From Lignipirellula cremea (GTDB lineage Bacteria > Planctomycetota > Planctomycetia > Pirellulales > Pirellulaceae): 64,000 bases of DNA. The notes under the pieces were generated by a model. That model did no database searches, was not told where the DNA came from, and saw only the letters and a list, made by a program, of their open reading frames with translations. Below, in pieces: positions 1-64,000 of this stretch; the stretch's first letter is position 1, and the number at the start of each line of letters is the position of its first letter. The position numbers and the translations under genes were made by a program. The stretch is from contig NZ_CP036433.1 in the NCBI RefSeq assembly GCF_007751035.1, positions 5,995,001 through 6,059,000 of the forward strand, written 5' to 3'.

Positions 1-3000
1 CGCCAATTGCGTAGCCATCGTCGCAGCGAGAGATCGCAACCCAATGGCGGAAACGCTGGCGACCTGCACGCCGTTATCGGCTCCGCCGGAGACGACCACG
101 CCGCCGTCGGGCGTCATCGCGACTCCCTGCACGGCAGCCGTGTGGGACGTCCATCGCTCCAGCTCCGCACCGCTGGCCGTGTCCCACAGACGCACGATCT
201 TGTCATCGCCAGCCGCGACCAGGCGTGCTGCATCCGCGCTCAAGGCGACGCTGCGCAGCGGCCCGCCGTGATCATAAACGGCCGTCGGCTGCAGGGTGGC
301 CGCAGCCGCCGGCAATGCGGCCGGCAGCACCCAGCGGAATGCCTTTCCTTCTTCCCCGCCGGCGACAACCTGGGCCGGCGAGTCGGCGCTGCCGATGCTC
401 ACCGCCACGTCGTGCAGCGCCCCGGTCGGTCCGGCGAACGTCAGCGGGACAGGCTCGCCCGTCTCCCTTCGCCATAGTCGCACCGTCTTGTCGGCGCTGG
501 CAGAGAGCAACAAGGCGCCATCGCCAGTGAAGGCGACCGCGGTCGCTGCGTCCGTATGTCCGGCCAGCAGACGGACCAGGTTCAAGGGACGAATGGCGCC
601 CTGGTTCGCTTCGCCATAGAGCAGCTGCTCTCCCGCCGCGCCAAAGGCAATCGTCGCCATCGGCCCGGTAGTGGGAGCCGTTTCCAGCAACCCGTGCGTG
701 GTCGGATCGTAAACGCGTCCGCCAGCGGTGGTCGCCGCCGCCAGTTTGCTGCCGGCCCCGTTATAAGCCACCCGATGAACGGGCGACCCCGTTTCGATCA
801 CGACCGGCGCTGGCAACGCCGCCGGTGCGGCAGGCGCCGTCGCCGGCAGGCTGGTCAGATCGCCAAACAGCACTTTCCCCGTTGCATCGGCCCCGGCCCA
901 CTGCAGACCGTCGGGGCGAAGAGCCGCATCCACCAGCCCTTTCACGAGCAGCGGCGCCGCGAGACGTTCGCCATTCGCGTTCCAGAACGACATCGTCCCG
1001 GTGCTGTCGAGCGTCGCCAGACGCTGGCCGTCCGCGCTGGCGGCCAGCTGCAGGACGCCCGTTTCCGCGGCCGCCACGACGCGCTCCACCTGCAGGGGTA
1101 CCGCATACGTCAACTTGTCGGCGCCGCCTGCGACGATGCGATCTTCTCCAGCGAACGCAACCGACAGCAGCGGCATGGCTCCCAGCGTGACCCGCTGCAG
1201 CTCGCGACCGGCAGGCAGATCCAGCACGCGCAATTGGGCGTCGTCGCTCGTCGCGGCCAGGCGTGCGCCTCCGGGACTGAATGCGAGACTGCGGACGGGG
1301 GCGTCGAACGGATAACTGGCGATCTGGGCTCCGTCGGCCAGGTTCCACAACCGCACCGTTTTATCGTTGCTGGCCGAGGCCGCCGTCTTCCCGGTCGGGT
1401 CGATGGCGATCGCCGTCGCGGCGTCTGTATGGCCCGCCAGGGAACGCGGTTGACCGCCGGCTGCCAGCGGCCAGATGCGTAAGGTTTTGTCGGCGCCGGC
1501 CGTCAACAGCAACGCGCCGTCGGGCGAAAAGGCAATCGCGTTCACGGCGCCGTCGTGCCCGGCAAACGCCTGCACCAAAGCCGAGTCAGCCGCACGCAGC
1601 GAGTTATCCGCGGCGCCAATTAGCAGCCGCGGCGGTAGGTTCGCCGCCGTCGCGCCGAACCCTGCTCCTACGGGAGCCGGTTCCGCCAGCGGCAGAAAAT
1701 CTTCGAGCAGGCCGGACGTACTCCACAACCGCACGCCGTCGGTCGAACTGCTGACGAGCCGACCGCCCTCCGCGCTGAACGTGAGCGAGGCGATCGGACC
1801 CGCATGCCCTGTCAACTCGCCGGCGGCGGCGCCGCCGACCGCTTTCCAGAGTTTGATCGTCTTCCCCGCTCCGCCAACGGCCACCAGCTGGGCGTCGGGC
1901 GAAGCGGCGACCGATGTCACCGCGGCTCCTTGCGCGAGCGTACCAATGGCGGCGCCGGTTGACAGCTTCCAGGTGCGGGCCGTGCTGTCGGCCGCTCCTG
2001 AAACCAGCAGGTCGCCCACCGCGCACATCGCCGTCAGGGCGCCGGTGTGACCGGCCAGCGTGCGGACTTCGGCCCCGTCGGCGACGGCCCATTGTTTGAT
2101 TGCGTTGTCGGCGCCCCCGCTGAACAGCTGCTGTCCATCGGGGCTGAGCGCGACTGCGGCGACGGCCGCGCCGTGGCTCACCCTCTGGATCTCGGGAAAC
2201 TTCGGGTCCGCCAGATCCCACACCCGGGCGGTCTGGTCGGCCGAACCGGTCGCCAGTCGCAAGCCGTTCTCACTAAAGGCGAGCCCCAGTACGGCGCCGT
2301 CATGGCCGAACAGTTGCTGGATCACCTGGCCGGTCGTCGTGTTGCGAATCACGACGGCCGGTCGATTATTCACGACCGCTGCAGCCGCGGAGAATTTGCC
2401 GTCGCGGCTGACCGTCATCCGGGTCGATGTTGCATCGCCTGCGTAGACTTGCGATGGTTGCGGGATTGACCAGACACGCACCACGCCATCCGCACTGGCG
2501 GTCGCCAGGCGGTCGCCTGTCGCATTAAACGCCGCACCCAGTACAGGGCCCGCATGCCCTGCCAGGGCAGGCGGCGGGACGGAATCCGCGGCGGCAGGCG
2601 GAGCGGCCGGATCCACGAATCGGACCACTCCTTCGGCGTCGCCAATCGCGGCCAGTGTCTTGTCGCGACGCAGGGCGAGCGACGTGACGGGCCCATTCCC
2701 GGCCGCCAGAACAACCGGCGCCGCCTCGGCCTGCAGGTCAAACAGGCGGACTGATTTGTCGGCCGATCCAACAAGAGCAAACGAACCATCAGCCGCGGTG
2801 ACGACGGCCGTGATTTCTCCCGTCGTCGCGGGCCAGGTCGTCGGCGACTGCAGCGGCAGACGCCACCACTTGAGGCTGCCGTCCGCCCCGGTCGAAATGA
2901 GCCGATCCCCGGTCGGAGTAAACGTGAGCCCGGTCAGACCGCCGACATGGGCGAGGGCCGAGCCGAGCGATCCCTTGCCGGCGACATCCCACAGCTGCAG

Positions 3001-5124
3001 TTCGCCCTGATCATCGCCGCTGGCGAGTATCTCCATCGCCTTGGCTTCTCCCGCAGCCGGCAGCATACCCGCGGCCAACGCGGCGACCGCGCCCTGATGC
3101 ACGGCGCCGGTTCCGGCAGCCGTCCCGTCGGCGTGGTTCCATAACCTTACGCCCTTGTCAGCGGAGCCAGTGGCGACCAGCTCGCCTGAGGTCGTGGCGA
3201 CAACTTCTGACACCGGGGCCGTATGTCCCGCCAGCATCGTGGGCGCGACGGGCAATCGCCACAGCCGCACCGACTGGTCCGCGCCGGCGGAGGCCAGCAG
3301 GTCGCCTTGCGGGCTCATCGCCAGCCCCAGCACCGGACCCGTGTGGCCCCGCAGCTGCAGCCGGTCGGCGCCGTCGGCCGCGTTCCACAACTGGATCACC
3401 CCGTCGACCGAACCACTGGCCGCAAGCGTCGCATCGGCAGACAGAGCGAGCGAGGAAACGGCTTCTCCCTGGCCCGCCAGCGTACGCAGGGCGGCGCCGG
3501 TGGCTCCGTTGAACAGCCGCACAGTTTTGTCTTCGCCGCCGCTAAGGACGACCGCACCGTCGGCCGATACGGCCACATCGGCGACCGGCGACGTATGGCC
3601 CGCCAGGGTGCGCGGAGCGACCGCCGGCAGTCGCCAAACTTTGATCGTACCGTCGGCCCCCGCCGTCGCCAAACGATCACCGGCCGGATGAAACGCCGCG
3701 CTGTTCGCCGCGGTGGGATGGGCTCCCCAGACCGCCTGCTCCACGCCGTCGGCCGGGTTCCAGAGGCGCAGCACGCCGCTGTCGTCGGTCGTGGCGAACT
3801 GCGTGCTGTCGGCTTTGAAGGCGGTCGATGTCACCGGCGAGGCATGTCCCGCCAGGGTGCGCAGCGCCGCGCCGGTGGAGGGCGTCCATAACCGCACGCT
3901 ATGATCGGCCGAGGCCGTGGCGCCATAAGTACCGTTGGGGCTGACCGCGGTCGACAGGACGGCCGCCGTGTGGCCCGCCAACGGTAACCGGGGCTGCGGC
4001 AGACTCCACAAGCGAATCACGCCATCGTCCGACGCCGTGGCGATCCGCTGGTTGTCGGGATGAAAGGCCGTCGCCAGCACGGATCCCACATGGGCTTCCA
4101 GCTGCGCTCGATCGGCGCCGTCGTTGATGGCCCAGAACTTCACACGGCCCTGCTCGTCGCCCGCCGCCGCCAGCAAGCTGTCGCCGCTGAGCGCAAGACT
4201 CAAAGAGTTGCCCACGTCGGTCGCCAGTTCACGGGCCAGCGCCCCGGTCGCCACGGTATACACCCGGGCGTGACCATTGCCGGCCGTGACCAGCAGTTGC
4301 CCATTGGCCGTGACTTCCGCACAGCGGACCGGGCCTGGCGCTTCAGGGAGGACACGGGGATCGACCAGCGGCAACTGCCAGGTTTTCAGCAGGCCGTCGG
4401 CGCCAGCGGTGATCAGTTGCTGGTTGCTGGGATGGTACGCGACGCCCACGACCGCCCCGCGATGTGCATCGATCCGGCCGCGTTGGGCGTTATCAAAGGC
4501 GCGCCAGAACAGCAACCGCCCCGCGGCGTCGGCCGTGACGAACTGCTGGTTATCGCCGCGGAAAGCGGCGCCCGTCAAAGCAGCGTCATGCCCCTGCAGC
4601 GATTCCAGCAAGGCGCCGTCCGCCAGGTTCAACAGATGGGGGAGCCGATCTTCGCCGACGACGAGCACCTTTTCGCCCAGGGGATCAATCGCCAATTGGA
4701 CCAGCGGTCCCGGACTGGCGACAGCGGAATAGAAAGGTTCCGCCTGGGGGATGTCCCACAGCCGCAGCGTGTTGTCGGCCGAGCCGGAAACCAGCTGACG
4801 GCCGGCGGGATCGGTCGCCAGCGTAAGCACCTGGGCCGTATGGCCGCGGAGCGTGCGTAACTCGTCGCCGGTCGCCGCGTTCCTGATTTTGATCGTCTGG
4901 TCGGCGCTACCGCTTAGCAGGTAGCGTCCGTCGGGCGAGTAGATCACCGCATTGACGCCGGCCCCATGTCCGGGCAACCGCTGTTCCTGGGCGACTACCG
5001 ACGCCGGTCCTCCGGGGAACGACAGCAACAATCCCAGCAGGAGAGAAAGCCGCCATGCAGCCGAGACGGCTGCGAGCGAAAGTTCAAAACGGTTCCGGCC
5101 AGCAAAGCAATTCCCATCCGTCAT
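1..5124 (-). CDS. Giant secreted WD40-repeat protein (3' end outside window)
   Basis: The frame is open from an ATG at 5124 down to base 1 (at least 1,708 residues) and has no stop inside the window. Residues about 25-46 form a hydrophobic signal segment ending in a VVAQ-like cleavage region (SLLLGLLLSFPGG). WD40 repeats start at once (e.g. SPDGRYLLSGSADQTIKI) and recur about every 42 residues to the window edge, with typical SPDG, SGSADKT and LWD blades; I estimate around 40 repeats so far. WD40 proteins form beta-propeller scaffolds, and the signal peptide puts this one outside the cytoplasm. Planctomycetes often fuse such arrays to a cytochrome or kinase domain; any such domain would lie beyond base 1. 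The gene follows the sigma factor gene on the same strand, separated by a terminator-like hairpin. The repeat family is certain; the function is unknown. Confidence 0.88.
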   Translation of the reverse strand, partial: MTDGNCFAGRNRFELSLAAVSAAWRLSLLLGLLLSFPGGPASVVAQEQRLPGHGAGVNAVIYSPDGRYLLSGSADQTIKIRNAATGDELRTLRGHTAQVLTLATDPAGRQLVSGSADNTLRLWDIPQAEPFYSAVASPGPLVQLAIDPLGEKVLVVGEDRLPHLLNLADGALLESLQGHDAALTGAAFRGDNQQFVTADAAGRLLFWRAFDNAQRGRIDAHRGAVVGVAYHPSNQQLITAGADGLLKTWQLPLVDPRVLPEAPGPVRCAEVTANGQLLVTAGNGHARVYTVATGALARELATDVGNSLSLALSGDSLLAAAGDEQGRVKFWAINDGADRAQLEAHVGSVLATAFHPDNQRIATASDDGVIRLWSLPQPRLPLAGHTAAVLSTAVSPNGTYGATASADHSVRLWTPSTGAALRTLAGHASPVTSTAFKADSTQFATTDDSGVLRLWNPADGVEQAVWGAHPTAANSAAFHPAGDRLATAGADGTIKVWRLPAVAPRTLAGHTSPVADVAVSADGAVVLSGGEDKTVRLFNGATGAALRTLAGQGEAVSSLALSADATLAASGSVDGVIQLWNAADGADRLQLRGHTGPVLGLAMSPQGDLLASAGADQSVRLWRLPVAPTMLAGHTAPVSEVVATTSGELVATGSADKGVRLWNHADGTAAGTGAVHQGAVAALAAGMLPAAGEAKAMEILASGDDQGELQLWDVAGKGSLGSALAHVGGLTGLTFTPTGDRLISTGADGSLKWWRLPLQSPTTWPATTGEITAVVTAADGSFALVGSADKSVRLFDLQAEAAPVVLAAGNGPVTSLALRRDKTLAAIGDAEGVVRFVDPAAPPAAADSVPPPALAGHAGPVLGAAFNATGDRLATASADGVVRVWSIPQPSQVYAGDATSTRMTVSRDGKFSAAAAVVNNRPAVVIRNTTTGQVIQQLFGHDGAVLGLAFSENGLRLATGSADQTARVWDLADPKFPEIQRVSHGAAVAAVALSPDGQQLFSGGADNAIKQWAVADGAEVRTLAGHTGALTAMCAVGDLLVSGAADSTARTWKLSTGAAIGTLAQGAAVTSVAASPDAQLVAVGGAGKTIKLWKAVGGAAAGELTGHAGPIASLTFSAEGGRLVSSSTDGVRLWSTSGLLEDFLPLAEPAPVGAGFGATAANLPPRLLIGAADNSLRAADSALVQAFAGHDGAVNAIAFSPDGALLLTAGADKTLRIWPLAAGGQPRSLAGHTDAATAIAIDPTGKTAASASNDKTVRLWNLADGAQIASYPFDAPVRSLAFSPGGARLAATSDDAQLRVLDLPAGRELQRVTLGAMPLLSVAFAGEDRIVAGGADKLTYAVPLQVERVVAAAETGVLQLAASADGQRLATLDSTGTMSFWNANGERLAAPLLVKGLVDAALRPDGLQWAGADATGKVLFGDLTSLPATAPAAPAALPAPVVIETGSPVHRVAYNGAGSKLAAATTAGGRVYDPTTHGLLETAPTTGPMATIAFGAAGEQLLYGEANQGAIRPLNLVRLLAGHTDAATAVAFTGDGALLLSASADKTVRLWRRETGEPVPLTFAGPTGALHDVAVSIGSADSPAQVVAGGEEGKAFRWVLPAALPAAAATLQPTAVYDHGGPLRSVALSADAARLVAAGDDKIVRLWDTASGAELERWTSHTAAVQGVAMTPDGGVVVSGGADNGVQVASVSAIGLRSLAATMATQLA

Positions 5125-5242
5125 CGTGTCAGCCTCTGCAAGAAGGTATTTCATTCGCATCAATCTAAACTGATGAATGCGGGAATACAATCAAATACTG
5201 AGGAGAGACGTCTGCTTTGCACGTGCGATGACGCAAAATTAA

Positions 5243-5269
5243 ACGCCGGGAGCAATGCACTCCCGGCGT
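5243..5269 (-). terminator. Rho-independent terminator after the sigma factor gene
   Basis: A perfect 10-bp inverted repeat (ACGCCGGGAG / CTCCCGGCGT) has a 7-nt loop. On the minus strand it is followed by TTTAATTTT. It lies about 40 bases past the sigma factor stop and before the WD40 gene, so the two are probably separate transcription units. Confidence 0.75.
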
Positions 5270-5305
5270 GATCCAGCGAACGATCCTGCTCCGGTCTGGC
5301 AGCAA

Positions 5306-7141
5306 TTACTGGCCGTCACGCAGGCCGCTCGGAGCGCGTTCGCCGTCACGCAGGCCGCTCGGAGCGCGTTCGCCGTCACGCAGGCCGGTGGGAGCGCGTC
5401 CGCCGTCGCCCTGGCCGCGGGCGGGGCCTTCGGTGGCGTTGAACCTGCCCTGGGTGTACCAGTAGAGGAATTCTTCGACCGTCATTTTGCCATCGTTGTT
5501 GGGGTCGGCTTCTTGGAAGCGACCCGTTTCCAGCTTGATGCGAGCCGTGTCCGTCGCGGAGACCCGTTTCATGCGGAGCCACTCGTCGGCCGTGACGGTC
5601 AGGTCGCCGTTTTGGTCGTACGCCTTGAAGACGCCGCCTTCTTTCGTCCGCTGCCAGTTGGCCGGAGCGACGCCGGCGGATTCGGTGGCGTTGCGGGGCT
5701 CGCCGTCGGCGCGGCCTTGCGGGTTGCCCTGCACTTCGCGGCGGAGGGTTGTCACCTCCTGCTGGAGCTGCAGGATCATCTGGAAGAGGGCCGCTTCTCG
5801 CGGAGACTGGGGACGAAAACCGCCCAGTCCTTCGCCCGCCTGTACGTTCCGCTCGCCTTCAACCGAACGGCGCGGGCCAGCATCACCTTCCGCCGAACGG
5901 CGCGGGCCAGCATCACCTTCCGCCGAACGGCGCGGGCCAGCGTCGCCTTCCGCCGAACGACGCGGGCCAGCATCACCTTCCGCCGAACGGCGCGGGCCAG
6001 CGTCGCCTTCCGCCGAACGGCGCGGGCCAGCGTCGCCTTCCGCCGAACGGCGCGGGCCAGCGTCGCCTTCCGCCGAACGACGCGGGCCAGCGTCGCCTTC
6101 CGCCGAACGACGAGGACCGGCATCGCCTTCGGCCGAACGGCGAGGACCAGCGTCGCCTTCCGCCGAGCGGCGCGGGGCGCCTTCTTCCTCGCCGAAGGCA
6201 ATGAATTGCGTGCCGCGGGCGACAGGCTGGCTGACCAGCTGGATCGGGGCGTCCAGGGCGTTGGCAGCGCCCGCAAAGGCGGGAGCCGGCAGCCACTGGG
6301 CGGAAGTGGTCAGGGCGGCGACGCAGCAGAAGCTGCCGACGAGAATCTTGGCCGAGGTGAGCGACATGAATTCGATGCTCCGATGAGTGAGAGAAAGAGT
6401 CTGGGCGGAAACCTGGCCCGCCAGGCTTTGACCGGCGGCGACACGCACGCCCGCTTGAACGGTGGCGGCCAGCAAGCTGGGGGAAATGCTCGAGGCCGCA
6501 GCGGCCGTCGACGAACTGCGAACGATCAGTGAGAGCACCACCGCCAGGGAGACGCCGCGGAGCAGTAACTTGCGCCGCAGCAACTGCCGTCCCCGCTCCA
6601 GCCGCCCCTTCAAGGCGCCAATCGACCAGCCCAACTGCTCGGCCGCTTCGTCGCGGGATTTCCCTTCCAGGCAACAGAGGAACAGCGGCAACCGGTATTT
6701 TTCCGGCAGGGCGTTCAGCTCCTGGTCGAGCACGGCCTGCTCGTGTTCCTGGGAAATCTGCGATAAAGAATCGGCGATCATAGGGTCCGTCTCAAGCGAC
6801 GTTTCAGGGCGACGCGAGCGTTTGGCTCGTGCTCGAAGGGCGATGCGAAAAGCCGTTTTGTAAAGCCAGGCGCCTAGCGAATTCTCCCGGCGAACGGAGC
6901 CGGCCTTGCGGGCCAGCACCAGAAACGTCGCCTGGAAGGCGTCTTCCGCGTCGTGCTCTTTTCCCAGCACCCGGCGGCAAACCGCCATGACCAGCGGGCC
7001 ATGACGTACGACCAGTTCCGCAAAGGCATTTTCCTCCTGGCGCTGGGCGAACCGGTCAAGCAGATCACGATCCGACGTCGCCGTCGGCGCAGGGCCGGCA
7101 ACGACAGAGGATTCAATGCGATCTTTGACAGACGGATTCAT
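5306..7141 (-). CDS. ECF-type RNA polymerase sigma factor with membrane segments, decapeptide repeats and EF-hand pair
   Basis: The start is the ATG at 7141, with AAGGTGAG just upstream; a longer open frame adds only 18 unconvincing residues. The protein has 611 residues. Residues about 25-105 are sigma region 2 ([27 protein letters not shown]) and about 135-190 are sigma region 4 ([29 protein letters not shown]). Hydrophobic segments follow at about 196-208 and 264-281. About 11 copies of [10 protein letters not shown] lie at 321-431, a short helical/coiled segment at about 445-470, and two EF-hands at about 508-519 ([12 protein letters not shown]) and 544-555 ([12 protein letters not shown]). 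The tail repeats [10 protein letters not shown]. Cytosolic sigma domains joined through a membrane segment to a calcium-binding exterior is an inference from this order. Planctomycetes are known for ECF factors with C-terminal extensions. The neighbouring WD40 gene could be a target. Confidence 0.85.
5315..5404 (-). repeat. Three 30-bp tandem repeats coding the sigma factor tail
   Basis: Three adjacent 30-bp units (starting GTCACGCAGGCC on the plus strand) code [10 protein letters not shown]-type decapeptides at the extreme C-terminus of the sigma factor. The unit length equals that of the larger internal array. Confidence 0.85.
5852..6180 (-). repeat. About eleven 30-bp tandem repeats coding [10 protein letters not shown] decapeptides
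   Basis: Units of 30 bp run head to tail with few substitutions, almost all conservative at protein level. They code a mixed-charge linker inside the sigma factor. There are no spacers, so this is a coding minisatellite and not a CRISPR. The near identity of units suggests recent expansion by slippage or unequal recombination. Confidence 0.9.
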
Positions 7142-7272
7142 GCAACGCTCACCTTCGTTCTTCCCAGATAGAGCCCGGCCGTTCTCCCACGGCACGGAGA
7201 ATTTTTAATTTAGACCAAAACGCTTGAAAAAGCGCGAAAAGACTTTGGGACGACGCCGGTATCGATCAAAAA

Positions 7273-7307
7273 AAACGCGACAGAAACCGAAGTCTCTGTC
7301 GCGTTTT
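7273..7307 (-). terminator. Rho-independent terminator after the metalloprotease gene
   Basis: AAAACGCGACAGA pairs with TCTGTCGCGTTTT around a short loop. The minus-strand copy ends in a run of eight T. It lies about 60 bases past the metalloprotease stop at 7367 and upstream of the sigma factor gene. Confidence 0.8.
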
Positions 7308-7366
7308 CTCAAGTTTCATGGGCCGGCTATGCGAAGCAGGTCTGCCTCGCAAATCGCCTGCATTTA

Positions 7367-10204
7367 CTAGCCATCGCTACGGCCAAAGACGGAGTGGAAT
7401 CCGCCGCTGCTGCGCAGGTCATTGGCGTTGTAAATGTACTGCGCGTCGAGCGCCTTGCTGACCACCGAGGCCGCTTCTTCCAGATGGGCCCGCGTGTAAG
7501 GATCGAGCTTGTCGCCCGAGTCTTTCAGCGATTTCTGGATGCGTGCGCCCAGGCGTCGCAGTTCGGCGACCGACAGGGTCGAAATGGGCTTGTAGGCCGC
7601 CTGTGAACCGGCGCCTGGCATGGCCAGGTCGATCAGTCGTTTCAGGTGTTCCCGCTGCAGGTTCCGTCGCAGGCTGGAGGTCATCGGAGCACGAGCGGTG
7701 TACTTGTGATCCAGTTTCTGATCCAGCTCCGACCAGATTTCCTTGCTCACGCGGTCGAGCAGTTCCGGCAGGGTCAACGCGTCTTCGTCGGCCGGGGTGC
7801 GGAACTCGTTGTCGTACACCCGCTGCAGGGTCGTCGGTTTCAGGATCATCGTCAGCGTCGAGGACTGCACCCCCATGATGCTGTCATGCACCGGGTAGGT
7901 GGAATCCTTGATGGCGTTGCTGAACTCGTCCAGCCATTTGTCGTTCGTCATCCAGCGGAGCAGTTCCGGCGTCAGGCCGAATGCTTCGTCGTGGAAGGAG
8001 TTCTTCATGACGAATTCCAGCGCCGCCCGCTGCTTGGCGTAATCGACCACTTCCAGCGGAGCGCGGCCGTTGGTATCACCCTTTTTATCGCGATACACAT
8101 GCACGCCGCCGACCCAGTTGGCCATCATACTTAGAGCACGAACCTGCAGAGCCAGCGTCAGGCCGTAACCGCGGCGAACGCGGGACCAGCTTTCGCCGTC
8201 TTTGACAAACCCCTTCAGCAGGCGGCCGCGGTGATGTTCGGCCAGGTCGACCTGCTCCTTGGCGTAAGCCAGCGGATCGGAGCCAAAATCATAACGGCGA
8301 GCCAGCGGGTCAGGGCCGTAAGCGTCTTCATCGGTGGCGTACACCAGATTGGGATCGGCGACGCGATCGAGAATCGGCTTGAGATCGGTTTCCGACGTGT
8401 AGCCGTACTCGATCGCCCATTCGTCATAGGGGCCGATGCCGGTCATGGCGTAGTCGCCCTGCTCGGCGCCCGACTTGTAACGGATGTTGACCGGGGTGTA
8501 GTCCATGACGGAGCCGGCCAGCGGCTTCTTCCCTTTGACGGCGTCGCTGTTGATCTCTTCGACCGAGTAGATCGAGGAGGCCTTGAAGTTATGCCGCAGG
8601 CCCAGGGTATGGCCCACTTCGTGCGCGACCAGATGGGCCAGCAACGGGCCGATGAATTCTTCCGGCATGCCGTCGATCATGCTTTTCGGGTCTTCTTTGT
8701 CCTTCTCTTTTTCGTCCTTGGCGTCTTCTTTTTCGGCTTCTTCCTTATCCATGGCCAGCGTCATGGTCATGTGCATCAGGGCCATGTCGAAGGCTTTCCC
8801 TTGCGCGGCCAGGCACATGCCGTTGGTCTGGCTGGTGCGTCCCACCAGGCCGTCGAAGTCATGGCTGCCCATCAGTTTGGAGTCGGCCTGGGCGAACGGG
8901 TGCCCGGCGTACGGCTGGGCGGATTTCATCCGAATGCCGCTGCGCAGATGCTCCACCTGCGAAGGACTGGCCATGCGCAGCCGCGGGTCCCAGTCGGGAT
9001 GATCGGCCAGCCAGGCCAGCGTATCGGGGCCGTAACCTTCCATCGCCAGCTGCGGCATCAGGTCTTCAAACTGGAACCGATAGTGGCGAATCCAGCCGTC
9101 GGTCAGAATAATGTCGGCGTCCAGGATCTGGCCCGTTTTCGGGTTCACCCGGCTCGGCCCGATCGCCGTGCCCTGGTCATTGTTGAGCCAGCGGACGAAG
9201 TTAAAGCGGACGTCTTCCGGATCCTTGTCCATGTGCGCGCCGCTAGCGGCGTCCTGGTAGTGGACCTCGATGGCGTCGCTGATGCCGACCTTCTCAAACG
9301 CACGGTTCCAGGACAAAACGCCCTCGCGGACCCAGCGGCGGTAGCGGATCGGCGTCGTGTGTTCGATGTAGAACACCAGCGGTTCTTTGGGCGGGCTCAG
9401 TCGCAGTTTGGGATCGGCCTTCTGCAGATTCCAGCGATTGATGAACCGCACGCGGGTCTCGTGATCGGCATACTTGCCCAGGTCCGAAAAACTGGTGATG
9501 AAGTAACCAACGCGTTCATCCGCCAGACGCGGCTTGAAGGTCGGGTCTTCCGTGATCAGGCTGATCGAATAGTGCAGCGTGCGCAGCTTGCCGCTCGTAT
9601 CGGGCATTTCAAACGCCAGCTCCACGTTGCCCGGAAAGGCTTTCGCTTCGGCGATCGAATAGATCTGCGGCAGCGCCTTGTTGAACGCCGAGCTGCCGAA
9701 AAAGACGGTCGATTTCTGCACCAGCAGGTAATCCATGTCAATGATCGGGCCGCCGCCGGGTCCGATCGAAATGATCGGCAGGTCCAGCAACACTTGGCCA
9801 GTAAACAGGCGGTCGACCGAAGCTTTTGATTCGTTGTCGCCGCTGCTCCGGGTGTCCAGGTCCGGGGCGATCAGCGCCAGACGGTCGTCATATTTGCGCC
9901 AGTAAACGTACACGTCGCCTGACTGCAGGCCCGCATACTGGTCGCCGCCGGCCAGCGTCAGCGCGATAAAGTATTTCTGGGAGGCGAAGGTTTTGGGCAA
10001 CTCCGCCAGCATCTGGTTATCTTTTTTACGGACCCAGATGGTAAAGAGGCTTTTCTTGCCATCGACGGTCGAGACGACTTCTTCAAAGTCCTTCAACACG
10101 TCGGCGTGAGCCGGCAAAGCGGCCTGCGCTTGACGACCGACAAAAGCCGTCGCAAAAAGCAGGGCGAGGAAAACACAGCGCCGCAGCAGCGTACCAGCAA
10201 ACAT
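7367..10204 (-). CDS. Secreted zinc-dependent metalloprotease (DUF5117/DUF4953-like)
   Basis: The start is the ATG at 10204: GGAGG sits 7 bases upstream and a signal peptide begins there (MFAGTLLRRCVFLALLFATAF, cleavage near RQAQA-AL). The longer upstream frame lacks both. The mature protein of about 920 residues has the zinc motif HEVGHTLGLRH near residue 525, a HExxHxxGxxH metzincin-like site with three His ligands and a Glu base. An N-terminal beta-rich region precedes it (about 35-330), as in the DUF5117/5118 plus DUF4953 architecture. A Lys/Glu-rich stretch near 480-505 (EKEDAKDEKEKDKED) interrupts the domain just before the active site and looks like a surface loop. It probably degrades extracellular or periplasmic protein. 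It appears to be transcribed alone. Confidence 0.85.
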   Translation of the reverse strand: MFAGTLLRRCVFLALLFATAFVGRQAQAALPAHADVLKDFEEVVSTVDGKKSLFTIWVRKKDNQMLAELPKTFASQKYFIALTLAGGDQYAGLQSGDVYVYWRKYDDRLALIAPDLDTRSSGDNESKASVDRLFTGQVLLDLPIISIGPGGGPIIDMDYLLVQKSTVFFGSSAFNKALPQIYSIAEAKAFPGNVELAFEMPDTSGKLRTLHYSISLITEDPTFKPRLADERVGYFITSFSDLGKYADHETRVRFINRWNLQKADPKLRLSPPKEPLVFYIEHTTPIRYRRWVREGVLSWNRAFEKVGISDAIEVHYQDAASGAHMDKDPEDVRFNFVRWLNNDQGTAIGPSRVNPKTGQILDADIILTDGWIRHYRFQFEDLMPQLAMEGYGPDTLAWLADHPDWDPRLRMASPSQVEHLRSGIRMKSAQPYAGHPFAQADSKLMGSHDFDGLVGRTSQTNGMCLAAQGKAFDMALMHMTMTLAMDKEEAEKEDAKDEKEKDKEDPKSMIDGMPEEFIGPLLAHLVAHEVGHTLGLRHNFKASSIYSVEEINSDAVKGKKPLAGSVMDYTPVNIRYKSGAEQGDYAMTGIGPYDEWAIEYGYTSETDLKPILDRVADPNLVYATDEDAYGPDPLARRYDFGSDPLAYAKEQVDLAEHHRGRLLKGFVKDGESWSRVRRGYGLTLALQVRALSMMANWVGGVHVYRDKKGDTNGRAPLEVVDYAKQRAALEFVMKNSFHDEAFGLTPELLRWMTNDKWLDEFSNAIKDSTYPVHDSIMGVQSSTLTMILKPTTLQRVYDNEFRTPADEDALTLPELLDRVSKEIWSELDQKLDHKYTARAPMTSSLRRNLQREHLKRLIDLAMPGAGSQAAYKPISTLSVAELRRLGARIQKSLKDSGDKLDPYTRAHLEEAASVVSKALDAQYIYNANDLRSSGGFHSVFGRSDG

Positions 10205-10611
10205 GGGGCAACCTCCGATGGTCTGTCGCAAGGGGAACTCGAAGTATCCCTCGTTGAATGGCGCAGCATGAACCGAACACGACAGAGGGCTAGATACCCT
10301 ACATTGACGGACGGTCCGATGAGCGAAAAACGGGGCGGGATTCAAAAAGACAGGCGTGATTTGTGGCGAATGGTAGGGATTGGGATAAGTAAACAGCCGT
10401 CTCCATTGTTCGTGCCGTAGCCATCCGGTCAAGTTCAAAATTTTTCCAGACGACGCAGAGCCCCACCACCTGATCCCTTTTTAACGGAAGAATGCCTTCC
10501 ATAACATGCGGACTGGGGGATATCCGTCTCCCGGTGCGGACCGGCTCCCCGCGGTACGAGCAGCCAGGCTCAGGAGCGGCCGCCGCATGTCGGGGAGCCG
10601 CAGTGTCCCGT
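10205..10611 (+). other. Intergenic region, no gene seen
   Basis: This stretch separates the metalloprotease start from the SGNH hydrolase stop, both on the minus strand. The only structure I see is a 10-bp inverted repeat (CGGCTCCCCG at 10542 and CGGGGAGCCG at 10591) with a long, about 40-nt, loop and no T-run. The metalloprotease promoter should lie here; I could not assign it. Confidence 0.5.
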
Positions 10612-11454
10612 CTATTTCGTCTGGACGGCAAAATAGAGTTCCCGCAAAGCCAGGAAATTCACCCAGTTCCGCAGGGCGTAGCCGCAGTTTTGCATGTTTT
10701 CGACCGTATAAACGTTGGTCTTGCCGCCGCTGGGATGCACGCCGTCTTTCGAGATGATCGAATTCTGCCAGCTGTCGCCCGGCCGCAAACGGACGCATGC
10801 CGCATGGAAATCGGCCAGCGGAACCGACATCTGCTCAGCCGTTTTCCGGATCACCGTGTTGGCGGCCGCGACGGCGTCGTCTTTTCCCTGACGCGGCGGA
10901 ATGGTGTTCAGAATCGGGATACAGTGGGCGTCCAGACACTTTTGCACCACTTGCTGCAGGTCCTGCTCGTAGTTGGCCGGCAGCTTGCCGCCGGAAATAT
11001 CGTTGGTGCCGATCATAATGATGGCGTACTCGGGCCGCTCCCGCTGGAGCACTTCGTCCACCGACTTCAATAGCTGCCCGACCCGCCAGCCGGAATAGTT
11101 GGCGAACTTGCCGCCTTTGTCCCGGGCGCCCAGGATGACATCTTTCCAGCGACGATCGCCTGGCTTTTGCGGCAGGCCATCGTCGGCCGGCAGGTACTTG
11201 TCGGGATCGTCCCAGCTCATCGCCGACCAGAACGCCATCGAATAGGTGATCGAATCGCCAAACTGCGCCACGTATCCGGCCTGCCCCTTGAAGCCCGCAT
11301 GCACCTGCCGCATCGCGGCCAGCACCTCGGGCGACTGCTTGACGCTGGGCAGTTCGGGAGCATCGGCAGCGCTAACCGCCTTCACCGCGAGGCACGCCGG
11401 GAGCACCAGCAGGGACAGGAACAACATTCGCACGCCGGATCGCATTCGCTTCAT
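10612..11454 (-). CDS. Secreted SGNH/GDSL-family hydrolase
   Basis: The ATG at 11454 starts a signal peptide (MLFLSLLVLPACLAVKAVSA) and has GAGAGAAG upstream; the frame is open further upstream but enters a repeated intergenic element. The protein has 280 residues. Block I is FGDSITYS with nucleophile Ser about 68, block III is IGTNDISGG and block V is KDGVHPSGG with the Asp-x-x-His pair. This is the pattern of SGNH esterases, lipases and carbohydrate deacetylases such as GDSL_2 members. The substrate cannot be read from sequence; in planctomycetes such enzymes often deacetylate or de-esterify polysaccharides. Its 5' flank is copy A of the 360-bp direct repeat, so its promoter may lie in that repeat. 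Confidence 0.85.
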   Translation of the reverse strand: MKRMRSGVRMLFLSLLVLPACLAVKAVSAADAPELPSVKQSPEVLAAMRQVHAGFKGQAGYVAQFGDSITYSMAFWSAMSWDDPDKYLPADDGLPQKPGDRRWKDVILGARDKGGKFANYSGWRVGQLLKSVDEVLQRERPEYAIIMIGTNDISGGKLPANYEQDLQQVVQKCLDAHCIPILNTIPPRQGKDDAVAAANTVIRKTAEQMSVPLADFHAACVRLRPGDSWQNSIISKDGVHPSGGKTNVYTVENMQNCGYALRNWVNFLALRELYFAVQTK

Positions 11455-11473
11455 GGCTTCTCTCGCGGGGAAC

Positions 11474-11831
11474 ATCAAAGTCAGCAGCATCGTTTCCACG
11501 GGAAGCGTCACCAAGGTTGACTCCCCGCCCAATTGCATCGAACGCGCATCGTAGCATGGCCGATTGCTGGAGAAAACAGTCGGCGGCTCCTCGGTGGCAG
11601 GGACGCAATCGGGGGCCTGCACAGAACGACCAGGCAGGGACGTTCACGGCCCCAGCAAGTTCTCCTGAGTGACGTTGAGGCCGGGGCGCCCGATGCGAGA
11701 TCGAACAAGCGGAATCCAGAACGAACCCTCTGAGTAGCCGCTTCCCCCAGGCCGGAGGGAATCAAAGCGTGGTATCAAAACGCGATTTCTTCGCGTGGTA
11801 TCAAATCGCGATTTCTTCGCTTTGCGGAGAC
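11474..11831. repeat. Long direct repeat, copy A
   Basis: This region matches 13013-13370 with an offset of exactly 1,539 bases and about 96-97% identity by eye. Weaker similarity continues to about 11940. It contains a 26-bp tandem pair (GCGTGGTATCAAA... at 11767 and 11793). All frames are open in places but substitutions do not favour any of them, so I treat it as non-coding. It lies just upstream of the SGNH hydrolase gene and past the end of the HEAT-like gene. Confidence 0.9.
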
Positions 11832-12010
11832 TTCCTCACTCCGGCAGCGGTCGGCGTCGGTCCTGGTTCGTTGCCGCTATGTGACGCATCATCCGAAGCT
11901 GACGCCAGTTACCGCGATCGACGTCCAACCGCGCAGCGGGCGAGAAAATGCGGCCATCCATTGACGGTCCCACGCTGAAACGGCCTGGGCCTCTCTGACT
12001 TTCGGCCGAA

Positions 12011-12499
12011 CTAATCGGAGTCAAGGGTGCGCTGGGCGATTGGCCCCAGTTCTGGAACATTCACCAGCCGTTGCAATGCCTCACGATAACTCGCCATCGC
12101 GCGATTGCTTTCGATTGCCCCCAGGGCGTTGTGCCGCACGTCAAGGTCCTCCGTTTCATTGCGGACGGTTGATTCCAGGCAATCCAGCACGCCTTCGACT
12201 TCTGGATAGGTCCAGAGTGCTTGTGCAGCGAACTGGCGAATCAGCTCTTCGTCATCGTTCCGGAGTACATTCAAGACGGCCTTTCCCAGACGGGCGTGGC
12301 TCTCAGCGGCGTCCTTTCGCATGACAAGCGACTTGAGAATCTCAATCCGCACCTCTTCGTCTTCATCAAAGTCTTCGAGTGTTGCCACAAATAGCGACAC
12401 CACACGTTCATCAGGCACTTCCTCCAGCTGGACAACAATCCAGCATCGGTCGGCTTCGTCGCTTTCAAATTCCTGCAGAAGCTGTTCAATGTCTTTCAT
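12011..12499 (-). CDS. HEAT-repeat-like cytosolic protein
   Basis: This is a 162-residue, acidic, all-helical protein with no signal peptide. It has helix pairs of HEAT type: EVRIEILKSLVMRKDAAESH, LIRQFAAQALWTYPEVEGV, and DVRHNALGAIESNRAMAS. The ATG at 12499 lies 7 bases past the stop of the truncated toxin, so it reads as the third gene of a small operon (antitoxin, toxin remnant, HEAT). No strong Shine-Dalgarno site is visible, which fits translation coupled to the upstream frame. HEAT folds mediate protein binding. An immunity or scaffold role is possible from context but not shown. The gene is bracketed by the two long direct repeats. Confidence 0.65.
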   Translation of the reverse strand: MKDIEQLLQEFESDEADRCWIVVQLEEVPDERVVSLFVATLEDFDEDEEVRIEILKSLVMRKDAAESHARLGKAVLNVLRNDDEELIRQFAAQALWTYPEVEGVLDCLESTVRNETEDLDVRHNALGAIESNRAMASYREALQRLVNVPELGPIAQRTLDSD

Positions 12500-12506
12500 T
12501 TTTTCA

Positions 12507-12674
12507 CTAGCTGAAGGTCACGATCAAACCCGATTCCGGTAGAGCAGCGAGCTGATTTGGCCGAATGAGAATGCGAGCATACACCGAGTCGGCATAGGTC
12601 TCTGAGCGATCAGCAATATAGTCGTAAATCGCAATCGCATCCTTTAACGCCCGTTCCGTCCAACGAACGTTCAC
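12507..12674 (-). pseudogene. Truncated ParE/RelE-type toxin
   Basis: A GTG at 12674 overlaps the antitoxin stop as GTGA. The 55-residue product begins VNVRWTERALKDAIAIYDYI, continues AD-x-x-ETYADS and ends near LAALPESG before a TAG. This matches the N-terminal half of ParE/RelE toxins (usually about 90-105 residues, with -ERAL-D---I-DYI- and -L--FP-SGR-V). The C-terminal strands that normally carry the conserved Arg/Tyr residues of the family are absent. It is probably inactive, though a regulatory stub cannot be excluded. The short size places it below most gene-calling thresholds. Confidence 0.72.
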
Positions 12675-12889
12675 CTTGCCGCCTTTTTACGCTGGATCTT
12701 GTGCTCGGCCAGTCGGCGCTGCATTTCAGCGGTGTCGATTAGCCGGCCAGCGGCCTCGCCTTCAAGTCCCGCATCGATCTGTTGCCGCACATAAAAACGG
12801 TATTGAACATCCTCCCAGGAAGCATCGTCAGGAAGTGTATCAAGTATAGCCTTGGCGGCATTTTTCACGGTTTCAGGCGTATGCGACAT
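12671..12889 (-). CDS. Antitoxin of a ParE/RelE-type toxin-antitoxin pair
   Basis: This is a 72-residue protein starting MSHTPETVKNAAKAILDTLP, then DDASWEDVQYRFYVRQQIDAGL. The LPDDASWEDV block followed by a 'yRl-v-q-I--Gl-----G' helix is typical of small addiction-module antitoxins paired with ParE/RelE toxins. CAGGAGAA lies 8 bases before the ATG. The stop overlaps the toxin GTG by 2 bases, the usual coupling for antitoxin-first operons. Because the toxin is cut short, this may be an orphan antitoxin. Such proteins usually bind the toxin through the C-terminal helix and may repress their own promoter. Confidence 0.75.
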   Translation of the reverse strand: MSHTPETVKNAAKAILDTLPDDASWEDVQYRFYVRQQIDAGLEGEAAGRLIDTAEMQRRLAEHKIQRKKAAR

Positions 12890-12910
12890 TGGGAATTCTC
12901 CTGTAAAGGC

Positions 12911-12940
12911 ATTCTAACACGCCAGACCAGTTCCGTCGAA
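12911..12940 (-). promoter_or_regulatory. Possible sigma70-like promoter of the antitoxin operon
   Basis: On the minus strand TTCGAC (12940-12935) and TAGAAT (12916-12911) are separated by 18 bases and end 21 bases before the antitoxin ATG. The -10 hexamer is good and the -35 weak. Inferred from pattern only. Confidence 0.35.
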
Positions 12941-13012
12941 TACCACCGGGAATCGGTTTTCCGTCGGATAACTCCGTGTCCTGCCCGCTGGCCCTTTTGA
13001 GTTGCGGGGGAA

Positions 13013-13370
13013 ATCAAAGTCGACAGAATCGTTTCCACGGGAAGCGTCACCAAGGTTGACTCCCCGCCCAATTGCATCGAACGCGCATCGTAGCATGGCC
13101 GATTGCTGGAGAAAACAGTCGGCGGCTCCTCGGTGGCAGGGACGCAATCGGCGGCCTGCACAGAACGACCAGGCAGGGACGTTCACGGCCCCAGCCAGTT
13201 CTCCTGAGTGACGTTGAGGCCGGGGCGCCCGATGCGAGATCGAACAAGCGGAATCCAGAATGAACCCTTTGAGTAACCTCTTCCCCCAGGCCGGAGGGAA
13301 TCAAAGCGTGGTATCAAATCGCAAATTCTTCGCGTGGTATCAAATCGCGATTTCTTCGCTTTGCGGAGAC
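13013..13370. repeat. Long direct repeat, copy B
   Basis: Same orientation and nearly the same sequence as 11474-11831. The visible differences are few, for example in the 13259-13285 stretch and the first 26-bp tandem unit (13306-13331). The two copies bracket the antitoxin, truncated toxin and HEAT-like genes. Confidence 0.9.
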
Positions 13371-13786
13371 GGCCTCGCTGCGACTGCAGACGGCGCCCGC
13401 TCCTGATTCGTTGCCTCTTTGTGACGCATCCCTGGAAACTGACCGCAGTTACCGCGATCGGCGTCCAACCGCGCAGCATCGACCATCGGCGGAAAGGGAT
13501 TCGGTGAACAACTGCGGCGGATCGCGGCAGACGGCTGAGAAGGGAGATTCCATGCCCGAGTGAAATTGGAAATGCGTTTGCAATCCCGTAGAGAACAATA
13601 GGAACCCGCCCTGGCCAAATCAACCGAATTCTGTCGGATCAGCCGGCGTCCCGCCTGGGCGTCTCGATTGTGGGGGGAAGACTTTCTCTACGGGGAAGCA
13701 AGTGGGACTCTCCAGGGATTGCCCCACACTGGCAATGCTTGGGTGGCCCCATTTTCGGCCAGCCGAAACAGATTCCACCACCGCTG

Positions 13787-14641
13787 TTACTGCGGCAAGG
13801 TTTCGATTTCTTTGCCATTCAGTGTCAGCTTCTTGAGCTGTTTGATATTAGGCAGGACCTCGACCATGGATTCACTCAAAGAACTCGAAGAAATAAAAAT
13901 CTCTGTCAAACTATGGCTTTCGGCCAGGCTTTCCATCATTGGCCGATCGAGACCGTTTGAAAAAAACCTTAAACTTTCGAGGTTTTCCATGGAGGCAATG
14001 GATCGCATCCCCTCGGAATCAAATTGACCGGTTTCTGAATTCTGCCAACGGCGCCAAATCTCCAAGCTGCGCAGCTCGCTGCACTTTGCAATGCCTTCGG
14101 CATGTTCGTTTGTAAACTCACACCAGCGATAGTCCAAACACCTGAGCCCATGAATCCTCTGAATTTGCCTGATGTCAGAGCTGGTAAATTCACAAAAATC
14201 GATGCGCAGCTTTTGGAGAGACCGAAACTTCCTAAGGTCGTGCAGAATGCGACCATCCACCGAAAAACCAACGAGCACAAGCTCTTGAACCCCTTCGCTA
14301 CTCAACCGATCGAGTTCCAGAACTGCCGACAACCACCGTTTGACTTGCCTGGGAGAGACGCCGTCGCCCGAGACACTCGCTCGATACTCCCCGCCAGGCA
14401 TCTGCACAACGGTTCGCCCAAGAGAGGCTACGAGAAGCTCCTCGCGCGTGGGCGGATCGGGGGTAATCAGTCTCCAGACGGCAAGAGCGACTCCAAGAGC
14501 GACTCCAACGGAGGTGAATTCAATGAGAAGCGTTCGCAGTGAGTACCTGGGAATAGGGATGGCTTTATTCTCCCCGTTCGTTTCGCTCCGATGTTTGAAA
14601 AAGAACGAAAATGGCTGCCATTGAGAGAAAGAAGAATCCAA
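13787..14641 (-). CDS. Membrane-anchored leucine-rich-repeat-like protein
   Basis: The frame has up to 284 residues. A membrane segment (TSVGVALGVALAVWRLI) follows a basic YSLRTLLIEF stretch, a motif common just before the transmembrane helix of planctomycete LRR proteins. The exterior part has irregular LRR units, e.g. LQKLRIDFCEFTSSDI, LRCLDYRWCEFTNEHA and LKKLTLNGKEIETLP. There is no in-frame ATG before the membrane segment: the longest frame uses TTG at 14641 and overlaps the upstream gene by 77 bases. A rare start nearer the GGGGAG at about 14573 is also possible. It probably serves as a binding scaffold at the envelope; the ligand is unknown. Confidence 0.65.
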   Translation of the reverse strand: MDSSFSQWQPFSFFFKHRSETNGENKAIPIPRYSLRTLLIEFTSVGVALGVALAVWRLITPDPPTREELLVASLGRTVVQMPGGEYRASVSGDGVSPRQVKRWLSAVLELDRLSSEGVQELVLVGFSVDGRILHDLRKFRSLQKLRIDFCEFTSSDIRQIQRIHGLRCLDYRWCEFTNEHAEGIAKCSELRSLEIWRRWQNSETGQFDSEGMRSIASMENLESLRFFSNGLDRPMMESLAESHSLTEIFISSSSLSESMVEVLPNIKQLKKLTLNGKEIETLPQ

Positions 14642-14948
14642 GATAAAACGCCCATGCCGTGGACACGATTACAAGTATCTTTGAAATATCAGCTCCCTGA
14701 AGGAACCAGAAATTAGCGCCTGCAAAACCGGTTTCGATACAGAAGTGTGACACCTTCAATGTGTTACCTGTCAAAACTAGAATGACGCCGAGGACTGCGC
14801 CCAAGACCCAGCTTATAACGAGAACAGATGCCGACTTTGCCATAGCGTTAAAATCTTCCAATCTGGCAGGGTCGACCTGTGAAAGAGAACCATTGCGGCC
14901 ATTTATTCTCTGGCGATTCGAATTGGGTTGCAAGTCAATTTGCGTCAT
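14565..14948 (-). CDS. Small integral membrane protein, function unknown
   Basis: This 127-residue protein begins with about 40 polar residues, followed by hydrophobic segments SVLVISWVLGAVLGVILVL and ILVIVSTAWAFYLGFFFLSMAAIFVL. The loop between them (SHFCIETGFAGANFWFLQGA) should lie on one side of the membrane. The ATG at 14948 has GGTAGG immediately upstream. The 3' end overlaps the following LRR-like frame, suggesting one transcript. I do not recognise the family. Confidence 0.6.
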   Translation of the reverse strand: MTQIDLQPNSNRQRINGRNGSLSQVDPARLEDFNAMAKSASVLVISWVLGAVLGVILVLTGNTLKVSHFCIETGFAGANFWFLQGADISKILVIVSTAWAFYLGFFFLSMAAIFVLFQTSERNERGE

Positions 14949-15128
14949 CCTACCGTGGGCAATCGCAGAGGGCGCCCCCTGCTGGCGAGTGCAGGGGTCG
15001 GCGGCTGCTGAATGCTGGCCTTGGGGATCGCGCGGCGGTAGGATGGGGCGTATCGGGTTGTTGCTGCAGGATGGACGGATGCCTGGCGCCCGATGCTTCT
15101 TTCGCTGAGATCTTTACGGAGGCTTCCT

Positions 15129-16658
15129 ATGAACCAGGCGAACCGACGCAACTTCCTGAAAACGGCCGCAATGGGCGGCACGCTGGCCGGGCTGGGCGAT
15201 CTGGCCTTTCTTTCCCGACTGTCGCCCGTCTCGGCGGCCGAGACCCAGCTGCCGGCGCCGACGGTGCAGCTGGAGGCCGGGCTGGAGCCGGTGGTGCGGT
15301 TGATCGAAGAAACGCCGCGGGACCAGCTGCTGGAACAGGTGGGCGCCCGGATTCGTAACGGGGACTGGAGCTATCGCGACGTCCTGGGTGGGTTGCTGCT
15401 GGCGGGAGTGCGGAACGTGGAGCCGCGGCCTTCGGTCGGTTTCAAATTCCACTCGGTGCTGGTCGTTAATTCGGCCCACCTGGCCGCCCAGTCTTCGCCC
15501 GCTTCGCAGCGCTGGCTGCCTATTTTCTGGTCGCTGGATTACTTCAAGGAAGCGGCCGCCAAAGATGTGGCCGAACGGGGCGACTGGCGGATGGCTCCCA
15601 TCGACGACGGCGCGCTGCCTCGCCCCAGTCAGGCCCACCAGGCGTTTACCGCCGCCATGGACGACTGGAACGACGGCGCGGCCGATGTAGCGATCGCCAG
15701 TCTGGCCCGTTCCGCCGGCGTGAATGAAATCTATGAGATGTTCTTCCGCTATGGCGCCCGGGACTTTCGTTCGATCGGCCACAAAGCGATTTATGTGGCC
15801 AACAGCTATCGCACCCTGCAGTGCCTGGGCTGGAAAAACGCCGAACCCGTGCTACGGTCGCTGGCTTACGCCCTGCTGATGCACGAGGACTCTAACCCCC
15901 GCACTCGAGACGACGAAGCGGATCGCCCTTATCGACGGAACCTGGAACTGGCCCAAAAGATCCAGGGCGGCTGGCGGGACGGCAAGCTTGATGATGCAGC
16001 CACCTCCGAAATGCTGCAGACCCTGCGCACCGGCTCAAACGATGAAGCGTGCGACCTGGTCGTCGAACAGCTGAACCGCGGCGTGAGCCCGCAATCGGTA
16101 TGGGACGCCCTGCATGTGGGCGCCGGCGAGCTGCTGATGCGTCAGCCGGGCATTGTGGGACTGCACGCGGTCACCACGACCAACGCCTTGCACTTTGCTT
16201 ACCAGACCAGCGGCAACGATGAAACGCGTCGCCTGATGATGCTGCAGAACGCGGCCTTTTTGCCCATGTTCCGCGGCGCCATGCAGAGCCGCGGGAAGGT
16301 TCTGGACCTGAACGTACAGGAGCTGGAAGCGGCCAAAGTCGACGGCGATTCGGGCAAAGCGGTGGAGCAGATTTTCGCCGAAGTCAGCAGCGATCCGACC
16401 GCCGCCGCCCGCAGCACGCTGGGCTACCTGCAGCAGGGGAACTCGGCGAAGGAGTACATCGACGCGGCCCGGCTGATGGTGTTCCTCAAAGGGAACGACG
16501 CCCATGACTACAAGTTCAGCTCGGCGGCGCTGGAAGACTATTTCAAGCTCTCGCCCAACTGGCGGAATCTATACATGGCGTCGAGCGTGTTCAAGTTGAA
16601 CGGCTCTGGCCAGCGCGATAACGGCCTGGTGCAGCGCACGCGGAACGCTTTGGCTTAA
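15129..16658 (+). CDS. Tat-exported, mainly helical protein of unknown function
   Basis: The ATG at 15129 has GGAGG 6 bases upstream and starts a twin-arginine signal (NRRNFLKTAAMGGTLAGL, then SRLSPVSAAE), so the folded protein is probably exported. The 509-residue protein is rich in helices, with His/Arg clusters such as YRTLQCLGW, LLMHEDSNPRTRDDEADRPY, and LHVGAGELLMRQPGIVGLHAVTTTNALHFAY. The last segment contains conserved-looking His residues that could bind a cofactor. I do not know a named family. Tat export and the absence of an Fe-S motif suggest another cofactor-bearing or quickly folding protein. It converges on ftsH. Confidence 0.7.
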   Translation: MNQANRRNFLKTAAMGGTLAGLGDLAFLSRLSPVSAAETQLPAPTVQLEAGLEPVVRLIEETPRDQLLEQVGARIRNGDWSYRDVLGGLLLAGVRNVEPRPSVGFKFHSVLVVNSAHLAAQSSPASQRWLPIFWSLDYFKEAAAKDVAERGDWRMAPIDDGALPRPSQAHQAFTAAMDDWNDGAADVAIASLARSAGVNEIYEMFFRYGARDFRSIGHKAIYVANSYRTLQCLGWKNAEPVLRSLAYALLMHEDSNPRTRDDEADRPYRRNLELAQKIQGGWRDGKLDDAATSEMLQTLRTGSNDEACDLVVEQLNRGVSPQSVWDALHVGAGELLMRQPGIVGLHAVTTTNALHFAYQTSGNDETRRLMMLQNAAFLPMFRGAMQSRGKVLDLNVQELEAAKVDGDSGKAVEQIFAEVSSDPTAAARSTLGYLQQGNSAKEYIDAARLMVFLKGNDAHDYKFSSAALEDYFKLSPNWRNLYMASSVFKLNGSGQRDNGLVQRTRNALA

Positions 16659-16694
16659 TCGCCGGGGAAAGGTATCTGTGTTTGTCGACCAGGC

Positions 16695-16723
16695 AAAAAA
16701 GCGGCCAGCATAATGCTGGCCGC
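16695..16723 (-). terminator. Rho-independent terminator after ftsH
   Basis: GCGGCCAGCA and TGCTGGCCGC form a perfect 10-bp stem with a 3-nt loop. The minus-strand copy is followed by TTTTTT. It lies about 145 bases past the ftsH stop; the plus strand lacks a T-run. Confidence 0.75.
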
Positions 16724-16868
16724 GGTATTGAATTCGAGCTGGAGAGATCAGTCCGATGCCCAGGGGGCAAGCAGGGAACGTCGATTTAATACCTGCCGGA
16801 AATCACAGCAGGCTTTCTGTCCTCTGCAGAATGCATAAGCACGCAGCAATTATTATCACGTCGCCGGC

Positions 16869-18947
<2,079 letters not shown>

Positions 18948-19286
18948 CGAATACCTTTCTCACCTACTGCCGCCGGCTTGAACCGCGCCTGGGAAAGGCG
19001 TCGGGTGGAAACCGTTTAAGGGGGCTGCTTGAGCGAATGATGCAAACGTAACGCTTGAGTGGACTAACAGTTGCGATTGCGAGTTGGCCTAATAGTATAC
19101 GCCGGAAAGTGATCCGTGTATCCCACAGCCGGGCAAATTGCGTGGAGGTTGACGACGCCGGCGGGACGAATTTCGCCGCAGCGTACACTTCGCGCGACCG
19201 GAAAACCACCCTGCTCCTCACCTTGCCGCCAGCCACCCGACGGATGACAATCCAGCCAGGGATATCGTAACAAAAAAACCGTTTGG
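18948..19286. other. Divergent intergenic region between ftsH and the 19287 gene
   Basis: Promoters for both divergent genes should lie here. I found no clear paired hexamers, repeats or small gene. Confidence 0.4.
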
Positions 19287-19781
19287 ATGGGATCTGCTGT
19301 GGTCTGGCTGGTAATCGGAGTCGTTTTCGCCTTGCTGGCGGCAGGTCTCGCCGCCGTGATTGCCATCGGATTCCTGATGCAAAAACGCCAGGCCCTGGGC
19401 CGTACCGATGCCGTGCAGCGTTTCACCCAGCGACGGGAGGAGCTGGAGACCCTGTTTTTTGAACAGGCCGCCGCCAGCGGCAGGCCCCGCGGTTTAGCCT
19501 GGGTCGACTGCGACTTTGGCGCCGACCAGATCTATGCGCGCGACCGGAATTCCGGCCAGCTGCGGGCCCTGGTCCCCGTCACCATTCGCTTTGAAGCCGT
19601 CGCCGGCGGCGGGATGGAAGATAATCCCAACGTCGCCAATTTGAGAGCGGCGACCGCCGTATTTCACTACGACGGTCGCGAATGGTCAACCACCGGCCAG
19701 GTGATCTTTAACCTCGAGCCGGCCGAAGCCCTGCAGCATTTCCAGCATGAACTGGAACCGTGGGACGTAGCAGGCCCTTAG
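19287..19781 (+). CDS. Small protein with one N-terminal membrane helix, function unknown
   Basis: This 164-residue protein has an N-terminal helix (VVWLVIGVVFALLAAGLAAVIAIGFL) followed by MQKRQALG and a soluble domain. The soluble part has a helical stretch (QRREELETLFFEQAAASG) and alternating strands (LAWVDCDFGADQIYARD, LRALVPVTIRFEAV, TAVFHYDGREWSTTGQVIF). The charge pattern puts the domain probably on the cytoplasmic side. It converges on the SHD1 lipoprotein gene. The 14-base palindrome CTCGCTATAGCGAG at 19791 lies between the two stops. No family recognised. Confidence 0.65.
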   Translation: MGSAVVWLVIGVVFALLAAGLAAVIAIGFLMQKRQALGRTDAVQRFTQRREELETLFFEQAAASGRPRGLAWVDCDFGADQIYARDRNSGQLRALVPVTIRFEAVAGGGMEDNPNVANLRAATAVFHYDGREWSTTGQVIFNLEPAEALQHFQHELEPWDVAGP

Positions 19782-19809
19782 GCGCAGTACGCTCGCTATA
19801 GCGAGGCCG

Positions 19810-21354
19810 TTACTCCCGCATCCCTTCCAGGAATCCCTGGTCGAACTCGCTCAGCTGGCTGACTTCGACGCGGAAACGCTCGCCGTTGCTGTCTTCCAGC
19901 CGCAGGCTGCCGTCGGCCAGGCTGAGGTGCTTCCCTTCGATGGCGTACGTGCCGCTGGCGTCTTTCCAGGTGCGCAGTTCGTTCATTGCCTGGGGATTGG
20001 TAATCGCGGCCACAAAGCCCTGGTCGCGATCGCTCAATTTGTCGAACGCGATGCGGAGCCGCTTGCCGTCGGCAGTGACCAGTCGAACGTGGCCGTCGGT
20101 CTCCTCCAGCAACTGGGCCCTCATCGAAAACTTCCCGCTACGATCCCACCACTCCCGTTCCGCGCTGACCGGCGCCGGCGCATCGCCCGGCGCGGTCCAT
20201 TCATCGCGAGGCTTGTCATCGCGAGGCTGGCTGTCGGTCGCCGGGCCGCCTTCTGCGGGCAAACCACTACCTGGGGCGCCCAATGGCGACGGGCTGACTC
20301 CCGGCCCACTCATGCTGGAAGGATCCATGCCGGGGCGATCCAGCCCCGGATCAGGGGCGCCCGGGGCGAAAGAACCCGGTGTTTCCGCTGCGGGCGAACC
20401 GACTCCAGGCGAGCTCGGGACGTCGGCTCCCGGCGCCCCAAATCGCGGTGCTTCCCGATCCGATGCGGCGCCGCCTGGCGACCCAGCCGGCGGCAAGGCG
20501 GGAAACTGTGTTCGCGGCGTAAAAGTATCTCCACCGGGCGCATTCCCCGGTTCCGCCCCGCCGGGTGCGAAGCGGGAACCCGGACTGAACGGGCTTGGCT
20601 TCACGGCTCCGCCAGGAGCCGGCAACGGCGCGGCGCCTGGCTGCAAGGGGCCCGTCGGCGGAGCACTGATGGCCGGTCCGCCAAAATCGGGAGCGCTGTC
20701 TGGAGCTCCCAGGCCGGGTGTTCCTGCAGCCGGCTCACTGCCAAAGGCGCTCGAGCCCGGACTGCCCAGAACCGGTGCGCTGGCCCCCGGCTTGCCGAAG
20801 TCCATCGGCGGTAAACTCGAGTCGCCGAGCGGAGGTTTTGCGGCCGGTCCGCCCAGCGGGTCGGTATCGGAAGCGCCGGCTTCTGCGGAGCCGCTCAGAG
20901 GTGCGAAGCCACCGCCCGAACCCGACGTGGTCGGAGGATCGGTGATTCCCCCGGGAACCGGCTGGACGCGAAACGAATTATCGTCCTGGCCAAAGTCTCC
21001 GCCCGACGGCGGGGCCGGCGGTTGGGGCAGGGTGTCGGTAGCAGCCATCGCCGGGCCGCCCGGTGCGACCGTCCGATTCGTAATCGCGGCCGGTTCCTGA
21101 TGCTGTCCGGCCGACGCATCTTCGGTCAGCGAGCTTTCCAGGGGCGGAGCAGGCGGCGGCGACAGTTTGTCATCGTCGCTGGCTTGCTGGTTTACCAGAT
21201 GCTCTGCTTCGCTGGGGGCGGCGTCTGGTTCCGCTTGTTCCGCAGCGGGTTTTGCCGGTTTGCCGTCTGCAACCAGATCGACGCGTTCGCCGCAACCGAT
21301 CGTCGCGACTGTCGCACAGCCTAGAAAAATCCACGGCCTCCACACAGCACCCAT
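19810..21354 (-). CDS. Lipoprotein with Pro/Gly/Ala-rich linker and two SHD1-type domains
   Basis: The ATG at 21354 has GGGAG 7 bases upstream. It begins a lipoprotein signal (MGAVWRPWIFLGCATVATIGC) with Cys at about 21, so the protein is likely lipid-anchored. Residues about 40-390 are low complexity, rich in Gly, Pro, Ala and Ser with many GAP and PGS turns. The C-terminal about 110 residues contain two SHD1-like units: W-DRSGKFSMRAQLLEE...VRLVTADGKRLRIAFDKLSDRDQGFV and WKDASGTYAIEGKHLS...VRLEDSNGERFRVEVSQLSEFDQGFL. SHD1 (Sla1 homology domain 1) is abundant in planctomycetes; in yeast Sla1 it binds NPFxD motifs. The partner here is unknown. Confidence 0.78.
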   Translation of the reverse strand: MGAVWRPWIFLGCATVATIGCGERVDLVADGKPAKPAAEQAEPDAAPSEAEHLVNQQASDDDKLSPPPAPPLESSLTEDASAGQHQEPAAITNRTVAPGGPAMAATDTLPQPPAPPSGGDFGQDDNSFRVQPVPGGITDPPTTSGSGGGFAPLSGSAEAGASDTDPLGGPAAKPPLGDSSLPPMDFGKPGASAPVLGSPGSSAFGSEPAAGTPGLGAPDSAPDFGGPAISAPPTGPLQPGAAPLPAPGGAVKPSPFSPGSRFAPGGAEPGNAPGGDTFTPRTQFPALPPAGSPGGAASDREAPRFGAPGADVPSSPGVGSPAAETPGSFAPGAPDPGLDRPGMDPSSMSGPGVSPSPLGAPGSGLPAEGGPATDSQPRDDKPRDEWTAPGDAPAPVSAEREWWDRSGKFSMRAQLLEETDGHVRLVTADGKRLRIAFDKLSDRDQGFVAAITNPQAMNELRTWKDASGTYAIEGKHLSLADGSLRLEDSNGERFRVEVSQLSEFDQGFLEGMRE

Positions 21355-21869
21355 GACACACTCCCGTCGACTGACTTTTTTAACGATGGTATCCATCCTT
21401 CTCATTATCCGCGTTATGCCGCGCCGCCTCAAGGGATTCAACGCCTGGTCCGGCGGATTCTGGACTCGCGACCTGATAACCGGCTCGAGTGTCTTATTTT
21501 CTCAATCCAGGCGGCTAATTGTACGAAAAAGTTGTCCCGCCGCCGGAAGAAATCTACAGTAGCAGGGGGGAAGCCCCTGCGCAATGGCGCCGCAGGGCGT
21601 CCGCTTTTTCGCCAAGGGAACGTACCTCGAAACCTGGCCGTGCTACGGTCTTCCCCAGGAAAAACATCCGCATTTCCCCCTGAACAGGCTCACCGCCTGC
21701 GGTTTGAACAGCTTCGGCAAGCTGCGAGGCCTTTCGTCTCCAGCCCCAGGTCGACAAGATGGCTGAGGCTCCGTCGACTCGACACGATGGATACGACGGC
21801 AATTTGCAACGGACGGTGATTCACGCGTATTCCCCGCAGGGAGGGATCGCGGCAACACAGGAAATTAAT
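21355..21869. other. Divergent intergenic region
   Basis: This stretch lies between the lipoprotein start (minus) and the adaptor start (plus) and should hold promoters for both. Open frames here are short and overlap on both strands; none has a convincing signal or start site. No repeat seen. Confidence 0.4.
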
Positions 21870-22751
21870 ATGAATCTGTTCCTTTGGGTGGCGATCGCAG
21901 GTGCGGGACAGCTGGCCGAACCAGCGACCGCTCCGGCCGACGTCGTGATTGAACACTGCCTGGTATCCCTGATCGAACAAGCCCAGGTGCCAGCCGAAGA
22001 AGCCGGCAGCCTGCGGCAGATCCTGGTCGCCGAAGGCGCCCGAATCAAGAAGGGGCAGCTGCTCGCCCAGATCGACGATCGCCAGGCCCTGGCCCAGCAG
22101 AAAGTGGCCGAGCGGGAATGGACGGCCGCACAGAAAATGGCCGGCGATAACGTCAAAGTCCAGGCAGCCGCCGCCGAAGCGCTCGTCGCCGAGTCGCAGT
22201 TCCTCCAGGGGTCCGACCTGCCCTCCCACGATCGCGAAGGCGAACTGTCCGACCGCCTGCTCCGTCGGCTGCTGCTCGCCCCCCGCCGGGCCGGCCTGTT
22301 GACCCAGGCGGCCCAGCTGGATTTTTCCCTGGCGGCGCTGCGCAGCGATGTCAGCGAAGCCGAAGTCGACCAGGCGCGCCTCAGCGTGGAACGCCGCCGT
22401 ATCCTGGCGCCCATGTCGGGCGTGGTGGTGCAAACGTATCGCCATGTGGGGGAATGGGTCCAGCCGGGCGACGCGGTGATGCACATCGTCGGCATGGAAA
22501 AATTACGGATCGAAGGCTACGTGCCGGCCGCTGAAATCTCGCCCCAGGAGGTGATCGGCAAGCCGGTGACAATCGCCGTGCGCCTCGCCCGCGGTCAGCA
22601 GAAGGTGCTCACTTCCCGCATTGAACACGCCAGCCCGCTGGTGGAAACCTCCGGCGGCTATCGGGTCTGGGCGCTGGTCGATAATCCGGAAGAAGGCGGC
22701 TACTGGGTGCTGCGACCCGGACTGGCTGCCACCATGACGATTCACCTGTAG
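21870..22751 (+). CDS. HlyD-like periplasmic adaptor (membrane fusion) protein
   Basis: The ATG at 21870 begins a signal peptide (MNLFLWVAIAGAG), with AGGAAA upstream; the longer frame above it lacks both. The 293-residue protein has the split biotinyl-lipoyl domain of adaptors: RQILVAEGARIKKGQLLAQIDD near the start and RILAPMSGVVVQTYRHVGEWVQPGDAVMHIV after the hairpin. A coiled hairpin (about 80-185) and a beta-barrel (LRIEGYVPAAEI onward) complete it. Such adaptors bridge an inner-membrane pump (ABC or RND) to an outer-membrane channel. No pump or channel gene adjoins it here, so the partner must be elsewhere. The absence of a long membrane anchor suggests a periplasmic or lipid-free form. 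Confidence 0.78.
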   Translation: MNLFLWVAIAGAGQLAEPATAPADVVIEHCLVSLIEQAQVPAEEAGSLRQILVAEGARIKKGQLLAQIDDRQALAQQKVAEREWTAAQKMAGDNVKVQAAAAEALVAESQFLQGSDLPSHDREGELSDRLLRRLLLAPRRAGLLTQAAQLDFSLAALRSDVSEAEVDQARLSVERRRILAPMSGVVVQTYRHVGEWVQPGDAVMHIVGMEKLRIEGYVPAAEISPQEVIGKPVTIAVRLARGQQKVLTSRIEHASPLVETSGGYRVWALVDNPEEGGYWVLRPGLAATMTIHL

Positions 22752-23022
22752 GGCGACAACGCCCCGCCTGCCGTTGCTCCGGCGCAGCCCTGAGTTGCCG
22801 CATAATCGGCTCAAACCACAAGCTGATTATCCCAAGGGCCATGTTTGCCGGGCGAAACACTTTCTCATTGGTCGATTTCCCGGACCGTGCGAGCATAGTA
22901 GTTAAACCCGTCGTCCCCTCCCGGCTGGTTGTGCCAGGCGGATCGGCGCATGACGCTTCTCTCAAAACTGAATTTTTAAACGCCCGCGGCGAACTGAATG
23001 TCGTCGCCCTGGAGCAACTGAT

Positions 23023-24948
23023 ATGTGCGGCATTGTCGGATACGTAGGACCCAACCCAGCGATTGATTTCCTTCTGGCCGGACTGCAGCGGCTGGAGTAC
23101 CGCGGCTACGATAGCGCCGGTGTCGCCGCCCTGGCTGACGGCCGGCTGCAGGTCGTGAAGACGGCCGGGCGCCTTGCCAACCTGGAAGCGGCCCTGCAGG
23201 AAACGCCCTTGACGGGCAACGTCGGCATCGGGCATACCCGCTGGGCGACGCATGGGCCCGCTTCGCAGAAGAACGCCCATCCTCACCTGGGCGGCGAGGG
23301 CGAAGTGGCCGTGGTGCATAACGGCGTGATCGAAAACCATTCGTCCTTGCGAGCCCGACTGACGGCCGCCGGCTATCTCTTCCACAGCGAGACCGACACG
23401 GAAGTGATCGGGCATCTGCTGGCCGAAGCGATCAAATCAACACCGCGAAACTTTTCGCAGGATTCCTCAGCGACGAACGGCGACAACCACGAGCGCACGA
23501 ACCCCACCTCCGCACACGTCCCGCCCGAGGTGCAGGACTGGGCCTTGACCGTAGTGAAGAAGGCGATTGCCTGTTTGACGGGCGCTTACGGTCTGGCGAT
23601 CCTGTTCCGCGACGCGCCGGGCCTGCTGGTCGCCGCCCGCTGCGGCAGTCCGCTGGTGCTGGGCGTCGGCGAAGGGGAGCACTACCTTGCCAGCGATGCT
23701 TCGCCGCTGGCCGGTCGCGTCGAACAGATCGTTTATCTGGCCGACCATGAAATCGCCCTGCTGACGGCGACCTCGCTGCGTGTCGCCCATCAGGAGTCGG
23801 GGCATGTGGAGCATCGCCTGGGCCCCATCCCCGTGCAGCCGGGCGAAGTGGACCGCGGCGGCTTTGACCACTACATGCTGAAAGAGATCTTCGAGCAGCC
23901 CGAATCGCTTCGCAACACCATGCGCGGCCGGCTCGACTTCGAAAACGCGACGGCCGTTTTTGGCGGATTGAACCTGACGCCCCAGCAACTGCAGGGCGTC
24001 AACAAGATCGTCCTCACCGGCTGCGGCACCAGCTGGCATTCGGCGCTCGTCGGCGAGTACATGATCGAGGAGTTCGCCCGGATCCCGGTCGAAGTCGAAT
24101 ACGCCAGCGAACTGCGGTATCGCAACCCGCCGATGGAGCCCGGCACGTTGCTGTTCGCCATTACGCAAAGCGGCGAAACGGCCGACACGCTGGCCGCCCT
24201 GCGCGAAGTCAAACGGCGGGGACATCCGACCCTGGCCATTTGCAATGTGGTCGGCAGCACGATCGCCCAGGAGGCCGACGGCGGCGTGTACCTGCACGCC
24301 GGGCCGGAAGTCGGCGTCGCTTCGACCAAGGCTTATACCTCGCAGGTCGCCACGCTGATGCTGCTGGCCTTGTACTTTGGCCGCTTGCGACATGTGGGGC
24401 CGCGCACCGGCCGCCGGGTGATTGAAGCGATGCGGCAGCTGCCCGACCTGGCCGCCAGGGCGCTGGAAACAAACGACGCCGTGCAGCGCATCGCGACCAA
24501 ATACGCCGAGTGTCGCAACTTTTTATATCTGGGCCGGCAGTACAACTTCCCCTCCGCACTGGAAGGGGCGCTCAAACTGAAAGAGATCAGCTACATCCAT
24601 GCCGAAGGCTATCCGGCCGCCGAAATGAAGCATGGGCCGATCGCCCTGATTGAAGAAGATACGCCCAGCGTGTTCCTCGTGACGCGGGACGCGGTGTACG
24701 ACAAGGTGCTGGCCAATCTGGAAGAGGTCAAAGCCCGCCGCGGCCCGGTCATCGCCGTGGTGGAAGAAGGCGACACCGAAGCGGCCAGCCTGGCCGACGA
24801 TGTGATCGTCATTCCGCGGACGCCCGATTTCCTGCAGCCGATCATCACGGCGATTCCACTGCAGCTGCTGGCGTATCATATCGCCGTGCTGCGGGGCTGC
24901 GATGTTGACAAGCCTCGTAATCTGGCCAAGAGCGTGACCGTCGAGTAG
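23023..24948 (+). CDS. glmS: Glutamine-fructose-6-phosphate aminotransferase (isomerizing)
   Basis: Makes glucosamine-6-phosphate from fructose-6-phosphate and glutamine, the first step toward UDP-GlcNAc. The 641 residues begin MCGIVGYVG with catalytic Cys2. The class II glutaminase domain runs to about 260 (HTRWATHG, HNGVIENH), then come two SIS sugar-isomerase domains (TGCGTSWHSALVGEY, ITQSGETADTL, and LGRQYNFPSALEGALKLKEISYIHAEGY-like blocks). The C-terminus ends KPRNLAKSVTVE, the usual closing motif. Length exceeds E. coli GlmS (609) mainly through a polar insert at about 139-168 (STPRNFSQDSSATNGDNHER) within the glutaminase domain. GGAG lies 8 bases before the ATG. No glmS ribozyme-like structure was recognised upstream. 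Confidence 0.97.
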   Translation: MCGIVGYVGPNPAIDFLLAGLQRLEYRGYDSAGVAALADGRLQVVKTAGRLANLEAALQETPLTGNVGIGHTRWATHGPASQKNAHPHLGGEGEVAVVHNGVIENHSSLRARLTAAGYLFHSETDTEVIGHLLAEAIKSTPRNFSQDSSATNGDNHERTNPTSAHVPPEVQDWALTVVKKAIACLTGAYGLAILFRDAPGLLVAARCGSPLVLGVGEGEHYLASDASPLAGRVEQIVYLADHEIALLTATSLRVAHQESGHVEHRLGPIPVQPGEVDRGGFDHYMLKEIFEQPESLRNTMRGRLDFENATAVFGGLNLTPQQLQGVNKIVLTGCGTSWHSALVGEYMIEEFARIPVEVEYASELRYRNPPMEPGTLLFAITQSGETADTLAALREVKRRGHPTLAICNVVGSTIAQEADGGVYLHAGPEVGVASTKAYTSQVATLMLLALYFGRLRHVGPRTGRRVIEAMRQLPDLAARALETNDAVQRIATKYAECRNFLYLGRQYNFPSALEGALKLKEISYIHAEGYPAAEMKHGPIALIEEDTPSVFLVTRDAVYDKVLANLEEVKARRGPVIAVVEEGDTEAASLADDVIVIPRTPDFLQPIITAIPLQLLAYHIAVLRGCDVDKPRNLAKSVTVE

Positions 24949-25011
24949 CCTGTTCACGACAGCCGCGCTGCGTCGAACGCCCTGGGACGCGTTCGGAGCA
25001 CGGCTGCCGAT

Positions 25012-26556
25012 ATGGACTGGCGAATGACTGGCAACGCACAACGCATTCTGATTTTTGGCGGCATTGTCTGCGCCTGCCTCACTTACGCAGGCCTGCGTTT
25101 CTGGGCCGAACTGGATCAGCCGGCCGCCGTCACCGCGGCCGTCACCACGCTGTGCGCCCTGTGGTGGTGCACCGAAGCGATCCCGATCGCCGTCACGGCG
25201 TTGCTGCCGTTCGTCATGTTTCCCTTATGCGGCGTGCTGGATGACCAGCAGCTGGCGGCCGCCTACGGGGACGATCTGGTGCTGCTGTTTCTGGCCGGCT
25301 TTATCATTTCTAAAGCGGCTGAGAAATCCAAGACGCATCTGCGCGTCGCGCACGGCATGCTGCGTCTGCTGGGAACGGGCTCCCAAAGACGCCTGGTGCT
25401 GGGCTTCATGCTGGCTCCGGCGGTCTGCAGTATGTGGATTTCCAATGCGGCCACGGCGCTGATCATGCTGCCTGTCGCGCTGGCCGCGCTGGAGCAGCAG
25501 AAGGACCGCCGGCTGGAGGCGCCATTGCTGCTGGCGGTGGCTTACGGCTGCAGTATCGGCGGCATGGCGACGATCATCGGCACGCCGCCCAATGCGGTGT
25601 TTGTCGGCGTGTATCGCGATTTCACCGACAAGAGCGTCGACTTCCTGTCCTGGATGGCGGTCGGCGCCCCGGTGACCGTGCTGATGCTGATCGCAGCCGG
25701 CGCGCTGCTCACGCGGGGACTGGGCCGCGGCTCGGAATATGAGCTGCAGGATCTGGGCCCCTGGAAGCCGGCCCAGCGGCGGATGCTGCTGGTGCTGGGC
25801 TGCACGGCCCTGCTGTGGATGCTGCGGAAGTCGCCGGCCGGCGGCTGGTCGGCCTGGCTGGGGAACGCTGCGATTTCGCCCGAGCATTACGCCGGCGACG
25901 CGACCATCGGTCTGGCGGCCGTGGTGCTGATGTTCCTGATCCCCAGCGGCGAAGTCGACAAAGAAGGCCGGAGCACGGCCCTGCTGGATTGGGAGACGGC
26001 CGTCCGCATCCCCTGGGGCATCCTGCTGCTCTTCGGCGGCGGACTGGCGATCGCTTCGGCCTTTCAATCGACTGGCCTGGGCGAACTCATCGGCGCCAAC
26101 CTGGCCATGCTGCAGCACTTCCCGCCGATCCTGATCATTGGCGTCATCTGCCTGGCCGTGACCTTTCTGACCGAGCTGACCTCCAACACGGCGACTACCA
26201 CGTTGCTGATGCCGATCCTGGCTGCCGCAGCCCAAGGCGCCGGCCTGGAACCGGCTGTGTTAATGGCGCCGGCCGCCCTGTCCGCCAGTTGCGCGTTCAT
26301 GCTGCCGGTCGCCACGCCGCCCAATGCGATTGTGTTCGGCTCGAACCGTTTGACCATTCCACAAATGGCCCGTCCTGGCTTTGTGCTGAACCTGATCGGC
26401 GTGGTCGTCATCACAGGCGTCTGCTACTTCGTCGTCGATTTCGAGCACGGCATCGGCAGTCCTGCTGAGAAAGCAGCGCCCGTCGAAACGACGGCTGAAA
26501 GTCCGTCTGAACCCGCTCCCGATTCACCGCCGCAGACCGACAAGGCGGCTCCCTGA
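25012..26556 (+). CDS. DASS/SLC13-family sodium:anion symporter
   Basis: This 514-residue membrane protein has about 11-12 hydrophobic segments. Both halves show the family's paired SNT and TPPNA motifs: ISNAATALIMLP with IGTPPNAVFVG in the first half, and TELTSNTATTTLLMPIL with ATPPNAIVFGS in the second. The early WWCTEAIPIAVTALLP stretch is also characteristic. DASS transporters carry dicarboxylates, citrate, sulfate or phosphate with Na+. The first SNT reads SNAAT, so substrate or ion coordination may differ slightly. The C-terminal about 40 residues are a Pro/Ser/Glu-rich tail. It lies 63 bases past glmS on the same strand and may be co-transcribed. The substrate is not readable from sequence. 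Confidence 0.9.
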   Translation: MDWRMTGNAQRILIFGGIVCACLTYAGLRFWAELDQPAAVTAAVTTLCALWWCTEAIPIAVTALLPFVMFPLCGVLDDQQLAAAYGDDLVLLFLAGFIISKAAEKSKTHLRVAHGMLRLLGTGSQRRLVLGFMLAPAVCSMWISNAATALIMLPVALAALEQQKDRRLEAPLLLAVAYGCSIGGMATIIGTPPNAVFVGVYRDFTDKSVDFLSWMAVGAPVTVLMLIAAGALLTRGLGRGSEYELQDLGPWKPAQRRMLLVLGCTALLWMLRKSPAGGWSAWLGNAAISPEHYAGDATIGLAAVVLMFLIPSGEVDKEGRSTALLDWETAVRIPWGILLLFGGGLAIASAFQSTGLGELIGANLAMLQHFPPILIIGVICLAVTFLTELTSNTATTTLLMPILAAAAQGAGLEPAVLMAPAALSASCAFMLPVATPPNAIVFGSNRLTIPQMARPGFVLNLIGVVVITGVCYFVVDFEHGIGSPAEKAAPVETTAESPSEPAPDSPPQTDKAAP

Positions 26557-26593
26557 TCCCTTCTGTCCCTCTTCTTTTTTCCAAGGCGGCCCG

Positions 26594-27502
26594 ATGAAAT
26601 CCTTTTTCCCCTTTACGCTTCGCGGCTTACGTTTGCTGGCTGGCGTCTTCTGCCTGGTCCTGCTCGGTTCGCTCCTCCAGGCAGCCGAGAAAAAGCCGTT
26701 GTCCCTGCACTGGGAGAAGAACTACCTCACCATCCAAGGCGACTTTGCCGGCGGCGAGGTGAAAATTCTTTACCTGGAAGCGTACTGCCGGCCTGGCTCG
26801 ACCGACCGAGTGTGGGGCGATACCGTCATTCCGCACCAGGCCGAGCTGCTGTCGGCCAGCCAGGACGGACAAGAAATCAAACTGCGCGACACGCTCCGCG
26901 ACGGCGTCGTGGTCGATCACCTGATCACCGCGGGCGAAGATACGGTATCGTTCCAGCTGAAAGCCCATAACCCGACCGACCAGCCTTCCGATGTCGACTG
27001 GGCCCAGCCCTGCATGCGGGTCGAACACTTCACCGGAACCGATACCCGCCAGGCCCGCGAGGCCCTGCCGCCCTACATCCGCAAGTGCTTTTTGTATATC
27101 GACGGCAAGCAGCAACGCCTGCCGACCACCCCCTGGGCGACCGAGGCCCGTTACACGCCCGGCCAGGTGTATCGGGCGCCGGGCGTGCCTGCGGGCGACG
27201 TCAATCCGCGTCCGCTGAGCTCGCTCGTTCCGTCCAACGGTCTGACCGGCTGTTACAGCGCCGACGGCAAGCAGATCCTGGCCGTCGCCTGGGAGCCGTA
27301 CCAGGAGATCTTCCAGGGCGTCATCACCTGCCTGCACAGCGACTTCCGCATCGGCGGCCTGAAACCGGGCGAAACGAAGCAGATCCGCGGCAAGATCTAC
27401 ATCACCGACGCCAACGAACCGAAGCTCCGCCAGCGCTACGAAAACGACTTCCCGGAGCAGGCCAAGGGAGCCTCGCAAGCGGCCGCTTCTGCGCAGAAGT
27501 AA
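26594..27502 (+). CDS. Secreted conserved protein of unknown function
   Basis: A 302-residue protein with a signal peptide (LLAGVFCLVLLGSLLQAAE) and AAGGCGG upstream of the ATG. The mature part is beta-rich: LSLHWEKNYLTIQGDFAGGEVKILYLEAYCRPG, then VVVDHLITAGEDTVSFQLKAHNPTDQPSDVDW and ILAVAWEPYQEIFQGVITCLHSDFRIGGLKPGET. These resemble immunoglobulin-like or carbohydrate-associated sandwich folds, in which the last part (GLKPGETKQIRGKIYI) is a typical closing strand. I do not recognise a named family. It lies 37 bases past the transporter, so the glmS-transporter-secreted set may be one unit. Confidence 0.7.
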   Translation: MKSFFPFTLRGLRLLAGVFCLVLLGSLLQAAEKKPLSLHWEKNYLTIQGDFAGGEVKILYLEAYCRPGSTDRVWGDTVIPHQAELLSASQDGQEIKLRDTLRDGVVVDHLITAGEDTVSFQLKAHNPTDQPSDVDWAQPCMRVEHFTGTDTRQAREALPPYIRKCFLYIDGKQQRLPTTPWATEARYTPGQVYRAPGVPAGDVNPRPLSSLVPSNGLTGCYSADGKQILAVAWEPYQEIFQGVITCLHSDFRIGGLKPGETKQIRGKIYITDANEPKLRQRYENDFPEQAKGASQAAASAQK

Positions 27503-27517
27503 GGACGTCCGGCCGGC

Positions 27518-27870
27518 TTACAGCCAGATGCGCAGGCCAGCGACGATGCCTTCGCTGCGGAAGTCGCCGATGCGAAAGTAATCGTAGCCGGTAAAGACTT
27601 CGACCCGGTGGTAGTGCAGGCCGATGGTTCCTCGGAGGTGCACGAGCGTTTCGCGACCCATAACGAGGTGCGACAATCCTTCCCAGGCGGCTGATCGGGT
27701 TCGGCGAAATCGGGCGGCAACCGACGGATTTCGCCGCTTCCTGTTCCGGGAAACTCCTGGGCGAACACGCCGCGCATCGAAGCTAGCATCGCCAGCAGTA
27801 GCAATGCCAGCGGGACGGCCCGCTTCAAGCGACTTGCTGACCACCCAAAGCTACTGCTTTTTGTCGTCAT
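27518..27870 (-). pseudogene. Remnant of a beta-barrel outer-membrane-type protein gene
   Basis: A signal peptide frame begins at 27870 (MTTKSSSF... then LKRAVPLALLLLAMLA... FAQEF) and runs into a polar PPDFAEPDQPPG stretch. At about 27677 the reading shifts: the next frame continues as GRETLVHLRGTIGLHYH, then VEVFTGYDYFRIGDF and ends GIVAGLRIWL at 27518. That ending, an aromatic 'GYDY' strand and a terminal RIWL-type strand, is typical of the last strands of planctomycete barrel proteins. The total span of 353 bases is not divisible by three, and a normal protein would be about 300-400 residues. I infer an internal deletion plus frameshift. An alternative is an unrelated short secreted protein. 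Confidence 0.5.
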
Positions 27871-28270
27871 TCTGTCCGCCCAGCTGCTTCGCTTTCCTGC
27901 CGCCTGCGATGGGGGAACCGAGCCTCTCCCCAGTCGGCACAGGAGTAGCAATCCGCATAATGTGCGTCAATGTCAATCTTGATTAACACCCGAAGCGTAG
28001 CCGCAAGTACTTTTGTTGATTCATCTTGCGCAGGTATCTCTGGTGCACACCGGGTTGCATTCCTGCCTCGGTGATCAGCAGGGGAAGAAGGCCCCCGGAA
28101 GACCAGTTTCCGGACGCACAACCCTGCTTCTCCCAATTTTCACGAGTGAATTCGCTTCAAGCCCGTTGACGACTCTTGGGGACTCCAATTATGTTCGTTT
28201 AGAATGTTTTCTGATCACTGTATTTCAGAATCTAATTCCAGCCGTTTCCACTTAGCCGATTTGTCCGCGT
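27871..28270. other. Intergenic region upstream of the LysR gene
   Basis: Nothing coding is convincing here. AT content rises toward 28180-28260, which fits a promoter region for the plus-strand regulator gene, but I could not assign hexamers or an operator. Confidence 0.4.
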
Positions 28271-29287
28271 ATGCATGTTAAATCGCTCAAGGTATTCTGC
28301 GACGTTGTCAGCCGGCGTAGTTTTTCGCGCGGCGCCGACGAAAATGGTATATCGCAGTCCGGAGCGAGCCAGATGGTGCATCAGCTGGAAAAAGGCCTGG
28401 GAGCGAAACTGATCGACCGCTCGAAACGGCCCTTTGTGCTGACCCCGGCGGGCGAAATCTACTACGACGGCTGTCGTAAACTGGTGCAGCATTATTTTGC
28501 ACTGGAAGAAGAAGTGATGGCCCTGCATCAGAAGGCCTCGGGCCAGGTGCGGATTGCCTCGATTTATTCGATCGGTCTCAGTAATCTCGATCGTTATGTG
28601 CAGGATTTCACGCGGGCGAACCCTGGCGCCAAGGTGCGGCTGGAGTACCATCATCCTGAGCGTGTCTGCGAAATGATCGAGAACGACGAAGTCGATCTGG
28701 GGTTGATCAGTTACGCGAAAAGCACCCGCACCATCACTGCCCAGCCGTGGTGCGAGGATCCCATGGTCGTGGTGTGTGCGGCCGATCACCCGTTTGCCGA
28801 ACGGGAATCGGTGCGAGTGGCCGAATTGAACGGACTCGATTACGTGGCATTCGACCGCGATTTGAGAATTCGCCGCGAACTCGATCGCGTTTTGTCGTCT
28901 CACAATGTGAACGTCAACGTGATGCTGGAGTTCGATAACATAGAAACCCTGAAGCGCGCCATTGAAATCAGCGCTGGCGTCAGCCTGCTGCCCATGCCGA
29001 CGGTCGAACGCGAAGTTCGCTCCGGCCTGCTGGCGGCGGCCCGGCTGCAGGATCTTGTTTTGACCCGTCCCCTGGGGGTAATTCACCGTCGGGGCAAAGA
29101 GTTAGGCAAAACGGCTCGAGCCTTTATGGATTTCATGCTCGACGCCCGCGCCTTGCAGGACGCGGTCCCCCGCTCTTCCAGTACCCAGCGCGAGTCATCG
29201 CGGTCCGAGGATGCGAGTCTCCCTTCGCATCGGGCGCTGGCAGAGATAAAACATGAGTCGCCCTCGGCGACTCATGCTGATGCATGA
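28271..29287 (+). CDS. LysR-family transcriptional regulator, probably of glutamate synthase
   Basis: The 338 residues show an N-terminal winged helix-turn-helix (SLKVFCDVVSRRSFSRGAD, then SQSGASQMVHQLEKGLGAKLIDRS) and a periplasmic-binding-type effector domain from about 95 (VRIASIYSIGLSNL, ERVCEMIENDEVDLGLISY). It sits 66 bases upstream of gltB on the same strand. By analogy with GltC-gltAB of Bacillus, where a LysR activator controls glutamate synthase, I infer it governs gltBD in response to a nitrogen metabolite; direct evidence is only the position. The C-terminal about 40 residues (SSSTQRESSRSEDASLPS...) are a polar tail beyond the usual family length and overlap a strong hairpin. Confidence 0.88.
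   Translation: MHVKSLKVFCDVVSRRSFSRGADENGISQSGASQMVHQLEKGLGAKLIDRSKRPFVLTPAGEIYYDGCRKLVQHYFALEEEVMALHQKASGQVRIASIYSIGLSNLDRYVQDFTRANPGAKVRLEYHHPERVCEMIENDEVDLGLISYAKSTRTITAQPWCEDPMVVVCAADHPFAERESVRVAELNGLDYVAFDRDLRIRRELDRVLSSHNVNVNVMLEFDNIETLKRAIEISAGVSLLPMPTVEREVRSGLLAAARLQDLVLTRPLGVIHRRGKELGKTARAFMDFMLDARALQDAVPRSSSTQRESSRSEDASLPSHRALAEIKHESPSATHADA
29252..29276 (+). terminator. Strong hairpin at the end of lysR, possible attenuator of gltB
   Basis: CATGAGTCGCC and GGCGACTCATG form a perfect 11-bp stem with a 3-nt loop, within the last codons of the LysR gene and about 75 bases before the gltB ATG. A T- and C-rich stretch follows, but not an uninterrupted T-run. It could terminate, attenuate or stabilise the transcript end. 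Confidence 0.45.
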
Positions 29288-29352
29288 GGCGGGTTCCGTT
29301 TCCCCCCCTTCTTTGCCGCCACTCTTATATTTGTTTCCTTGGATTGATCCGT

Positions 29353-32300
29353 ATGAAAACACCACCCCTTGGCTTTCCCTCAAAGTACGGTCTGTACGAT
29401 CCGGCAAATGAAAAAGATAGTTGCGGGGTCGGTTTTGTCGCCAATATCCAGGGCGCGCGTAGTCATCAAATCGTACTCGACGTCGATCATATTCTGCGCC
29501 GGATGGACCACCGTGGGGCCTGCGGCTGCGAAGCCAACACAGGCGACGGTTCCGGCATACTGACCGCATTGCCGCATGAGTTCCTGCAGAAGGTCGCCAA
29601 ACGCGACTTGAAAGCCAGCCTGCCGGATCCAGGCAAGTTTGGGGCCGGTCTGGTGTTCCTGCCGACCGACAATCTGGAACGGGAAAAGTGCAAGGCGGTC
29701 ATCGCCGATGTGGTTTCGGAATTCGGCCAGCGTCTGGTCGGCTGGCGGGAAGTCCCCGTCGAAACCGACAAGGCCGATGTCGGTCCCACCGCGCGCATGT
29801 CGGAACCGCGGATCGAACAGTTGTTTGTCGCCGCCGGCGACGGACTCGACGCGGAAGCCTTTGAGCGCAAACTGTATCTGATTCGCAAGCGCTCCAGCAA
29901 TCTGCTCCGCGGCGGCAAGGAACTCACCCAGCGGAAGATGTTTTACATCTGCAGCCTGTCCAGCAAGGTGATGATCTACAAAGGCATGCTCACCTCGTCG
30001 CAGGTCATGCCCTACTTCCCCGACCTGTGCGACACCGATTTCACCACGCACCTGGCGATGGTGCACTCGCGGTTTTCGACCAATACGTTCCCCAGCTGGG
30101 ACCGCGCACAACCGCTGCGATTTATGAGCCATAACGGCGAAATCAACACGCTCCGCGGTAACAAGAACTGGATGGGCGCCCGCCAGGGAGCCGCCCAGAG
30201 CGAACTGTTTGGCGACGAGATCTCCAAGCTGTTCCCCGTCGCCGAGCCGGACTGCAGCGACTCGGGCAGTTTCGACAACGTGCTGGAATTCCTGCTGATG
30301 TCGGGCCGCACCTTGCCGGAAGCCGTCATGATGATGGTGCCGGAAGCCTGGCAGCGGCACGAGTCCATGTCGGAAGCCAAACGCACCTTCTACGAATACC
30401 ACTCCTGCCTGATGGAGCCGTGGGACGGACCGGCGTCGATCGTGTTCACCGACGGCCATTACATTGGCGCCGTGCTGGATCGTAACGGCCTGCGTCCCAG
30501 CCGCTATTACATCACCCACGACGATCGGGTGATCATGGCGAGCGAAGTCGGCGTGCTGCCGGTCGAACCGGACAACATCAAAGAAAAAGGCCGCCTGCAG
30601 CCGGGACGCATGTTCCTGGTGGATTTTGAGCAGCGCCGCCTGATTCCCGACCAGGAACTGAAAGACGACTACGCCCAGCGCCGCCCTTACGCCCAGTGGC
30701 TGAAAGAGCAGCGGATCGACTTCGCCGACCTGCACACCGAAGACGAGCCGCACGGCTTTGATCCGGACACGCTCATGGCGCGGATGCAGGCCTTTGGCTA
30801 CACCATGGAAACCATGCAGTTCATGCTGCTGCCGCTGGTGTCGCAACTGCGCGATCCGGTCGGCTCCATGGGGAACGACTCGTCGCTGGCCTGTTTGTCC
30901 GACAAGCCCCGCATGCTGTACGACTACTTCAAGCAGCTGTTCGCCCAGGTGACCAACCCCGCGGTCGATTCGATCCGCGAAGAAGTCATCATGTCGCTGG
31001 AGTGCTACATCGGCCCCGAGCAGAACCTGCTCGAATCGACCGAGAAGCATTGCCACCGCTTGCGCGTGCCGCATCCCATTCTCTCCAACGAAGAACTGGC
31101 CGCACTCAAGCACCTGGACCACAATGGCTGGAAGTCGCGCACGATCGACATCACCTTCCCCAGGGCGGAAAAAGCAGCCGGCCTGCTGACGGCCCTCGAC
31201 CGCATCTGCGAAGAAGCAGCACAAGCGATCGACGACGGCTACTCGCTGGTGGTCCTCAGCGATCGCAACGTCGGACCCGACCAGGTCGCCATCAGCAGCC
31301 TCGTCGCCTGCGGCGCCGTGCATCACCACCTGGTGCGACAGGAAAAACGCACCCAGATCGGTATCGTGCTGGAAACGGGCGAAGCTCGCGAAGTGCACCA
31401 CCACTGTCTGCTGGTCGGCTATGGGGCCGACGCCATTAACCCTTACCTGGCGTTTGAAGCGCTCTGGCAGGCCTCCCGCGATGGACTACTCGACCAGGAA
31501 CGCTTCCCCGACGACGACCGGATTGTCGCCGCCTATCGCAAAGGCGTCGCCAAAGGAATCCTCAAAGTGATGGCCAAAATGGGCATCTCCACGCTGCAGT
31601 CGTACAAAGGCGCGCAAATTTTTGAAGCCCTCGGCCTGCAGTCCGAAGTCATCGACCGCTGCTTCGCCGGCACCGCCAGTCGTATCCAGGGCGTCAACTT
31701 CGCCGTGCTGACCGAAGAAACCCTGCGTCGCCACGATCTGGGTTATCCCAGCCGCGAAGACGACCGTCTGGCCGCCCTCCCCAACCCGGGCGAATACCAC
31801 TGGCGAGCCGAAGGGGAGAAGCACGCCTGGGATCCCCAGGCCATCAGCTCCCTGCAGCTGGCCAGCCGCGGCAACGACCAGAACGCCTACTGGGAATTCG
31901 CCGCCAACGCCAACGCCGTCGCCCGCCGCAGTTACGCGCTCCGCGGTCTGCTCAAGTTCAAAGAGGGCGCCCAGCCGCCCGTGCCGCTGGAAGAAGTCGA
32001 AGCGGCCAAGGAGATCGTCAAGCGTTTCTGCACCGGCGCCATGAGCTTTGGCTCCATTTCGGCCGAATCGCACGAATCCCTGGCGATCGCCATGAACGCA
32101 CTCGGCGGCAAAAGCAACACCGGCGAAGGGGGCGAAGACCCCGAACGCTACAAAGTGCTCGACGACGGTTCGATGAACCCGCGCCGCTCCGCCATCAAAC
32201 AGGTGGCCTCAGGGCGATTCGGCGTCACCATTGACTATCTGACCAACGCGGACGAACTGCAGATCAAAATCTCGCAAGGCGCCAAGCCCGGCGAAGGCGG

Positions 32301-33936
32301 CGAATTGCCGGGCCGCAAGGTCGATGACTTCATTGCCCGCATCCGTCACTCCACGCCAGGCGTGGGCCTGATCAGCCCGCCGCCCCACCACGACATTTAC
32401 TCGATCGAAGATCTGGCCCAGCTGATCCACGACTTGAAAAACTCCAACCCGTCCGCCCGCATCAGCGTGAAGCTGGTGTCGGAAGTCGGCGTCGGCACGG
32501 TCGCGGCGGGCGTATCCAAAGCGCATGCCGATCATATTTTGATCTCCGGCGACACCGGCGGCACCGGGGCGTCCCCGCTGACCAGCATCAAACATGCGGG
32601 TCTGCCCTGGGAACTGGGTATCGCCGAAGCGCACCAGACGCTGGTCCTCAACGACCTGCGTAGCCGCGTGGTGCTGCAGACCGACGGCGGCCTGAAAACG
32701 GGCCGCGACGTGGTGATCGCCGCGCTGCTGGGAGCCGAAGAAATGGGCTTCTCTACCGCGCCGCTGGTGGTGCTGGGCTGCATCATGATGCGGAAGTGCC
32801 ATCTCAACACCTGCCCGGTTGGCATCGCCACCCAGGACCCAGACCTGCGGAAGAAATTCACCGGCAAGCCCGAACATGTAATGAACTACCTGTTTATGGT
32901 CGCCGAAGACGCCCGCCAGATCATGGCGAAACTCGGCTTCCGCACCATGGACGAAATGGTCGGACGTTCCGACATGCTCGACGCCGCCGAAGCCATTGAT
33001 CACTGGAAAACCGACGGCCTGGATCTAAGTCCGATGCTCGTCCCCGCCCGCAAACCGCGGCCCGAGGTGGAGACCCGGCACACCATCGCCCAGGATCACG
33101 GCCTGGAACTGGCTCTCGATAACCAGCTGCTGGAACTGGCCGCTCCGGCCCTGGACCGTCGCGAACGGGTGCGGATCGAACTGCCGGTAATCAACATCAA
33201 TCGCACCGTCGGCACGATCCTCAGCCATAACATCGCCAAACGCTTCGGGGGCTCGACCCTGCCCGACGACCTGATCCACATCAAGCTCGACGGATCGGCC
33301 GGACAAAGCTTAGGCGCCTTCCTGGCCAAGGGCGTGACGATTGAACTCGAAGGCGACGCCAACGACTATGTCGGCAAAGGCCTCTCCGGCGGACGGATTA
33401 TCATCTATCCGCCCAAGCAAAGCACCTTTATCGCCGAGGATAACATCCTGGTCGGCAACGTCTGTCTGTACGGCGCCACCGCCGGCGAAGCGTTCTTCCG
33501 CGGTCGCGCTGCAGAACGGTTCTGCGTTCGCAACTCAGGCGCCCGGACCGTAATCGAAGGCATCGGCGACCACGGCTGCGAATACATGACGGGCGGCCGG
33601 GTCGTGATCCTGGGTCCCACCGGCCGTAACTTTGCCGCCGGCATGTCGGGCGGGATCGCTTACGTCTGGGACAAGGACGGCGAGTTCAACCTGCGTTGCA
33701 ACCTGGGCATGGTCGAAATGGAGAAGGTCGTCGACGAAGAAGATGTCGCCGAGCTGCTCGACATGATCAAACGCCACCAGCAAAACACCGGTTCGACTGT
33801 CGCGGAACAGCTGCTCAGTCGCTGGCCGAAGGTGTTGTCGGAGTTCGTCAAAGTGATGCCGATCGACTACAAACGGGTTCTACTGGAGCGAAAAAAAACG
33901 GAACCGCGAACCGAGGTGGAGGCCTCGGTGAACTAA
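29353..33936 (+). CDS. gltB: Glutamate synthase large subunit
   Basis: Makes two glutamates from 2-oxoglutarate and glutamine. The ATG at 29353 gives 1,527 residues. A short propeptide precedes the nucleophile Cys24 (DSCGVGF), which should become the N-terminus after cleavage, as in the family. The class II glutaminase domain runs to about 440, followed by a central domain. The FMN-binding barrel spans about 830-1200 (RFCTGAMSFGSIS, SGDTGGTGASPLTS). 3Fe-4S ligands lie in CIMMRKCHLNTCPVGIA near 1143, and the C-terminal GXGXG beta-helix from about 1270 (GLSGGRIII, ATAGEAFFRGRAAERFCVRNSGA). Upstream is the LysR gene; gltD follows 194 bases downstream. Confidence 0.97.
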   Translation: MKTPPLGFPSKYGLYDPANEKDSCGVGFVANIQGARSHQIVLDVDHILRRMDHRGACGCEANTGDGSGILTALPHEFLQKVAKRDLKASLPDPGKFGAGLVFLPTDNLEREKCKAVIADVVSEFGQRLVGWREVPVETDKADVGPTARMSEPRIEQLFVAAGDGLDAEAFERKLYLIRKRSSNLLRGGKELTQRKMFYICSLSSKVMIYKGMLTSSQVMPYFPDLCDTDFTTHLAMVHSRFSTNTFPSWDRAQPLRFMSHNGEINTLRGNKNWMGARQGAAQSELFGDEISKLFPVAEPDCSDSGSFDNVLEFLLMSGRTLPEAVMMMVPEAWQRHESMSEAKRTFYEYHSCLMEPWDGPASIVFTDGHYIGAVLDRNGLRPSRYYITHDDRVIMASEVGVLPVEPDNIKEKGRLQPGRMFLVDFEQRRLIPDQELKDDYAQRRPYAQWLKEQRIDFADLHTEDEPHGFDPDTLMARMQAFGYTMETMQFMLLPLVSQLRDPVGSMGNDSSLACLSDKPRMLYDYFKQLFAQVTNPAVDSIREEVIMSLECYIGPEQNLLESTEKHCHRLRVPHPILSNEELAALKHLDHNGWKSRTIDITFPRAEKAAGLLTALDRICEEAAQAIDDGYSLVVLSDRNVGPDQVAISSLVACGAVHHHLVRQEKRTQIGIVLETGEAREVHHHCLLVGYGADAINPYLAFEALWQASRDGLLDQERFPDDDRIVAAYRKGVAKGILKVMAKMGISTLQSYKGAQIFEALGLQSEVIDRCFAGTASRIQGVNFAVLTEETLRRHDLGYPSREDDRLAALPNPGEYHWRAEGEKHAWDPQAISSLQLASRGNDQNAYWEFAANANAVARRSYALRGLLKFKEGAQPPVPLEEVEAAKEIVKRFCTGAMSFGSISAESHESLAIAMNALGGKSNTGEGGEDPERYKVLDDGSMNPRRSAIKQVASGRFGVTIDYLTNADELQIKISQGAKPGEGGELPGRKVDDFIARIRHSTPGVGLISPPPHHDIYSIEDLAQLIHDLKNSNPSARISVKLVSEVGVGTVAAGVSKAHADHILISGDTGGTGASPLTSIKHAGLPWELGIAEAHQTLVLNDLRSRVVLQTDGGLKTGRDVVIAALLGAEEMGFSTAPLVVLGCIMMRKCHLNTCPVGIATQDPDLRKKFTGKPEHVMNYLFMVAEDARQIMAKLGFRTMDEMVGRSDMLDAAEAIDHWKTDGLDLSPMLVPARKPRPEVETRHTIAQDHGLELALDNQLLELAAPALDRRERVRIELPVININRTVGTILSHNIAKRFGGSTLPDDLIHIKLDGSAGQSLGAFLAKGVTIELEGDANDYVGKGLSGGRIIIYPPKQSTFIAEDNILVGNVCLYGATAGEAFFRGRAAERFCVRNSGARTVIEGIGDHGCEYMTGGRVVILGPTGRNFAAGMSGGIAYVWDKDGEFNLRCNLGMVEMEKVVDEEDVAELLDMIKRHQQNTGSTVAEQLLSRWPKVLSEFVKVMPIDYKRVLLERKKTEPRTEVEASVN

Positions 33937-34130
33937 GCCCCAGGAACGGCAAACATCGTTAAAAAATAAGGTCCAGACACGAGACGAAGACTGAACATCG
34001 CCGGCGGCCGTTCCCACAAACGGCCGCCAGCGGGAGTCGTCATCCTGCAGCCGGAAGCCCTCGCGACGAAGGTTCCCGCACAGGCCGGCGCCGGCAGTTG
34101 TTCCCTCCTTTTCCCGCAAAGCGAAGATCC

Positions 34131-35687
34131 ATGGGTAAGCCCACCGGTTTTAAAGAATTCAACCGCGAGCCCGTTCCGTATCGGCCGCCAATGCTGCGAC
34201 TGGAAGATTTCCACGAAATCTTCACCGAACCGGACCAGGAACATTTGAGCCAGCAAGGCGCCCGATGCATGGACTGCGGCGTACCGTTCTGCCAGTCCAA
34301 CAGCGGCTGCCCGATCGATAACCTGATCCCAGAATGGAACGACCTGGTTTACAACGATCGCTGGGAAGAAGCCCTGCACCGGCTGCATCGTACGAACAAC
34401 TTCCCGGAGTTCACCGGCCGCACCTGCCCGGCCCCGTGCGAAGGCGCCTGCGTGCTCGGCATTATCGAGCCGCCCGTCACGATCAAAAACATTGAAAACG
34501 CCATCATCGACCGCGGCTTTGCCGAAGGCTGGGTCAAGGCCGAACCGCCCGCTTCGCGGACCGGCAAAAAAGTAGCGATCGTCGGCTCAGGGCCTTCCGG
34601 ACTGGCCGCCGCCGCCCAGCTGAATAAAGCTGGCCACAAGGTCACCGTGTACGAACGGGCCGACCGCATCGGCGGGCTGCTCATGTACGGCATCCCCAAC
34701 ATGAAGCTCGACAAAGGCGTCGTCGAACGCCGCGTCAACCTGCTGCGCGAAGAAGGCGTGGAGTTCGTCACGTGCGCCCACGTCGGCAAGCAGGAAGATT
34801 TTCCCGACGGGCATGTCACGCAGATCATGCAGCAGAACGACTGCCCCATCCAGTTCATTGATCCGGACGTGCTGCGGAAAGAAAACGACGCCGTGTTGCT
34901 GGCGACCGGAGCCACCCGGCCCCGCGACCTGCCGGTTCCCGGCCGGGGCCTCAAGGGAATCCATTTCGCCATGGACTTCCTGACCCGCAACACCAAAAGC
35001 CTGCTCGACAGCGATCTGCAGGACGAAAAGTACTTTTCCGCCAAAGGGAAAGATGTCATCGTCATCGGCGGCGGCGATACCGGAGCCGACTGCATCGGCA
35101 CCTCGCTGCGTCATGGCTGTTCCAGCCTGATCAACTTTGAGCTGCTGCCGCAACCGCCCGGAACACGCGCCGAAGACAACCCCTGGCCGCAGTGGCCCAA
35201 AGTGTTCCGCATCGACTACGCCCACGACGAAGCCAAGGCCCGCGACGGCAAAGATCCCCGCGAGTACTGCATCCTCACCAAAGAATTTGTCGGCGACGCC
35301 GACGACCAGGTTTCTGGTTTGCGGACCGTCCAGGTGGAATGGGTCAAAGATGAATCCGGCCGCTTCCAGCTTAAGGAAATTCCCGGCAGCGAACGCAGCT
35401 GGCGATGCAACCTGGTGCTGCTGTCGATGGGCTTCCTTGGCCCCGAACAAACCGTCGCCCAGATGCTGGGAGTCGAGTCCGACGAACGGACCAACTTCAA
35501 AGCGCAGCACGGCCGCTTCGCCACCAATCTCGACGGCGTGTTTGCCGCTGGCGACTGCCGCCGCGGACAATCGCTGGTGGTCTGGGCGATCAACGAAGGC
35601 CGTGGCGCCGCCCGCGCCATCGACCAGTACCTGATGGGCTCCAGCAAGCTGCCGGCCCCCGGCATCGCCATGGGCGCCACGCTCTAG
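34131..35687 (+). CDS. gltD: Glutamate synthase small subunit
   Basis: Supplies electrons from NAD(P)H to the large subunit. The ATG at 34131 ([10 protein letters not shown]) gives 518 residues; the longer frame adds 11 poor residues. N-terminal Cys clusters for two 4Fe-4S centres are visible: [19 protein letters not shown] and [13 protein letters not shown]. The FAD site is [20 protein letters not shown], with [19 protein letters not shown] next. The NAD(P)H site is [21 protein letters not shown]-terminal FAD contact follows ([34 protein letters not shown]). The Shine-Dalgarno site is weak (GCGAAG). Transcribed with gltB. Confidence 0.97.
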
Positions 35688-35985
35688 GACGCCCCGTCCG
35701 ACTGCCCCGGGGAAATCTCCTTCCCCGAGGGCGACCGGCCTGCAGGTCACGGGATTCTTGCGTCTGCGACGGCCCTGCGACCGCTTCTCTTTCCTTCGCC
35801 TCCTCAGCGCGATGCCCGGCCCCGGCGCAGTGCGGCCAACCGCCGGCGCCCCCAGTCGGAGTTCTTTTTTCGTCAGGCGGCGCCGGAGGTAAAAAATTCC
35901 GGCGAAAACCGCTGAATTCCAGGAGCAGATCGGTTATCCTGGAGAAGGAAGTTCGGCAGCGGTCCTACGCGGAGAATTTGCAGAA

Positions 35986-37947
35986 TTGACGCCTCCAAAT
36001 CCCAGTAAACGTTCTGTCTCGGCTGACAAAGAGAGCATCTTTTCATCCGATCCTGCGCCCTCGACCCCCAAGCCGCCGGCTGCCAAAGCGCCGGCCGCCA
36101 AGGCCCCCGCGGGGAAGGCTCCCGCCGCGAAGGCTCCGCCGGCGAAAGCCCCCGCAGCCAAAGCGCCGCCAGCCAAAGCCCCTGCGGCCAAGGCCCCCGC
36201 GCCCCGTGTCAAAGAGAGCCCGGTCGCTGAAGCGCCGGCTCCCGCCGCCAAGGCTCCGCCGCCGCGCAAGTCGAGTCGCCCCCAGCCTGCCGCCGCATCG
36301 GGCGGTTTTGACGATCTCGACGAAGCGGCCGCCATGGCCGACGCCGCCGATCCCTTGGCGTCCGACCCGCTGGCTGCCGGACCGGAAACGCACGACTCGG
36401 AAGTCGCTCCCGCAAGCGACGATGCAAAGCCCAAAAAGAGCCCCAACTGGCTGCTGATCGGCGGCATTGTCGGCGGCGTGGCGGCGGCGATGATTTTCGC
36501 CGGTTGCGGCGCTACGATGGCGATCTTCTTTCTGGGCGGCAACCGTCAGCCCGAAATCGTGGCCGTCGTCGATCCCGCTGCCGAAAAACCGGCCGAAGGG
36601 GAAGAGACCAGCCAGCCAGCCGACGGCGAAGAAGCCGACGACGACAAACCGGCCGAAGGCGATGAAGGCGCCGTGCCCGCCGAAGGCGACGCGGACAATC
36701 CCGACACCGACCCGATGGCGGCCGACCCCAGCATCGCCGCCGATCCTGCCGACCCCGACGCCGTCGCTTCGGTGGATCCGGCCGCGGCCGATCCCATGCC
36801 GACGGACACCCAACCTGCCGACCCGAAGCCGGCCGATCCCAAAACGCCTGCGGAACCGGCAACGCCCGAACCCGCCAAACCAGAACCGAAACCCACACCG
36901 CCGAAAGCTCCGCCCAAGCCGCCAAACCCGTTCCGCTCCCTGAAGCCGGCGGTCGATCTGGTTGCTAGCGCCGCCGACGGCAAAGTCGACCTGGGTCAGG
37001 TCCTGCTGAACAAAGACGAAGTCCTGTTCGTCCGTCTCTATGGCGGTGACCATGCCGCCGGCAACGAGCCGGTGAAATTTGAAATGGTCGACGTCGCCGG
37101 GGAAACCCACACCTGGCAGATCACGGCCAAAGAATCCAAAAACCTGCCCGGCGGCGAAGGCGTGGTGGCGCACGTCAAACTGGTGGAGAAAGATCTCGTC
37201 TTTAGCTGGACCGATCTGGCCGCGACCGAACCGGCGTCGCGCACCTTGCGCAACTGCCAGCTGGATTTGACGACCCGCTCCGGGGCCCAGAAACTGTTTC
37301 TCCGCACGCCCGGAACGGTCGAGCCGCTGCTGGTGCAGCTGAGCAAGCCGACGATGAAAGTGGATTTCTCGATCGAGGATCTGCCGGACCCGAAAATGGT
37401 GGTGATCGAAGTGATTCCTCCGGCGGCGCCGCTGGCGCCCAATAGCTTCCAGGACCAGCAAGCCGGCCTGAGCGACGGACGGGCGATCATGATGAAAGTC
37501 GGCGAACCCGGACGGGAGACGCTGATTTTTGAGTTTGAACCCGAGGTACGCCGCGACACCATCTCCGTCACCGGCAAAGCGCTCTACCAGCTGGCCGGCA
37601 TGCCCAAACCGGTTCCTTTCCAGGCCAAAGCCGTCAGCGGTATGGCCAACGGGGCCGGCCAGCAGATGAACCAGCTTCTGCAGCTCAAAGTCCAGGCGGA
37701 CAAAAACAAGAACAACCCTCAGGCCAAAGCCTTCCTGGCCAACTACGACAACCAGCTGGCGCAACTCCAGCAAGCAACCGCCCAGGTCCAGGAGCTCGTC
37801 GCCGTCTCCAGCAAGCTCATGCCAGCCACCGTTAAACGCGGCGAAAACGCTGGCGGCGGCGGAGAAGCCCCCGTCCGTTTCCGGGTCATCTACAAATACA
37901 CGCCCGAAGACGGCTTCGGCTCCTACGACCTGATCCTGGCGGAGTAA
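35986..37947 (+). CDS. Membrane protein with Ala/Pro/Lys-rich N-terminus, function unknown
   Basis: The frame starts at a TTG (35986) with GGAG 11 bases upstream; no suitable ATG exists before the domain region. About 30-70 is an AKAPAAKAP-type run with 5-residue periodicity. A single membrane helix (WLLIGGIVGGVAAAMIFAGCGATMAIFFLGG) lies at about 152-180. A long acidic/proline exterior linker follows (e.g. PADPKPADPKTPAEP). The last about 320 residues are beta-rich with no named domain (VDLVASAADGKVDLGQVLL, VLFVRLYGGD, LLVQLSKPTMKVDFSI), then a helical patch with QQATAQVQELVAVSSKL. The cytoplasmic part is basic and may bind nucleic acid or a polyanion, but this is only a guess from composition. 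Same direction as gltD, separated by 298 bases. Confidence 0.7.
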   Translation: MTPPNPSKRSVSADKESIFSSDPAPSTPKPPAAKAPAAKAPAGKAPAAKAPPAKAPAAKAPPAKAPAAKAPAPRVKESPVAEAPAPAAKAPPPRKSSRPQPAAASGGFDDLDEAAAMADAADPLASDPLAAGPETHDSEVAPASDDAKPKKSPNWLLIGGIVGGVAAAMIFAGCGATMAIFFLGGNRQPEIVAVVDPAAEKPAEGEETSQPADGEEADDDKPAEGDEGAVPAEGDADNPDTDPMAADPSIAADPADPDAVASVDPAAADPMPTDTQPADPKPADPKTPAEPATPEPAKPEPKPTPPKAPPKPPNPFRSLKPAVDLVASAADGKVDLGQVLLNKDEVLFVRLYGGDHAAGNEPVKFEMVDVAGETHTWQITAKESKNLPGGEGVVAHVKLVEKDLVFSWTDLAATEPASRTLRNCQLDLTTRSGAQKLFLRTPGTVEPLLVQLSKPTMKVDFSIEDLPDPKMVVIEVIPPAAPLAPNSFQDQQAGLSDGRAIMMKVGEPGRETLIFEFEPEVRRDTISVTGKALYQLAGMPKPVPFQAKAVSGMANGAGQQMNQLLQLKVQADKNKNNPQAKAFLANYDNQLAQLQQATAQVQELVAVSSKLMPATVKRGENAGGGGEAPVRFRVIYKYTPEDGFGSYDLILAE

Positions 37948-38046
37948 ACAGGGTCGCATGCTCTTGATTCCTGCGAACGGGACGGGGCGGGAGCCGCGCA
38001 ACTTCGGCTTCCCTCGCCCGTTTCCTTCCCAGGGTTTTATTTCAGC

Positions 38047-40095
38047 ATGCAACCGATTCCGAGTTCATGGAGCATGGCGGCTCTCTGCCTGCTCCTGGCC
38101 GCTTTCGAAGGTCGGGCGGCGGAGCCGGTGTTTCCGCCGCATCCGCGGTTGGCGACTTCGGCGGAAGAGTGGCGGGCCGATCAGGCGGCGGACGACTTTG
38201 CCGCCCGGCGCGATGCGAGCGTGAAGGCGGCCGCATCGCTGCTGGCCCAGCCGTTGCCGCTGCCCGAGGGTTTTGGCTCCTGGGTGTTCTACTACGCCTG
38301 TCCCGACGACGGGGCCGATCTGCGGATGCTGTCGCTGACCGAGCATGAATGTCCGCGGTGTAAAAAGAAGTACGGCGATCCGCGCACCAACGCCGCCTAC
38401 CGCTGCCTGATGCACCATCAGCTGGAACACGGCGCCCTGAAGCTGGCCTGGGCGTACGCTTACTCGGGCGACGATCGCTACGCGGTCGAAGTGCGCCGTA
38501 TCCTGCTGCACCTGGCGGACGAGTACGCGACTTACCCGGCCCGCCAGGATCGCTGGGGCCGTACCGGCTGGTTCGCTCCGCTGGGCGGCCGGCGGTATGT
38601 GCAAAGCCTCGACGAAGCCGTCGGCGTGATCCGCCTGGCGAAGGCCTATGATCTGACCTGCAACGCCAAGGCCTGGTCGGCCGACGATCGGGAAAAGGTG
38701 GAACGCGACTTTTTCCGCGCTACGGCGAAAACCTTGCTGGCCTTTAACCAAGGGATCAATAACCACCAAACCTGGTACAACGCAGGATTGATGGCGATCG
38801 CCTCGGTGCTGGCCGACGCCGAAATGGTCGAACAGGTGCTGACGATGCGCGGCGGTTTCCGTGATCAGCTCCAGCGGAGCCTGGGCGATGACGGTCTGTG
38901 GTACGAAGGAGCCATGGCCTACCAGAACTACGCCCTGCAGGCGATGGTCGAAATTGTCGACGCTGGCCGCCGCATGGGCTTGCCGCTGCAGGACGAACCG
39001 CGTTTCAAGGCGCTGCTGCTCAGCTCGCTCAAGGTCGCCTATCCCAACGGCCAGTATCCGGCCATCAACGACAGCGACCCGCTCCACTTTCGCAGTTTTA
39101 ACTGGTCGTACGAATGGGCCTTCCGCACCTACGGCGATCCGGCCTTCGCCCAGGCCGCCGCCTGGGGGAACCCGGCAAAGCTGAAGGCGTTACTCGGCCC
39201 GCAGGCCGAACCGGAATGGCCGCTGGAAACTGCCTCGATCGATCTGGCCAATGTAGGTTTGGCCGTTCTGAGGGCGGGAAAGGGCGCCGAACAAACGTGC
39301 GTCTTCTTCGATTACGGCCGGCACGGCGAAGGGCACGGGCACTATGACAAGCTCAACATCACTCTGTTCGCCAACGGCCGGGAGTGGTTGCTGGACCCAG
39401 GGCGCATTGGCTATTCGTTCAAGGAATACAAGTCGTGGGTCAAACACACCGTCGCCCATAACACGGTCGTGATCGACGAGAGCAACCAGTGGGCGACTAC
39501 CGGCAAGCTTCGCTGGCTGCAGACCGGCGACGACTGGTCCGCCTGCTCGGGCGAGTGCGATACTGCCTGGCTGGGCGTGCATTTGCAACGCTCGCTCTGG
39601 CTGTCGCCGCAATTGCTGATTGAAGTGTTCGAAGTGCAAGCCGGACGGGACCTGCAGATGGACTGGCTGGCCCATGCGGTGACCGAGCCCGTCGCCAGCG
39701 TGCAGGAACGCACCAGCGCCGCGGTGGACCGCGTGGGCAAAGGGCCCGGCTACAAGCATTTGACGGAAACCCTGCAGTGGGACGTGCAGGGCGATTCGCA
39801 ATGGGATTTTCCGGCCGGGAAACAGCGGTTGCGGATCTGGCTGCCGGCGGCGGCGGAAGAAGAGGTTTACACCGGCATCGGCGTGGGCAGTCGAGCCGAC
39901 CAGAAGGCGCCGTTCCTGTTACGCCGTCGCCAGGGAAAGACGGCCCGGTTTGTCACCGTGTACGACCTGGGCGGCGATGGCAAAGGCGTCACCCGGGTGC
40001 AGGCGACCAACGGCAAAGAGCCGACGATTCGCGTCGTCGGCTCCCAGGGAACCCGGTCCGTCGTGTTTACAGCCGACGGCGTGCGGGTCGAATAA
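38047..40095 (+). CDS. Secreted heparinase II/III-family polysaccharide lyase
   Basis: This 682-residue protein has a short signal peptide (SMAALCLLLAAFEGRAAE). A helical toroid region spans about 60-380, with the early CPDD...CPRCKK cysteine cluster often seen in these lyases. It is followed by the beta-sandwich Heparinase_II/III domain. Its marker is GHGHYDKLNITLFANGREWLLDPG, then HNTVVIDESNQ; these His, Tyr and Asp residues are probably catalytic or metal-binding. The family cleaves uronate-containing polysaccharides (heparin, heparan, alginate, related marine or plant glycans) by beta-elimination; the particular substrate is not readable. It could be a standalone scavenging enzyme; no transporter or regulator adjoins it. 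Confidence 0.88.
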   Translation: MQPIPSSWSMAALCLLLAAFEGRAAEPVFPPHPRLATSAEEWRADQAADDFAARRDASVKAAASLLAQPLPLPEGFGSWVFYYACPDDGADLRMLSLTEHECPRCKKKYGDPRTNAAYRCLMHHQLEHGALKLAWAYAYSGDDRYAVEVRRILLHLADEYATYPARQDRWGRTGWFAPLGGRRYVQSLDEAVGVIRLAKAYDLTCNAKAWSADDREKVERDFFRATAKTLLAFNQGINNHQTWYNAGLMAIASVLADAEMVEQVLTMRGGFRDQLQRSLGDDGLWYEGAMAYQNYALQAMVEIVDAGRRMGLPLQDEPRFKALLLSSLKVAYPNGQYPAINDSDPLHFRSFNWSYEWAFRTYGDPAFAQAAAWGNPAKLKALLGPQAEPEWPLETASIDLANVGLAVLRAGKGAEQTCVFFDYGRHGEGHGHYDKLNITLFANGREWLLDPGRIGYSFKEYKSWVKHTVAHNTVVIDESNQWATTGKLRWLQTGDDWSACSGECDTAWLGVHLQRSLWLSPQLLIEVFEVQAGRDLQMDWLAHAVTEPVASVQERTSAAVDRVGKGPGYKHLTETLQWDVQGDSQWDFPAGKQRLRIWLPAAAEEEVYTGIGVGSRADQKAPFLLRRRQGKTARFVTVYDLGGDGKGVTRVQATNGKEPTIRVVGSQGTRSVVFTADGVRVE

Positions 40096-40142
40096 ACGTC
40101 GGGCGACTTCTCCATGTTCGTCCCGACCGACAGGATCTCTGA

Positions 40143-41696
40143 TCAGGCAGCCAACGCCTGGCGGAATTCGGAAGTGAGCGTGCGATACCGGCGGTAGGCG
40201 CTGCGGGTGATCCAGAACAGGTAGAAGTTCAGGCCAATCGAAGCGAACAGCATCACACTCAGCAGCGTGAACGCCCAGCGTTTCTCTTCCTCGGTCTTGG
40301 CTGCGAGCTTTCTGGCGGTGCTCATATCCAGCGAAGGCAGACCGGTCGAACTGGCGTCGGCCAGCTGGTTGGCAAACCGGTCCGGGCCAGGATCACGTTC
40401 GACGTTCAGCGACGGGACGGAGACATTCGCCCGCAGCCCCTGGTCGGGGATCGGCAGGGTTGCGACATGGGTTGACGCAGGATTCTGCGACTGTGGCGGA
40501 GCGACGCCTCCCAGGCTGGCATTATAGCCCGTGTTGGGAGTGGCAGGTTGCCCGCCGCCCGTCACGGAAAAGTGGGTTGCCGGAGCCTGCGTCCAGGCGT
40601 TCGCCGGGGGATTGAGATTCGCCGGCGGGTTGAGGTTAGTGGGCGGAATCGCCGCATACGGGTTCGCCTGCGGAGTCGTGGCGTACTGGTTGACGGCGGG
40701 CGGCCAGTTGTACCCCGGCGCCGTGGTCGGCGGGACGGCCTGGCTGGGTGGATTCAACTGGGGCGATTGCGGGGCGTTGGCCGCCGGATTGAGCAGGTTG
40801 GGCGGTGTCAGAGCTGGGTTGTTGTAGGGCGGATTAGGGGTGGCCGGTGTCGACTGGAACTGGGTGTTCGGCTGGCCAGCGCCGGCCGGGTTGCCATAGG
40901 GAGCGCTGCCATAGGGAGCGCTGCCGTACGGGTTCGTCCCTGTTTGGGGAATCAAGGGATCCGCGACTTCGTCGGGCGCAGGCGGCACGAGGCGTCCGCT
41001 GCGGGTGTATTGCGGCGGGGCGGCCGCCGGCGGGTTCGTGCCGCCAAAAGGAGCCGCGGCCGGGTTGCTTCCGGTAAACGAAGAACTGCCGCTGTTGAAA
41101 TGGGATCCGCCGACGCCTGTCGAAGCGGCCCCCAGGCCGGCCCCGAAGGAACTGCCGGGCTGCGGACTCGACGGTGCGGCGCCAAAGGTGGACGGATTCT
41201 GAGCGGACGGATTCTGCCCAGCCCCGATGCCGCTGCCTGCGGCGGCGCCGAAGGATCCGCCGGGATTGGAGGCGCCGATGCCGGTCGTACCCGGGTTGCT
41301 CGATCCCGAGCTAAAGGCCAAACCGGATCCGCCCGTCGCGGTCGACGGCGAGTGCGCCGGAGATGGCTGGAACCCACTATTCGGCGTAGCCTGGAAGCCC
41401 GTTGTCGGCGCCGGCTGAAACCCTGCGCCAGGCGTCGACTGGAAACTGGGCGCAGGTTGGGGGTTCGAGGCGGGTACTGTCTGATGAGGCAGCGGCCCGC
41501 GACCAACGCGCACAATAACGCGACGCACATTGCGTAACTCGGGCGGGATTTCGCTGATAAGCGGCTCCCCGTTCCGCAAGCTATCCACCAGTTCAGGCTC
41601 GATCTGAATAATATATTCGACGTCGCCCGAGGCGTTCATTTGCCAGCCATAGTCGACCGCTAAGGCCGCGACTGCAACAATCAAGATTCCATTCAC
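40143..41696 (-). CDS. Bitopic membrane protein with Pro/Ser/Asn-rich linker
   Basis: The start is the GTG at 41696, with GGAGG 9 bases upstream; no other start has such a site. An N-terminal hydrophobic stretch (MNGILIVAVAALAVDYGW) is followed by a small folded part about 25-70 (VEYIIQIEPELVDSL, IPPELRNVRRVIVRVGRGPLP). A linker of about 320 residues is rich in Pro, Asn, Gly and Ala with FQ-P repeats such as GFQPAPTTGFQATPNSGFQP. The C-terminus has a helix (FTLLSVMLFASIGLNFYLFWI) and a basic tail. The layout suggests a stretchable anchor in the envelope. No known family. Divergent from the LssY-C gene. Confidence 0.65.
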   Translation of the reverse strand: MNGILIVAVAALAVDYGWQMNASGDVEYIIQIEPELVDSLRNGEPLISEIPPELRNVRRVIVRVGRGPLPHQTVPASNPQPAPSFQSTPGAGFQPAPTTGFQATPNSGFQPSPAHSPSTATGGSGLAFSSGSSNPGTTGIGASNPGGSFGAAAGSGIGAGQNPSAQNPSTFGAAPSSPQPGSSFGAGLGAASTGVGGSHFNSGSSSFTGSNPAAAPFGGTNPPAAAPPQYTRSGRLVPPAPDEVADPLIPQTGTNPYGSAPYGSAPYGNPAGAGQPNTQFQSTPATPNPPYNNPALTPPNLLNPAANAPQSPQLNPPSQAVPPTTAPGYNWPPAVNQYATTPQANPYAAIPPTNLNPPANLNPPANAWTQAPATHFSVTGGGQPATPNTGYNASLGGVAPPQSQNPASTHVATLPIPDQGLRANVSVPSLNVERDPGPDRFANQLADASSTGLPSLDMSTARKLAAKTEEEKRWAFTLLSVMLFASIGLNFYLFWITRSAYRRYRTLTSEFRQALAA

Positions 41697-41879
41697 CGCC
41701 GAGATCCTCCATGCGGACTGATTATTCCGCGAAGTATCCTAACTTGTCGGGCTGGTCGGGAAAAAGACCGATTTACCACCTGGGGGTCGGTTTTTTCACT
41801 ATTTCTCGACTTACGATCAAAGTAGAACCCACAAACGGGAACCGCCGCCTTCCTCACCGCCAATGACCACGGAGTTTCT

Positions 41880-42668
41880 ATGGAACCAGTCGACGCCCCG
41901 ACGCCGGAATCGTCCCGCCGCCGTCGCCGCCTGCAGCGGATGTTTTTCGGGATTGCGGGGTTGCTGATCGTCTATGTGATGTTCGCCTACGGGATCCTGC
42001 CGTTAATCTGGGAAGGGTACGCCCATCGACATCCCACGTTTGACGACGATCCCCGCATCACCCGCACCGGCGACGATCATCCGGGCGACCCGTTGAACGT
42101 GGCGTTGATTGGCTCCCAGGCTGAAGTAAACGCCCTGATGGCGGCCGCCGACTGGTACGTGGCCGATCGATTGGGTTTGCGAAGCGACCTGAAAATTGCG
42201 GCCGACACCGTACTCGCACGTCCTTACGACGAGGCGCCGGTGAGCAAGCTGTTTCTCTTTGGAAGGCCGGAAGACCTGGCGTTTGAGAAGCCGGTGGGGA
42301 ACGACCCGCGCAAGCGAAACCACGTCCGCTTCTGGAAGGCGCCGGAACAGGACTCGCAGGGGCGGACCATCTGGCTGGGCTCCGCTTCCTACGATGAACG
42401 GGTCGGCCTGAGCCATACGACCGGGCAGATTACCCATCATATCGCGGCCGATATCGATGACGAGCGGGATCGCCTGTTCGCGGATTTAGAGAAAACGGGA
42501 CGCCTGGAAGAGACCTACACCCTTCCGCATTTCCACACGAAGCTGGAAGGCCACAACGGCGGCGGCGATCCCTGGCACACCGACGGCGCTCTGTACGTCG
42601 GCGTGATCGAACCCGAGCCAGCAACGCCAGCGGATGCAAAGCCAGCGGATGCAAAGCCAGCAGATTAG
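41880..42668 (+). CDS. Membrane-anchored LssY C-terminal domain protein
   Basis: This 262-residue protein has one N-terminal membrane helix (FFGIAGLLIVYVMFAYGILPLIW) and then the LssY_C domain from about 70. Markers are DPLNVALIGSQAEVNALMAAADWY, LRSDLKIAADTVLARPYDEAPVSKLFLFGRPEDLAFEKPVG, RKRNHVRFWKAP and VGLSHTTGQITHHIAADIDDERD. The family was named from a Legionella secretion-associated locus; its biochemical activity is not established. Conserved His and Asp in RNHVRFW and ITHHI may form a site. GGAG lies before the ATG. The tail repeats PADAKPADAK, the last few repeats being nearly identical. Confidence 0.83.
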   Translation: MEPVDAPTPESSRRRRRLQRMFFGIAGLLIVYVMFAYGILPLIWEGYAHRHPTFDDDPRITRTGDDHPGDPLNVALIGSQAEVNALMAAADWYVADRLGLRSDLKIAADTVLARPYDEAPVSKLFLFGRPEDLAFEKPVGNDPRKRNHVRFWKAPEQDSQGRTIWLGSASYDERVGLSHTTGQITHHIAADIDDERDRLFADLEKTGRLEETYTLPHFHTKLEGHNGGGDPWHTDGALYVGVIEPEPATPADAKPADAKPAD

Positions 42669-42713
42669 CACCGGGTTCCCGACACGAATCGCCGTAGTGG
42701 ACCTGGGTATTCG

Positions 42714-45700
42714 CTAATAGGTGATTTCCAGCCGCTTCCAGCCGAGGGACAGGGCGACGGAACCGGCGCGCCTGGCGACGGTGACTTCCAGCAGGACGCT
42801 GCGGCCGGCCAGGGGTTTCAGGTCGACTTCGATCTGACGCCAGGTGTCGGGCGGACCTTCGGTTTCGATCTTCTTCCAGAATTCTTCCCCATTGGCCCGC
42901 ACCTGGATCGCCAGTTCGGTCCCTGCCGGACAACCGATCTCCATTTTCAGCCGGGGCGAGCCATCGGCTGGGATTTCGACCTGTCGCAGAAAAGTGGTGG
43001 GGATCAGGGTCAGCGTGCTGAGCTCCAGGACCTCTTTCTTTCCCTGGAATTCGATCAGCTCGCCTTTGTGCTTGTCGGCGAGGTTGGCGGAGACCAGCTT
43101 CCAGCCGGGTGCGACTTTCTCGGCGGCGTGGATCAGCTTGCCGGGCAAATGGTTGAGCCAGACTTGCTCAAAGTCGGTCAACGATTCGATCGGCGGTTCG
43201 ACTTCGCCGGCTGGTTTGAGTTCGTACAACTGGCGGGCCTGGTCGTTGAGGCCGGGCGAATAGAACAGGTAGTGCTTCTCTTTCCCGCTGATCAGCGGGC
43301 CGAGACGCGGTTCTTTGTGACGCATCCCAGTCACCGTCGCCCTGGCCAGCAGCGCCCCGTCGGCCGGATTCCGCCAGACAGCGACGGGATCAAACTGGCC
43401 GTCGGCATCGGCGGCCGGCTGCAGCACGAAGTACATCAGCGGGCCGTCGGCAGTACAGCGGATCGCCTCCAGCGGGGCGGCGATCGCCTGTCGCCACTGC
43501 GTCAGTCCGGTGGCCGGATCCAGGCTGAGCAGTTCGCCCGTCGTCTGCACAATCAGCCGCTCCCCCGCCAGGCCCCAGACCCGTTCCAGGTCCGGCAGAA
43601 TCCGGCGCCACTGGAGCTCGCCCGTTTCCGGGTCAAGGCATTCCAGCAGACGCACGCCAGGCTGCGAAACGACCACGCCCTGGGGAGTCGCCAACGGCGA
43701 CTGGTAGTGCTGACGGACCCAGGTCGCTTCTTCCGCCGCCAGCCAGTTTGCTTTTTCCGGCGAAGGCAGGACGGTCTCCCGACGGATCCAGCGGACACCG
43801 CCGCGTTCGTCGCAACAAAGCACGGCCCCGCCCAGCACGGCGACTAACGAGTCTTCAAAAGGGGTCACGCAGCATGCCCGCTTCGTCCACCAGGAATCGC
43901 GCAGCCGCACCAGATCCACTGCTTCGACCACCTCGCCCGTTTCCCGGTCAAAGGTGGTGAGTTTGAGCATGCTTTCGGTTTCGGTGTTGCGGGCGACCGT
44001 CAGGACCAGCAATCGATCCAGCAGGACGACCGGATCCGACACCAGCGACTCGTTCGCTGGCAGGACAGCCGACCAGGCCAGCTTACCATCCGCTTTCTGG
44101 AAGCAGCAAAGCGTCAGGTTCGTGTTGTACAGCATGCGGGCAAAGATCCGGTCGCCCAGGATCAGGGGCCGCATCGGGATCATCGCCCAGTCCTGGGCAC
44201 GGAGCATTTTGCCGGGGGTTTGTTCACCGCGCCACACGGTCTGGCCCGTGGCCAGATTGTACGCGTTCAGCTGGAAGCGATTGCTGGCGTACATCAGATC
44301 GCCTTCGACGGCATACGCCATCTGCCGGCCGGCCCAGTCGACGTTCTGCGATTTAACGTGCGACACGACCTCGGTGGTGCGGTTGTTCCCGTCGGGAGTT
44401 TGCGGTTCGCCACGGGACTCGGCCGCAAAGCCGGTCGGCGCTGGAGCCGGCGGCTGCGACTGGACGACCGGGACCGACGCGGTCGACTCCCGGCGGATCA
44501 TCTCGGCGACGAGATTTTCAAACTCTTCGGGGTTAAGCTCGATATCGCCAAACTGCACCGGCGCGACGGGCGGCTGCCCTTCTTCGCGGCCCAGCATGGC
44601 GGCGGCCAGGCGAATGCGGGGACGCAGCTCGCCCTTTTCCACCGCCCTGGCGTTGGGCAAGGCCTGCTGGTATTCGCTCAGGGCGCGGGCGAACCAGCCG
44701 CTGGAAAGGGCCCGATCGCCCAGCCAGCGATGGGCTTCGGCCGCGGCGGTGGTGGCTTCAAACTGCACGGCGATAAGCGTCACAGCGTCGACATCGCCGG
44801 CGTGGATGGCCCGGCGAACACGCAGCCCGGCGATCTCTTCAAACTCCTTCCGCATCGCTTCCCGCAGTTCCGGATGGGTGTTCATCGCCAGTTTCACCGC
44901 AGCCGGCAAAGAGACAAGCAACCGTGCATCCTGTCCGCTGGGAGCCAGCCCCATGAACACGCTGCCTTCAATCGCCGCGATCTGCCGGGCGGCGTCGTCG
45001 AAAGCGCCGCCTTCGAGCACGCCGTTCATCTCCGCCAGAATGTTGTACGCGTCCTTGCTGAGCTCTTCGACCAGCGGCTGGCGCCATTCCGGCTGAAGCC
45101 GCCCCAGCAGCCCGGCGTCGGCTTCCCGGGGCGCATGACGTTCGGCCACTGCTTCGGCCCATTCGATCAGCGGCAGCCGCGATTCCATGTGATAAAAGCG
45201 GGCGTCGCGGCACAGCTCCAGCAGTTCGACCGGCGGGCGGTTATACAAGCGCTGGATCAGCTCAACGCGCAACGCCGCTTCGCAGTAACGCAAGGTGTTG
45301 TTGTGCAGGGTATTCATGGGCGATCGCAACAAGGCGTCGCGGAGCGCCGTAAAAGGAGAATCGGCGTCCGCCAGGGCGGCCTGGTAGCGGGCCACGTGCT
45401 GATGGAAAGACGGATCTTCGTACGGGGTTTCAATCAGCAGCGTGATCTCATCGAGCACGGCGACCTTTTTCTCCGGCGGCAACGCCCGGTAGGCCTGGGA
45501 GGCTAACAAATGATCGAACAGGCCAACGGCGAACTCGCGCCGCGGACCGATCGCCAGGGAATTGATGGCGGCCGCTGTCAGCCATTTCTCACGGTCAGCG
45601 CCCTCGGGCAAGGTGGCCAGCACCTCACCCAGCCAGACGCCGTGCTGGAGCGTATTGACATAACCCGGGGCGGCCGCCAGCAACTGGGGATCGACCATGC

Positions 45701-47921
45701 TGCTGATCGCTTCGAGCTTCCGCAAGCGGATGCTGCGCAGCGTAATGTGGCGGTCGACATCGTCGGCCCGACGATGAAAAAGGCCCAGGTGTTGCGCATG
45801 AGCGGGCAGGAATCGCTGGGATTCTCCCTCCGCCCAGCTGCGACCATCGGTGCTCATCCACCAGCGCAGGATCCCGCCGCCAAACATCAGGCGGAGATAC
45901 GTCTTGCCCGGATCGATACAAGGCGTCGGAACTTTGTCGGGCGTCTGGAAATTGCGCTGCCCGGTGTCGACATCAGTCAGCATCAGACAGGTCGTGTCGT
46001 CGGGCTCGTTCCGGACGGTGCGGAGGATCTCCCAGGGCTGGCCTTTTTCGTGCCCTAGAAAAACGCCGACTCCGGTCGATACGTTTTCCAGCTCTACGAT
46101 CACTTCGTGCAGCCCCTCGGGCAGCCGTGCGGAAATCCAGTCGGCGTTCGCTTTGCCGCCGGCGGAAAAACGGATGCCGCCGTTGTCCAGGCGTTCCACC
46201 ACAGAGGCTTCATGTTCCGGCTGGGACCATTCCAGATCCGCGGGACGGTCGATCGTCGTCGTGACGGGCCGTTCCGGCTCCGGCAGGGGGGCGTCGGTAG
46301 TGCGACCGATTTCCAGCCGATAGAAGGCCGCCTTCCCTTCGAAGTAGGTTTCCTCGATCGGTCCAGCAAACGGAACCTGCAGCAGGACCAGGTCGCCGCG
46401 GCTGATCAGGATATAGCCATCGCGATGGCGGATCTCCACCGCGCCGCCTGCATGCAGGTTGCTGCGCAGGCTGCGGCGCTGGTCGTCGGCCGTCAGCGCG
46501 TAGGTGGACGGCATGGGATCTTCGATCTTGCGCGTGGTGCGATACGCGGCCCAGCAGTGGGCCGGTTTGCTGTACCAGGCGAGCGTGATTCCTTCCTTTT
46601 GATCGAACAGGTGAATCTGGAATGCCTCGGAGGAATGGTTCGGCTTCAGCTCCAGCCTGAGGACGCTGTCGTTGGTCCAGGGAGCCCGGCATCGAACCAC
46701 GCCTTCCATCGCGCCGATCGGAGCCTGGCGCCGCTCGATCGAGACATTCGTTTCCGAAATTTGCCCCTTATGGCCGCGGACTTCGGCCAGCCATTCTTTC
46801 AGCTGGGCTTCGTCAGGCGAATCGTCAAGCACCTGGAACGGCGCAAACGCCGCCTCCCGCCAGGCTGGCGGCTGGTAGTCGTCTTTAAACAAAGCGTCCC
46901 ACGGCCCTGCCAGAATGATCGGCTGGGCCGGATCAACCGGCTCTTCAACACCCGGCGCAGGTTCGGCCGGCGTTTCCGCAGGTGAAGTCTCGGGCGCTGG
47001 TTCTGTCGATGCGGTCGTTTCGGCCGGCGGCTTGATCGGATTCACCGGATCCAGGGTGAGCTGGTCGACGTGCGGAAAGTCGCCCGACGTTTCCATGCGA
47101 ACGACATTCTTCCCTTCGCGAAACGGAAACTTCCCCAGAGTGAACCAACGCTGATGCTCCAGGTCGTTACCGCCTGTCTGCTCGCCGGCAATATAACCCC
47201 GCAAGGTTTGCCCGTTGATACTCAGCGTCAAAGGGCGGCTGGCAAAAGCAGCGTAGCGTACGCGGACTTCGTAATCACCTTCGGCCGGCAACTGCAGGTC
47301 GTACTCCACAAAGGCCGGGCGGGTTTTGGAAACCAGCACCTGATTCTCGGCGTCTCCCCAGGAGCTGTTGTCAACGACCACATTCCCCCGATCAAACGCC
47401 TCCGCCTGGAGGGTGAAGGGAAACTCCAGGACCATCGCCTCCGGCGCAGGAGATGTTGCGTCCGCCGGCTGGTTCTCCGCTGGTTCTGGAGGATCGGTCG
47501 CGGCGGGCGAAGCAGCCGGATCGCTCCCGTCGCTGGCGAGCTTGTCGCCCGTCTGCTGAGGGTCGGTTTCTGACGGCGGAGCGAGCGCCCGGGGATCGCC
47601 GTCGCTGCTGGAAGTGGTGTAGAGCGTTTGCCGCAGGATCAACACCGCCAGCAGCAACAGGACGACGCCCGCCGCCATGCCGGCCAGAGGAATGACCGCC
47701 GAGGACCGCTCCTGCTGTTTGATTTGCTGCTGCAGATCGTCCAGGGAGACGTCGATCCGGCCGAAAGCCGTAGCGAGGTAGCCGTTCTCCAGCTCCTCTT
47801 TCAAGGCCAGTCGCAGCGACGGCGAGTTGACCAGCCGGGACTGAAGCACCCGCAACTGTCCCGGAGTCAGCTCTTCCGGAGCCGAGTCGCGCACGGCCGC
47901 GATCAATTGGGCGTCGTTCAT
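42714..47921 (-). CDS. Giant membrane-anchored protein with carbohydrate-binding-like and PQQ-like propeller domains
   Basis: Starts at the ATG 47921 (MNDAQLIAAV) with AGAGG 8 bases before; a GTG two codons earlier has unsuitable spacing. The 1,735 residues start with a cytoplasmic helical part, then a membrane helix (about 76-96, LAGMAAGVVLLLLAVLIL). Next is an acidic Pro-rich linker and a beta-sandwich at about 165-285 (FTLQAEAFDRGNVVV, LTLSINGQTLRG) similar to carbohydrate-binding modules. Two further lectin-like units lie at about 330-760, then a helical region of about 400 residues. Beta-propeller strands follow from about 1230 (QLNAYNLATGQTVWRG, LLECLDPETGELQW, LLSLDPATGLTQWRQ), with the spacing of PQQ-like blades. 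The C-terminus is another sandwich. Probably exposed outside the cytoplasm. The role is unknown. Confidence 0.78.
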   Translation of the reverse strand: MNDAQLIAAVRDSAPEELTPGQLRVLQSRLVNSPSLRLALKEELENGYLATAFGRIDVSLDDLQQQIKQQERSSAVIPLAGMAAGVVLLLLAVLILRQTLYTTSSSDGDPRALAPPSETDPQQTGDKLASDGSDPAASPAATDPPEPAENQPADATSPAPEAMVLEFPFTLQAEAFDRGNVVVDNSSWGDAENQVLVSKTRPAFVEYDLQLPAEGDYEVRVRYAAFASRPLTLSINGQTLRGYIAGEQTGGNDLEHQRWFTLGKFPFREGKNVVRMETSGDFPHVDQLTLDPVNPIKPPAETTASTEPAPETSPAETPAEPAPGVEEPVDPAQPIILAGPWDALFKDDYQPPAWREAAFAPFQVLDDSPDEAQLKEWLAEVRGHKGQISETNVSIERRQAPIGAMEGVVRCRAPWTNDSVLRLELKPNHSSEAFQIHLFDQKEGITLAWYSKPAHCWAAYRTTRKIEDPMPSTYALTADDQRRSLRSNLHAGGAVEIRHRDGYILISRGDLVLLQVPFAGPIEETYFEGKAAFYRLEIGRTTDAPLPEPERPVTTTIDRPADLEWSQPEHEASVVERLDNGGIRFSAGGKANADWISARLPEGLHEVIVELENVSTGVGVFLGHEKGQPWEILRTVRNEPDDTTCLMLTDVDTGQRNFQTPDKVPTPCIDPGKTYLRLMFGGGILRWWMSTDGRSWAEGESQRFLPAHAQHLGLFHRRADDVDRHITLRSIRLRKLEAISSMVDPQLLAAAPGYVNTLQHGVWLGEVLATLPEGADREKWLTAAAINSLAIGPRREFAVGLFDHLLASQAYRALPPEKKVAVLDEITLLIETPYEDPSFHQHVARYQAALADADSPFTALRDALLRSPMNTLHNNTLRYCEAALRVELIQRLYNRPPVELLELCRDARFYHMESRLPLIEWAEAVAERHAPREADAGLLGRLQPEWRQPLVEELSKDAYNILAEMNGVLEGGAFDDAARQIAAIEGSVFMGLAPSGQDARLLVSLPAAVKLAMNTHPELREAMRKEFEEIAGLRVRRAIHAGDVDAVTLIAVQFEATTAAAEAHRWLGDRALSSGWFARALSEYQQALPNARAVEKGELRPRIRLAAAMLGREEGQPPVAPVQFGDIELNPEEFENLVAEMIRRESTASVPVVQSQPPAPAPTGFAAESRGEPQTPDGNNRTTEVVSHVKSQNVDWAGRQMAYAVEGDLMYASNRFQLNAYNLATGQTVWRGEQTPGKMLRAQDWAMIPMRPLILGDRIFARMLYNTNLTLCCFQKADGKLAWSAVLPANESLVSDPVVLLDRLLVLTVARNTETESMLKLTTFDRETGEVVEAVDLVRLRDSWWTKRACCVTPFEDSLVAVLGGAVLCCDERGGVRWIRRETVLPSPEKANWLAAEEATWVRQHYQSPLATPQGVVVSQPGVRLLECLDPETGELQWRRILPDLERVWGLAGERLIVQTTGELLSLDPATGLTQWRQAIAAPLEAIRCTADGPLMYFVLQPAADADGQFDPVAVWRNPADGALLARATVTGMRHKEPRLGPLISGKEKHYLFYSPGLNDQARQLYELKPAGEVEPPIESLTDFEQVWLNHLPGKLIHAAEKVAPGWKLVSANLADKHKGELIEFQGKKEVLELSTLTLIPTTFLRQVEIPADGSPRLKMEIGCPAGTELAIQVRANGEEFWKKIETEGPPDTWRQIEVDLKPLAGRSVLLEVTVARRAGSVALSLGWKRLEITY

Positions 47922-48256
47922 CCACACTTCCTCTCAAAGTTCCTCAAACCACGGCGTTCCCTCTCTCGATTGTAGCCGCATTGCCAAGGCATACAACGAT
48001 CAAAGGGACGTCATGAGGAATCGCCGGCGGTCAACAGGACCAGTGATCGCCAGCACCGCCCAGACAGGGCAGGGAGAGAAAGGGCCCCGCAGCAGGGCAT
48101 GAAGGAGTCAGGCAGGACGCTGCGTCAAAACGGAATGTCACCCGGCGACATCGGGTTTCTCGGTTCCCCGTAACGGAACTCGCAAGAGTTTGGCCGCCGT
48201 TGCCATCGCCGAGAGCACTTCTGTCCAAAATCTGGCGGCTTCGGCTACGTGCTGGC
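47922..48256. other. Intergenic region holding a dispersed repeat copy
   Basis: This stretch lies between the TPR lipoprotein stop (48257) and the giant PQQ gene start (47921), both on the minus strand. It holds the repeat at 48176-48255 next to the TPR gene stop and presumably the promoter of the giant gene. I saw no gene. Confidence 0.5.
48176..48255. repeat. Dispersed intergenic repeat, first family, copy 1
   Basis: Similar to 49182-49259 in the same orientation; shared blocks include ACTCGC, GTTTGGCC, TCGGC/TCGCC and GGCTTCGGCTAC. Each copy ends immediately next to the stop codon of a minus-strand gene, so they sit in 3' flanks. They contain short inverted repeats around TTTGG and CTTCGG, suggesting RNA hairpins. 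Confidence 0.65.
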
Positions 48257-49012
48257 TTAGTAGCGGCCGGTGGAGAGCGTCGGCGTGACCATTCGCGTAT
48301 CGCCAGAGATGGTCGAGGCGCCGCTGGTGTTGAGATTCCGCTGCAGGGTGGCGATGCGGGAAGCGACGTCGGGCTGCAGGTTGTTGTTCTGGTACGAACG
48401 ATGGTAGTTCGCCAGAGCCTGGCCGTAGTTGCCGGCCTGCTCCTGCATCAGTCCGGCCGCGTTCCAGGCTCGCGAGTTATAGGGATCAATCTGCAACGCC
48501 TGGTCCAGGTGCACCTTGGAGGTAGGCAGGTCGCCAAACTCGTGATAAAGGCGAGCCAGTTCAATCCGGGCTTCGGCGCTGTTCGGATTTTTGTTGGCCC
48601 AGTTTTTCATCAGGCGGAACGAAGCATCGGAGCGGCCGGTCTCAATCAGCAGCACGCCCAGGGCTCGATGGCAGTCCACATGGTTCGGATCGTAATCCAG
48701 GCACTGGTTGTAGAGCATTTCTGACTGCGCCAGCAGCTGTTCATCCCCTTTGTCGACGCCCATCCGATGAAAGGTGGCCGCCATATTGTAGTAGGCGTCG
48801 GGGTTCGTCGAGTCGGTTTCGATCGCCTTCTGGAACCGGTCCACCGCCTGGGAGTAGTGGCCCGACTGGTACAGCCGTTTCCCCTCCAGGTTGTGGCTGG
48901 ACGACGCCATTTTACAGCCGCCTAGCAGACAGAGTCCGCCCAGGGCTAACGCTGTAACGCCGGGATGTACAGAGAGGATTGAAAGCGACACGGGGAACCT
49001 GCCTTCACTCAT
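48257..49012 (-). CDS. TPR-repeat lipoprotein
   Basis: The 251 residues start with a lipoprotein signal ending LGGLCLLGGC (Cys about 33). TPR units follow: AVDRFQKAIETDSTNPDAYYNMAATFHRMG, MLYNQCLDYDPNHVDCHRALGVLLIETG, ELARLYHEFGDLPTSKVHLDQALQIDPYNSRAWNAAGLMQEQ and YGQALANYHRSYQNN. About five 34-residue units span 40-230. Such proteins scaffold envelope complexes; PilF-like lipoproteins share this layout, but no type IV pilus gene is near. The tail ends in Thr/Ser. No strong Shine-Dalgarno sequence was seen upstream of the ATG. Transcribed apart from the DUF1501 gene further upstream on the same strand. Confidence 0.83.
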   Translation of the reverse strand: MSEGRFPVSLSILSVHPGVTALALGGLCLLGGCKMASSSHNLEGKRLYQSGHYSQAVDRFQKAIETDSTNPDAYYNMAATFHRMGVDKGDEQLLAQSEMLYNQCLDYDPNHVDCHRALGVLLIETGRSDASFRLMKNWANKNPNSAEARIELARLYHEFGDLPTSKVHLDQALQIDPYNSRAWNAAGLMQEQAGNYGQALANYHRSYQNNNLQPDVASRIATLQRNLNTSGASTISGDTRMVTPTLSTGRY

Positions 49013-49181
49013 CAGGAAAAATCAGCCGCCGCCCAGGAATAACTAAAGTGGCGGCAAGCGGGCGAAGAGTAACGCCAGGCAAGAACTGCCGCAAGAGGGA
49101 TTTTTTTCCGTTCGCTTGCAGGCCGTTCCCGGTTCCCGCGCCAAGCAACCACGCGATGGCCCCACTGCGTCCCTCGTAGCC

Positions 49182-49259
49182 AAACTCGCCAGTGTTTGGC
49201 CACTGTTTCCCTCGGCTAGAAGACTTCGTCCAAAGTTGGGCGACTTCGGCTACATGCTG
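49182..49259. repeat. Dispersed intergenic repeat, first family, copy 2
   Basis: Diverged copy of 48176-48255, here with clear hairpin halves (CGCCAGTGTTTGGCCACTG; GACTTCGTCCAAAGTTGGGCGACTTCGG). It lies next to the stop codon of the DUF1501 gene. I infer a dispersed element; two copies are seen in this window. Confidence 0.65.
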
Positions 49260-49271
49260 TCAAAGGCGCCG

Positions 49272-50642
49272 TTAAACAAACAGCTCTTTGATCACGTGGC
49301 CGTCGGCGATCGGGGTCGGACGCGGCTTGCGCGGGAAATAGGTGCGATGGGCATCGATCCCCAGGGCATGGTAAATCGTGGCGGCGAAGTCGGCGGGACT
49401 GTGCGGCACGGTATTCGGTTCTGCTCCCTGGCGATCGGTCGCGCCGACCACCACGCCGCCGGAAATTCCGCCGCCGGCCAGCAGCACGGAACCGGCTTTG
49501 GGATAATGGTCGCGGCCCGCCTTGGAGTTGATCCGCGGGGTGCGGCCGAACTCGCCCATGACGACAATCAGCGTCGTTTCCAGGCGGCCCCGCTGGTCCA
49601 GGTCTTCGATCAGGGCGCTCAGCGAACGATCCAGCTCGACCAGATTACCGGGCTGTCCGTCCAGCGAGAGCATCTTTTCGAACAGGCCGTCGTGGTTGTC
49701 CCAGGTGCCGCCGGTCCCGGAGGTGCGTCCTTCGTTCTGCACGGCCTGGTTGATGGTCACAAAACGGACGCCCGCTTCGATCAACCTGCGCGAGAGCAAC
49801 ACGCGCTGACCGTAAGCCGTCATCCCGTAACGCTCGCGGAGAGCGGCTGGCTCGTCCTCTAACCGGGCCGCCTGGCGGAGGCGTCCGCTGGTCAAGGTAT
49901 CAAACGCCTCGCGATGGGCGTGGTCGTGCAGGTGCAGGCCTTCGCCGCCGGCGTCGGCCAGCTGCGAAAGCTGATCCATCTGTGACAGCAGCTGGCGTCG
50001 GTCGTCGAGTCGCTGCTGGCCGACCAGCAGTTGTTCGGAAAGCTGGAAGTCGGCCGCCAGGGGATCCCGTTTGATATCGAACGCCGCGAGCGCTTTCCCC
50101 AGGTAACCGGGCGGATCTGTATAACGGCCGGCGACCGGAATCCCCACATGCGGCGGCACGCCCGGGGTGCGTGCGCCCTGCAGGGCCGATACCAGGCAAC
50201 CCATATTCGGGTAATGCTGGCGGCTGGCGTTTGATTCCGGCCCGGTCGGAAAGCCGTTCATGACATGCTGCGATCCACCGTCGTGCCGGCCGTCGATCCC
50301 CTGCCAGGAACGGACCAGGGCGACCTTGTGCATCAGCTGCGCCAGCTGCGGCATCTTCTCACAGATGAACGTACCGGGCACGCTGGTTGACGTCGGTCCC
50401 CAGAGCCCGCGGATGCCGCTTTCGGCCTCGGGCTTGGGATCGAACGTTTCAAAATGACTGGGTCCGCCGGCCAGGAAAAAGAAGATGCACGACATCTCTT
50501 TGGGCGCGCGGCCCGTCGCCGCTGCTTGCGCTTGCGATGCATGCAACAGGTCGTAAAGACTGAGGCCAAACAGCCCTGTGCCGACCTGCAACGCCTGGCG
50601 GCGCCCCATTTGATAAGTCCGTTTTGCGTCGCGGCATTGCAT
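49272..50642 (-). CDS. DUF1501 family protein (sulfatase-like fold), secreted
   Basis: The 456 residues begin with a short Tat-like leader (MGRRQALQVGTGLFGLSLYDLL). The DUF1501 markers follow: SCIFFFLAGGPSHFETFDPKPEAESGIRG, LVRSWQGIDGRHDGGSQHVMNG, NMGCLVSALQGA, WDNHDGLFEKML, LIVVMGEFGRTPRINSKAGRDHYPKAGSVLLAGGGISGG and VGATDRQGAEPNTVPHSPADFAATIYHALGID. The fold is alkaline phosphatase/sulfatase-like, with His and Asp residues placed as metal ligands. In planctomycetes DUF1501 genes usually stand next to DUF1549/DUF1553 cytochrome genes, but none is seen here. The biochemical role is not established. Confidence 0.9.
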   Translation of the reverse strand: MQCRDAKRTYQMGRRQALQVGTGLFGLSLYDLLHASQAQAAATGRAPKEMSCIFFFLAGGPSHFETFDPKPEAESGIRGLWGPTSTSVPGTFICEKMPQLAQLMHKVALVRSWQGIDGRHDGGSQHVMNGFPTGPESNASRQHYPNMGCLVSALQGARTPGVPPHVGIPVAGRYTDPPGYLGKALAAFDIKRDPLAADFQLSEQLLVGQQRLDDRRQLLSQMDQLSQLADAGGEGLHLHDHAHREAFDTLTSGRLRQAARLEDEPAALRERYGMTAYGQRVLLSRRLIEAGVRFVTINQAVQNEGRTSGTGGTWDNHDGLFEKMLSLDGQPGNLVELDRSLSALIEDLDQRGRLETTLIVVMGEFGRTPRINSKAGRDHYPKAGSVLLAGGGISGGVVVGATDRQGAEPNTVPHSPADFAATIYHALGIDAHRTYFPRKPRPTPIADGHVIKELFV

Positions 50643-51094
50643 GGTTCAATCCTCCAGCCATCAACAGGGCAACCTGGAACACGGGCTCATCGTATCAGCC
50701 TGTGTGGATGGGAGCAATTCACTTTCCCTCGAAAGCCCATCTTTCAGGAAAGCCGAGCCGGGGCAGCCTGGCACAGACGACGGCGGCCCCTGATCAGACG
50801 GCCGCGACGTCGCCACCCTGCCTGCGCAGCCTTTGAGAAGCCCGCCCCTATCCCAGACTGCACAAAAGACGCAGTCGCAGAATTCTCTCCCTCGACAGGC
50901 GTGTTTTGGTCCGAATCCGCAGAATCGGAATTCTTGCTCCAATTTGCTGGGTGTTTGTACCGATTATATCCGTTGTACCTTCGGTGTGCGGTACAGAGCG
51001 GCGTGATTGCGCCTATTTGTTCGGTCCAACGCCGAGGTTTCTGATTCTGCCGACTGGCGAATCGGTCGCTCGCGTGCGTGAGGAGAGATGGTAA
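50643..51094. other. Divergent intergenic region
   Basis: This stretch lies between the divergent DUF1501 and 51095 genes. A TA-rich TTATATC near 50965 preceded by TTGCTG could be part of a promoter, but spacing is short. I saw no gene or repeat. Confidence 0.4.
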
Positions 51095-54000
51095 ATGTCG
51101 AATCGTTCCCGATTCCCGATTTGGCCCTTTATTTGTATCGCCGCATGCCTTTTTGTGCTTTGCCTGATGGCGCCGCGAGTCTGGCGGGAATTCCAGCCCT
51201 CCGCGCAAGTTTCCGCAGAAACGGAGTACCAGGCGGACCCGATCATTGAACCGCTGCCGGCGGAAATGCCGTCCGACACCGCACGTTTCGTTTCGGCCTA
51301 TGCCGATGAGAACACCCATAATCCTTACGCCAGTCGCGGCGGTTCGATGCCGTCGTTTGCCATCGAGTCCTCGCCCAGGATAAAGTCGACCTCGCGGACC
51401 AATACGGCCAAACCCGCCAAGAAACCCTCTTCCCCGGTGCCCAGCTTTGGCCAGTTCTCTTCGAACGCCGCCACCGTGAGCGCCTCTGGCCCGTCGAGCG
51501 TCCCGGCGAAACCCACGGCGAAACCGTCCAGCGCGAAGCCCAGCTTCGGCCAGTTCTCTTCGAACCAGGCCACCGTGAGCGCCTCCGGCCCGTCGAGCGT
51601 CCCGGCGAAACCCACGGCGAAACGGTCCAGCGCGAAGCCCAGCTTCGGCCAGTTCTCTTCGAACCAGGCCACCGTGAGCGCCTCTGGCCCGGCGAGTGTT
51701 TCCGCGAAGCCCACGGCGAAACCGTCCAGCGCGACGCCCAGCTTCGGCCAGTTCTCTTCGAACCAGGCCACCGTGAGCGCCTCCGGCCCGGCGAGTGTTT
51801 CCGCGAAGCCCACGGCGAAACCGTCCAGCGCGACGCCCAGCTTTGGCCAGTTCTCTTCGAACCAGGCCACTGTGAGCGCCTCGGGACCGACGACCGTCCC
51901 GGTGGAACCGCCTGCACGGGAAGCGGCGCCGACGACCAGCGGCGGCCAGTTCTCGGCGAGTGTTGCGACCGTGAGCCCTGCAGCCCCGGAGCCCCCCCCG
52001 GTCGCACCCCGTGCGCCGGAAGCTGCGCCGACGACCAGCGGCGGCAGTTTCGCCGGAACGCCAGCGTCGAGTCCGCCGCTGCCGCCCGTCTCTCTGAACG
52101 AGCCGAGCGTGGCGTCCGCTCCGATTGCACCCGTGGCGGCTACGCCGAGTATTGCTGCCCCGAATGTTGCTGCCCCGAATGTTGCTACGCCGGGTCTTGC
52201 TGCTCCGAACCTCCCGGCTGCTGATACGAACGTCGCCGTGAAGCCGAGTCTGCCGACCGAGTCGAGCGTCGTGCTCGCTCCGCCGGCCGCCGTGGAGAGC
52301 TCGCCGGAGACTTCGCCTTCGGATGCGCTCGTCCTGCAGAGCGAGATCTCTGAATCCAACTTCGCAGAAATTGCGGCCGCCAACACGGCGCCGGAACCGC
52401 CGGGGGGCGCGATCGTTTCGAGCGAAATGGAAAAGGTCGCTGCCGAGCTGGTCCTGCCGACCATCGAGGCTCCCGCTTTGCCCGAAATTGAAGATGTGGC
52501 GATCAATTTTGCGCCACTGCCGGCTCCCGACCTGAGCTACGCGATCGACGGCTCGACGGCCGCTCCGCCGGCGACGGGCGGCGTGCCTCGACTTGCGGCT
52601 GCGGCCGCTGAAGATCGGACGTTGAGCCCTCGCCGCGCTGACCTGGATCTGCGTGCGGTGGTTGGCGCCCGACTGGGACCGCTGGCCTTGTCGCGACGTC
52701 AGTGCGAACCGGCGATGGAACCGGGCTTGAATGACACCGCTGCTCTGGGAGCGCTGGCCTTCGACGGCCGCGGCTCTCGCCTGGCCTGGCAACTGTCCGG
52801 ACTGTCCGGCGCCGTGGAAACGCCCGCGCTGAAAATGCCCGCGACCCCTTTGACGATGGAAGCGCTCGGCATTTGTCCGGCCGCCATACGTCCCCTGGTC
52901 GGCGCCCGCTATGCGGCGACCGAACCGCCGTCGCTGACGCCTGAGGTTGCTCCCATGCAGCCGGAAGTGGAAGGCTCCCAGGCGCCGTTGTCGCTGGCGA
53001 CGCCAGAGCGAAGTCAGCCGGCCGGCAGCACGCCGGGGCTGGAAGAAACGCCGTCGCTTTTGTCGGAACGGAAGCCCGAAGGTCAGCTCGACCGTAGCTC
53101 GCCCTGGCCGTACCCTCGCGCCCTGATCGATGCGGCCGCCAGACTGGAACAGCAGGAGCAGACCCGCGACCTGGGCCAGCGACTGCACCTGGAGCTGGAG
53201 AAACTGGCCGGTCTGCAGAGCTTCGACGACGACCATGCGTTTGGCATCGGTACGCGGTTGTACGCCATTTCGCAGGAAGCCTGGTCGCTGGCGGCTCGGG
53301 TTCCCGAGAACGCGATCAAAGTCGACCTGCAGCGTTTGTCGTACTCACTGGCCCGCCGCGTGGAAACCTGGCTGCAGGTGCATCGCATTGCGGCCCAGGG
53401 ATTCCAGGTTTCGCGTGTTTCGCTCGAACCTGAAGTCCTGAAACAACGGCTGGCCGATGTCGACCGTCAGATTGGACGCCTGAAACTGGCCGCTAGCTGG
53501 CGCCGGTATCTGCTGCTCGATGAACTCGACAAACTGGCCCTGGGCAGCGGCGTCGGCGTGGAGCCGGCTGACCTGGCCCGTTCCGTGATTTCGCGGATTG
53601 AAAGCTCCAAGCTGACACGGGAACAGGAAGAATTCTTCTCGCAGCCGGAGTTTGTCGCGCTCAAGTACGAGCTGTCGCGCTGGTCGATCGAACCGGTTGA
53701 TTACAGCGAGCTGCTGCGAACCCTGGAGGCATATGAAGACGATAACCTGACCGCTGACGCGCGTCCGCTGGCGGAGTCCATCATGTCGCTGCGATGGAGC
53801 AGCGGCGACGAGGTCAAAACGCTGGGCCAGCGGCTGGAAACCCGGTACCGGAACGCCAATGTTCGCGTCTCGGCGTCGGCCGAACTGCTCAATCGCTTCA
53901 TCCCCGATCCGCCCACTTCCACCGAGCCGGTATACGACGATATCCAGGGCGCCTATGTCCAGGGTCGCAGCCAGACCGAAGCGCAGATCCAAGTGCTGTG

Positions 54001-55168
54001 CCTGCCCGATACCGAAAAGATCCGGCTCGCCCTGCAGGCGATCGGCGTGGTCAACTCGCAGACCCGGGCGTATCGCAAGCCGGTTACCTTTTTCAACCGC
54101 GGCGTGGCCAACTACCAGGCCCAGAAGCTGGTCACCATTGATCGCGACGGCATGCATGTGTGGCAGGCGCAGGCCGACGCCCAAAGCCGGGTGAACACCT
54201 TTGGCATGGCGACCGACCTGGATAACGTGCCGCTGGTGAATTCGCTGGTCCGCAACTATGCCGACCAGCAACGCCGCAGCACAGCGGGCGCCGCCCGTCG
54301 CGAGGTCGAAGCCAAAATTGAGAACCGCGTGCGACGCGAGTTCGACAACGAGATTCGTGATCGTCTGATCCAGGGCGAACAGGTCTGGCGCGAGAAAGTC
54401 CTGGCTCCTTTGTACAAGCTGCGGCTGGATCCGTTCCCGGTCGACATGCAAACGACCGAATCGCAGCTCGCCATCCGCTATCGTCTGGGCAACCTGCACC
54501 AGCTGGGAGCCCATACGCCCCGGCCGCACGAACCGACCAACTGCCTGGCCAGCGTCCAGGCGCATCAAAGCACCTTCAACAACTTTGTGGAACAGCTGCA
54601 GCTGGACGACAAGTTCTTTACGCTGCCCGACCTGTGCGCCGAACTGACCCGGCGGATCGACGGCCTACCGCCGATCCCGACCGACGAACTGCCCGACGAC
54701 GTCGTCCTGCAGTTTGCCGAAAGCGACGCCGTCCGCGTGCTTTTCGAACAGGACCATGTCGAAATGCGACTGCGGCTGGCAATGCTCAGCAGCGGTCGCC
54801 GGACCTGGCGTAATATCGAAATCCGCGCCCGGTACTCTCCCGTCGTCAACGGTCGTACGCTCGACTTTGAACGGCAGGACCACATTGAGTTGATCGGCCG
54901 CCTGGGCTTCCGCGACCAGATCGCCCTGCGAGGCATTTTCAGCCGCGTGTTCAGCAAGAACCAGGTGCTGCCGATTATCAAACCGGAAATGGTCGCCGGC
55001 AAACCCTGGCAGGGAACGCGGATTTCGCAACTGGTGATCGACGACGGCTGGATCGGTCTGGCGTTTGGCCATGACCATGAGGCCCCCGTCGCGCCTTTGC
55101 CGGCCGAATCGGATCGTCCGTTGCCGCCCCAGACGGCCCGTCGTCCGCAGCATGCTAACTTTCGCTAA
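51095..55168 (+). CDS. Large membrane-anchored protein with Ser/Pro-rich tandem repeats, function unknown
   Basis: The start has GAGGAGAG 7 bases upstream. The 1,357 residues begin with a membrane helix (WPFICIAACLFVLCLMA). About 115-280 is a 33-residue tandem repeat (SFGQFSSNQATVSASGPASV, then SAKPTAKPSSATP). A Pro/Ala/Ser-rich linker runs to about 500. The C-terminal two thirds, from about 670, is a folded, mostly helical domain followed by strands; stretches include LEQQEQTRDLGQRLHLELEKL, RYRNANVRVSASAELLNRF and VVNGRTLDFERQDHIELIGRL. A surface protein with a long flexible stalk is a fair reading. The last domain is not one I recognise. Converges on the RDD gene pair. Confidence 0.7.
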   Translation: MSNRSRFPIWPFICIAACLFVLCLMAPRVWREFQPSAQVSAETEYQADPIIEPLPAEMPSDTARFVSAYADENTHNPYASRGGSMPSFAIESSPRIKSTSRTNTAKPAKKPSSPVPSFGQFSSNAATVSASGPSSVPAKPTAKPSSAKPSFGQFSSNQATVSASGPSSVPAKPTAKRSSAKPSFGQFSSNQATVSASGPASVSAKPTAKPSSATPSFGQFSSNQATVSASGPASVSAKPTAKPSSATPSFGQFSSNQATVSASGPTTVPVEPPAREAAPTTSGGQFSASVATVSPAAPEPPPVAPRAPEAAPTTSGGSFAGTPASSPPLPPVSLNEPSVASAPIAPVAATPSIAAPNVAAPNVATPGLAAPNLPAADTNVAVKPSLPTESSVVLAPPAAVESSPETSPSDALVLQSEISESNFAEIAAANTAPEPPGGAIVSSEMEKVAAELVLPTIEAPALPEIEDVAINFAPLPAPDLSYAIDGSTAAPPATGGVPRLAAAAAEDRTLSPRRADLDLRAVVGARLGPLALSRRQCEPAMEPGLNDTAALGALAFDGRGSRLAWQLSGLSGAVETPALKMPATPLTMEALGICPAAIRPLVGARYAATEPPSLTPEVAPMQPEVEGSQAPLSLATPERSQPAGSTPGLEETPSLLSERKPEGQLDRSSPWPYPRALIDAAARLEQQEQTRDLGQRLHLELEKLAGLQSFDDDHAFGIGTRLYAISQEAWSLAARVPENAIKVDLQRLSYSLARRVETWLQVHRIAAQGFQVSRVSLEPEVLKQRLADVDRQIGRLKLAASWRRYLLLDELDKLALGSGVGVEPADLARSVISRIESSKLTREQEEFFSQPEFVALKYELSRWSIEPVDYSELLRTLEAYEDDNLTADARPLAESIMSLRWSSGDEVKTLGQRLETRYRNANVRVSASAELLNRFIPDPPTSTEPVYDDIQGAYVQGRSQTEAQIQVLCLPDTEKIRLALQAIGVVNSQTRAYRKPVTFFNRGVANYQAQKLVTIDRDGMHVWQAQADAQSRVNTFGMATDLDNVPLVNSLVRNYADQQRRSTAGAARREVEAKIENRVRREFDNEIRDRLIQGEQVWREKVLAPLYKLRLDPFPVDMQTTESQLAIRYRLGNLHQLGAHTPRPHEPTNCLASVQAHQSTFNNFVEQLQLDDKFFTLPDLCAELTRRIDGLPPIPTDELPDDVVLQFAESDAVRVLFEQDHVEMRLRLAMLSSGRRTWRNIEIRARYSPVVNGRTLDFERQDHIELIGRLGFRDQIALRGIFSRVFSKNQVLPIIKPEMVAGKPWQGTRISQLVIDDGWIGLAFGHDHEAPVAPLPAESDRPLPPQTARRPQHANFR
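51440..51934 (+). repeat. 99-bp tandem repeats (about 4.5-5 copies)
   Basis: Units begin near 51440, 51539, 51638, 51737 and 51836, each 99 bp, coding a 33-residue Ser/Pro/Lys-rich unit of the large membrane-anchored protein. The last copy is degenerate and degraded forms continue. Substitutions are scattered, so the array is a coding minisatellite. Confidence 0.88.
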
Positions 55169-55198
55169 CACAGCGTGTTGAAGGGCCGAAGTTTCTCA

Positions 55199-55224
55199 CC
55201 GCGATCGCTAGCGTGCTATCGCGG
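55199..55224. terminator. Hairpin between convergent genes
   Basis: CCGCGAT and ATCGCGG form a 7-bp stem around a 12-base loop, overlapping the stop codon of the RDD protein and about 30 bases past the stop of the plus-strand gene. It has no T-run, so a weak or factor-assisted terminator at best. Confidence 0.35.
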
Positions 55225-55806
55225 AGTCGCTCGCGATCGTCGCAAGCCTGGCGGACGCGGATCCCTGACTTGGGCCCGCGAGCTATCCTCAGGCGGTATC
55301 AGCTCCAGATCGTAGCTATTGACCACCCGCGTGCCCGACACCGAATCGTGTGCTCCGACCGCGAATCTCCCCAGAAACGTAAAGCCTTCGCCGGGAATGA
55401 AGCGAACCAGAGTACGCGCCGCCAACTGCCGGAATGACGGTCGCCCGCCTGCGGCGTTCACTACCTGCGTGCCGGTCACCAGTTTGGCGATCGTCTTCTG
55501 GAACAGCGACTCCTGAATCAGGTAGTAGGCAGGAATGGCCAGCAAGCAGAGCAGGCCGCTGCTCATTTCGAAGAGCCCTATCTCTTGCGGAGAAGCGTCA
55601 GCCAGGGACTGGGATCGTATGGCGACGTAAACGTATTCCAACTGCCAGTCGATCCCATTGACCAGACAGGCAATCAGCACGCCGTCGAAAACCATGTTGA
55701 GAAATCGCTTTTCCGGAGAGGCCGGACTCAGCGACCAGGCGGGCTCTGGCAGGCTTCCTGACGGCTTCGGCGACCGCTTTGGACTGGCGCCAGGATTGTT
55801 GGACAC
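55216..55806 (-). CDS. RDD-family membrane protein (first of two paralogues)
   Basis: The start is the GTG at 55806: AAGGAAA lies 8 bases upstream, and the product from here (VSNNPGASPKRSPKPSG) aligns with the start of its neighbour MSDNPYASPQESAKL. The longer frame upstream does not. The 196 residues match the RDD layout: an AxxxKRFLN opening, two to three membrane segments (about 35-60 and 90-115), ESLFQKTIAKLVTGTQVVNAAGGRPSFRQLAARTLVRFIPGE, where QKTIAK and an 'R..R.-P' stretch carry the Arg/Asp residues. The family's transport role is not settled. Downstream paralogue in a cluster with the 55844 gene. Confidence 0.82.
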   Translation of the reverse strand: MSNNPGASPKRSPKPSGSLPEPAWSLSPASPEKRFLNMVFDGVLIACLVNGIDWQLEYVYVAIRSQSLADASPQEIGLFEMSSGLLCLLAIPAYYLIQESLFQKTIAKLVTGTQVVNAAGGRPSFRQLAARTLVRFIPGEGFTFLGRFAVGAHDSVSGTRVVNSYDLELIPPEDSSRAQVRDPRPPGLRRSRATPR

Positions 55807-55843
55807 TGGGCGTTTCCTTAACAAAGACGCGGCGAATTCCGGG

Positions 55844-56377
55844 TTATCCGTATTGCTGGCCGGGCGGCATCTGGTCCAGGTCGCGGGTGCTGACCACGCG
55901 GGTCCCCGACAGCGAGTCGTGCCAGCCGACCGGCAGCGCAGAGAGAAACGAAAAGTGGTCAAACGGTATGAGCCGGGCGAAGGAACGTCCTGCGATCTGC
56001 TTGAACGACGGCGGCCCGCCTTCGGCGTTCATCACTTGCGTACCGGTCAACAGCTTGCCGATGGTCTTCTGGAACAGCGACTCCATCACCAGATAATAGC
56101 CCACGAGGATCGAGATCCACACCAGAAAGGAGAGCGTGTTCAAGATCGCCGCCTCATTTGGGGTAAAGCCGTCGACGACATGCGGGTTCATCTGAAAGAA
56201 GACATACAGCAATCCCAGTTGAGCCGCCTGGTTCACCAGGAGCAACAAACTAAAATCGACGACCAGGTTAATAAACCGCTTGCCCTGGGACGCCGGATTC
56301 AGCGTCCAGCCGGGCTCGGGCGTGCTGCTAAACAGCTTTGCCGATTCCTGCGGACTGGCGTAAGGATTGTCTGACAT
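55844..56377 (-). CDS. RDD-family membrane protein (second paralogue)
   Basis: The 177 residues open MSDNPYASPQESAKLF, then NPASQGKRFINLVVDFSLLLLVNQAAQLGLLYVFF. A second pair of membrane segments follows (ILNTLSFLVWISILVGYYLVM), then ESLFQKTIGKLLTGTQVMNAEGGPPSFKQIAGRSFARLIPFD. The closing HDSLSGTRVVSTRDLD matches the paralogue at 55216. It lies 37 bases upstream of that gene and 62 bases downstream of the gene at 56440, all minus, so likely one transcript. Some RDD proteins act as sodium/proton antiporters; none of that is shown here. Confidence 0.83.
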   Translation of the reverse strand: MSDNPYASPQESAKLFSSTPEPGWTLNPASQGKRFINLVVDFSLLLLVNQAAQLGLLYVFFQMNPHVVDGFTPNEAAILNTLSFLVWISILVGYYLVMESLFQKTIGKLLTGTQVMNAEGGPPSFKQIAGRSFARLIPFDHFSFLSALPVGWHDSLSGTRVVSTRDLDQMPPGQQYG

Positions 56378-56439
56378 CCTGCATATCCATCGTAAGGACG
56401 GGAGGAAATTGCCGTTCTTCCAGGGACGCTGCGGCGGCG

Positions 56440-56979
56440 TTATTCGTCCCGCTCGCCGACAATCGTGAGAGTCACCCGGATGATGGCTCCCCGTTGCACG
56501 TCGTACAGGCAGTAGATTTTGAGCCAGCGCAAAATGGCGTTGACGCGAGGCAGGTCAGCGGCGGTTGCTTCGAAGACAAGATACGGCGACTGACGCACCG
56601 TCTGCATGGTGATTGCCCGCCACTCCAGCCCGGCCAGATCCAGATCGGGCCGGTAATCCGCCAGGCCCGCCTGGTCACGTTGCAGAATCAGCCGCCGCAG
56701 CAGATCGACAGTGACAGCTTTTGACACCGGCTCCCGCCAGCGCGCGGCCCAGTCCTGCTCAAACCGCCGCTGCACTTCGGCCGCATTCTCGCCCGGTTCG
56801 TACTTCGGCCAGGTATGGACCTCGGGGATCAAGGTCAGTTCCGGCGCCAGGCACAGCCCGACGATCGGTACGGTCGCCGGAGACGTCTGGGCCCGCACCG
56901 GTGCGGCCAGCAGCAGGCTGAGAAGCACTGCGGCGATCGCGCAGCGGGGTCTCCAGGATTGTCGCTTGCGGCTGCCCAT
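56440..56979 (-). CDS. Secreted protein of unknown function upstream of the RDD pair
   Basis: A 179-residue protein with a signal peptide (AIAAVLLSLLLAAPVRAQ), starting at ATG 56979; another ATG ten codons earlier (57009) is possible. The mature part has strands VPIVGLCLAPELTLIPEVHTW and a helical stretch ENAAEVQRRFEQDWAARW, then ITMQTVRQSPYLVFEATAADLPRVNAILRWL and VQRGAIIRVTLTIVGERD. No recognised family. First gene of the probable three-gene unit with the RDD proteins. Confidence 0.65.
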   Translation of the reverse strand: MGSRKRQSWRPRCAIAAVLLSLLLAAPVRAQTSPATVPIVGLCLAPELTLIPEVHTWPKYEPGENAAEVQRRFEQDWAARWREPVSKAVTVDLLRRLILQRDQAGLADYRPDLDLAGLEWRAITMQTVRQSPYLVFEATAADLPRVNAILRWLKIYCLYDVQRGAIIRVTLTIVGERDE

Positions 56980-57036
56980 GGATGACGTCGCCCTGGGATG
57001 GAGTGGCATCGTTCGTTGTACGAAAGACGGCGGTCA

Positions 57037-57098
57037 GTCGCCTTTTGCTCCGCAAAAGAACGCGTACTTTCGCGGAGCGAAGGTCGACTTTCTGCGTC
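57037..57098. repeat. Dispersed hairpin repeat, second family, copy 1
   Basis: Contains back-to-back hairpins CTTTTGC-TC-CGCAAAAG and CTTTCGC-GGA-GCGAAGG, ending GACTTTCTGCGTC. Its reverse complement matches 60265-60327 at about 85% by eye. It lies upstream of the gene at 56440 and close to the left end of the IS element. Confidence 0.7.
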
Positions 57099-57194
57099 TG
57101 CACTTCCTCAAAACGATGAAATAATAGCGGGTAGTTCTGCGTCAATCTTCAATCTTAGAGTGAGCGATTTCGGCCGTGCCGCCAAAAAAACCGT

Positions 57195-57206
57195 GGGCTA
57201 GCGCCC
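57195..57206. repeat. Left target-site duplication of the IS element
   Basis: GGGCTAGCGCCC, identical to the 12 bases right of the element at 58735-58746. The target is itself near-palindromic. Confidence 0.75.
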
Positions 57207-57214
57207 AATGGCAC

Positions 57215-58609
57215 TCACTTTGGCTCGTTTTCGGGTTGGTTCCAGGGTGGAGATCTTTTTTTAAAATGCGAGGATTTGGAGCGGCGTTTGTAGCTTTCGC
57301 GGGAGTAGCTCCGGCCGGGGCGGTTCGGCAATTTCTCTCGCGCTGCGTACTTGAGCGCTCGTGCGTAAGCCGTGCGCCAGGCGCCGGCGTCGGGGAATGT
57401 TTTTTGGAGCAGGAAGATGCGGAACACGTCCCACACGCCGGTGAAGCTGAGCCGCCGCGGCGGTACGTTGGCCTGTTCCGCCGCCTGTTTGCGGAACTGG
57501 ATCGTCAGGTTATAGGCCACGATCGACGCCATCAGTTCTTTGCGGAACATCTCAGGACTCTTGGCGAGGATGTTCTCGATGTCGAGCGTCACCTTGATCT
57601 GTGAGAGATCTGTTTCCACACGCCACCGCTGACTATACAAATCGGCGATGACGTCCAATTCGTCGGTCAGGTCGGTCGCCAGATAGATTGTTTCGCCGTG
57701 GACGCTTTCGAACACGTGCAGCCGAATCGGCAGCGAGAAGTCCTCCGGCAATTGAGGATTGTCGCGCAGCTCGCGGCGACTGGGTGTCCATTGTCCTCGA
57801 TACGTTTTCCAGTCCTCGCCTTGTTCGATCAACTCGGCGTCCTTTTGCAGCCGGCGAAAGCGGTCCTTCTTCATCCGCACCACGAAGCGTTGATTGGCCG
57901 TGTGGAACTCGTAGGCGACACGCGTAATGCCGTAAGCTGTGTCGACCAGAATCACCGAATCGGCCGGGATGCGTTGTAAATGATCGTGGATCAGGCTGGT
58001 TTCCGAGACCGCCTGGTCGCCGTACATCGCACCGATTTCCGGGGGCAACGCCGCTCCACTTTCGACCTCATGAGCCACGACCAGATAGGCCATCGGCCAG
58101 GCCGACTCTCCGTACTGATTGGAAGCGGGCGGGAAGACGTCGTACAGTTCCCATTCCGGTCCCAGCGAGATCGTCGTGCCGTCCAGCGCGAACACGCGTC
58201 GCCCGCCGAAGGTGGGCGGAGCGTTGTCGACCAGCGACCGCCAGACGGCGTTGCAGAGCCACATGACGGTCTCCAGCGACAAACGGCTCCGGCCCCGGGA
58301 GTACGCCGCGGTGCTGGAAGAGAGGGTCGCTTCTTCGATGCGTTTATTGTCGGGCACGATGTCCGGGCACTGCTCGATCAAGGCCTTGACCGCCTCGGCC
58401 ATCGAGCAACCGCCGCGCAATCGCTGCAAGACCAACAGCCACAGGACGACGCCAGACGTGTAAATCGTTTGGGCGTGGGAGGGCTGCAACTCATCGGCCT
58501 GGCGGAGATCCACGATCTCTTCCAACTGGGCAAACACGGCGTCAAACTCCGCCGCCCGCGCCTGCTCGGATTTCTGTGCTTTCTGCTTACGTTTCTGTTT
58601 GGCCGCCAT
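57215..58609 (-). CDS. IS4-family DDE transposase
   Basis: ATG at 58609 with AAGGAG 7 bases upstream; 464 residues, intact. The DDE catalytic residues are visible: FALDGTTISL (D), VILVDTAYG (D) and YSQRWRVETDLSQIK, the Y-x2-R-x3-E-x6-K signature of IS4 enzymes. N-terminal residues about 1-110 are helical and basic (DNA-binding region); a beta insertion lies between the second Asp and the Glu, as in IS4 (IRLHVFESVHGETIYLATDL). It acts by a cut-and-paste mechanism by family analogy. No truncation or frameshift; the C-terminal tail is basic (YKRRSKSSHFKKRSPP). Confidence 0.95.
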   Translation of the reverse strand: MAAKQKRKQKAQKSEQARAAEFDAVFAQLEEIVDLRQADELQPSHAQTIYTSGVVLWLLVLQRLRGGCSMAEAVKALIEQCPDIVPDNKRIEEATLSSSTAAYSRGRSRLSLETVMWLCNAVWRSLVDNAPPTFGGRRVFALDGTTISLGPEWELYDVFPPASNQYGESAWPMAYLVVAHEVESGAALPPEIGAMYGDQAVSETSLIHDHLQRIPADSVILVDTAYGITRVAYEFHTANQRFVVRMKKDRFRRLQKDAELIEQGEDWKTYRGQWTPSRRELRDNPQLPEDFSLPIRLHVFESVHGETIYLATDLTDELDVIADLYSQRWRVETDLSQIKVTLDIENILAKSPEMFRKELMASIVAYNLTIQFRKQAAEQANVPPRRLSFTGVWDVFRIFLLQKTFPDAGAWRTAYARALKYAAREKLPNRPGRSYSRESYKRRSKSSHFKKRSPPWNQPENEPK

Positions 58610-58648
58610 CGCAAGACTCCTTATCAATGAGTAAGAAGTCAGGAAGGG

Positions 58649-58697
58649 GCGCAAATTTCATGCCAAAACATGCGGCGCAAAATTCATGCCAAAAACC
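58649..58697. repeat. Imperfect tandem pair in the IS leader
   Basis: GCGCAAATTTCATGCCAAAA at about 58650 is repeated as GCGCAAAAATTCATGCC from about 58675. They lie between the right end of the element and the transposase start, where subterminal transposase-binding sites or an outside promoter would be expected. Confidence 0.5.
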
Positions 58698-58734
58698 ACC
58701 CCAGGCAACGGATTTGGTAAAAACAGTGCCATTG

Positions 58735-58746
58735 GGCTAGCGCCCG
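58735..58746. repeat. Right target-site duplication of the IS element
   Basis: GGGCTAGCGCCC, identical to 57195-57206. Confidence 0.75.
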
Positions 58747-58832
58747 GCGGCTGATTGAGAGAAACCTGATTTTATGGTTTGACGCTCCAGTAGTCATTCT
58801 TTTCCCGTTCCGAGCGAAAGCCGTCTTTTCTG

Positions 58833-60101
58833 TCAAGCCAGCAAGCGATCTTCGGCGGCGGCGTGCGGGGTGACTTCGAGAATGGTTCCCCGGGCGGACA
58901 ACTCACCGTTAAACTCCACCGGCGCGTATCGGCAGGAAGTGCCAATCAGCCGTCCGGGGGCGTCGGTCGCTTCTGCTTCCGCCAGCACCTGCAAAGGCAT
59001 CCCAATCAGGGTGGCGTAATAGTCGCGGCGGAGATCGGCTTCAATCTCAGCCAGTCGTTTGCCGCGTTCTCCTTTGACGACCTTGGTCACCTGGTCCGGC
59101 ATGTCGGCGGCCGGCGTGCCGCGACGGGCGCTGAACGGGAACATGTGGATCTTGGAGAACTGCGCGTCTACGCAGGCCTGGCAGGTTTGTTCGAATTCCT
59201 CGTCGGTTTCGCCGGGAAAGCCGACGATGACATCGGTCGTGATGGCCGGCCGATCAAGTGTCTCTCGCACCAGACGGCAGCGATCCAGGAACCGCTGTAC
59301 GCCCCAGCGACGCTTCATGCGGCGGAGCACGCTATCGGATCCGCTTTGCATGCAAATGTGGAAATGGCTGCAGACTTTGTCGCCTGCTTCGCCAATCGCA
59401 TCGAGCAGATCGCGCGTGACTTCAGTCGCTTCGATGCTTGACAGTCGCAGACGAAAGTCGCCCGGCAGACGGCACAAATCGCGGACCAGGCTCGACAACC
59501 GCAGCCACTCTTCGCGCGGGCGATTGAAGTTGGAATCAACGCCAAAGTGCCCCAGGTGGACGCCGGTCAGCACGATCTCGCGATAGCCGTTATCGACCAG
59601 GCGTTCGGCCTCGGCCAGAATGTCGGCGACCGGCCGGCTGTACATTTGCGGCCGCACCTGCGGGATGATGCAATAGCTGCACCGCAAGAGACATCCGTCC
59701 TGCACCTTGATATACGCACGGGAGCGATCGCCAAAATTGGAGAGGCCCGTCGGAATGTCGACCACGCCAAACCGCCCCAGCAAGTCGGGCAGCTCCCGTT
59801 TATCGACCACCACTTCCGCCACTTGCGGCAGGGCGGCCACTTCCTCTGGCGCCCGGGTGGCGTAGCAGCCCATCACCACGATCCGGGCCTGCGGATTATC
59901 GCGGGCCAGGCGCCTGATGATTTGCCGGCTTTTGGAGTCGCCTTCGTTGGTGACGGTGCACGTATTCACCACGCACAGATCGGCCGTTTCTCCTTCGCTG
60001 GCGTCCTCATAGCCAATCCCGACCAGTCCCTGGCGCACATACTCTGTTTCGTACTGGTTGACCTTGCAGCCCAAGGTGACGGTCTTCAGTTTGGCCGGCA
60101 T
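58833..60101 (-). CDS. mtaB: tRNA (N6-threonylcarbamoyladenosine(37)-C2)-methylthiotransferase
   Basis: Radical-SAM enzyme that adds a methylthio group to t6A at tRNA position 37. The ATG at 60101 (MPAKLKTVTLGCKVNQYE) gives 422 residues. An N-terminal UPF0004 domain with three Cys for the auxiliary cluster is visible: LGCKVNQ, VVNTCTVT and VMGCYA. The radical-SAM motif is CLLRCSYC (CxxxCxxC). GVHLGHFGVD and SSIEATEV are SAM-domain blocks; the C-terminal TRAM domain spans about 360-420. MtaB is favoured over MiaB by the 'KVNQYET' opening and the EGDSKSRQ block. Transcribed alone; the IS4 element lies 87 bases past its stop. Confidence 0.93.
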   Translation of the reverse strand: MPAKLKTVTLGCKVNQYETEYVRQGLVGIGYEDASEGETADLCVVNTCTVTNEGDSKSRQIIRRLARDNPQARIVVMGCYATRAPEEVAALPQVAEVVVDKRELPDLLGRFGVVDIPTGLSNFGDRSRAYIKVQDGCLLRCSYCIIPQVRPQMYSRPVADILAEAERLVDNGYREIVLTGVHLGHFGVDSNFNRPREEWLRLSSLVRDLCRLPGDFRLRLSSIEATEVTRDLLDAIGEAGDKVCSHFHICMQSGSDSVLRRMKRRWGVQRFLDRCRLVRETLDRPAITTDVIVGFPGETDEEFEQTCQACVDAQFSKIHMFPFSARRGTPAADMPDQVTKVVKGERGKRLAEIEADLRRDYYATLIGMPLQVLAEAEATDAPGRLIGTSCRYAPVEFNGELSARGTILEVTPHAAAEDRLLA

Positions 60102-60264
60102 AAAATCGACTTCAATGAGAGAAAGCAGCAAAAGCCCATTATAAAGAATCGCCCCGATCCCACCACCGCGGCAGGAGACGCCTGGCGCCGGGGTTACTTC
60201 GCAGTGTAAGGAACGCGCGGGTCATTATCTTTCGATTCTGGTTTCGTCGTTTAGCGGAAGAAAA

Positions 60265-60327
60265 GACGCAGGACAGTCGACTTTCCGTCCGTGAAAGATC
60301 GCGTTCTTTTGCGGAGCAAAAGACGAC
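60265..60327. repeat. Dispersed hairpin repeat, second family, copy 2 (inverted)
   Basis: Inverted relative to 57037-57098. It carries the same two hairpin cores (CTTTTGC/GCAAAAG and TTCC/GGAA type) and lies in the gap between mtaB and the upstream secreted-protein gene. Confidence 0.7.
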
Positions 60328-60343
60328 TAACCGGCCATCCCCG

Positions 60344-61267
60344 TTACGGCTCCAGGGCAAAGGTCGTGACCAGCTGGGCCACGGACTCCATTTCGATGAC
60401 GACGTCGCGATACGTTTTTTCCGAGGTCAGCTTCTGCTGGATCTCCACCCGGGCGAACCGGCCGGCCGTGCTGTCAAACAGTAGCTTCCCCGTTTGTTCC
60501 TGGCTGGTCACTTTCAGGCCCGACGACGGGACGTTTTCGCCGCCAGCAGGCGGATCGCGCAGCTCGACCGTCGAGGCGACCTCGATCAGGTCATAGGCCA
60601 TTTCGTCCACGGTCGTTTCGCCCATGTAGGTATACTTGTTTGACTGCTGCAGCCGACCAACTGGCGAAGCCACCTGTGCGTCGGCGGTCCAGCTGTCGCC
60701 GGAGTTCACCGCCTGTTCCGGCAGCACAATCAGCGATTGCCGCAGCAACTGGGCGAGCGACTCCGCGGAGAGCAGCGACTTCAGCTTCCCGGCGCGGGCC
60801 GCACGCTGCACGGCCTCGCTGGCCTGGGGAGAAAGTTTGACGGTGGTCAGCTCGCCCCGCGGCGTCATGGTCACCTGCAGCGAGGCTCCGATCAGGGCGG
60901 ATACGGCGGCCAACTGGTCCGCGGCGCCTTCGGCCTGGTCGGGAGAGGCCGTATCGTAGGCGGCCGCGCCGGCTTCCGGCGTGTTCATTCTCAGCACGAT
61001 GCGACGGATCGTCTGCGTGATGGAAGCGACGCCGTCGTTGTCGACGCTATCGACTTTCCATTGCATGTCGATCGCCGTTTCCAGCGACATTTTCAGCGCA
61101 TTGCCTTGCACCACGCGTTGCACCTGCGTGGACTGCGTGGAGCGCACGGCCAGTTGCTGGCCCGATTCCAACTGCCAGCGGAACAGCTGCTCTCCCTGGG
61201 CGACGCCAGGCGCCAGGACTGCCAGGAGCGCCAGGAGCGCTGCCGGGGAGATGATTTGGATTTTCAT
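60344..61267 (-). CDS. Secreted protein, possibly DUF6263-like
   Basis: The 307 residues have a signal peptide (IISPAALLALLAVLAPGVAQGE). The mature part is LFRWQLESGQQLAVRSTQSTQVQRVV, a run of beta strands, and repeated 'V..MQW.V..V..DG.A.I.QTI.RI' (VDSVDNDGVASITQTIRRI). The second half has LRQSLIVLPEQAVNSGDSWTADA and YMGETTVDEMAYDLIEVAS. This resembles the DUF6263-type lipoproteins, where a 'PL..V..G..W' motif follows an early beta domain; the assignment is uncertain and the function unknown. GACGGAAACC precedes the start; a strong Shine-Dalgarno is not seen. Same strand as mtaB, downstream. Confidence 0.65.
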   Translation of the reverse strand: MKIQIISPAALLALLAVLAPGVAQGEQLFRWQLESGQQLAVRSTQSTQVQRVVQGNALKMSLETAIDMQWKVDSVDNDGVASITQTIRRIVLRMNTPEAGAAAYDTASPDQAEGAADQLAAVSALIGASLQVTMTPRGELTTVKLSPQASEAVQRAARAGKLKSLLSAESLAQLLRQSLIVLPEQAVNSGDSWTADAQVASPVGRLQQSNKYTYMGETTVDEMAYDLIEVASTVELRDPPAGGENVPSSGLKVTSQEQTGKLLFDSTAGRFARVEIQQKLTSEKTYRDVVIEMESVAQLVTTFALEP

Positions 61268-61428
61268 TCGACGGTTTCCGTCCGGATAAATCGCAAGGTT
61301 GACGACGGGCCAGGCAGGAGCCGGTCAACGCGGAAACACGCGTGAAGCCGCGCCTGCCCTGATAGTGTACCCGTTACCGGCGGGAGTTGTCGAACGGCGG
61401 GGACGGAGCAACGTCGGCCGATGCAACG

Positions 61429-62049
61429 TCAACCGATGCGGGAGACAATCTCCTGGAAGTCTTCGGTCGACAGTTCCAGCGCCTCGGGCACTTTCTGCAG
61501 CATCTGCTCGCGTCGGGGAGTCAGCGGACCGCTGTTCGCCGTTTCCCAGATGACCTGCACCACGGTCGCTTTTTCTTCCTGCTTCAGGTGGGGCGTCATC
61601 CGTTCCAGGTACGACACAAAATCGGCCGGCGTGGCGCTAACCAGTCTTTCCTCGCTCGCTTCCAGCATGGCGTCGTAGGGGTCGCCGGCGATCTGTTGCA
61701 TCATCCCCCTGATAACCTGCCGATCGACCGGATTGACGCCGCCGTCTGCCATACAAAGCAGGGTCATCACGCGGACCAGACTCTCGTAAAACCGCTCCTG
61801 GAATTCCTGTTCCGCCTCGACCGGGTCGTAGGACAGCACCTCGGGCGTATAGCCCGTTTTGCAGTGGTCACACTCGATATACTCGCCGGCGGTGTGCATC
61901 GGGATCAGGGGGATGAAATAAAGAGTGAACCAGACGCGCACCTGTTTGTGCAGGTAAGAACGGTCGCCGGCGCAATCGGGACAGTAGAAGGACCCGGCCG
62001 ACTTGATCGAGGTCATCCCGCGGGTGCCGTAAATGATAAATGCCAGCAT
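61429..62049 (-). CDS. Zinc-ribbon protein with TerB-like domain (first of two paralogues)
   Basis: The 206 residues start MLAFIIYGTRGMTS. Then comes a zinc ribbon (FYCPDCAG near 22 and CDHCKTGY near 60) around a membrane-like stretch RVWFTLYFIPLIPMHTAGEYIEC. From about 80 an all-helical TerB/DjlA-N-like domain follows: FYESLVRVMTLLCMADGGVNPVDRQVIRGMMQQ, then TPADFVSYLERMTPHLKQEEKATVVQVIWETAN. TerB-type domains bind metals or partner proteins; here ADGGVNPVDRQVI matches the acidic A-DG--s--E motif position. Paralogue of the gene at 62209. Confidence 0.82.
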   Translation of the reverse strand: MLAFIIYGTRGMTSIKSAGSFYCPDCAGDRSYLHKQVRVWFTLYFIPLIPMHTAGEYIECDHCKTGYTPEVLSYDPVEAEQEFQERFYESLVRVMTLLCMADGGVNPVDRQVIRGMMQQIAGDPYDAMLEASEERLVSATPADFVSYLERMTPHLKQEEKATVVQVIWETANSGPLTPRREQMLQKVPEALELSTEDFQEIVSRIG

Positions 62050-62208
62050 GTCTGCCCTTTGAACTCTACAAGAAGAAACGACAAGTTTGTTGCGGCGTGG
62101 TCAAACCCTGAGAGCAACGTTCCCGCCGCGCCAAGCCAGAGGAAATAACAAGCCAGAGGAATCAATCGGGGGAACGTTGGGGCCAGACCTGGGCGTGCAG
62201 GTGCGCTA

Positions 62209-63066
62209 TCAGGACTTGCGGGCGATGATGGCTTTGAATTCGTCGTTCGACATTCCCAGAGCCGGAGGCGTCTGGGTCAGCATCTGCCGTTTTCCCGCCG
62301 ACAGCGTGGTGGCGTTGGACGTTTCCCATAATCCGCTGACGAGAATTACCCGGTGCTTCGCCTGCAGGTGCGGCGCCACCCGTTTCAGGTAAGTGACATA
62401 ATCGGCGGGCGTGGCGCTGGTCAGGTGCTGCACCCACTTCTGGATTGCCTGGTCGAACGAATTTCCGGACACCCGTTGCATCATGGATTGCATCACGCGG
62501 CGATCGGCCGGGGTGACGCCGCCGTCGGCCACGCACAACAGCACCATGGCTCGCACCATTCCTTCATGGAACTGCTGCTGGAACTTCGCTTCCGGATCCT
62601 GCGCGGCATAGGTCGGCGACGGATTGTAGGCGGGACTGGGAGTCGAACTGTAGGGCGATGGACTGTAAGAGGGCGCGGCAGAATATGCAGGGGGCGGCGT
62701 GAACGATGGAGCCGGCGGTGCGGTGTAGCCGCCAGTAGCCCCGTAGCCTTGCATCGGGCTGGCAGGAGCCAAAGGATTGCTATACGCGTCGGGATCCTCA
62801 TAGGAGGAAGCGGCCGGGGCGCCGGGCGCCTGGGACCTGTTGTAATACAAAATGTCCTTATCAAACGCCGACCGGCAGGTGCTGCAGTGCACGTACTCGC
62901 CCGCCGAATGCAGGGGAATGACGGGAATAAAGTAGAGGGTAAACCAGATCCTTACTTTCTTGCATTTATAACCACATTGCGTTTCGCACTCCGGGCAATG
63001 AAAGTCGCCGGTGGAAGTGGTCCACGAAATACCACGCGTGCCGTAGATCAAAATGAAAGCAAGCAT
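62209..63066 (-). CDS. Zinc-ribbon protein with TerB-like domain (second paralogue, with Pro/Ser/Tyr linker)
   Basis: Starts at the ATG 63066 (MLAFILIYGTRGISW), chosen by alignment to the paralogue; the GTG two codons earlier is less likely. The 285 residues have the ribbon cysteines at CPECETQC and CSTCRSAF around VRIWFTLYFIPVIPLHSAGEYVHC. An inserted linker of about 80 residues (about 75-160) is rich in Pro, Ser, Tyr and Ala with SPSPYS-type units. The helical domain GMVRAMVLLCVADGGVTPADRRVMQSMMQR and TPADYVTYLKRVAPHLQAKHRVILVSGLWETSN matches the neighbour. Tandem duplication is evident, with the linker gained in one copy or lost in the other. Confidence 0.82.
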   Translation of the reverse strand: MLAFILIYGTRGISWTTSTGDFHCPECETQCGYKCKKVRIWFTLYFIPVIPLHSAGEYVHCSTCRSAFDKDILYYNRSQAPGAPAASSYEDPDAYSNPLAPASPMQGYGATGGYTAPPAPSFTPPPAYSAAPSYSPSPYSSTPSPAYNPSPTYAAQDPEAKFQQQFHEGMVRAMVLLCVADGGVTPADRRVMQSMMQRVSGNSFDQAIQKWVQHLTSATPADYVTYLKRVAPHLQAKHRVILVSGLWETSNATTLSAGKRQMLTQTPPALGMSNDEFKAIIARKS

Positions 63067-63502
63067 CCCCACCCCGACTGAATTTGAGACCGCAAATTCC
63101 TCGCTACTTTCTAGCTAATCCTCCCCTTGAAGTAAAGCATTTTCAAGGGCGGAAAATCGCGGTCCCGGCATCGGAGGAATCGATAGTAAGCACGGGGAAA
63201 ATGGTACGGCGTGCGCGTGCTGACGGAGACGACAGAAACCGCAATGCGCGGGGAAGAAGCATTGGCGGCGAGTTCGGGCCAGCAGGCACGAACCGCGCCG
63301 CCAGGCAGGGAGTCACCCGCGGACGCACGAAAAAAACCGGCGGGAAAACCCGCCGGTTTTTTCGGAGAAAGGACGCTTCCAACAATCCTTTTACGGTGCT
63401 CGATGCAGAACCAACAGGTTGCCTGTTACCTGTCGGACTGGGGCGTCATCGAGCGAATCTGCCTGGAGAGCAGGGGTTGACTCGTTGCGAACCGCAATGC
63501 GG
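63067..63502. other. Intergenic region with terminator
   Basis: Lies between the zinc-ribbon gene start and the ompH-like gene stop, both on the minus strand. The hairpin at 63331-63362 is the only strong structure; I saw no gene. Confidence 0.5.
63331..63362 (-). terminator. Rho-independent terminator after the OmpH-like gene
   Basis: AAAAAACCGGCGGG pairs with CCCGCCGGTTTTTT around an AAAA loop, a 14-bp perfect stem with T-runs on both strands. It lies about 140 bases past the stop of the OmpH-like gene. Confidence 0.88.
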
Positions 63503-64000
63503 TTAGCGGTTGATTTGGGGACCAGCGGCGCCAGCCACGTTGGGGTGACGTTCCTGGAGGTTTTTGATGACCAGGGCGGTCAGGTCCAGGTTCCGCTGGA
63601 AAACGACCGGATTCGACACGCCGCGTTGGACGGAGGCACGATCGTCGGGATCGGGCAGGGTGCTGTCATAGTTGAGCACCAGGGCGATATTGAACTGGCT
63701 GGCGATCTTGCCGATCTCGTCGTTGATTTCTTTGTACGTTTCGTAATAGATGCGGGTCTCTTGGACCAGGATCTCTTTACGTTTCATGTTGTTCTGCACC
63801 TGGATATCAGCGATGTCGTGGGCCAGGGCCTGTTCGATCCGCTTGTATTCCGGGCTGTCCGAGTTGTATTCGTCCTGCTTTTTCTTCTGGGCGTTCAGCG
63901 CTTCACGACGCTGGTTGATCACGCCTTCGTAATCCGTGACGGTCTGCTTGACGGCGTCCATCCGGGCTTTGAAAACCGGGTGATTTTTGAACACCTTGCC
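63503..64000 (-). CDS. OmpH/Skp-like periplasmic chaperone (5' end outside window)
   Basis: The frame stays open to base 64000 and has 165 codons plus stop in the window. The edge reads GKVFKNHPVFKARM, where a real start would be about 25-35 residues earlier; the GTG at 63994 is internal. It has the pattern of Skp proteins: a helical, coiled 'tentacle' (VKQTVTDYEGVINQRREALN, QKKKQDEYNSDSPEYKRIEQALAHDI, EILVQETRIYYETYKEINDEIGKIA), then FNIALVLNYDS...LPDPDDRASVQRGVSNPVVFQRNLDLTALVI, the conserved C-terminal closing strands. Skp holds unfolded outer-membrane proteins in the periplasm. The RQGR-type linker carries 'PDPDDR'. Confidence 0.85.
   Translation of the reverse strand, partial: GKVFKNHPVFKARMDAVKQTVTDYEGVINQRREALNAQKKKQDEYNSDSPEYKRIEQALAHDIADIQVQNNMKRKEILVQETRIYYETYKEINDEIGKIASQFNIALVLNYDSTLPDPDDRASVQRGVSNPVVFQRNLDLTALVIKNLQERHPNVAGAAGPQINR

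Follow-up and report, generated by a model that had tools for sequence, protein, structure and literature searches.

An ECF sigma factor of Lignipirellula cremea joined in one polypeptide to a likely membrane helix and a probably calcium-binding EF-hand pair

To our knowledge, little is understood of how bacteria translate calcium levels outside the cell into changes of transcription. The literature searched yielded a single circuit of an EF-hand protein and an ECF sigma factor, that of Caulobacter, in which a periplasmic EF-hand protein, CaBP, is linked to the ECF sigma factor SigV through a membrane component which, in the available part of the report, is as yet unnamed, so that the circuit lacks its membrane link (PMC13171946). 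Tethered sigma factors as such are already known. In Pseudomonas putida, IutY (ECF243) is a sigma/anti-sigma fusion which takes part in siderophore signalling and is activated by proteolysis involving Prc and RseP, and the actinobacterial groups ECF48, ECF52 and ECF53 carry a C-terminal extension with one or two transmembrane helices, with periplasmic domains in the case of SCO4117, as far as the accessible part of the source describes them (PMC8999054). The same part describes the planctomycete group ECF57, exemplified in Singulisphaera acidiphila, as having a C-terminal extension, cysteines in sigma2 and sigma4, and prevalent WD40-like repeats (PMC8999054).

In this study, we describe a gene of Lignipirellula cremea whose product combines an ECF sigma factor, a likely membrane helix and a pair of EF-hands in one chain. 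It lies in a stretch of 64,000 nucleotides of contig NZ_CP036433.1 (hereafter the window), in a genome of 9.57 Mb that consists of a single contig. The features of the gene and its product, in window coordinates, are as follows:

5306..7141, minus strand: whole gene, encoding a 611-aa protein with sigma, transmembrane, repeat, coil and EF-hand parts (ORF from ATG, Pfam)
6809..7015 (residues 43-111), minus strand: sigma-70 region 2 (Pfam PF04542 Sigma70_r2, E 2.7e-12)
6578..6730 (residues 138-188), minus strand: sigma-70 region 4 (Pfam PF08281 Sigma70_r4_2, E 6.5e-11)
6512..6568 (residues 192-210), minus strand: hydrophobic segment 1, probably not a full crossing (19-mer KD 1.75)
6368..6511 (residues 211-258), minus strand: conserved inter-segment region (family alignment)
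6311..6367 (residues 259-277), minus strand: hydrophobic segment 2, the likely single membrane helix (19-mer KD 1.68)
5849..6178 (residues 322-431), minus strand: eleven PRRSAEGDA-type repeats (pattern [GA]PRRS[AV]EG; similar repeats in relatives)
5729..5803 (residues 447-471), minus strand: coiled-coil-like helix (conserved in alignments A1 and A4; helix 16-40 of the AlphaFold model)
5582..5617 (residues 509-520), minus strand: EF-hand loop 1, EF1 (sequence reading)
5471..5506 (residues 546-557), minus strand: EF-hand loop 2, EF2
5312..5418, minus strand: C-terminal tail repeats of the 10-aa type (30-bp tandem array; RDGE-like tails in several relatives)

If translation began at an alternative GTG codon at 7195, the protein would be 18 aa longer. 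Both sigma-70 families match above their cut-offs, TIGR02937 (sigma70-ECF) scores 78.8 bits against a cut-off of 42.9, and no region 3 family is among the eight Pfam matches of the protein at E <= 1, as befits an ECF sigma factor; moreover, Foldseek with the model of residues 1-320 and a PDB sequence search match the sigma part to ECF sigma factors. The repeat units are 10 aa each and nine of the eleven are identical. In the DNA they form an array of 30 bp in 10.8 copies with 91% matches, and a second 30-bp array of 3.6 copies lies at the 3' end of the gene. A match of the repeats to eIF3a in the PDB search was discarded as low-complexity. The coiled coil was read from the sequence, whereas its helix comes from AlphaFold. 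As for the C-terminal pair, Pfam places EF-hand_1 at residues 542-561 (E 2.3e-7), above cut-off, and the EF-hand_7 pair at 504-563 (E 9.7e-7), with 29.5 bits just below the cut-off of 30. The pair comprises two helix-loop-helix units whose loops carry ligands at positions 1, 3, 5 and 12, and both loops are as the original prediction had written them. Position 6 of an EF-hand loop is usually G; in EF1 it is L. The AlphaFold model of the module shows two helix-loop-helix units in a block with pLDDT 81-88, and the best Foldseek matches of the EF model are EF-hand proteins, none of them at E <= 0.001. The module is probably calcium-binding, as judged from its sequence. The order of parts first proposed for this polypeptide (regions 2 and 4 of sigma, then a pair of hydrophobic segments, eleven repeats and the EF pair) is confirmed by Pfam, KD and the repeat pattern.

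Like IutY, as described in the accessible part of the source, the protein joins an ECF sigma factor and a membrane-crossing C-terminal extension in one polypeptide (PMC8999054). However, the extension of IutY is an anti-sigma factor, whereas the outside part here would consist of repeats, coil and EF-hands, and no FecR-like anti-sigma part was matched (Pfam, E <= 1). The ECF48/52/53 proteins share the extension with transmembrane helices, but in that source they are described with a zinc-finger anti-sigma-like domain and have other outside domains (PMC8999054); no zinc-finger anti-sigma-like domain is among the Pfam matches of our protein at E <= 1. With ECF57 it shares a planctomycete host, the extension and the cysteines, namely C55 in sigma2 and C156/C157 in sigma4, but not the WD40-like repeats, for which Pfam gave no match at E <= 1. 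The Caulobacter circuit is alike in tying an EF-hand protein to an ECF sigma factor; it differs, as far as the available text goes, in being encoded by two separate genes, whereas EF-hands, membrane helix and sigma factor here form one chain (PMC13171946). We found no description of the sigma-TM-EF architecture in the open literature on EF-hand/ECF pairs, tethered sigma factors, BlaR1 and planctomycete sigma factors, taken at the level of titles and abstract openings, and an earlier description is possible.

The architecture is not confined to one genome. Orthologues with the same domain order, for which a search had originally been proposed, carry the sigma-EF fusion in three more genomes of the same family (L065, L066, L069), which makes chance or misassembly very unlikely as its origin; we rejected both. 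In a wider search with the whole protein at E <= 1e-30, scoring five candidates per genome, 52 of 246 genomes of the order matched (own included), with at least 70 matches, the window included. Thirty of these loci were analysed (the window and L009-L037). In the 29 relatives the likeness spans the sigma part and the segment 2 region, and the C-termini differ. When the C-terminal parts were scanned one by one, eight relatives showed an extracytoplasmic-type domain above the Pfam cut-off: peptidoglycan-binding in L014, L019, L029, L033 and L036, polysaccharide export in L017, DUF1559 in L034 and PEP-CTERM in L037. Seven have C-terminal matches below cut-off only, and five of these are of extracytoplasmic type, namely STN with or without FecR_C in four (L018, L020, L021, L035) and peptidoglycan-binding in one (L032); the others are HEAT (L013) and thioredoxin-like with AIP3 (L031). 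A weak FecR_C match, below cut-off, occurs in 3 of the 29. The remaining 14 gave no Pfam match at E 0.01 in the C-terminus. Except for HEAT and thioredoxin-like, the domains named usually belong to the periplasm or the cell surface, so that the C-terminus of this family is most likely outside, although half the family is uninformative on this point.

It had been supposed that both hydrophobic segments are true membrane helices and that the EF-hands are outside. If both segments truly crossed, the EF-hands would return to the cytoplasm; an outside position needs an odd number of crossings. We compared 34 sequences, that is, the window protein, the 29 relatives, the three EF fusions and the sigma protein of L060. 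A KD of at least 1.6 was reached by segment 2 in 32 of 34 members, by segment 1 in 5 and by a control in the sigma part in none (the best 19-mer in the sigma part of the window protein has KD 0.96), and the family thus points to segment 2 as the single crossing, against the premise of two helices. Over all members the flanks of segment 2 hold 48 K+R on the N side versus 27 on the C side; taken singly, 20 members have more on the N side, 6 more on the C side and 8 equal numbers. Only one 17-mer passes KD 1.5 in L065 and L066, and two are over this value in L069. In the window protein itself the best 17-mers reach KD 2.09 (segment 1) and 1.82 (segment 2); the two segments are equally hydrophobic, which makes a hairpin with the EF-hands inside possible for this protein. 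In the AlphaFold model of residues 1-320, segment 1 is an 8-residue helix in a stretch with pLDDT below 50 and a helix at 246-281 spans segment 2 in a low-confidence part; residues 196-238 and 254-320 are under pLDDT 50, so we took the sigma parts of this model as usable and its linker as not usable. C55 of sigma2 is kept in all 34 members, and cysteines in both sigma2 and sigma4 in 20, the window protein included. An A-x-A/S motif, signal-peptidase-like, follows segment 1 in 28 of the 34 members (residues 201-218, window 6488-6541), in a stretch rich in Ala.

The part behind the repeats is also found in other settings. A search with residues 432-611 found the module at E <= 1e-4 in 27 of the 241 family genomes, the host genome among them, giving 30 matches with the window included; a profile of the module gave matches at E <= 1e-6 in 19 of the 396 genomes of the order, again counting the host, although a number of these are generic EF-hand or coil matches, and a scan of genome contigs gave eight loci, three of them new. 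The set used below comprises 22 module proteins, namely the window protein, 18 of the 29 other query matches and the three new loci; outside this count are L075 (G389, a frame with stops) and ten further matches, and the region L061 held the sigma gene of G113 only. L096 (sulfatase-like by reading) and the short proteins of L097, L099 and L100 were dropped as generic EF-hand proteins of different architecture. Among the profile-search loci, neither an EF nor a coil ORF could be read in L090 and L098, and L091 held a coil ORF only. The window's own genome gave no second copy of the module, the further matches being at E 0.41 and 0.93 only.

Among the 22 proteins, the repeat/coil/EF module stands behind a sigma-TM part in four (the window, L065, L066, L069), behind a BlaR1-type M56 peptidase in four (L067, L073, L104, L107) and free in fourteen. 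BlaR1 carries a beta-lactam sensor domain, and this C-terminal sensor lies outside. In all four M56 fusions the module follows the last hydrophobic segment and replaces that sensor domain, and at two of them, L107 and L067, a Penicillinase_R (BlaI-type) gene adjoins the M56 gene; the family was absent in the ORFs scanned beside L073 and L104. The likeness to BlaR1/MecR1-BlaI lies in this common module, whereas the transducer differs from that of the sigma fusion. DUF4838 genes adjoin two of the four M56-EF fusion genes (L104 6653-10258, L067 467-2416), and one of them also has a pectic acid lyase domain, a possible hint of calcium-gelled polysaccharides. In all fourteen free proteins a hydrophobic, signal-like 17-mer precedes the module, and no hydrophobic 17-mer follows it; in six the stretch starts more than 25 residues into the listed ORF, and their true start is therefore unsure. 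A sigma query, which covered 13 of the 14 free-gene loci (L108 was left out), placed the free gene just upstream of a related ECF gene on the same strand at three of the 13: G117 (L060), where the ECF protein has a membrane segment of KD 2.04 and a weak STN match, G395 (L078) and G384 (L076), where the ECF frame is interrupted. No common neighbour gene across the settings was seen by eye in 15 loci.

These comparisons bear on the original placement of the EF-hands outside a tethered sigma factor. The free copies, the M56-fused copies and the extracytoplasmic-type domains of the relatives speak for the placement, whereas the two helices once invoked with it would put the pair inside; a single crossing by segment 2 with the module outside is the arrangement that the comparison supports. 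The use that the relatives make of the module suggests an interchangeable sensor. A tree of the module (107 columns) mixes M56 and free forms. It needs four changes for the M56 label, at least two of them forced by well-supported branches, and this label is no better clustered than shuffled ones; a single origin of the M56 fusions is not supported by the tree. The sigma label needs two changes where one is possible, and L073 and L077 are long branches.

EF1 keeps its positions 1, 3, 5, 8 and 12 in all 22 module proteins, while the other loop positions vary. The pattern used to locate the loop prescribes positions 1, 3, 5 and 8 and leaves 12 free (none of the 22 failed it); independently of this count, all 13 rows of alignment A1 and all 9 of A4 agree throughout the ligand columns. 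EF2, located by its final E, has the full ligand set in 8 of the 22 proteins and in three of the four sigma fusions, and an incomplete one in 14. Since the search for these 22 proteins relied on similarity to a query with EF-hands, EF-less forms are under-sampled in these counts. Four close sigma-TM homologues (L009-L012, family f13; the frame of L011 runs off its contig) lack the EF pair, while repeats, coil and an RDGE-like tail are present. Conservation of the EF-hands among orthologues, on which the original proposal was made to depend, thus holds for EF1 in the module proteins and fails in these four: EF1 looks selected where present, yet the architecture as a whole can do without EF-hands.

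We favour, with moderate confidence, a signalling sigma factor that spans the membrane in one piece and carries an exchangeable sensor outside the cytoplasm, one that probably binds calcium. The N-terminal ECF sigma factor (regions 2 and 4) would lie in the cytoplasm, anchored by one membrane helix, segment 2 (residues ~259-277), and the repeats, coil and EF-hand pair would lie outside the cytoplasmic membrane as a swappable sensor module, which relatives appear to place behind a BlaR1-type protease or to make as a separate protein. Calcium, or a calcium-bridged envelope polymer, might change the coil/EF module and so expose the juxtamembrane part to proteolysis, at site 1 and then by a protease of RseP/M50 type, as for IutY; the freed sigma domain would then join RNA polymerase. 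Segment 1 and the inter-segment stretch may hold the sigma domain inactive until cleavage, residues 211-258 being possibly inhibitory in cis. Both calcium control and proteolytic release of the sigma factor are steps that we infer. M50 proteases are present in the host genome, but also in 14 of 14 control genomes, and are permissive only for proteolytic release. In the available part of a Tuwongella proteome study, several ECF sigma factors are found in detergent fractions; two SigA paralogues are found in one of these too, so that this is no proof of tethering (PMC8567305).

It is possible, although we consider it rather unlikely, that the sigma factor is tethered as proposed while the EF-hands are structural or hold the protein to, for instance, anionic polymers of the envelope, with the signal passing through the repeats and coil or mechanically and calcium acting as a fold stabiliser. 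Such a role would agree with the four homologues that keep repeats, coil and tail without EF-hands, with the frequently incomplete EF2 and with the peptidoglycan-binding C-terminal domains of some relatives; the retention of the EF1 ligands in every module protein across three settings, amid otherwise variable loop positions, argues against it. A constitutive cut in the linker, for which signal peptidase is one candidate, would make one gene yield two products, a sigma part and a secreted EF-hand protein; this seems improbable to us. The A-x-A/S motif after segment 1 and the free versions of the module, three of them just upstream of an ECF gene, are in keeping with such a cut, but A-x-A is frequent by expectation in Ala-rich sequence, and segment 2 would be left without a clear role.

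Very improbable, in our estimate, is a protein in which both segments cross and the EF-hands read intracellular calcium in the cytoplasm. The KD of segment 1 in the window protein would suit this arrangement, as would its strongly positive N flank, except that the flank borders sigma region 4 and is therefore uninformative. Segment 1 falls under KD 1.6 in 29 of the 34 members, however, and where the module is free or fused to M56 it seems to lie outside the cytoplasm.

With a sigma factor, a membrane helix and EF-hands in one chain, and the module also on a BlaR1-type transducer, the question of how calcium reaches transcription becomes directly testable. The one-piece transmembrane sigma factor that we favour suggests that some planctomycete ECF sigma factors may sense the envelope in cis and need no separate anti-sigma factor. 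It is conceivable, at somewhat less than even chances, that one-piece transmembrane sigma factors with exchangeable extracytoplasmic sensors form a general class in Planctomycetes, and that the EF module is a portable envelope calcium sensor on three outputs: a tethered sigma factor, a protease-repressor system of BlaR1-BlaI type, and a tethered sigma factor whose partner it is as a free, secreted protein.

Several other features were observed in the window. Directly downstream of the gene and on the same strand is an ORF of 2451 aa (window 1-5190, minus strand, which is L080 7835-15190, minus strand, and runs off the left edge of the window), with a signal-peptide-like start and, by reading, WD-repeat-like units. 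Directly upstream, also on the same strand, an ORF of 1023 aa (window 7367-10438, minus strand) has Met-zincin DUF4953 and DUF5117 domains. A direct repeat of 300 bp (window 11465-11764 and 13004-13303, 96% identical, spacing 1539) is followed by one of 80 bp (85%) with the same spacing of 1539, and two ORFs, of 336 and 98 aa, have their 5' parts within the duplicated stretch. Finally, a 99-bp tandem repeat at window 51439-51909 has 4.8 copies with 92% matches and is open in the one minus-strand frame translated.
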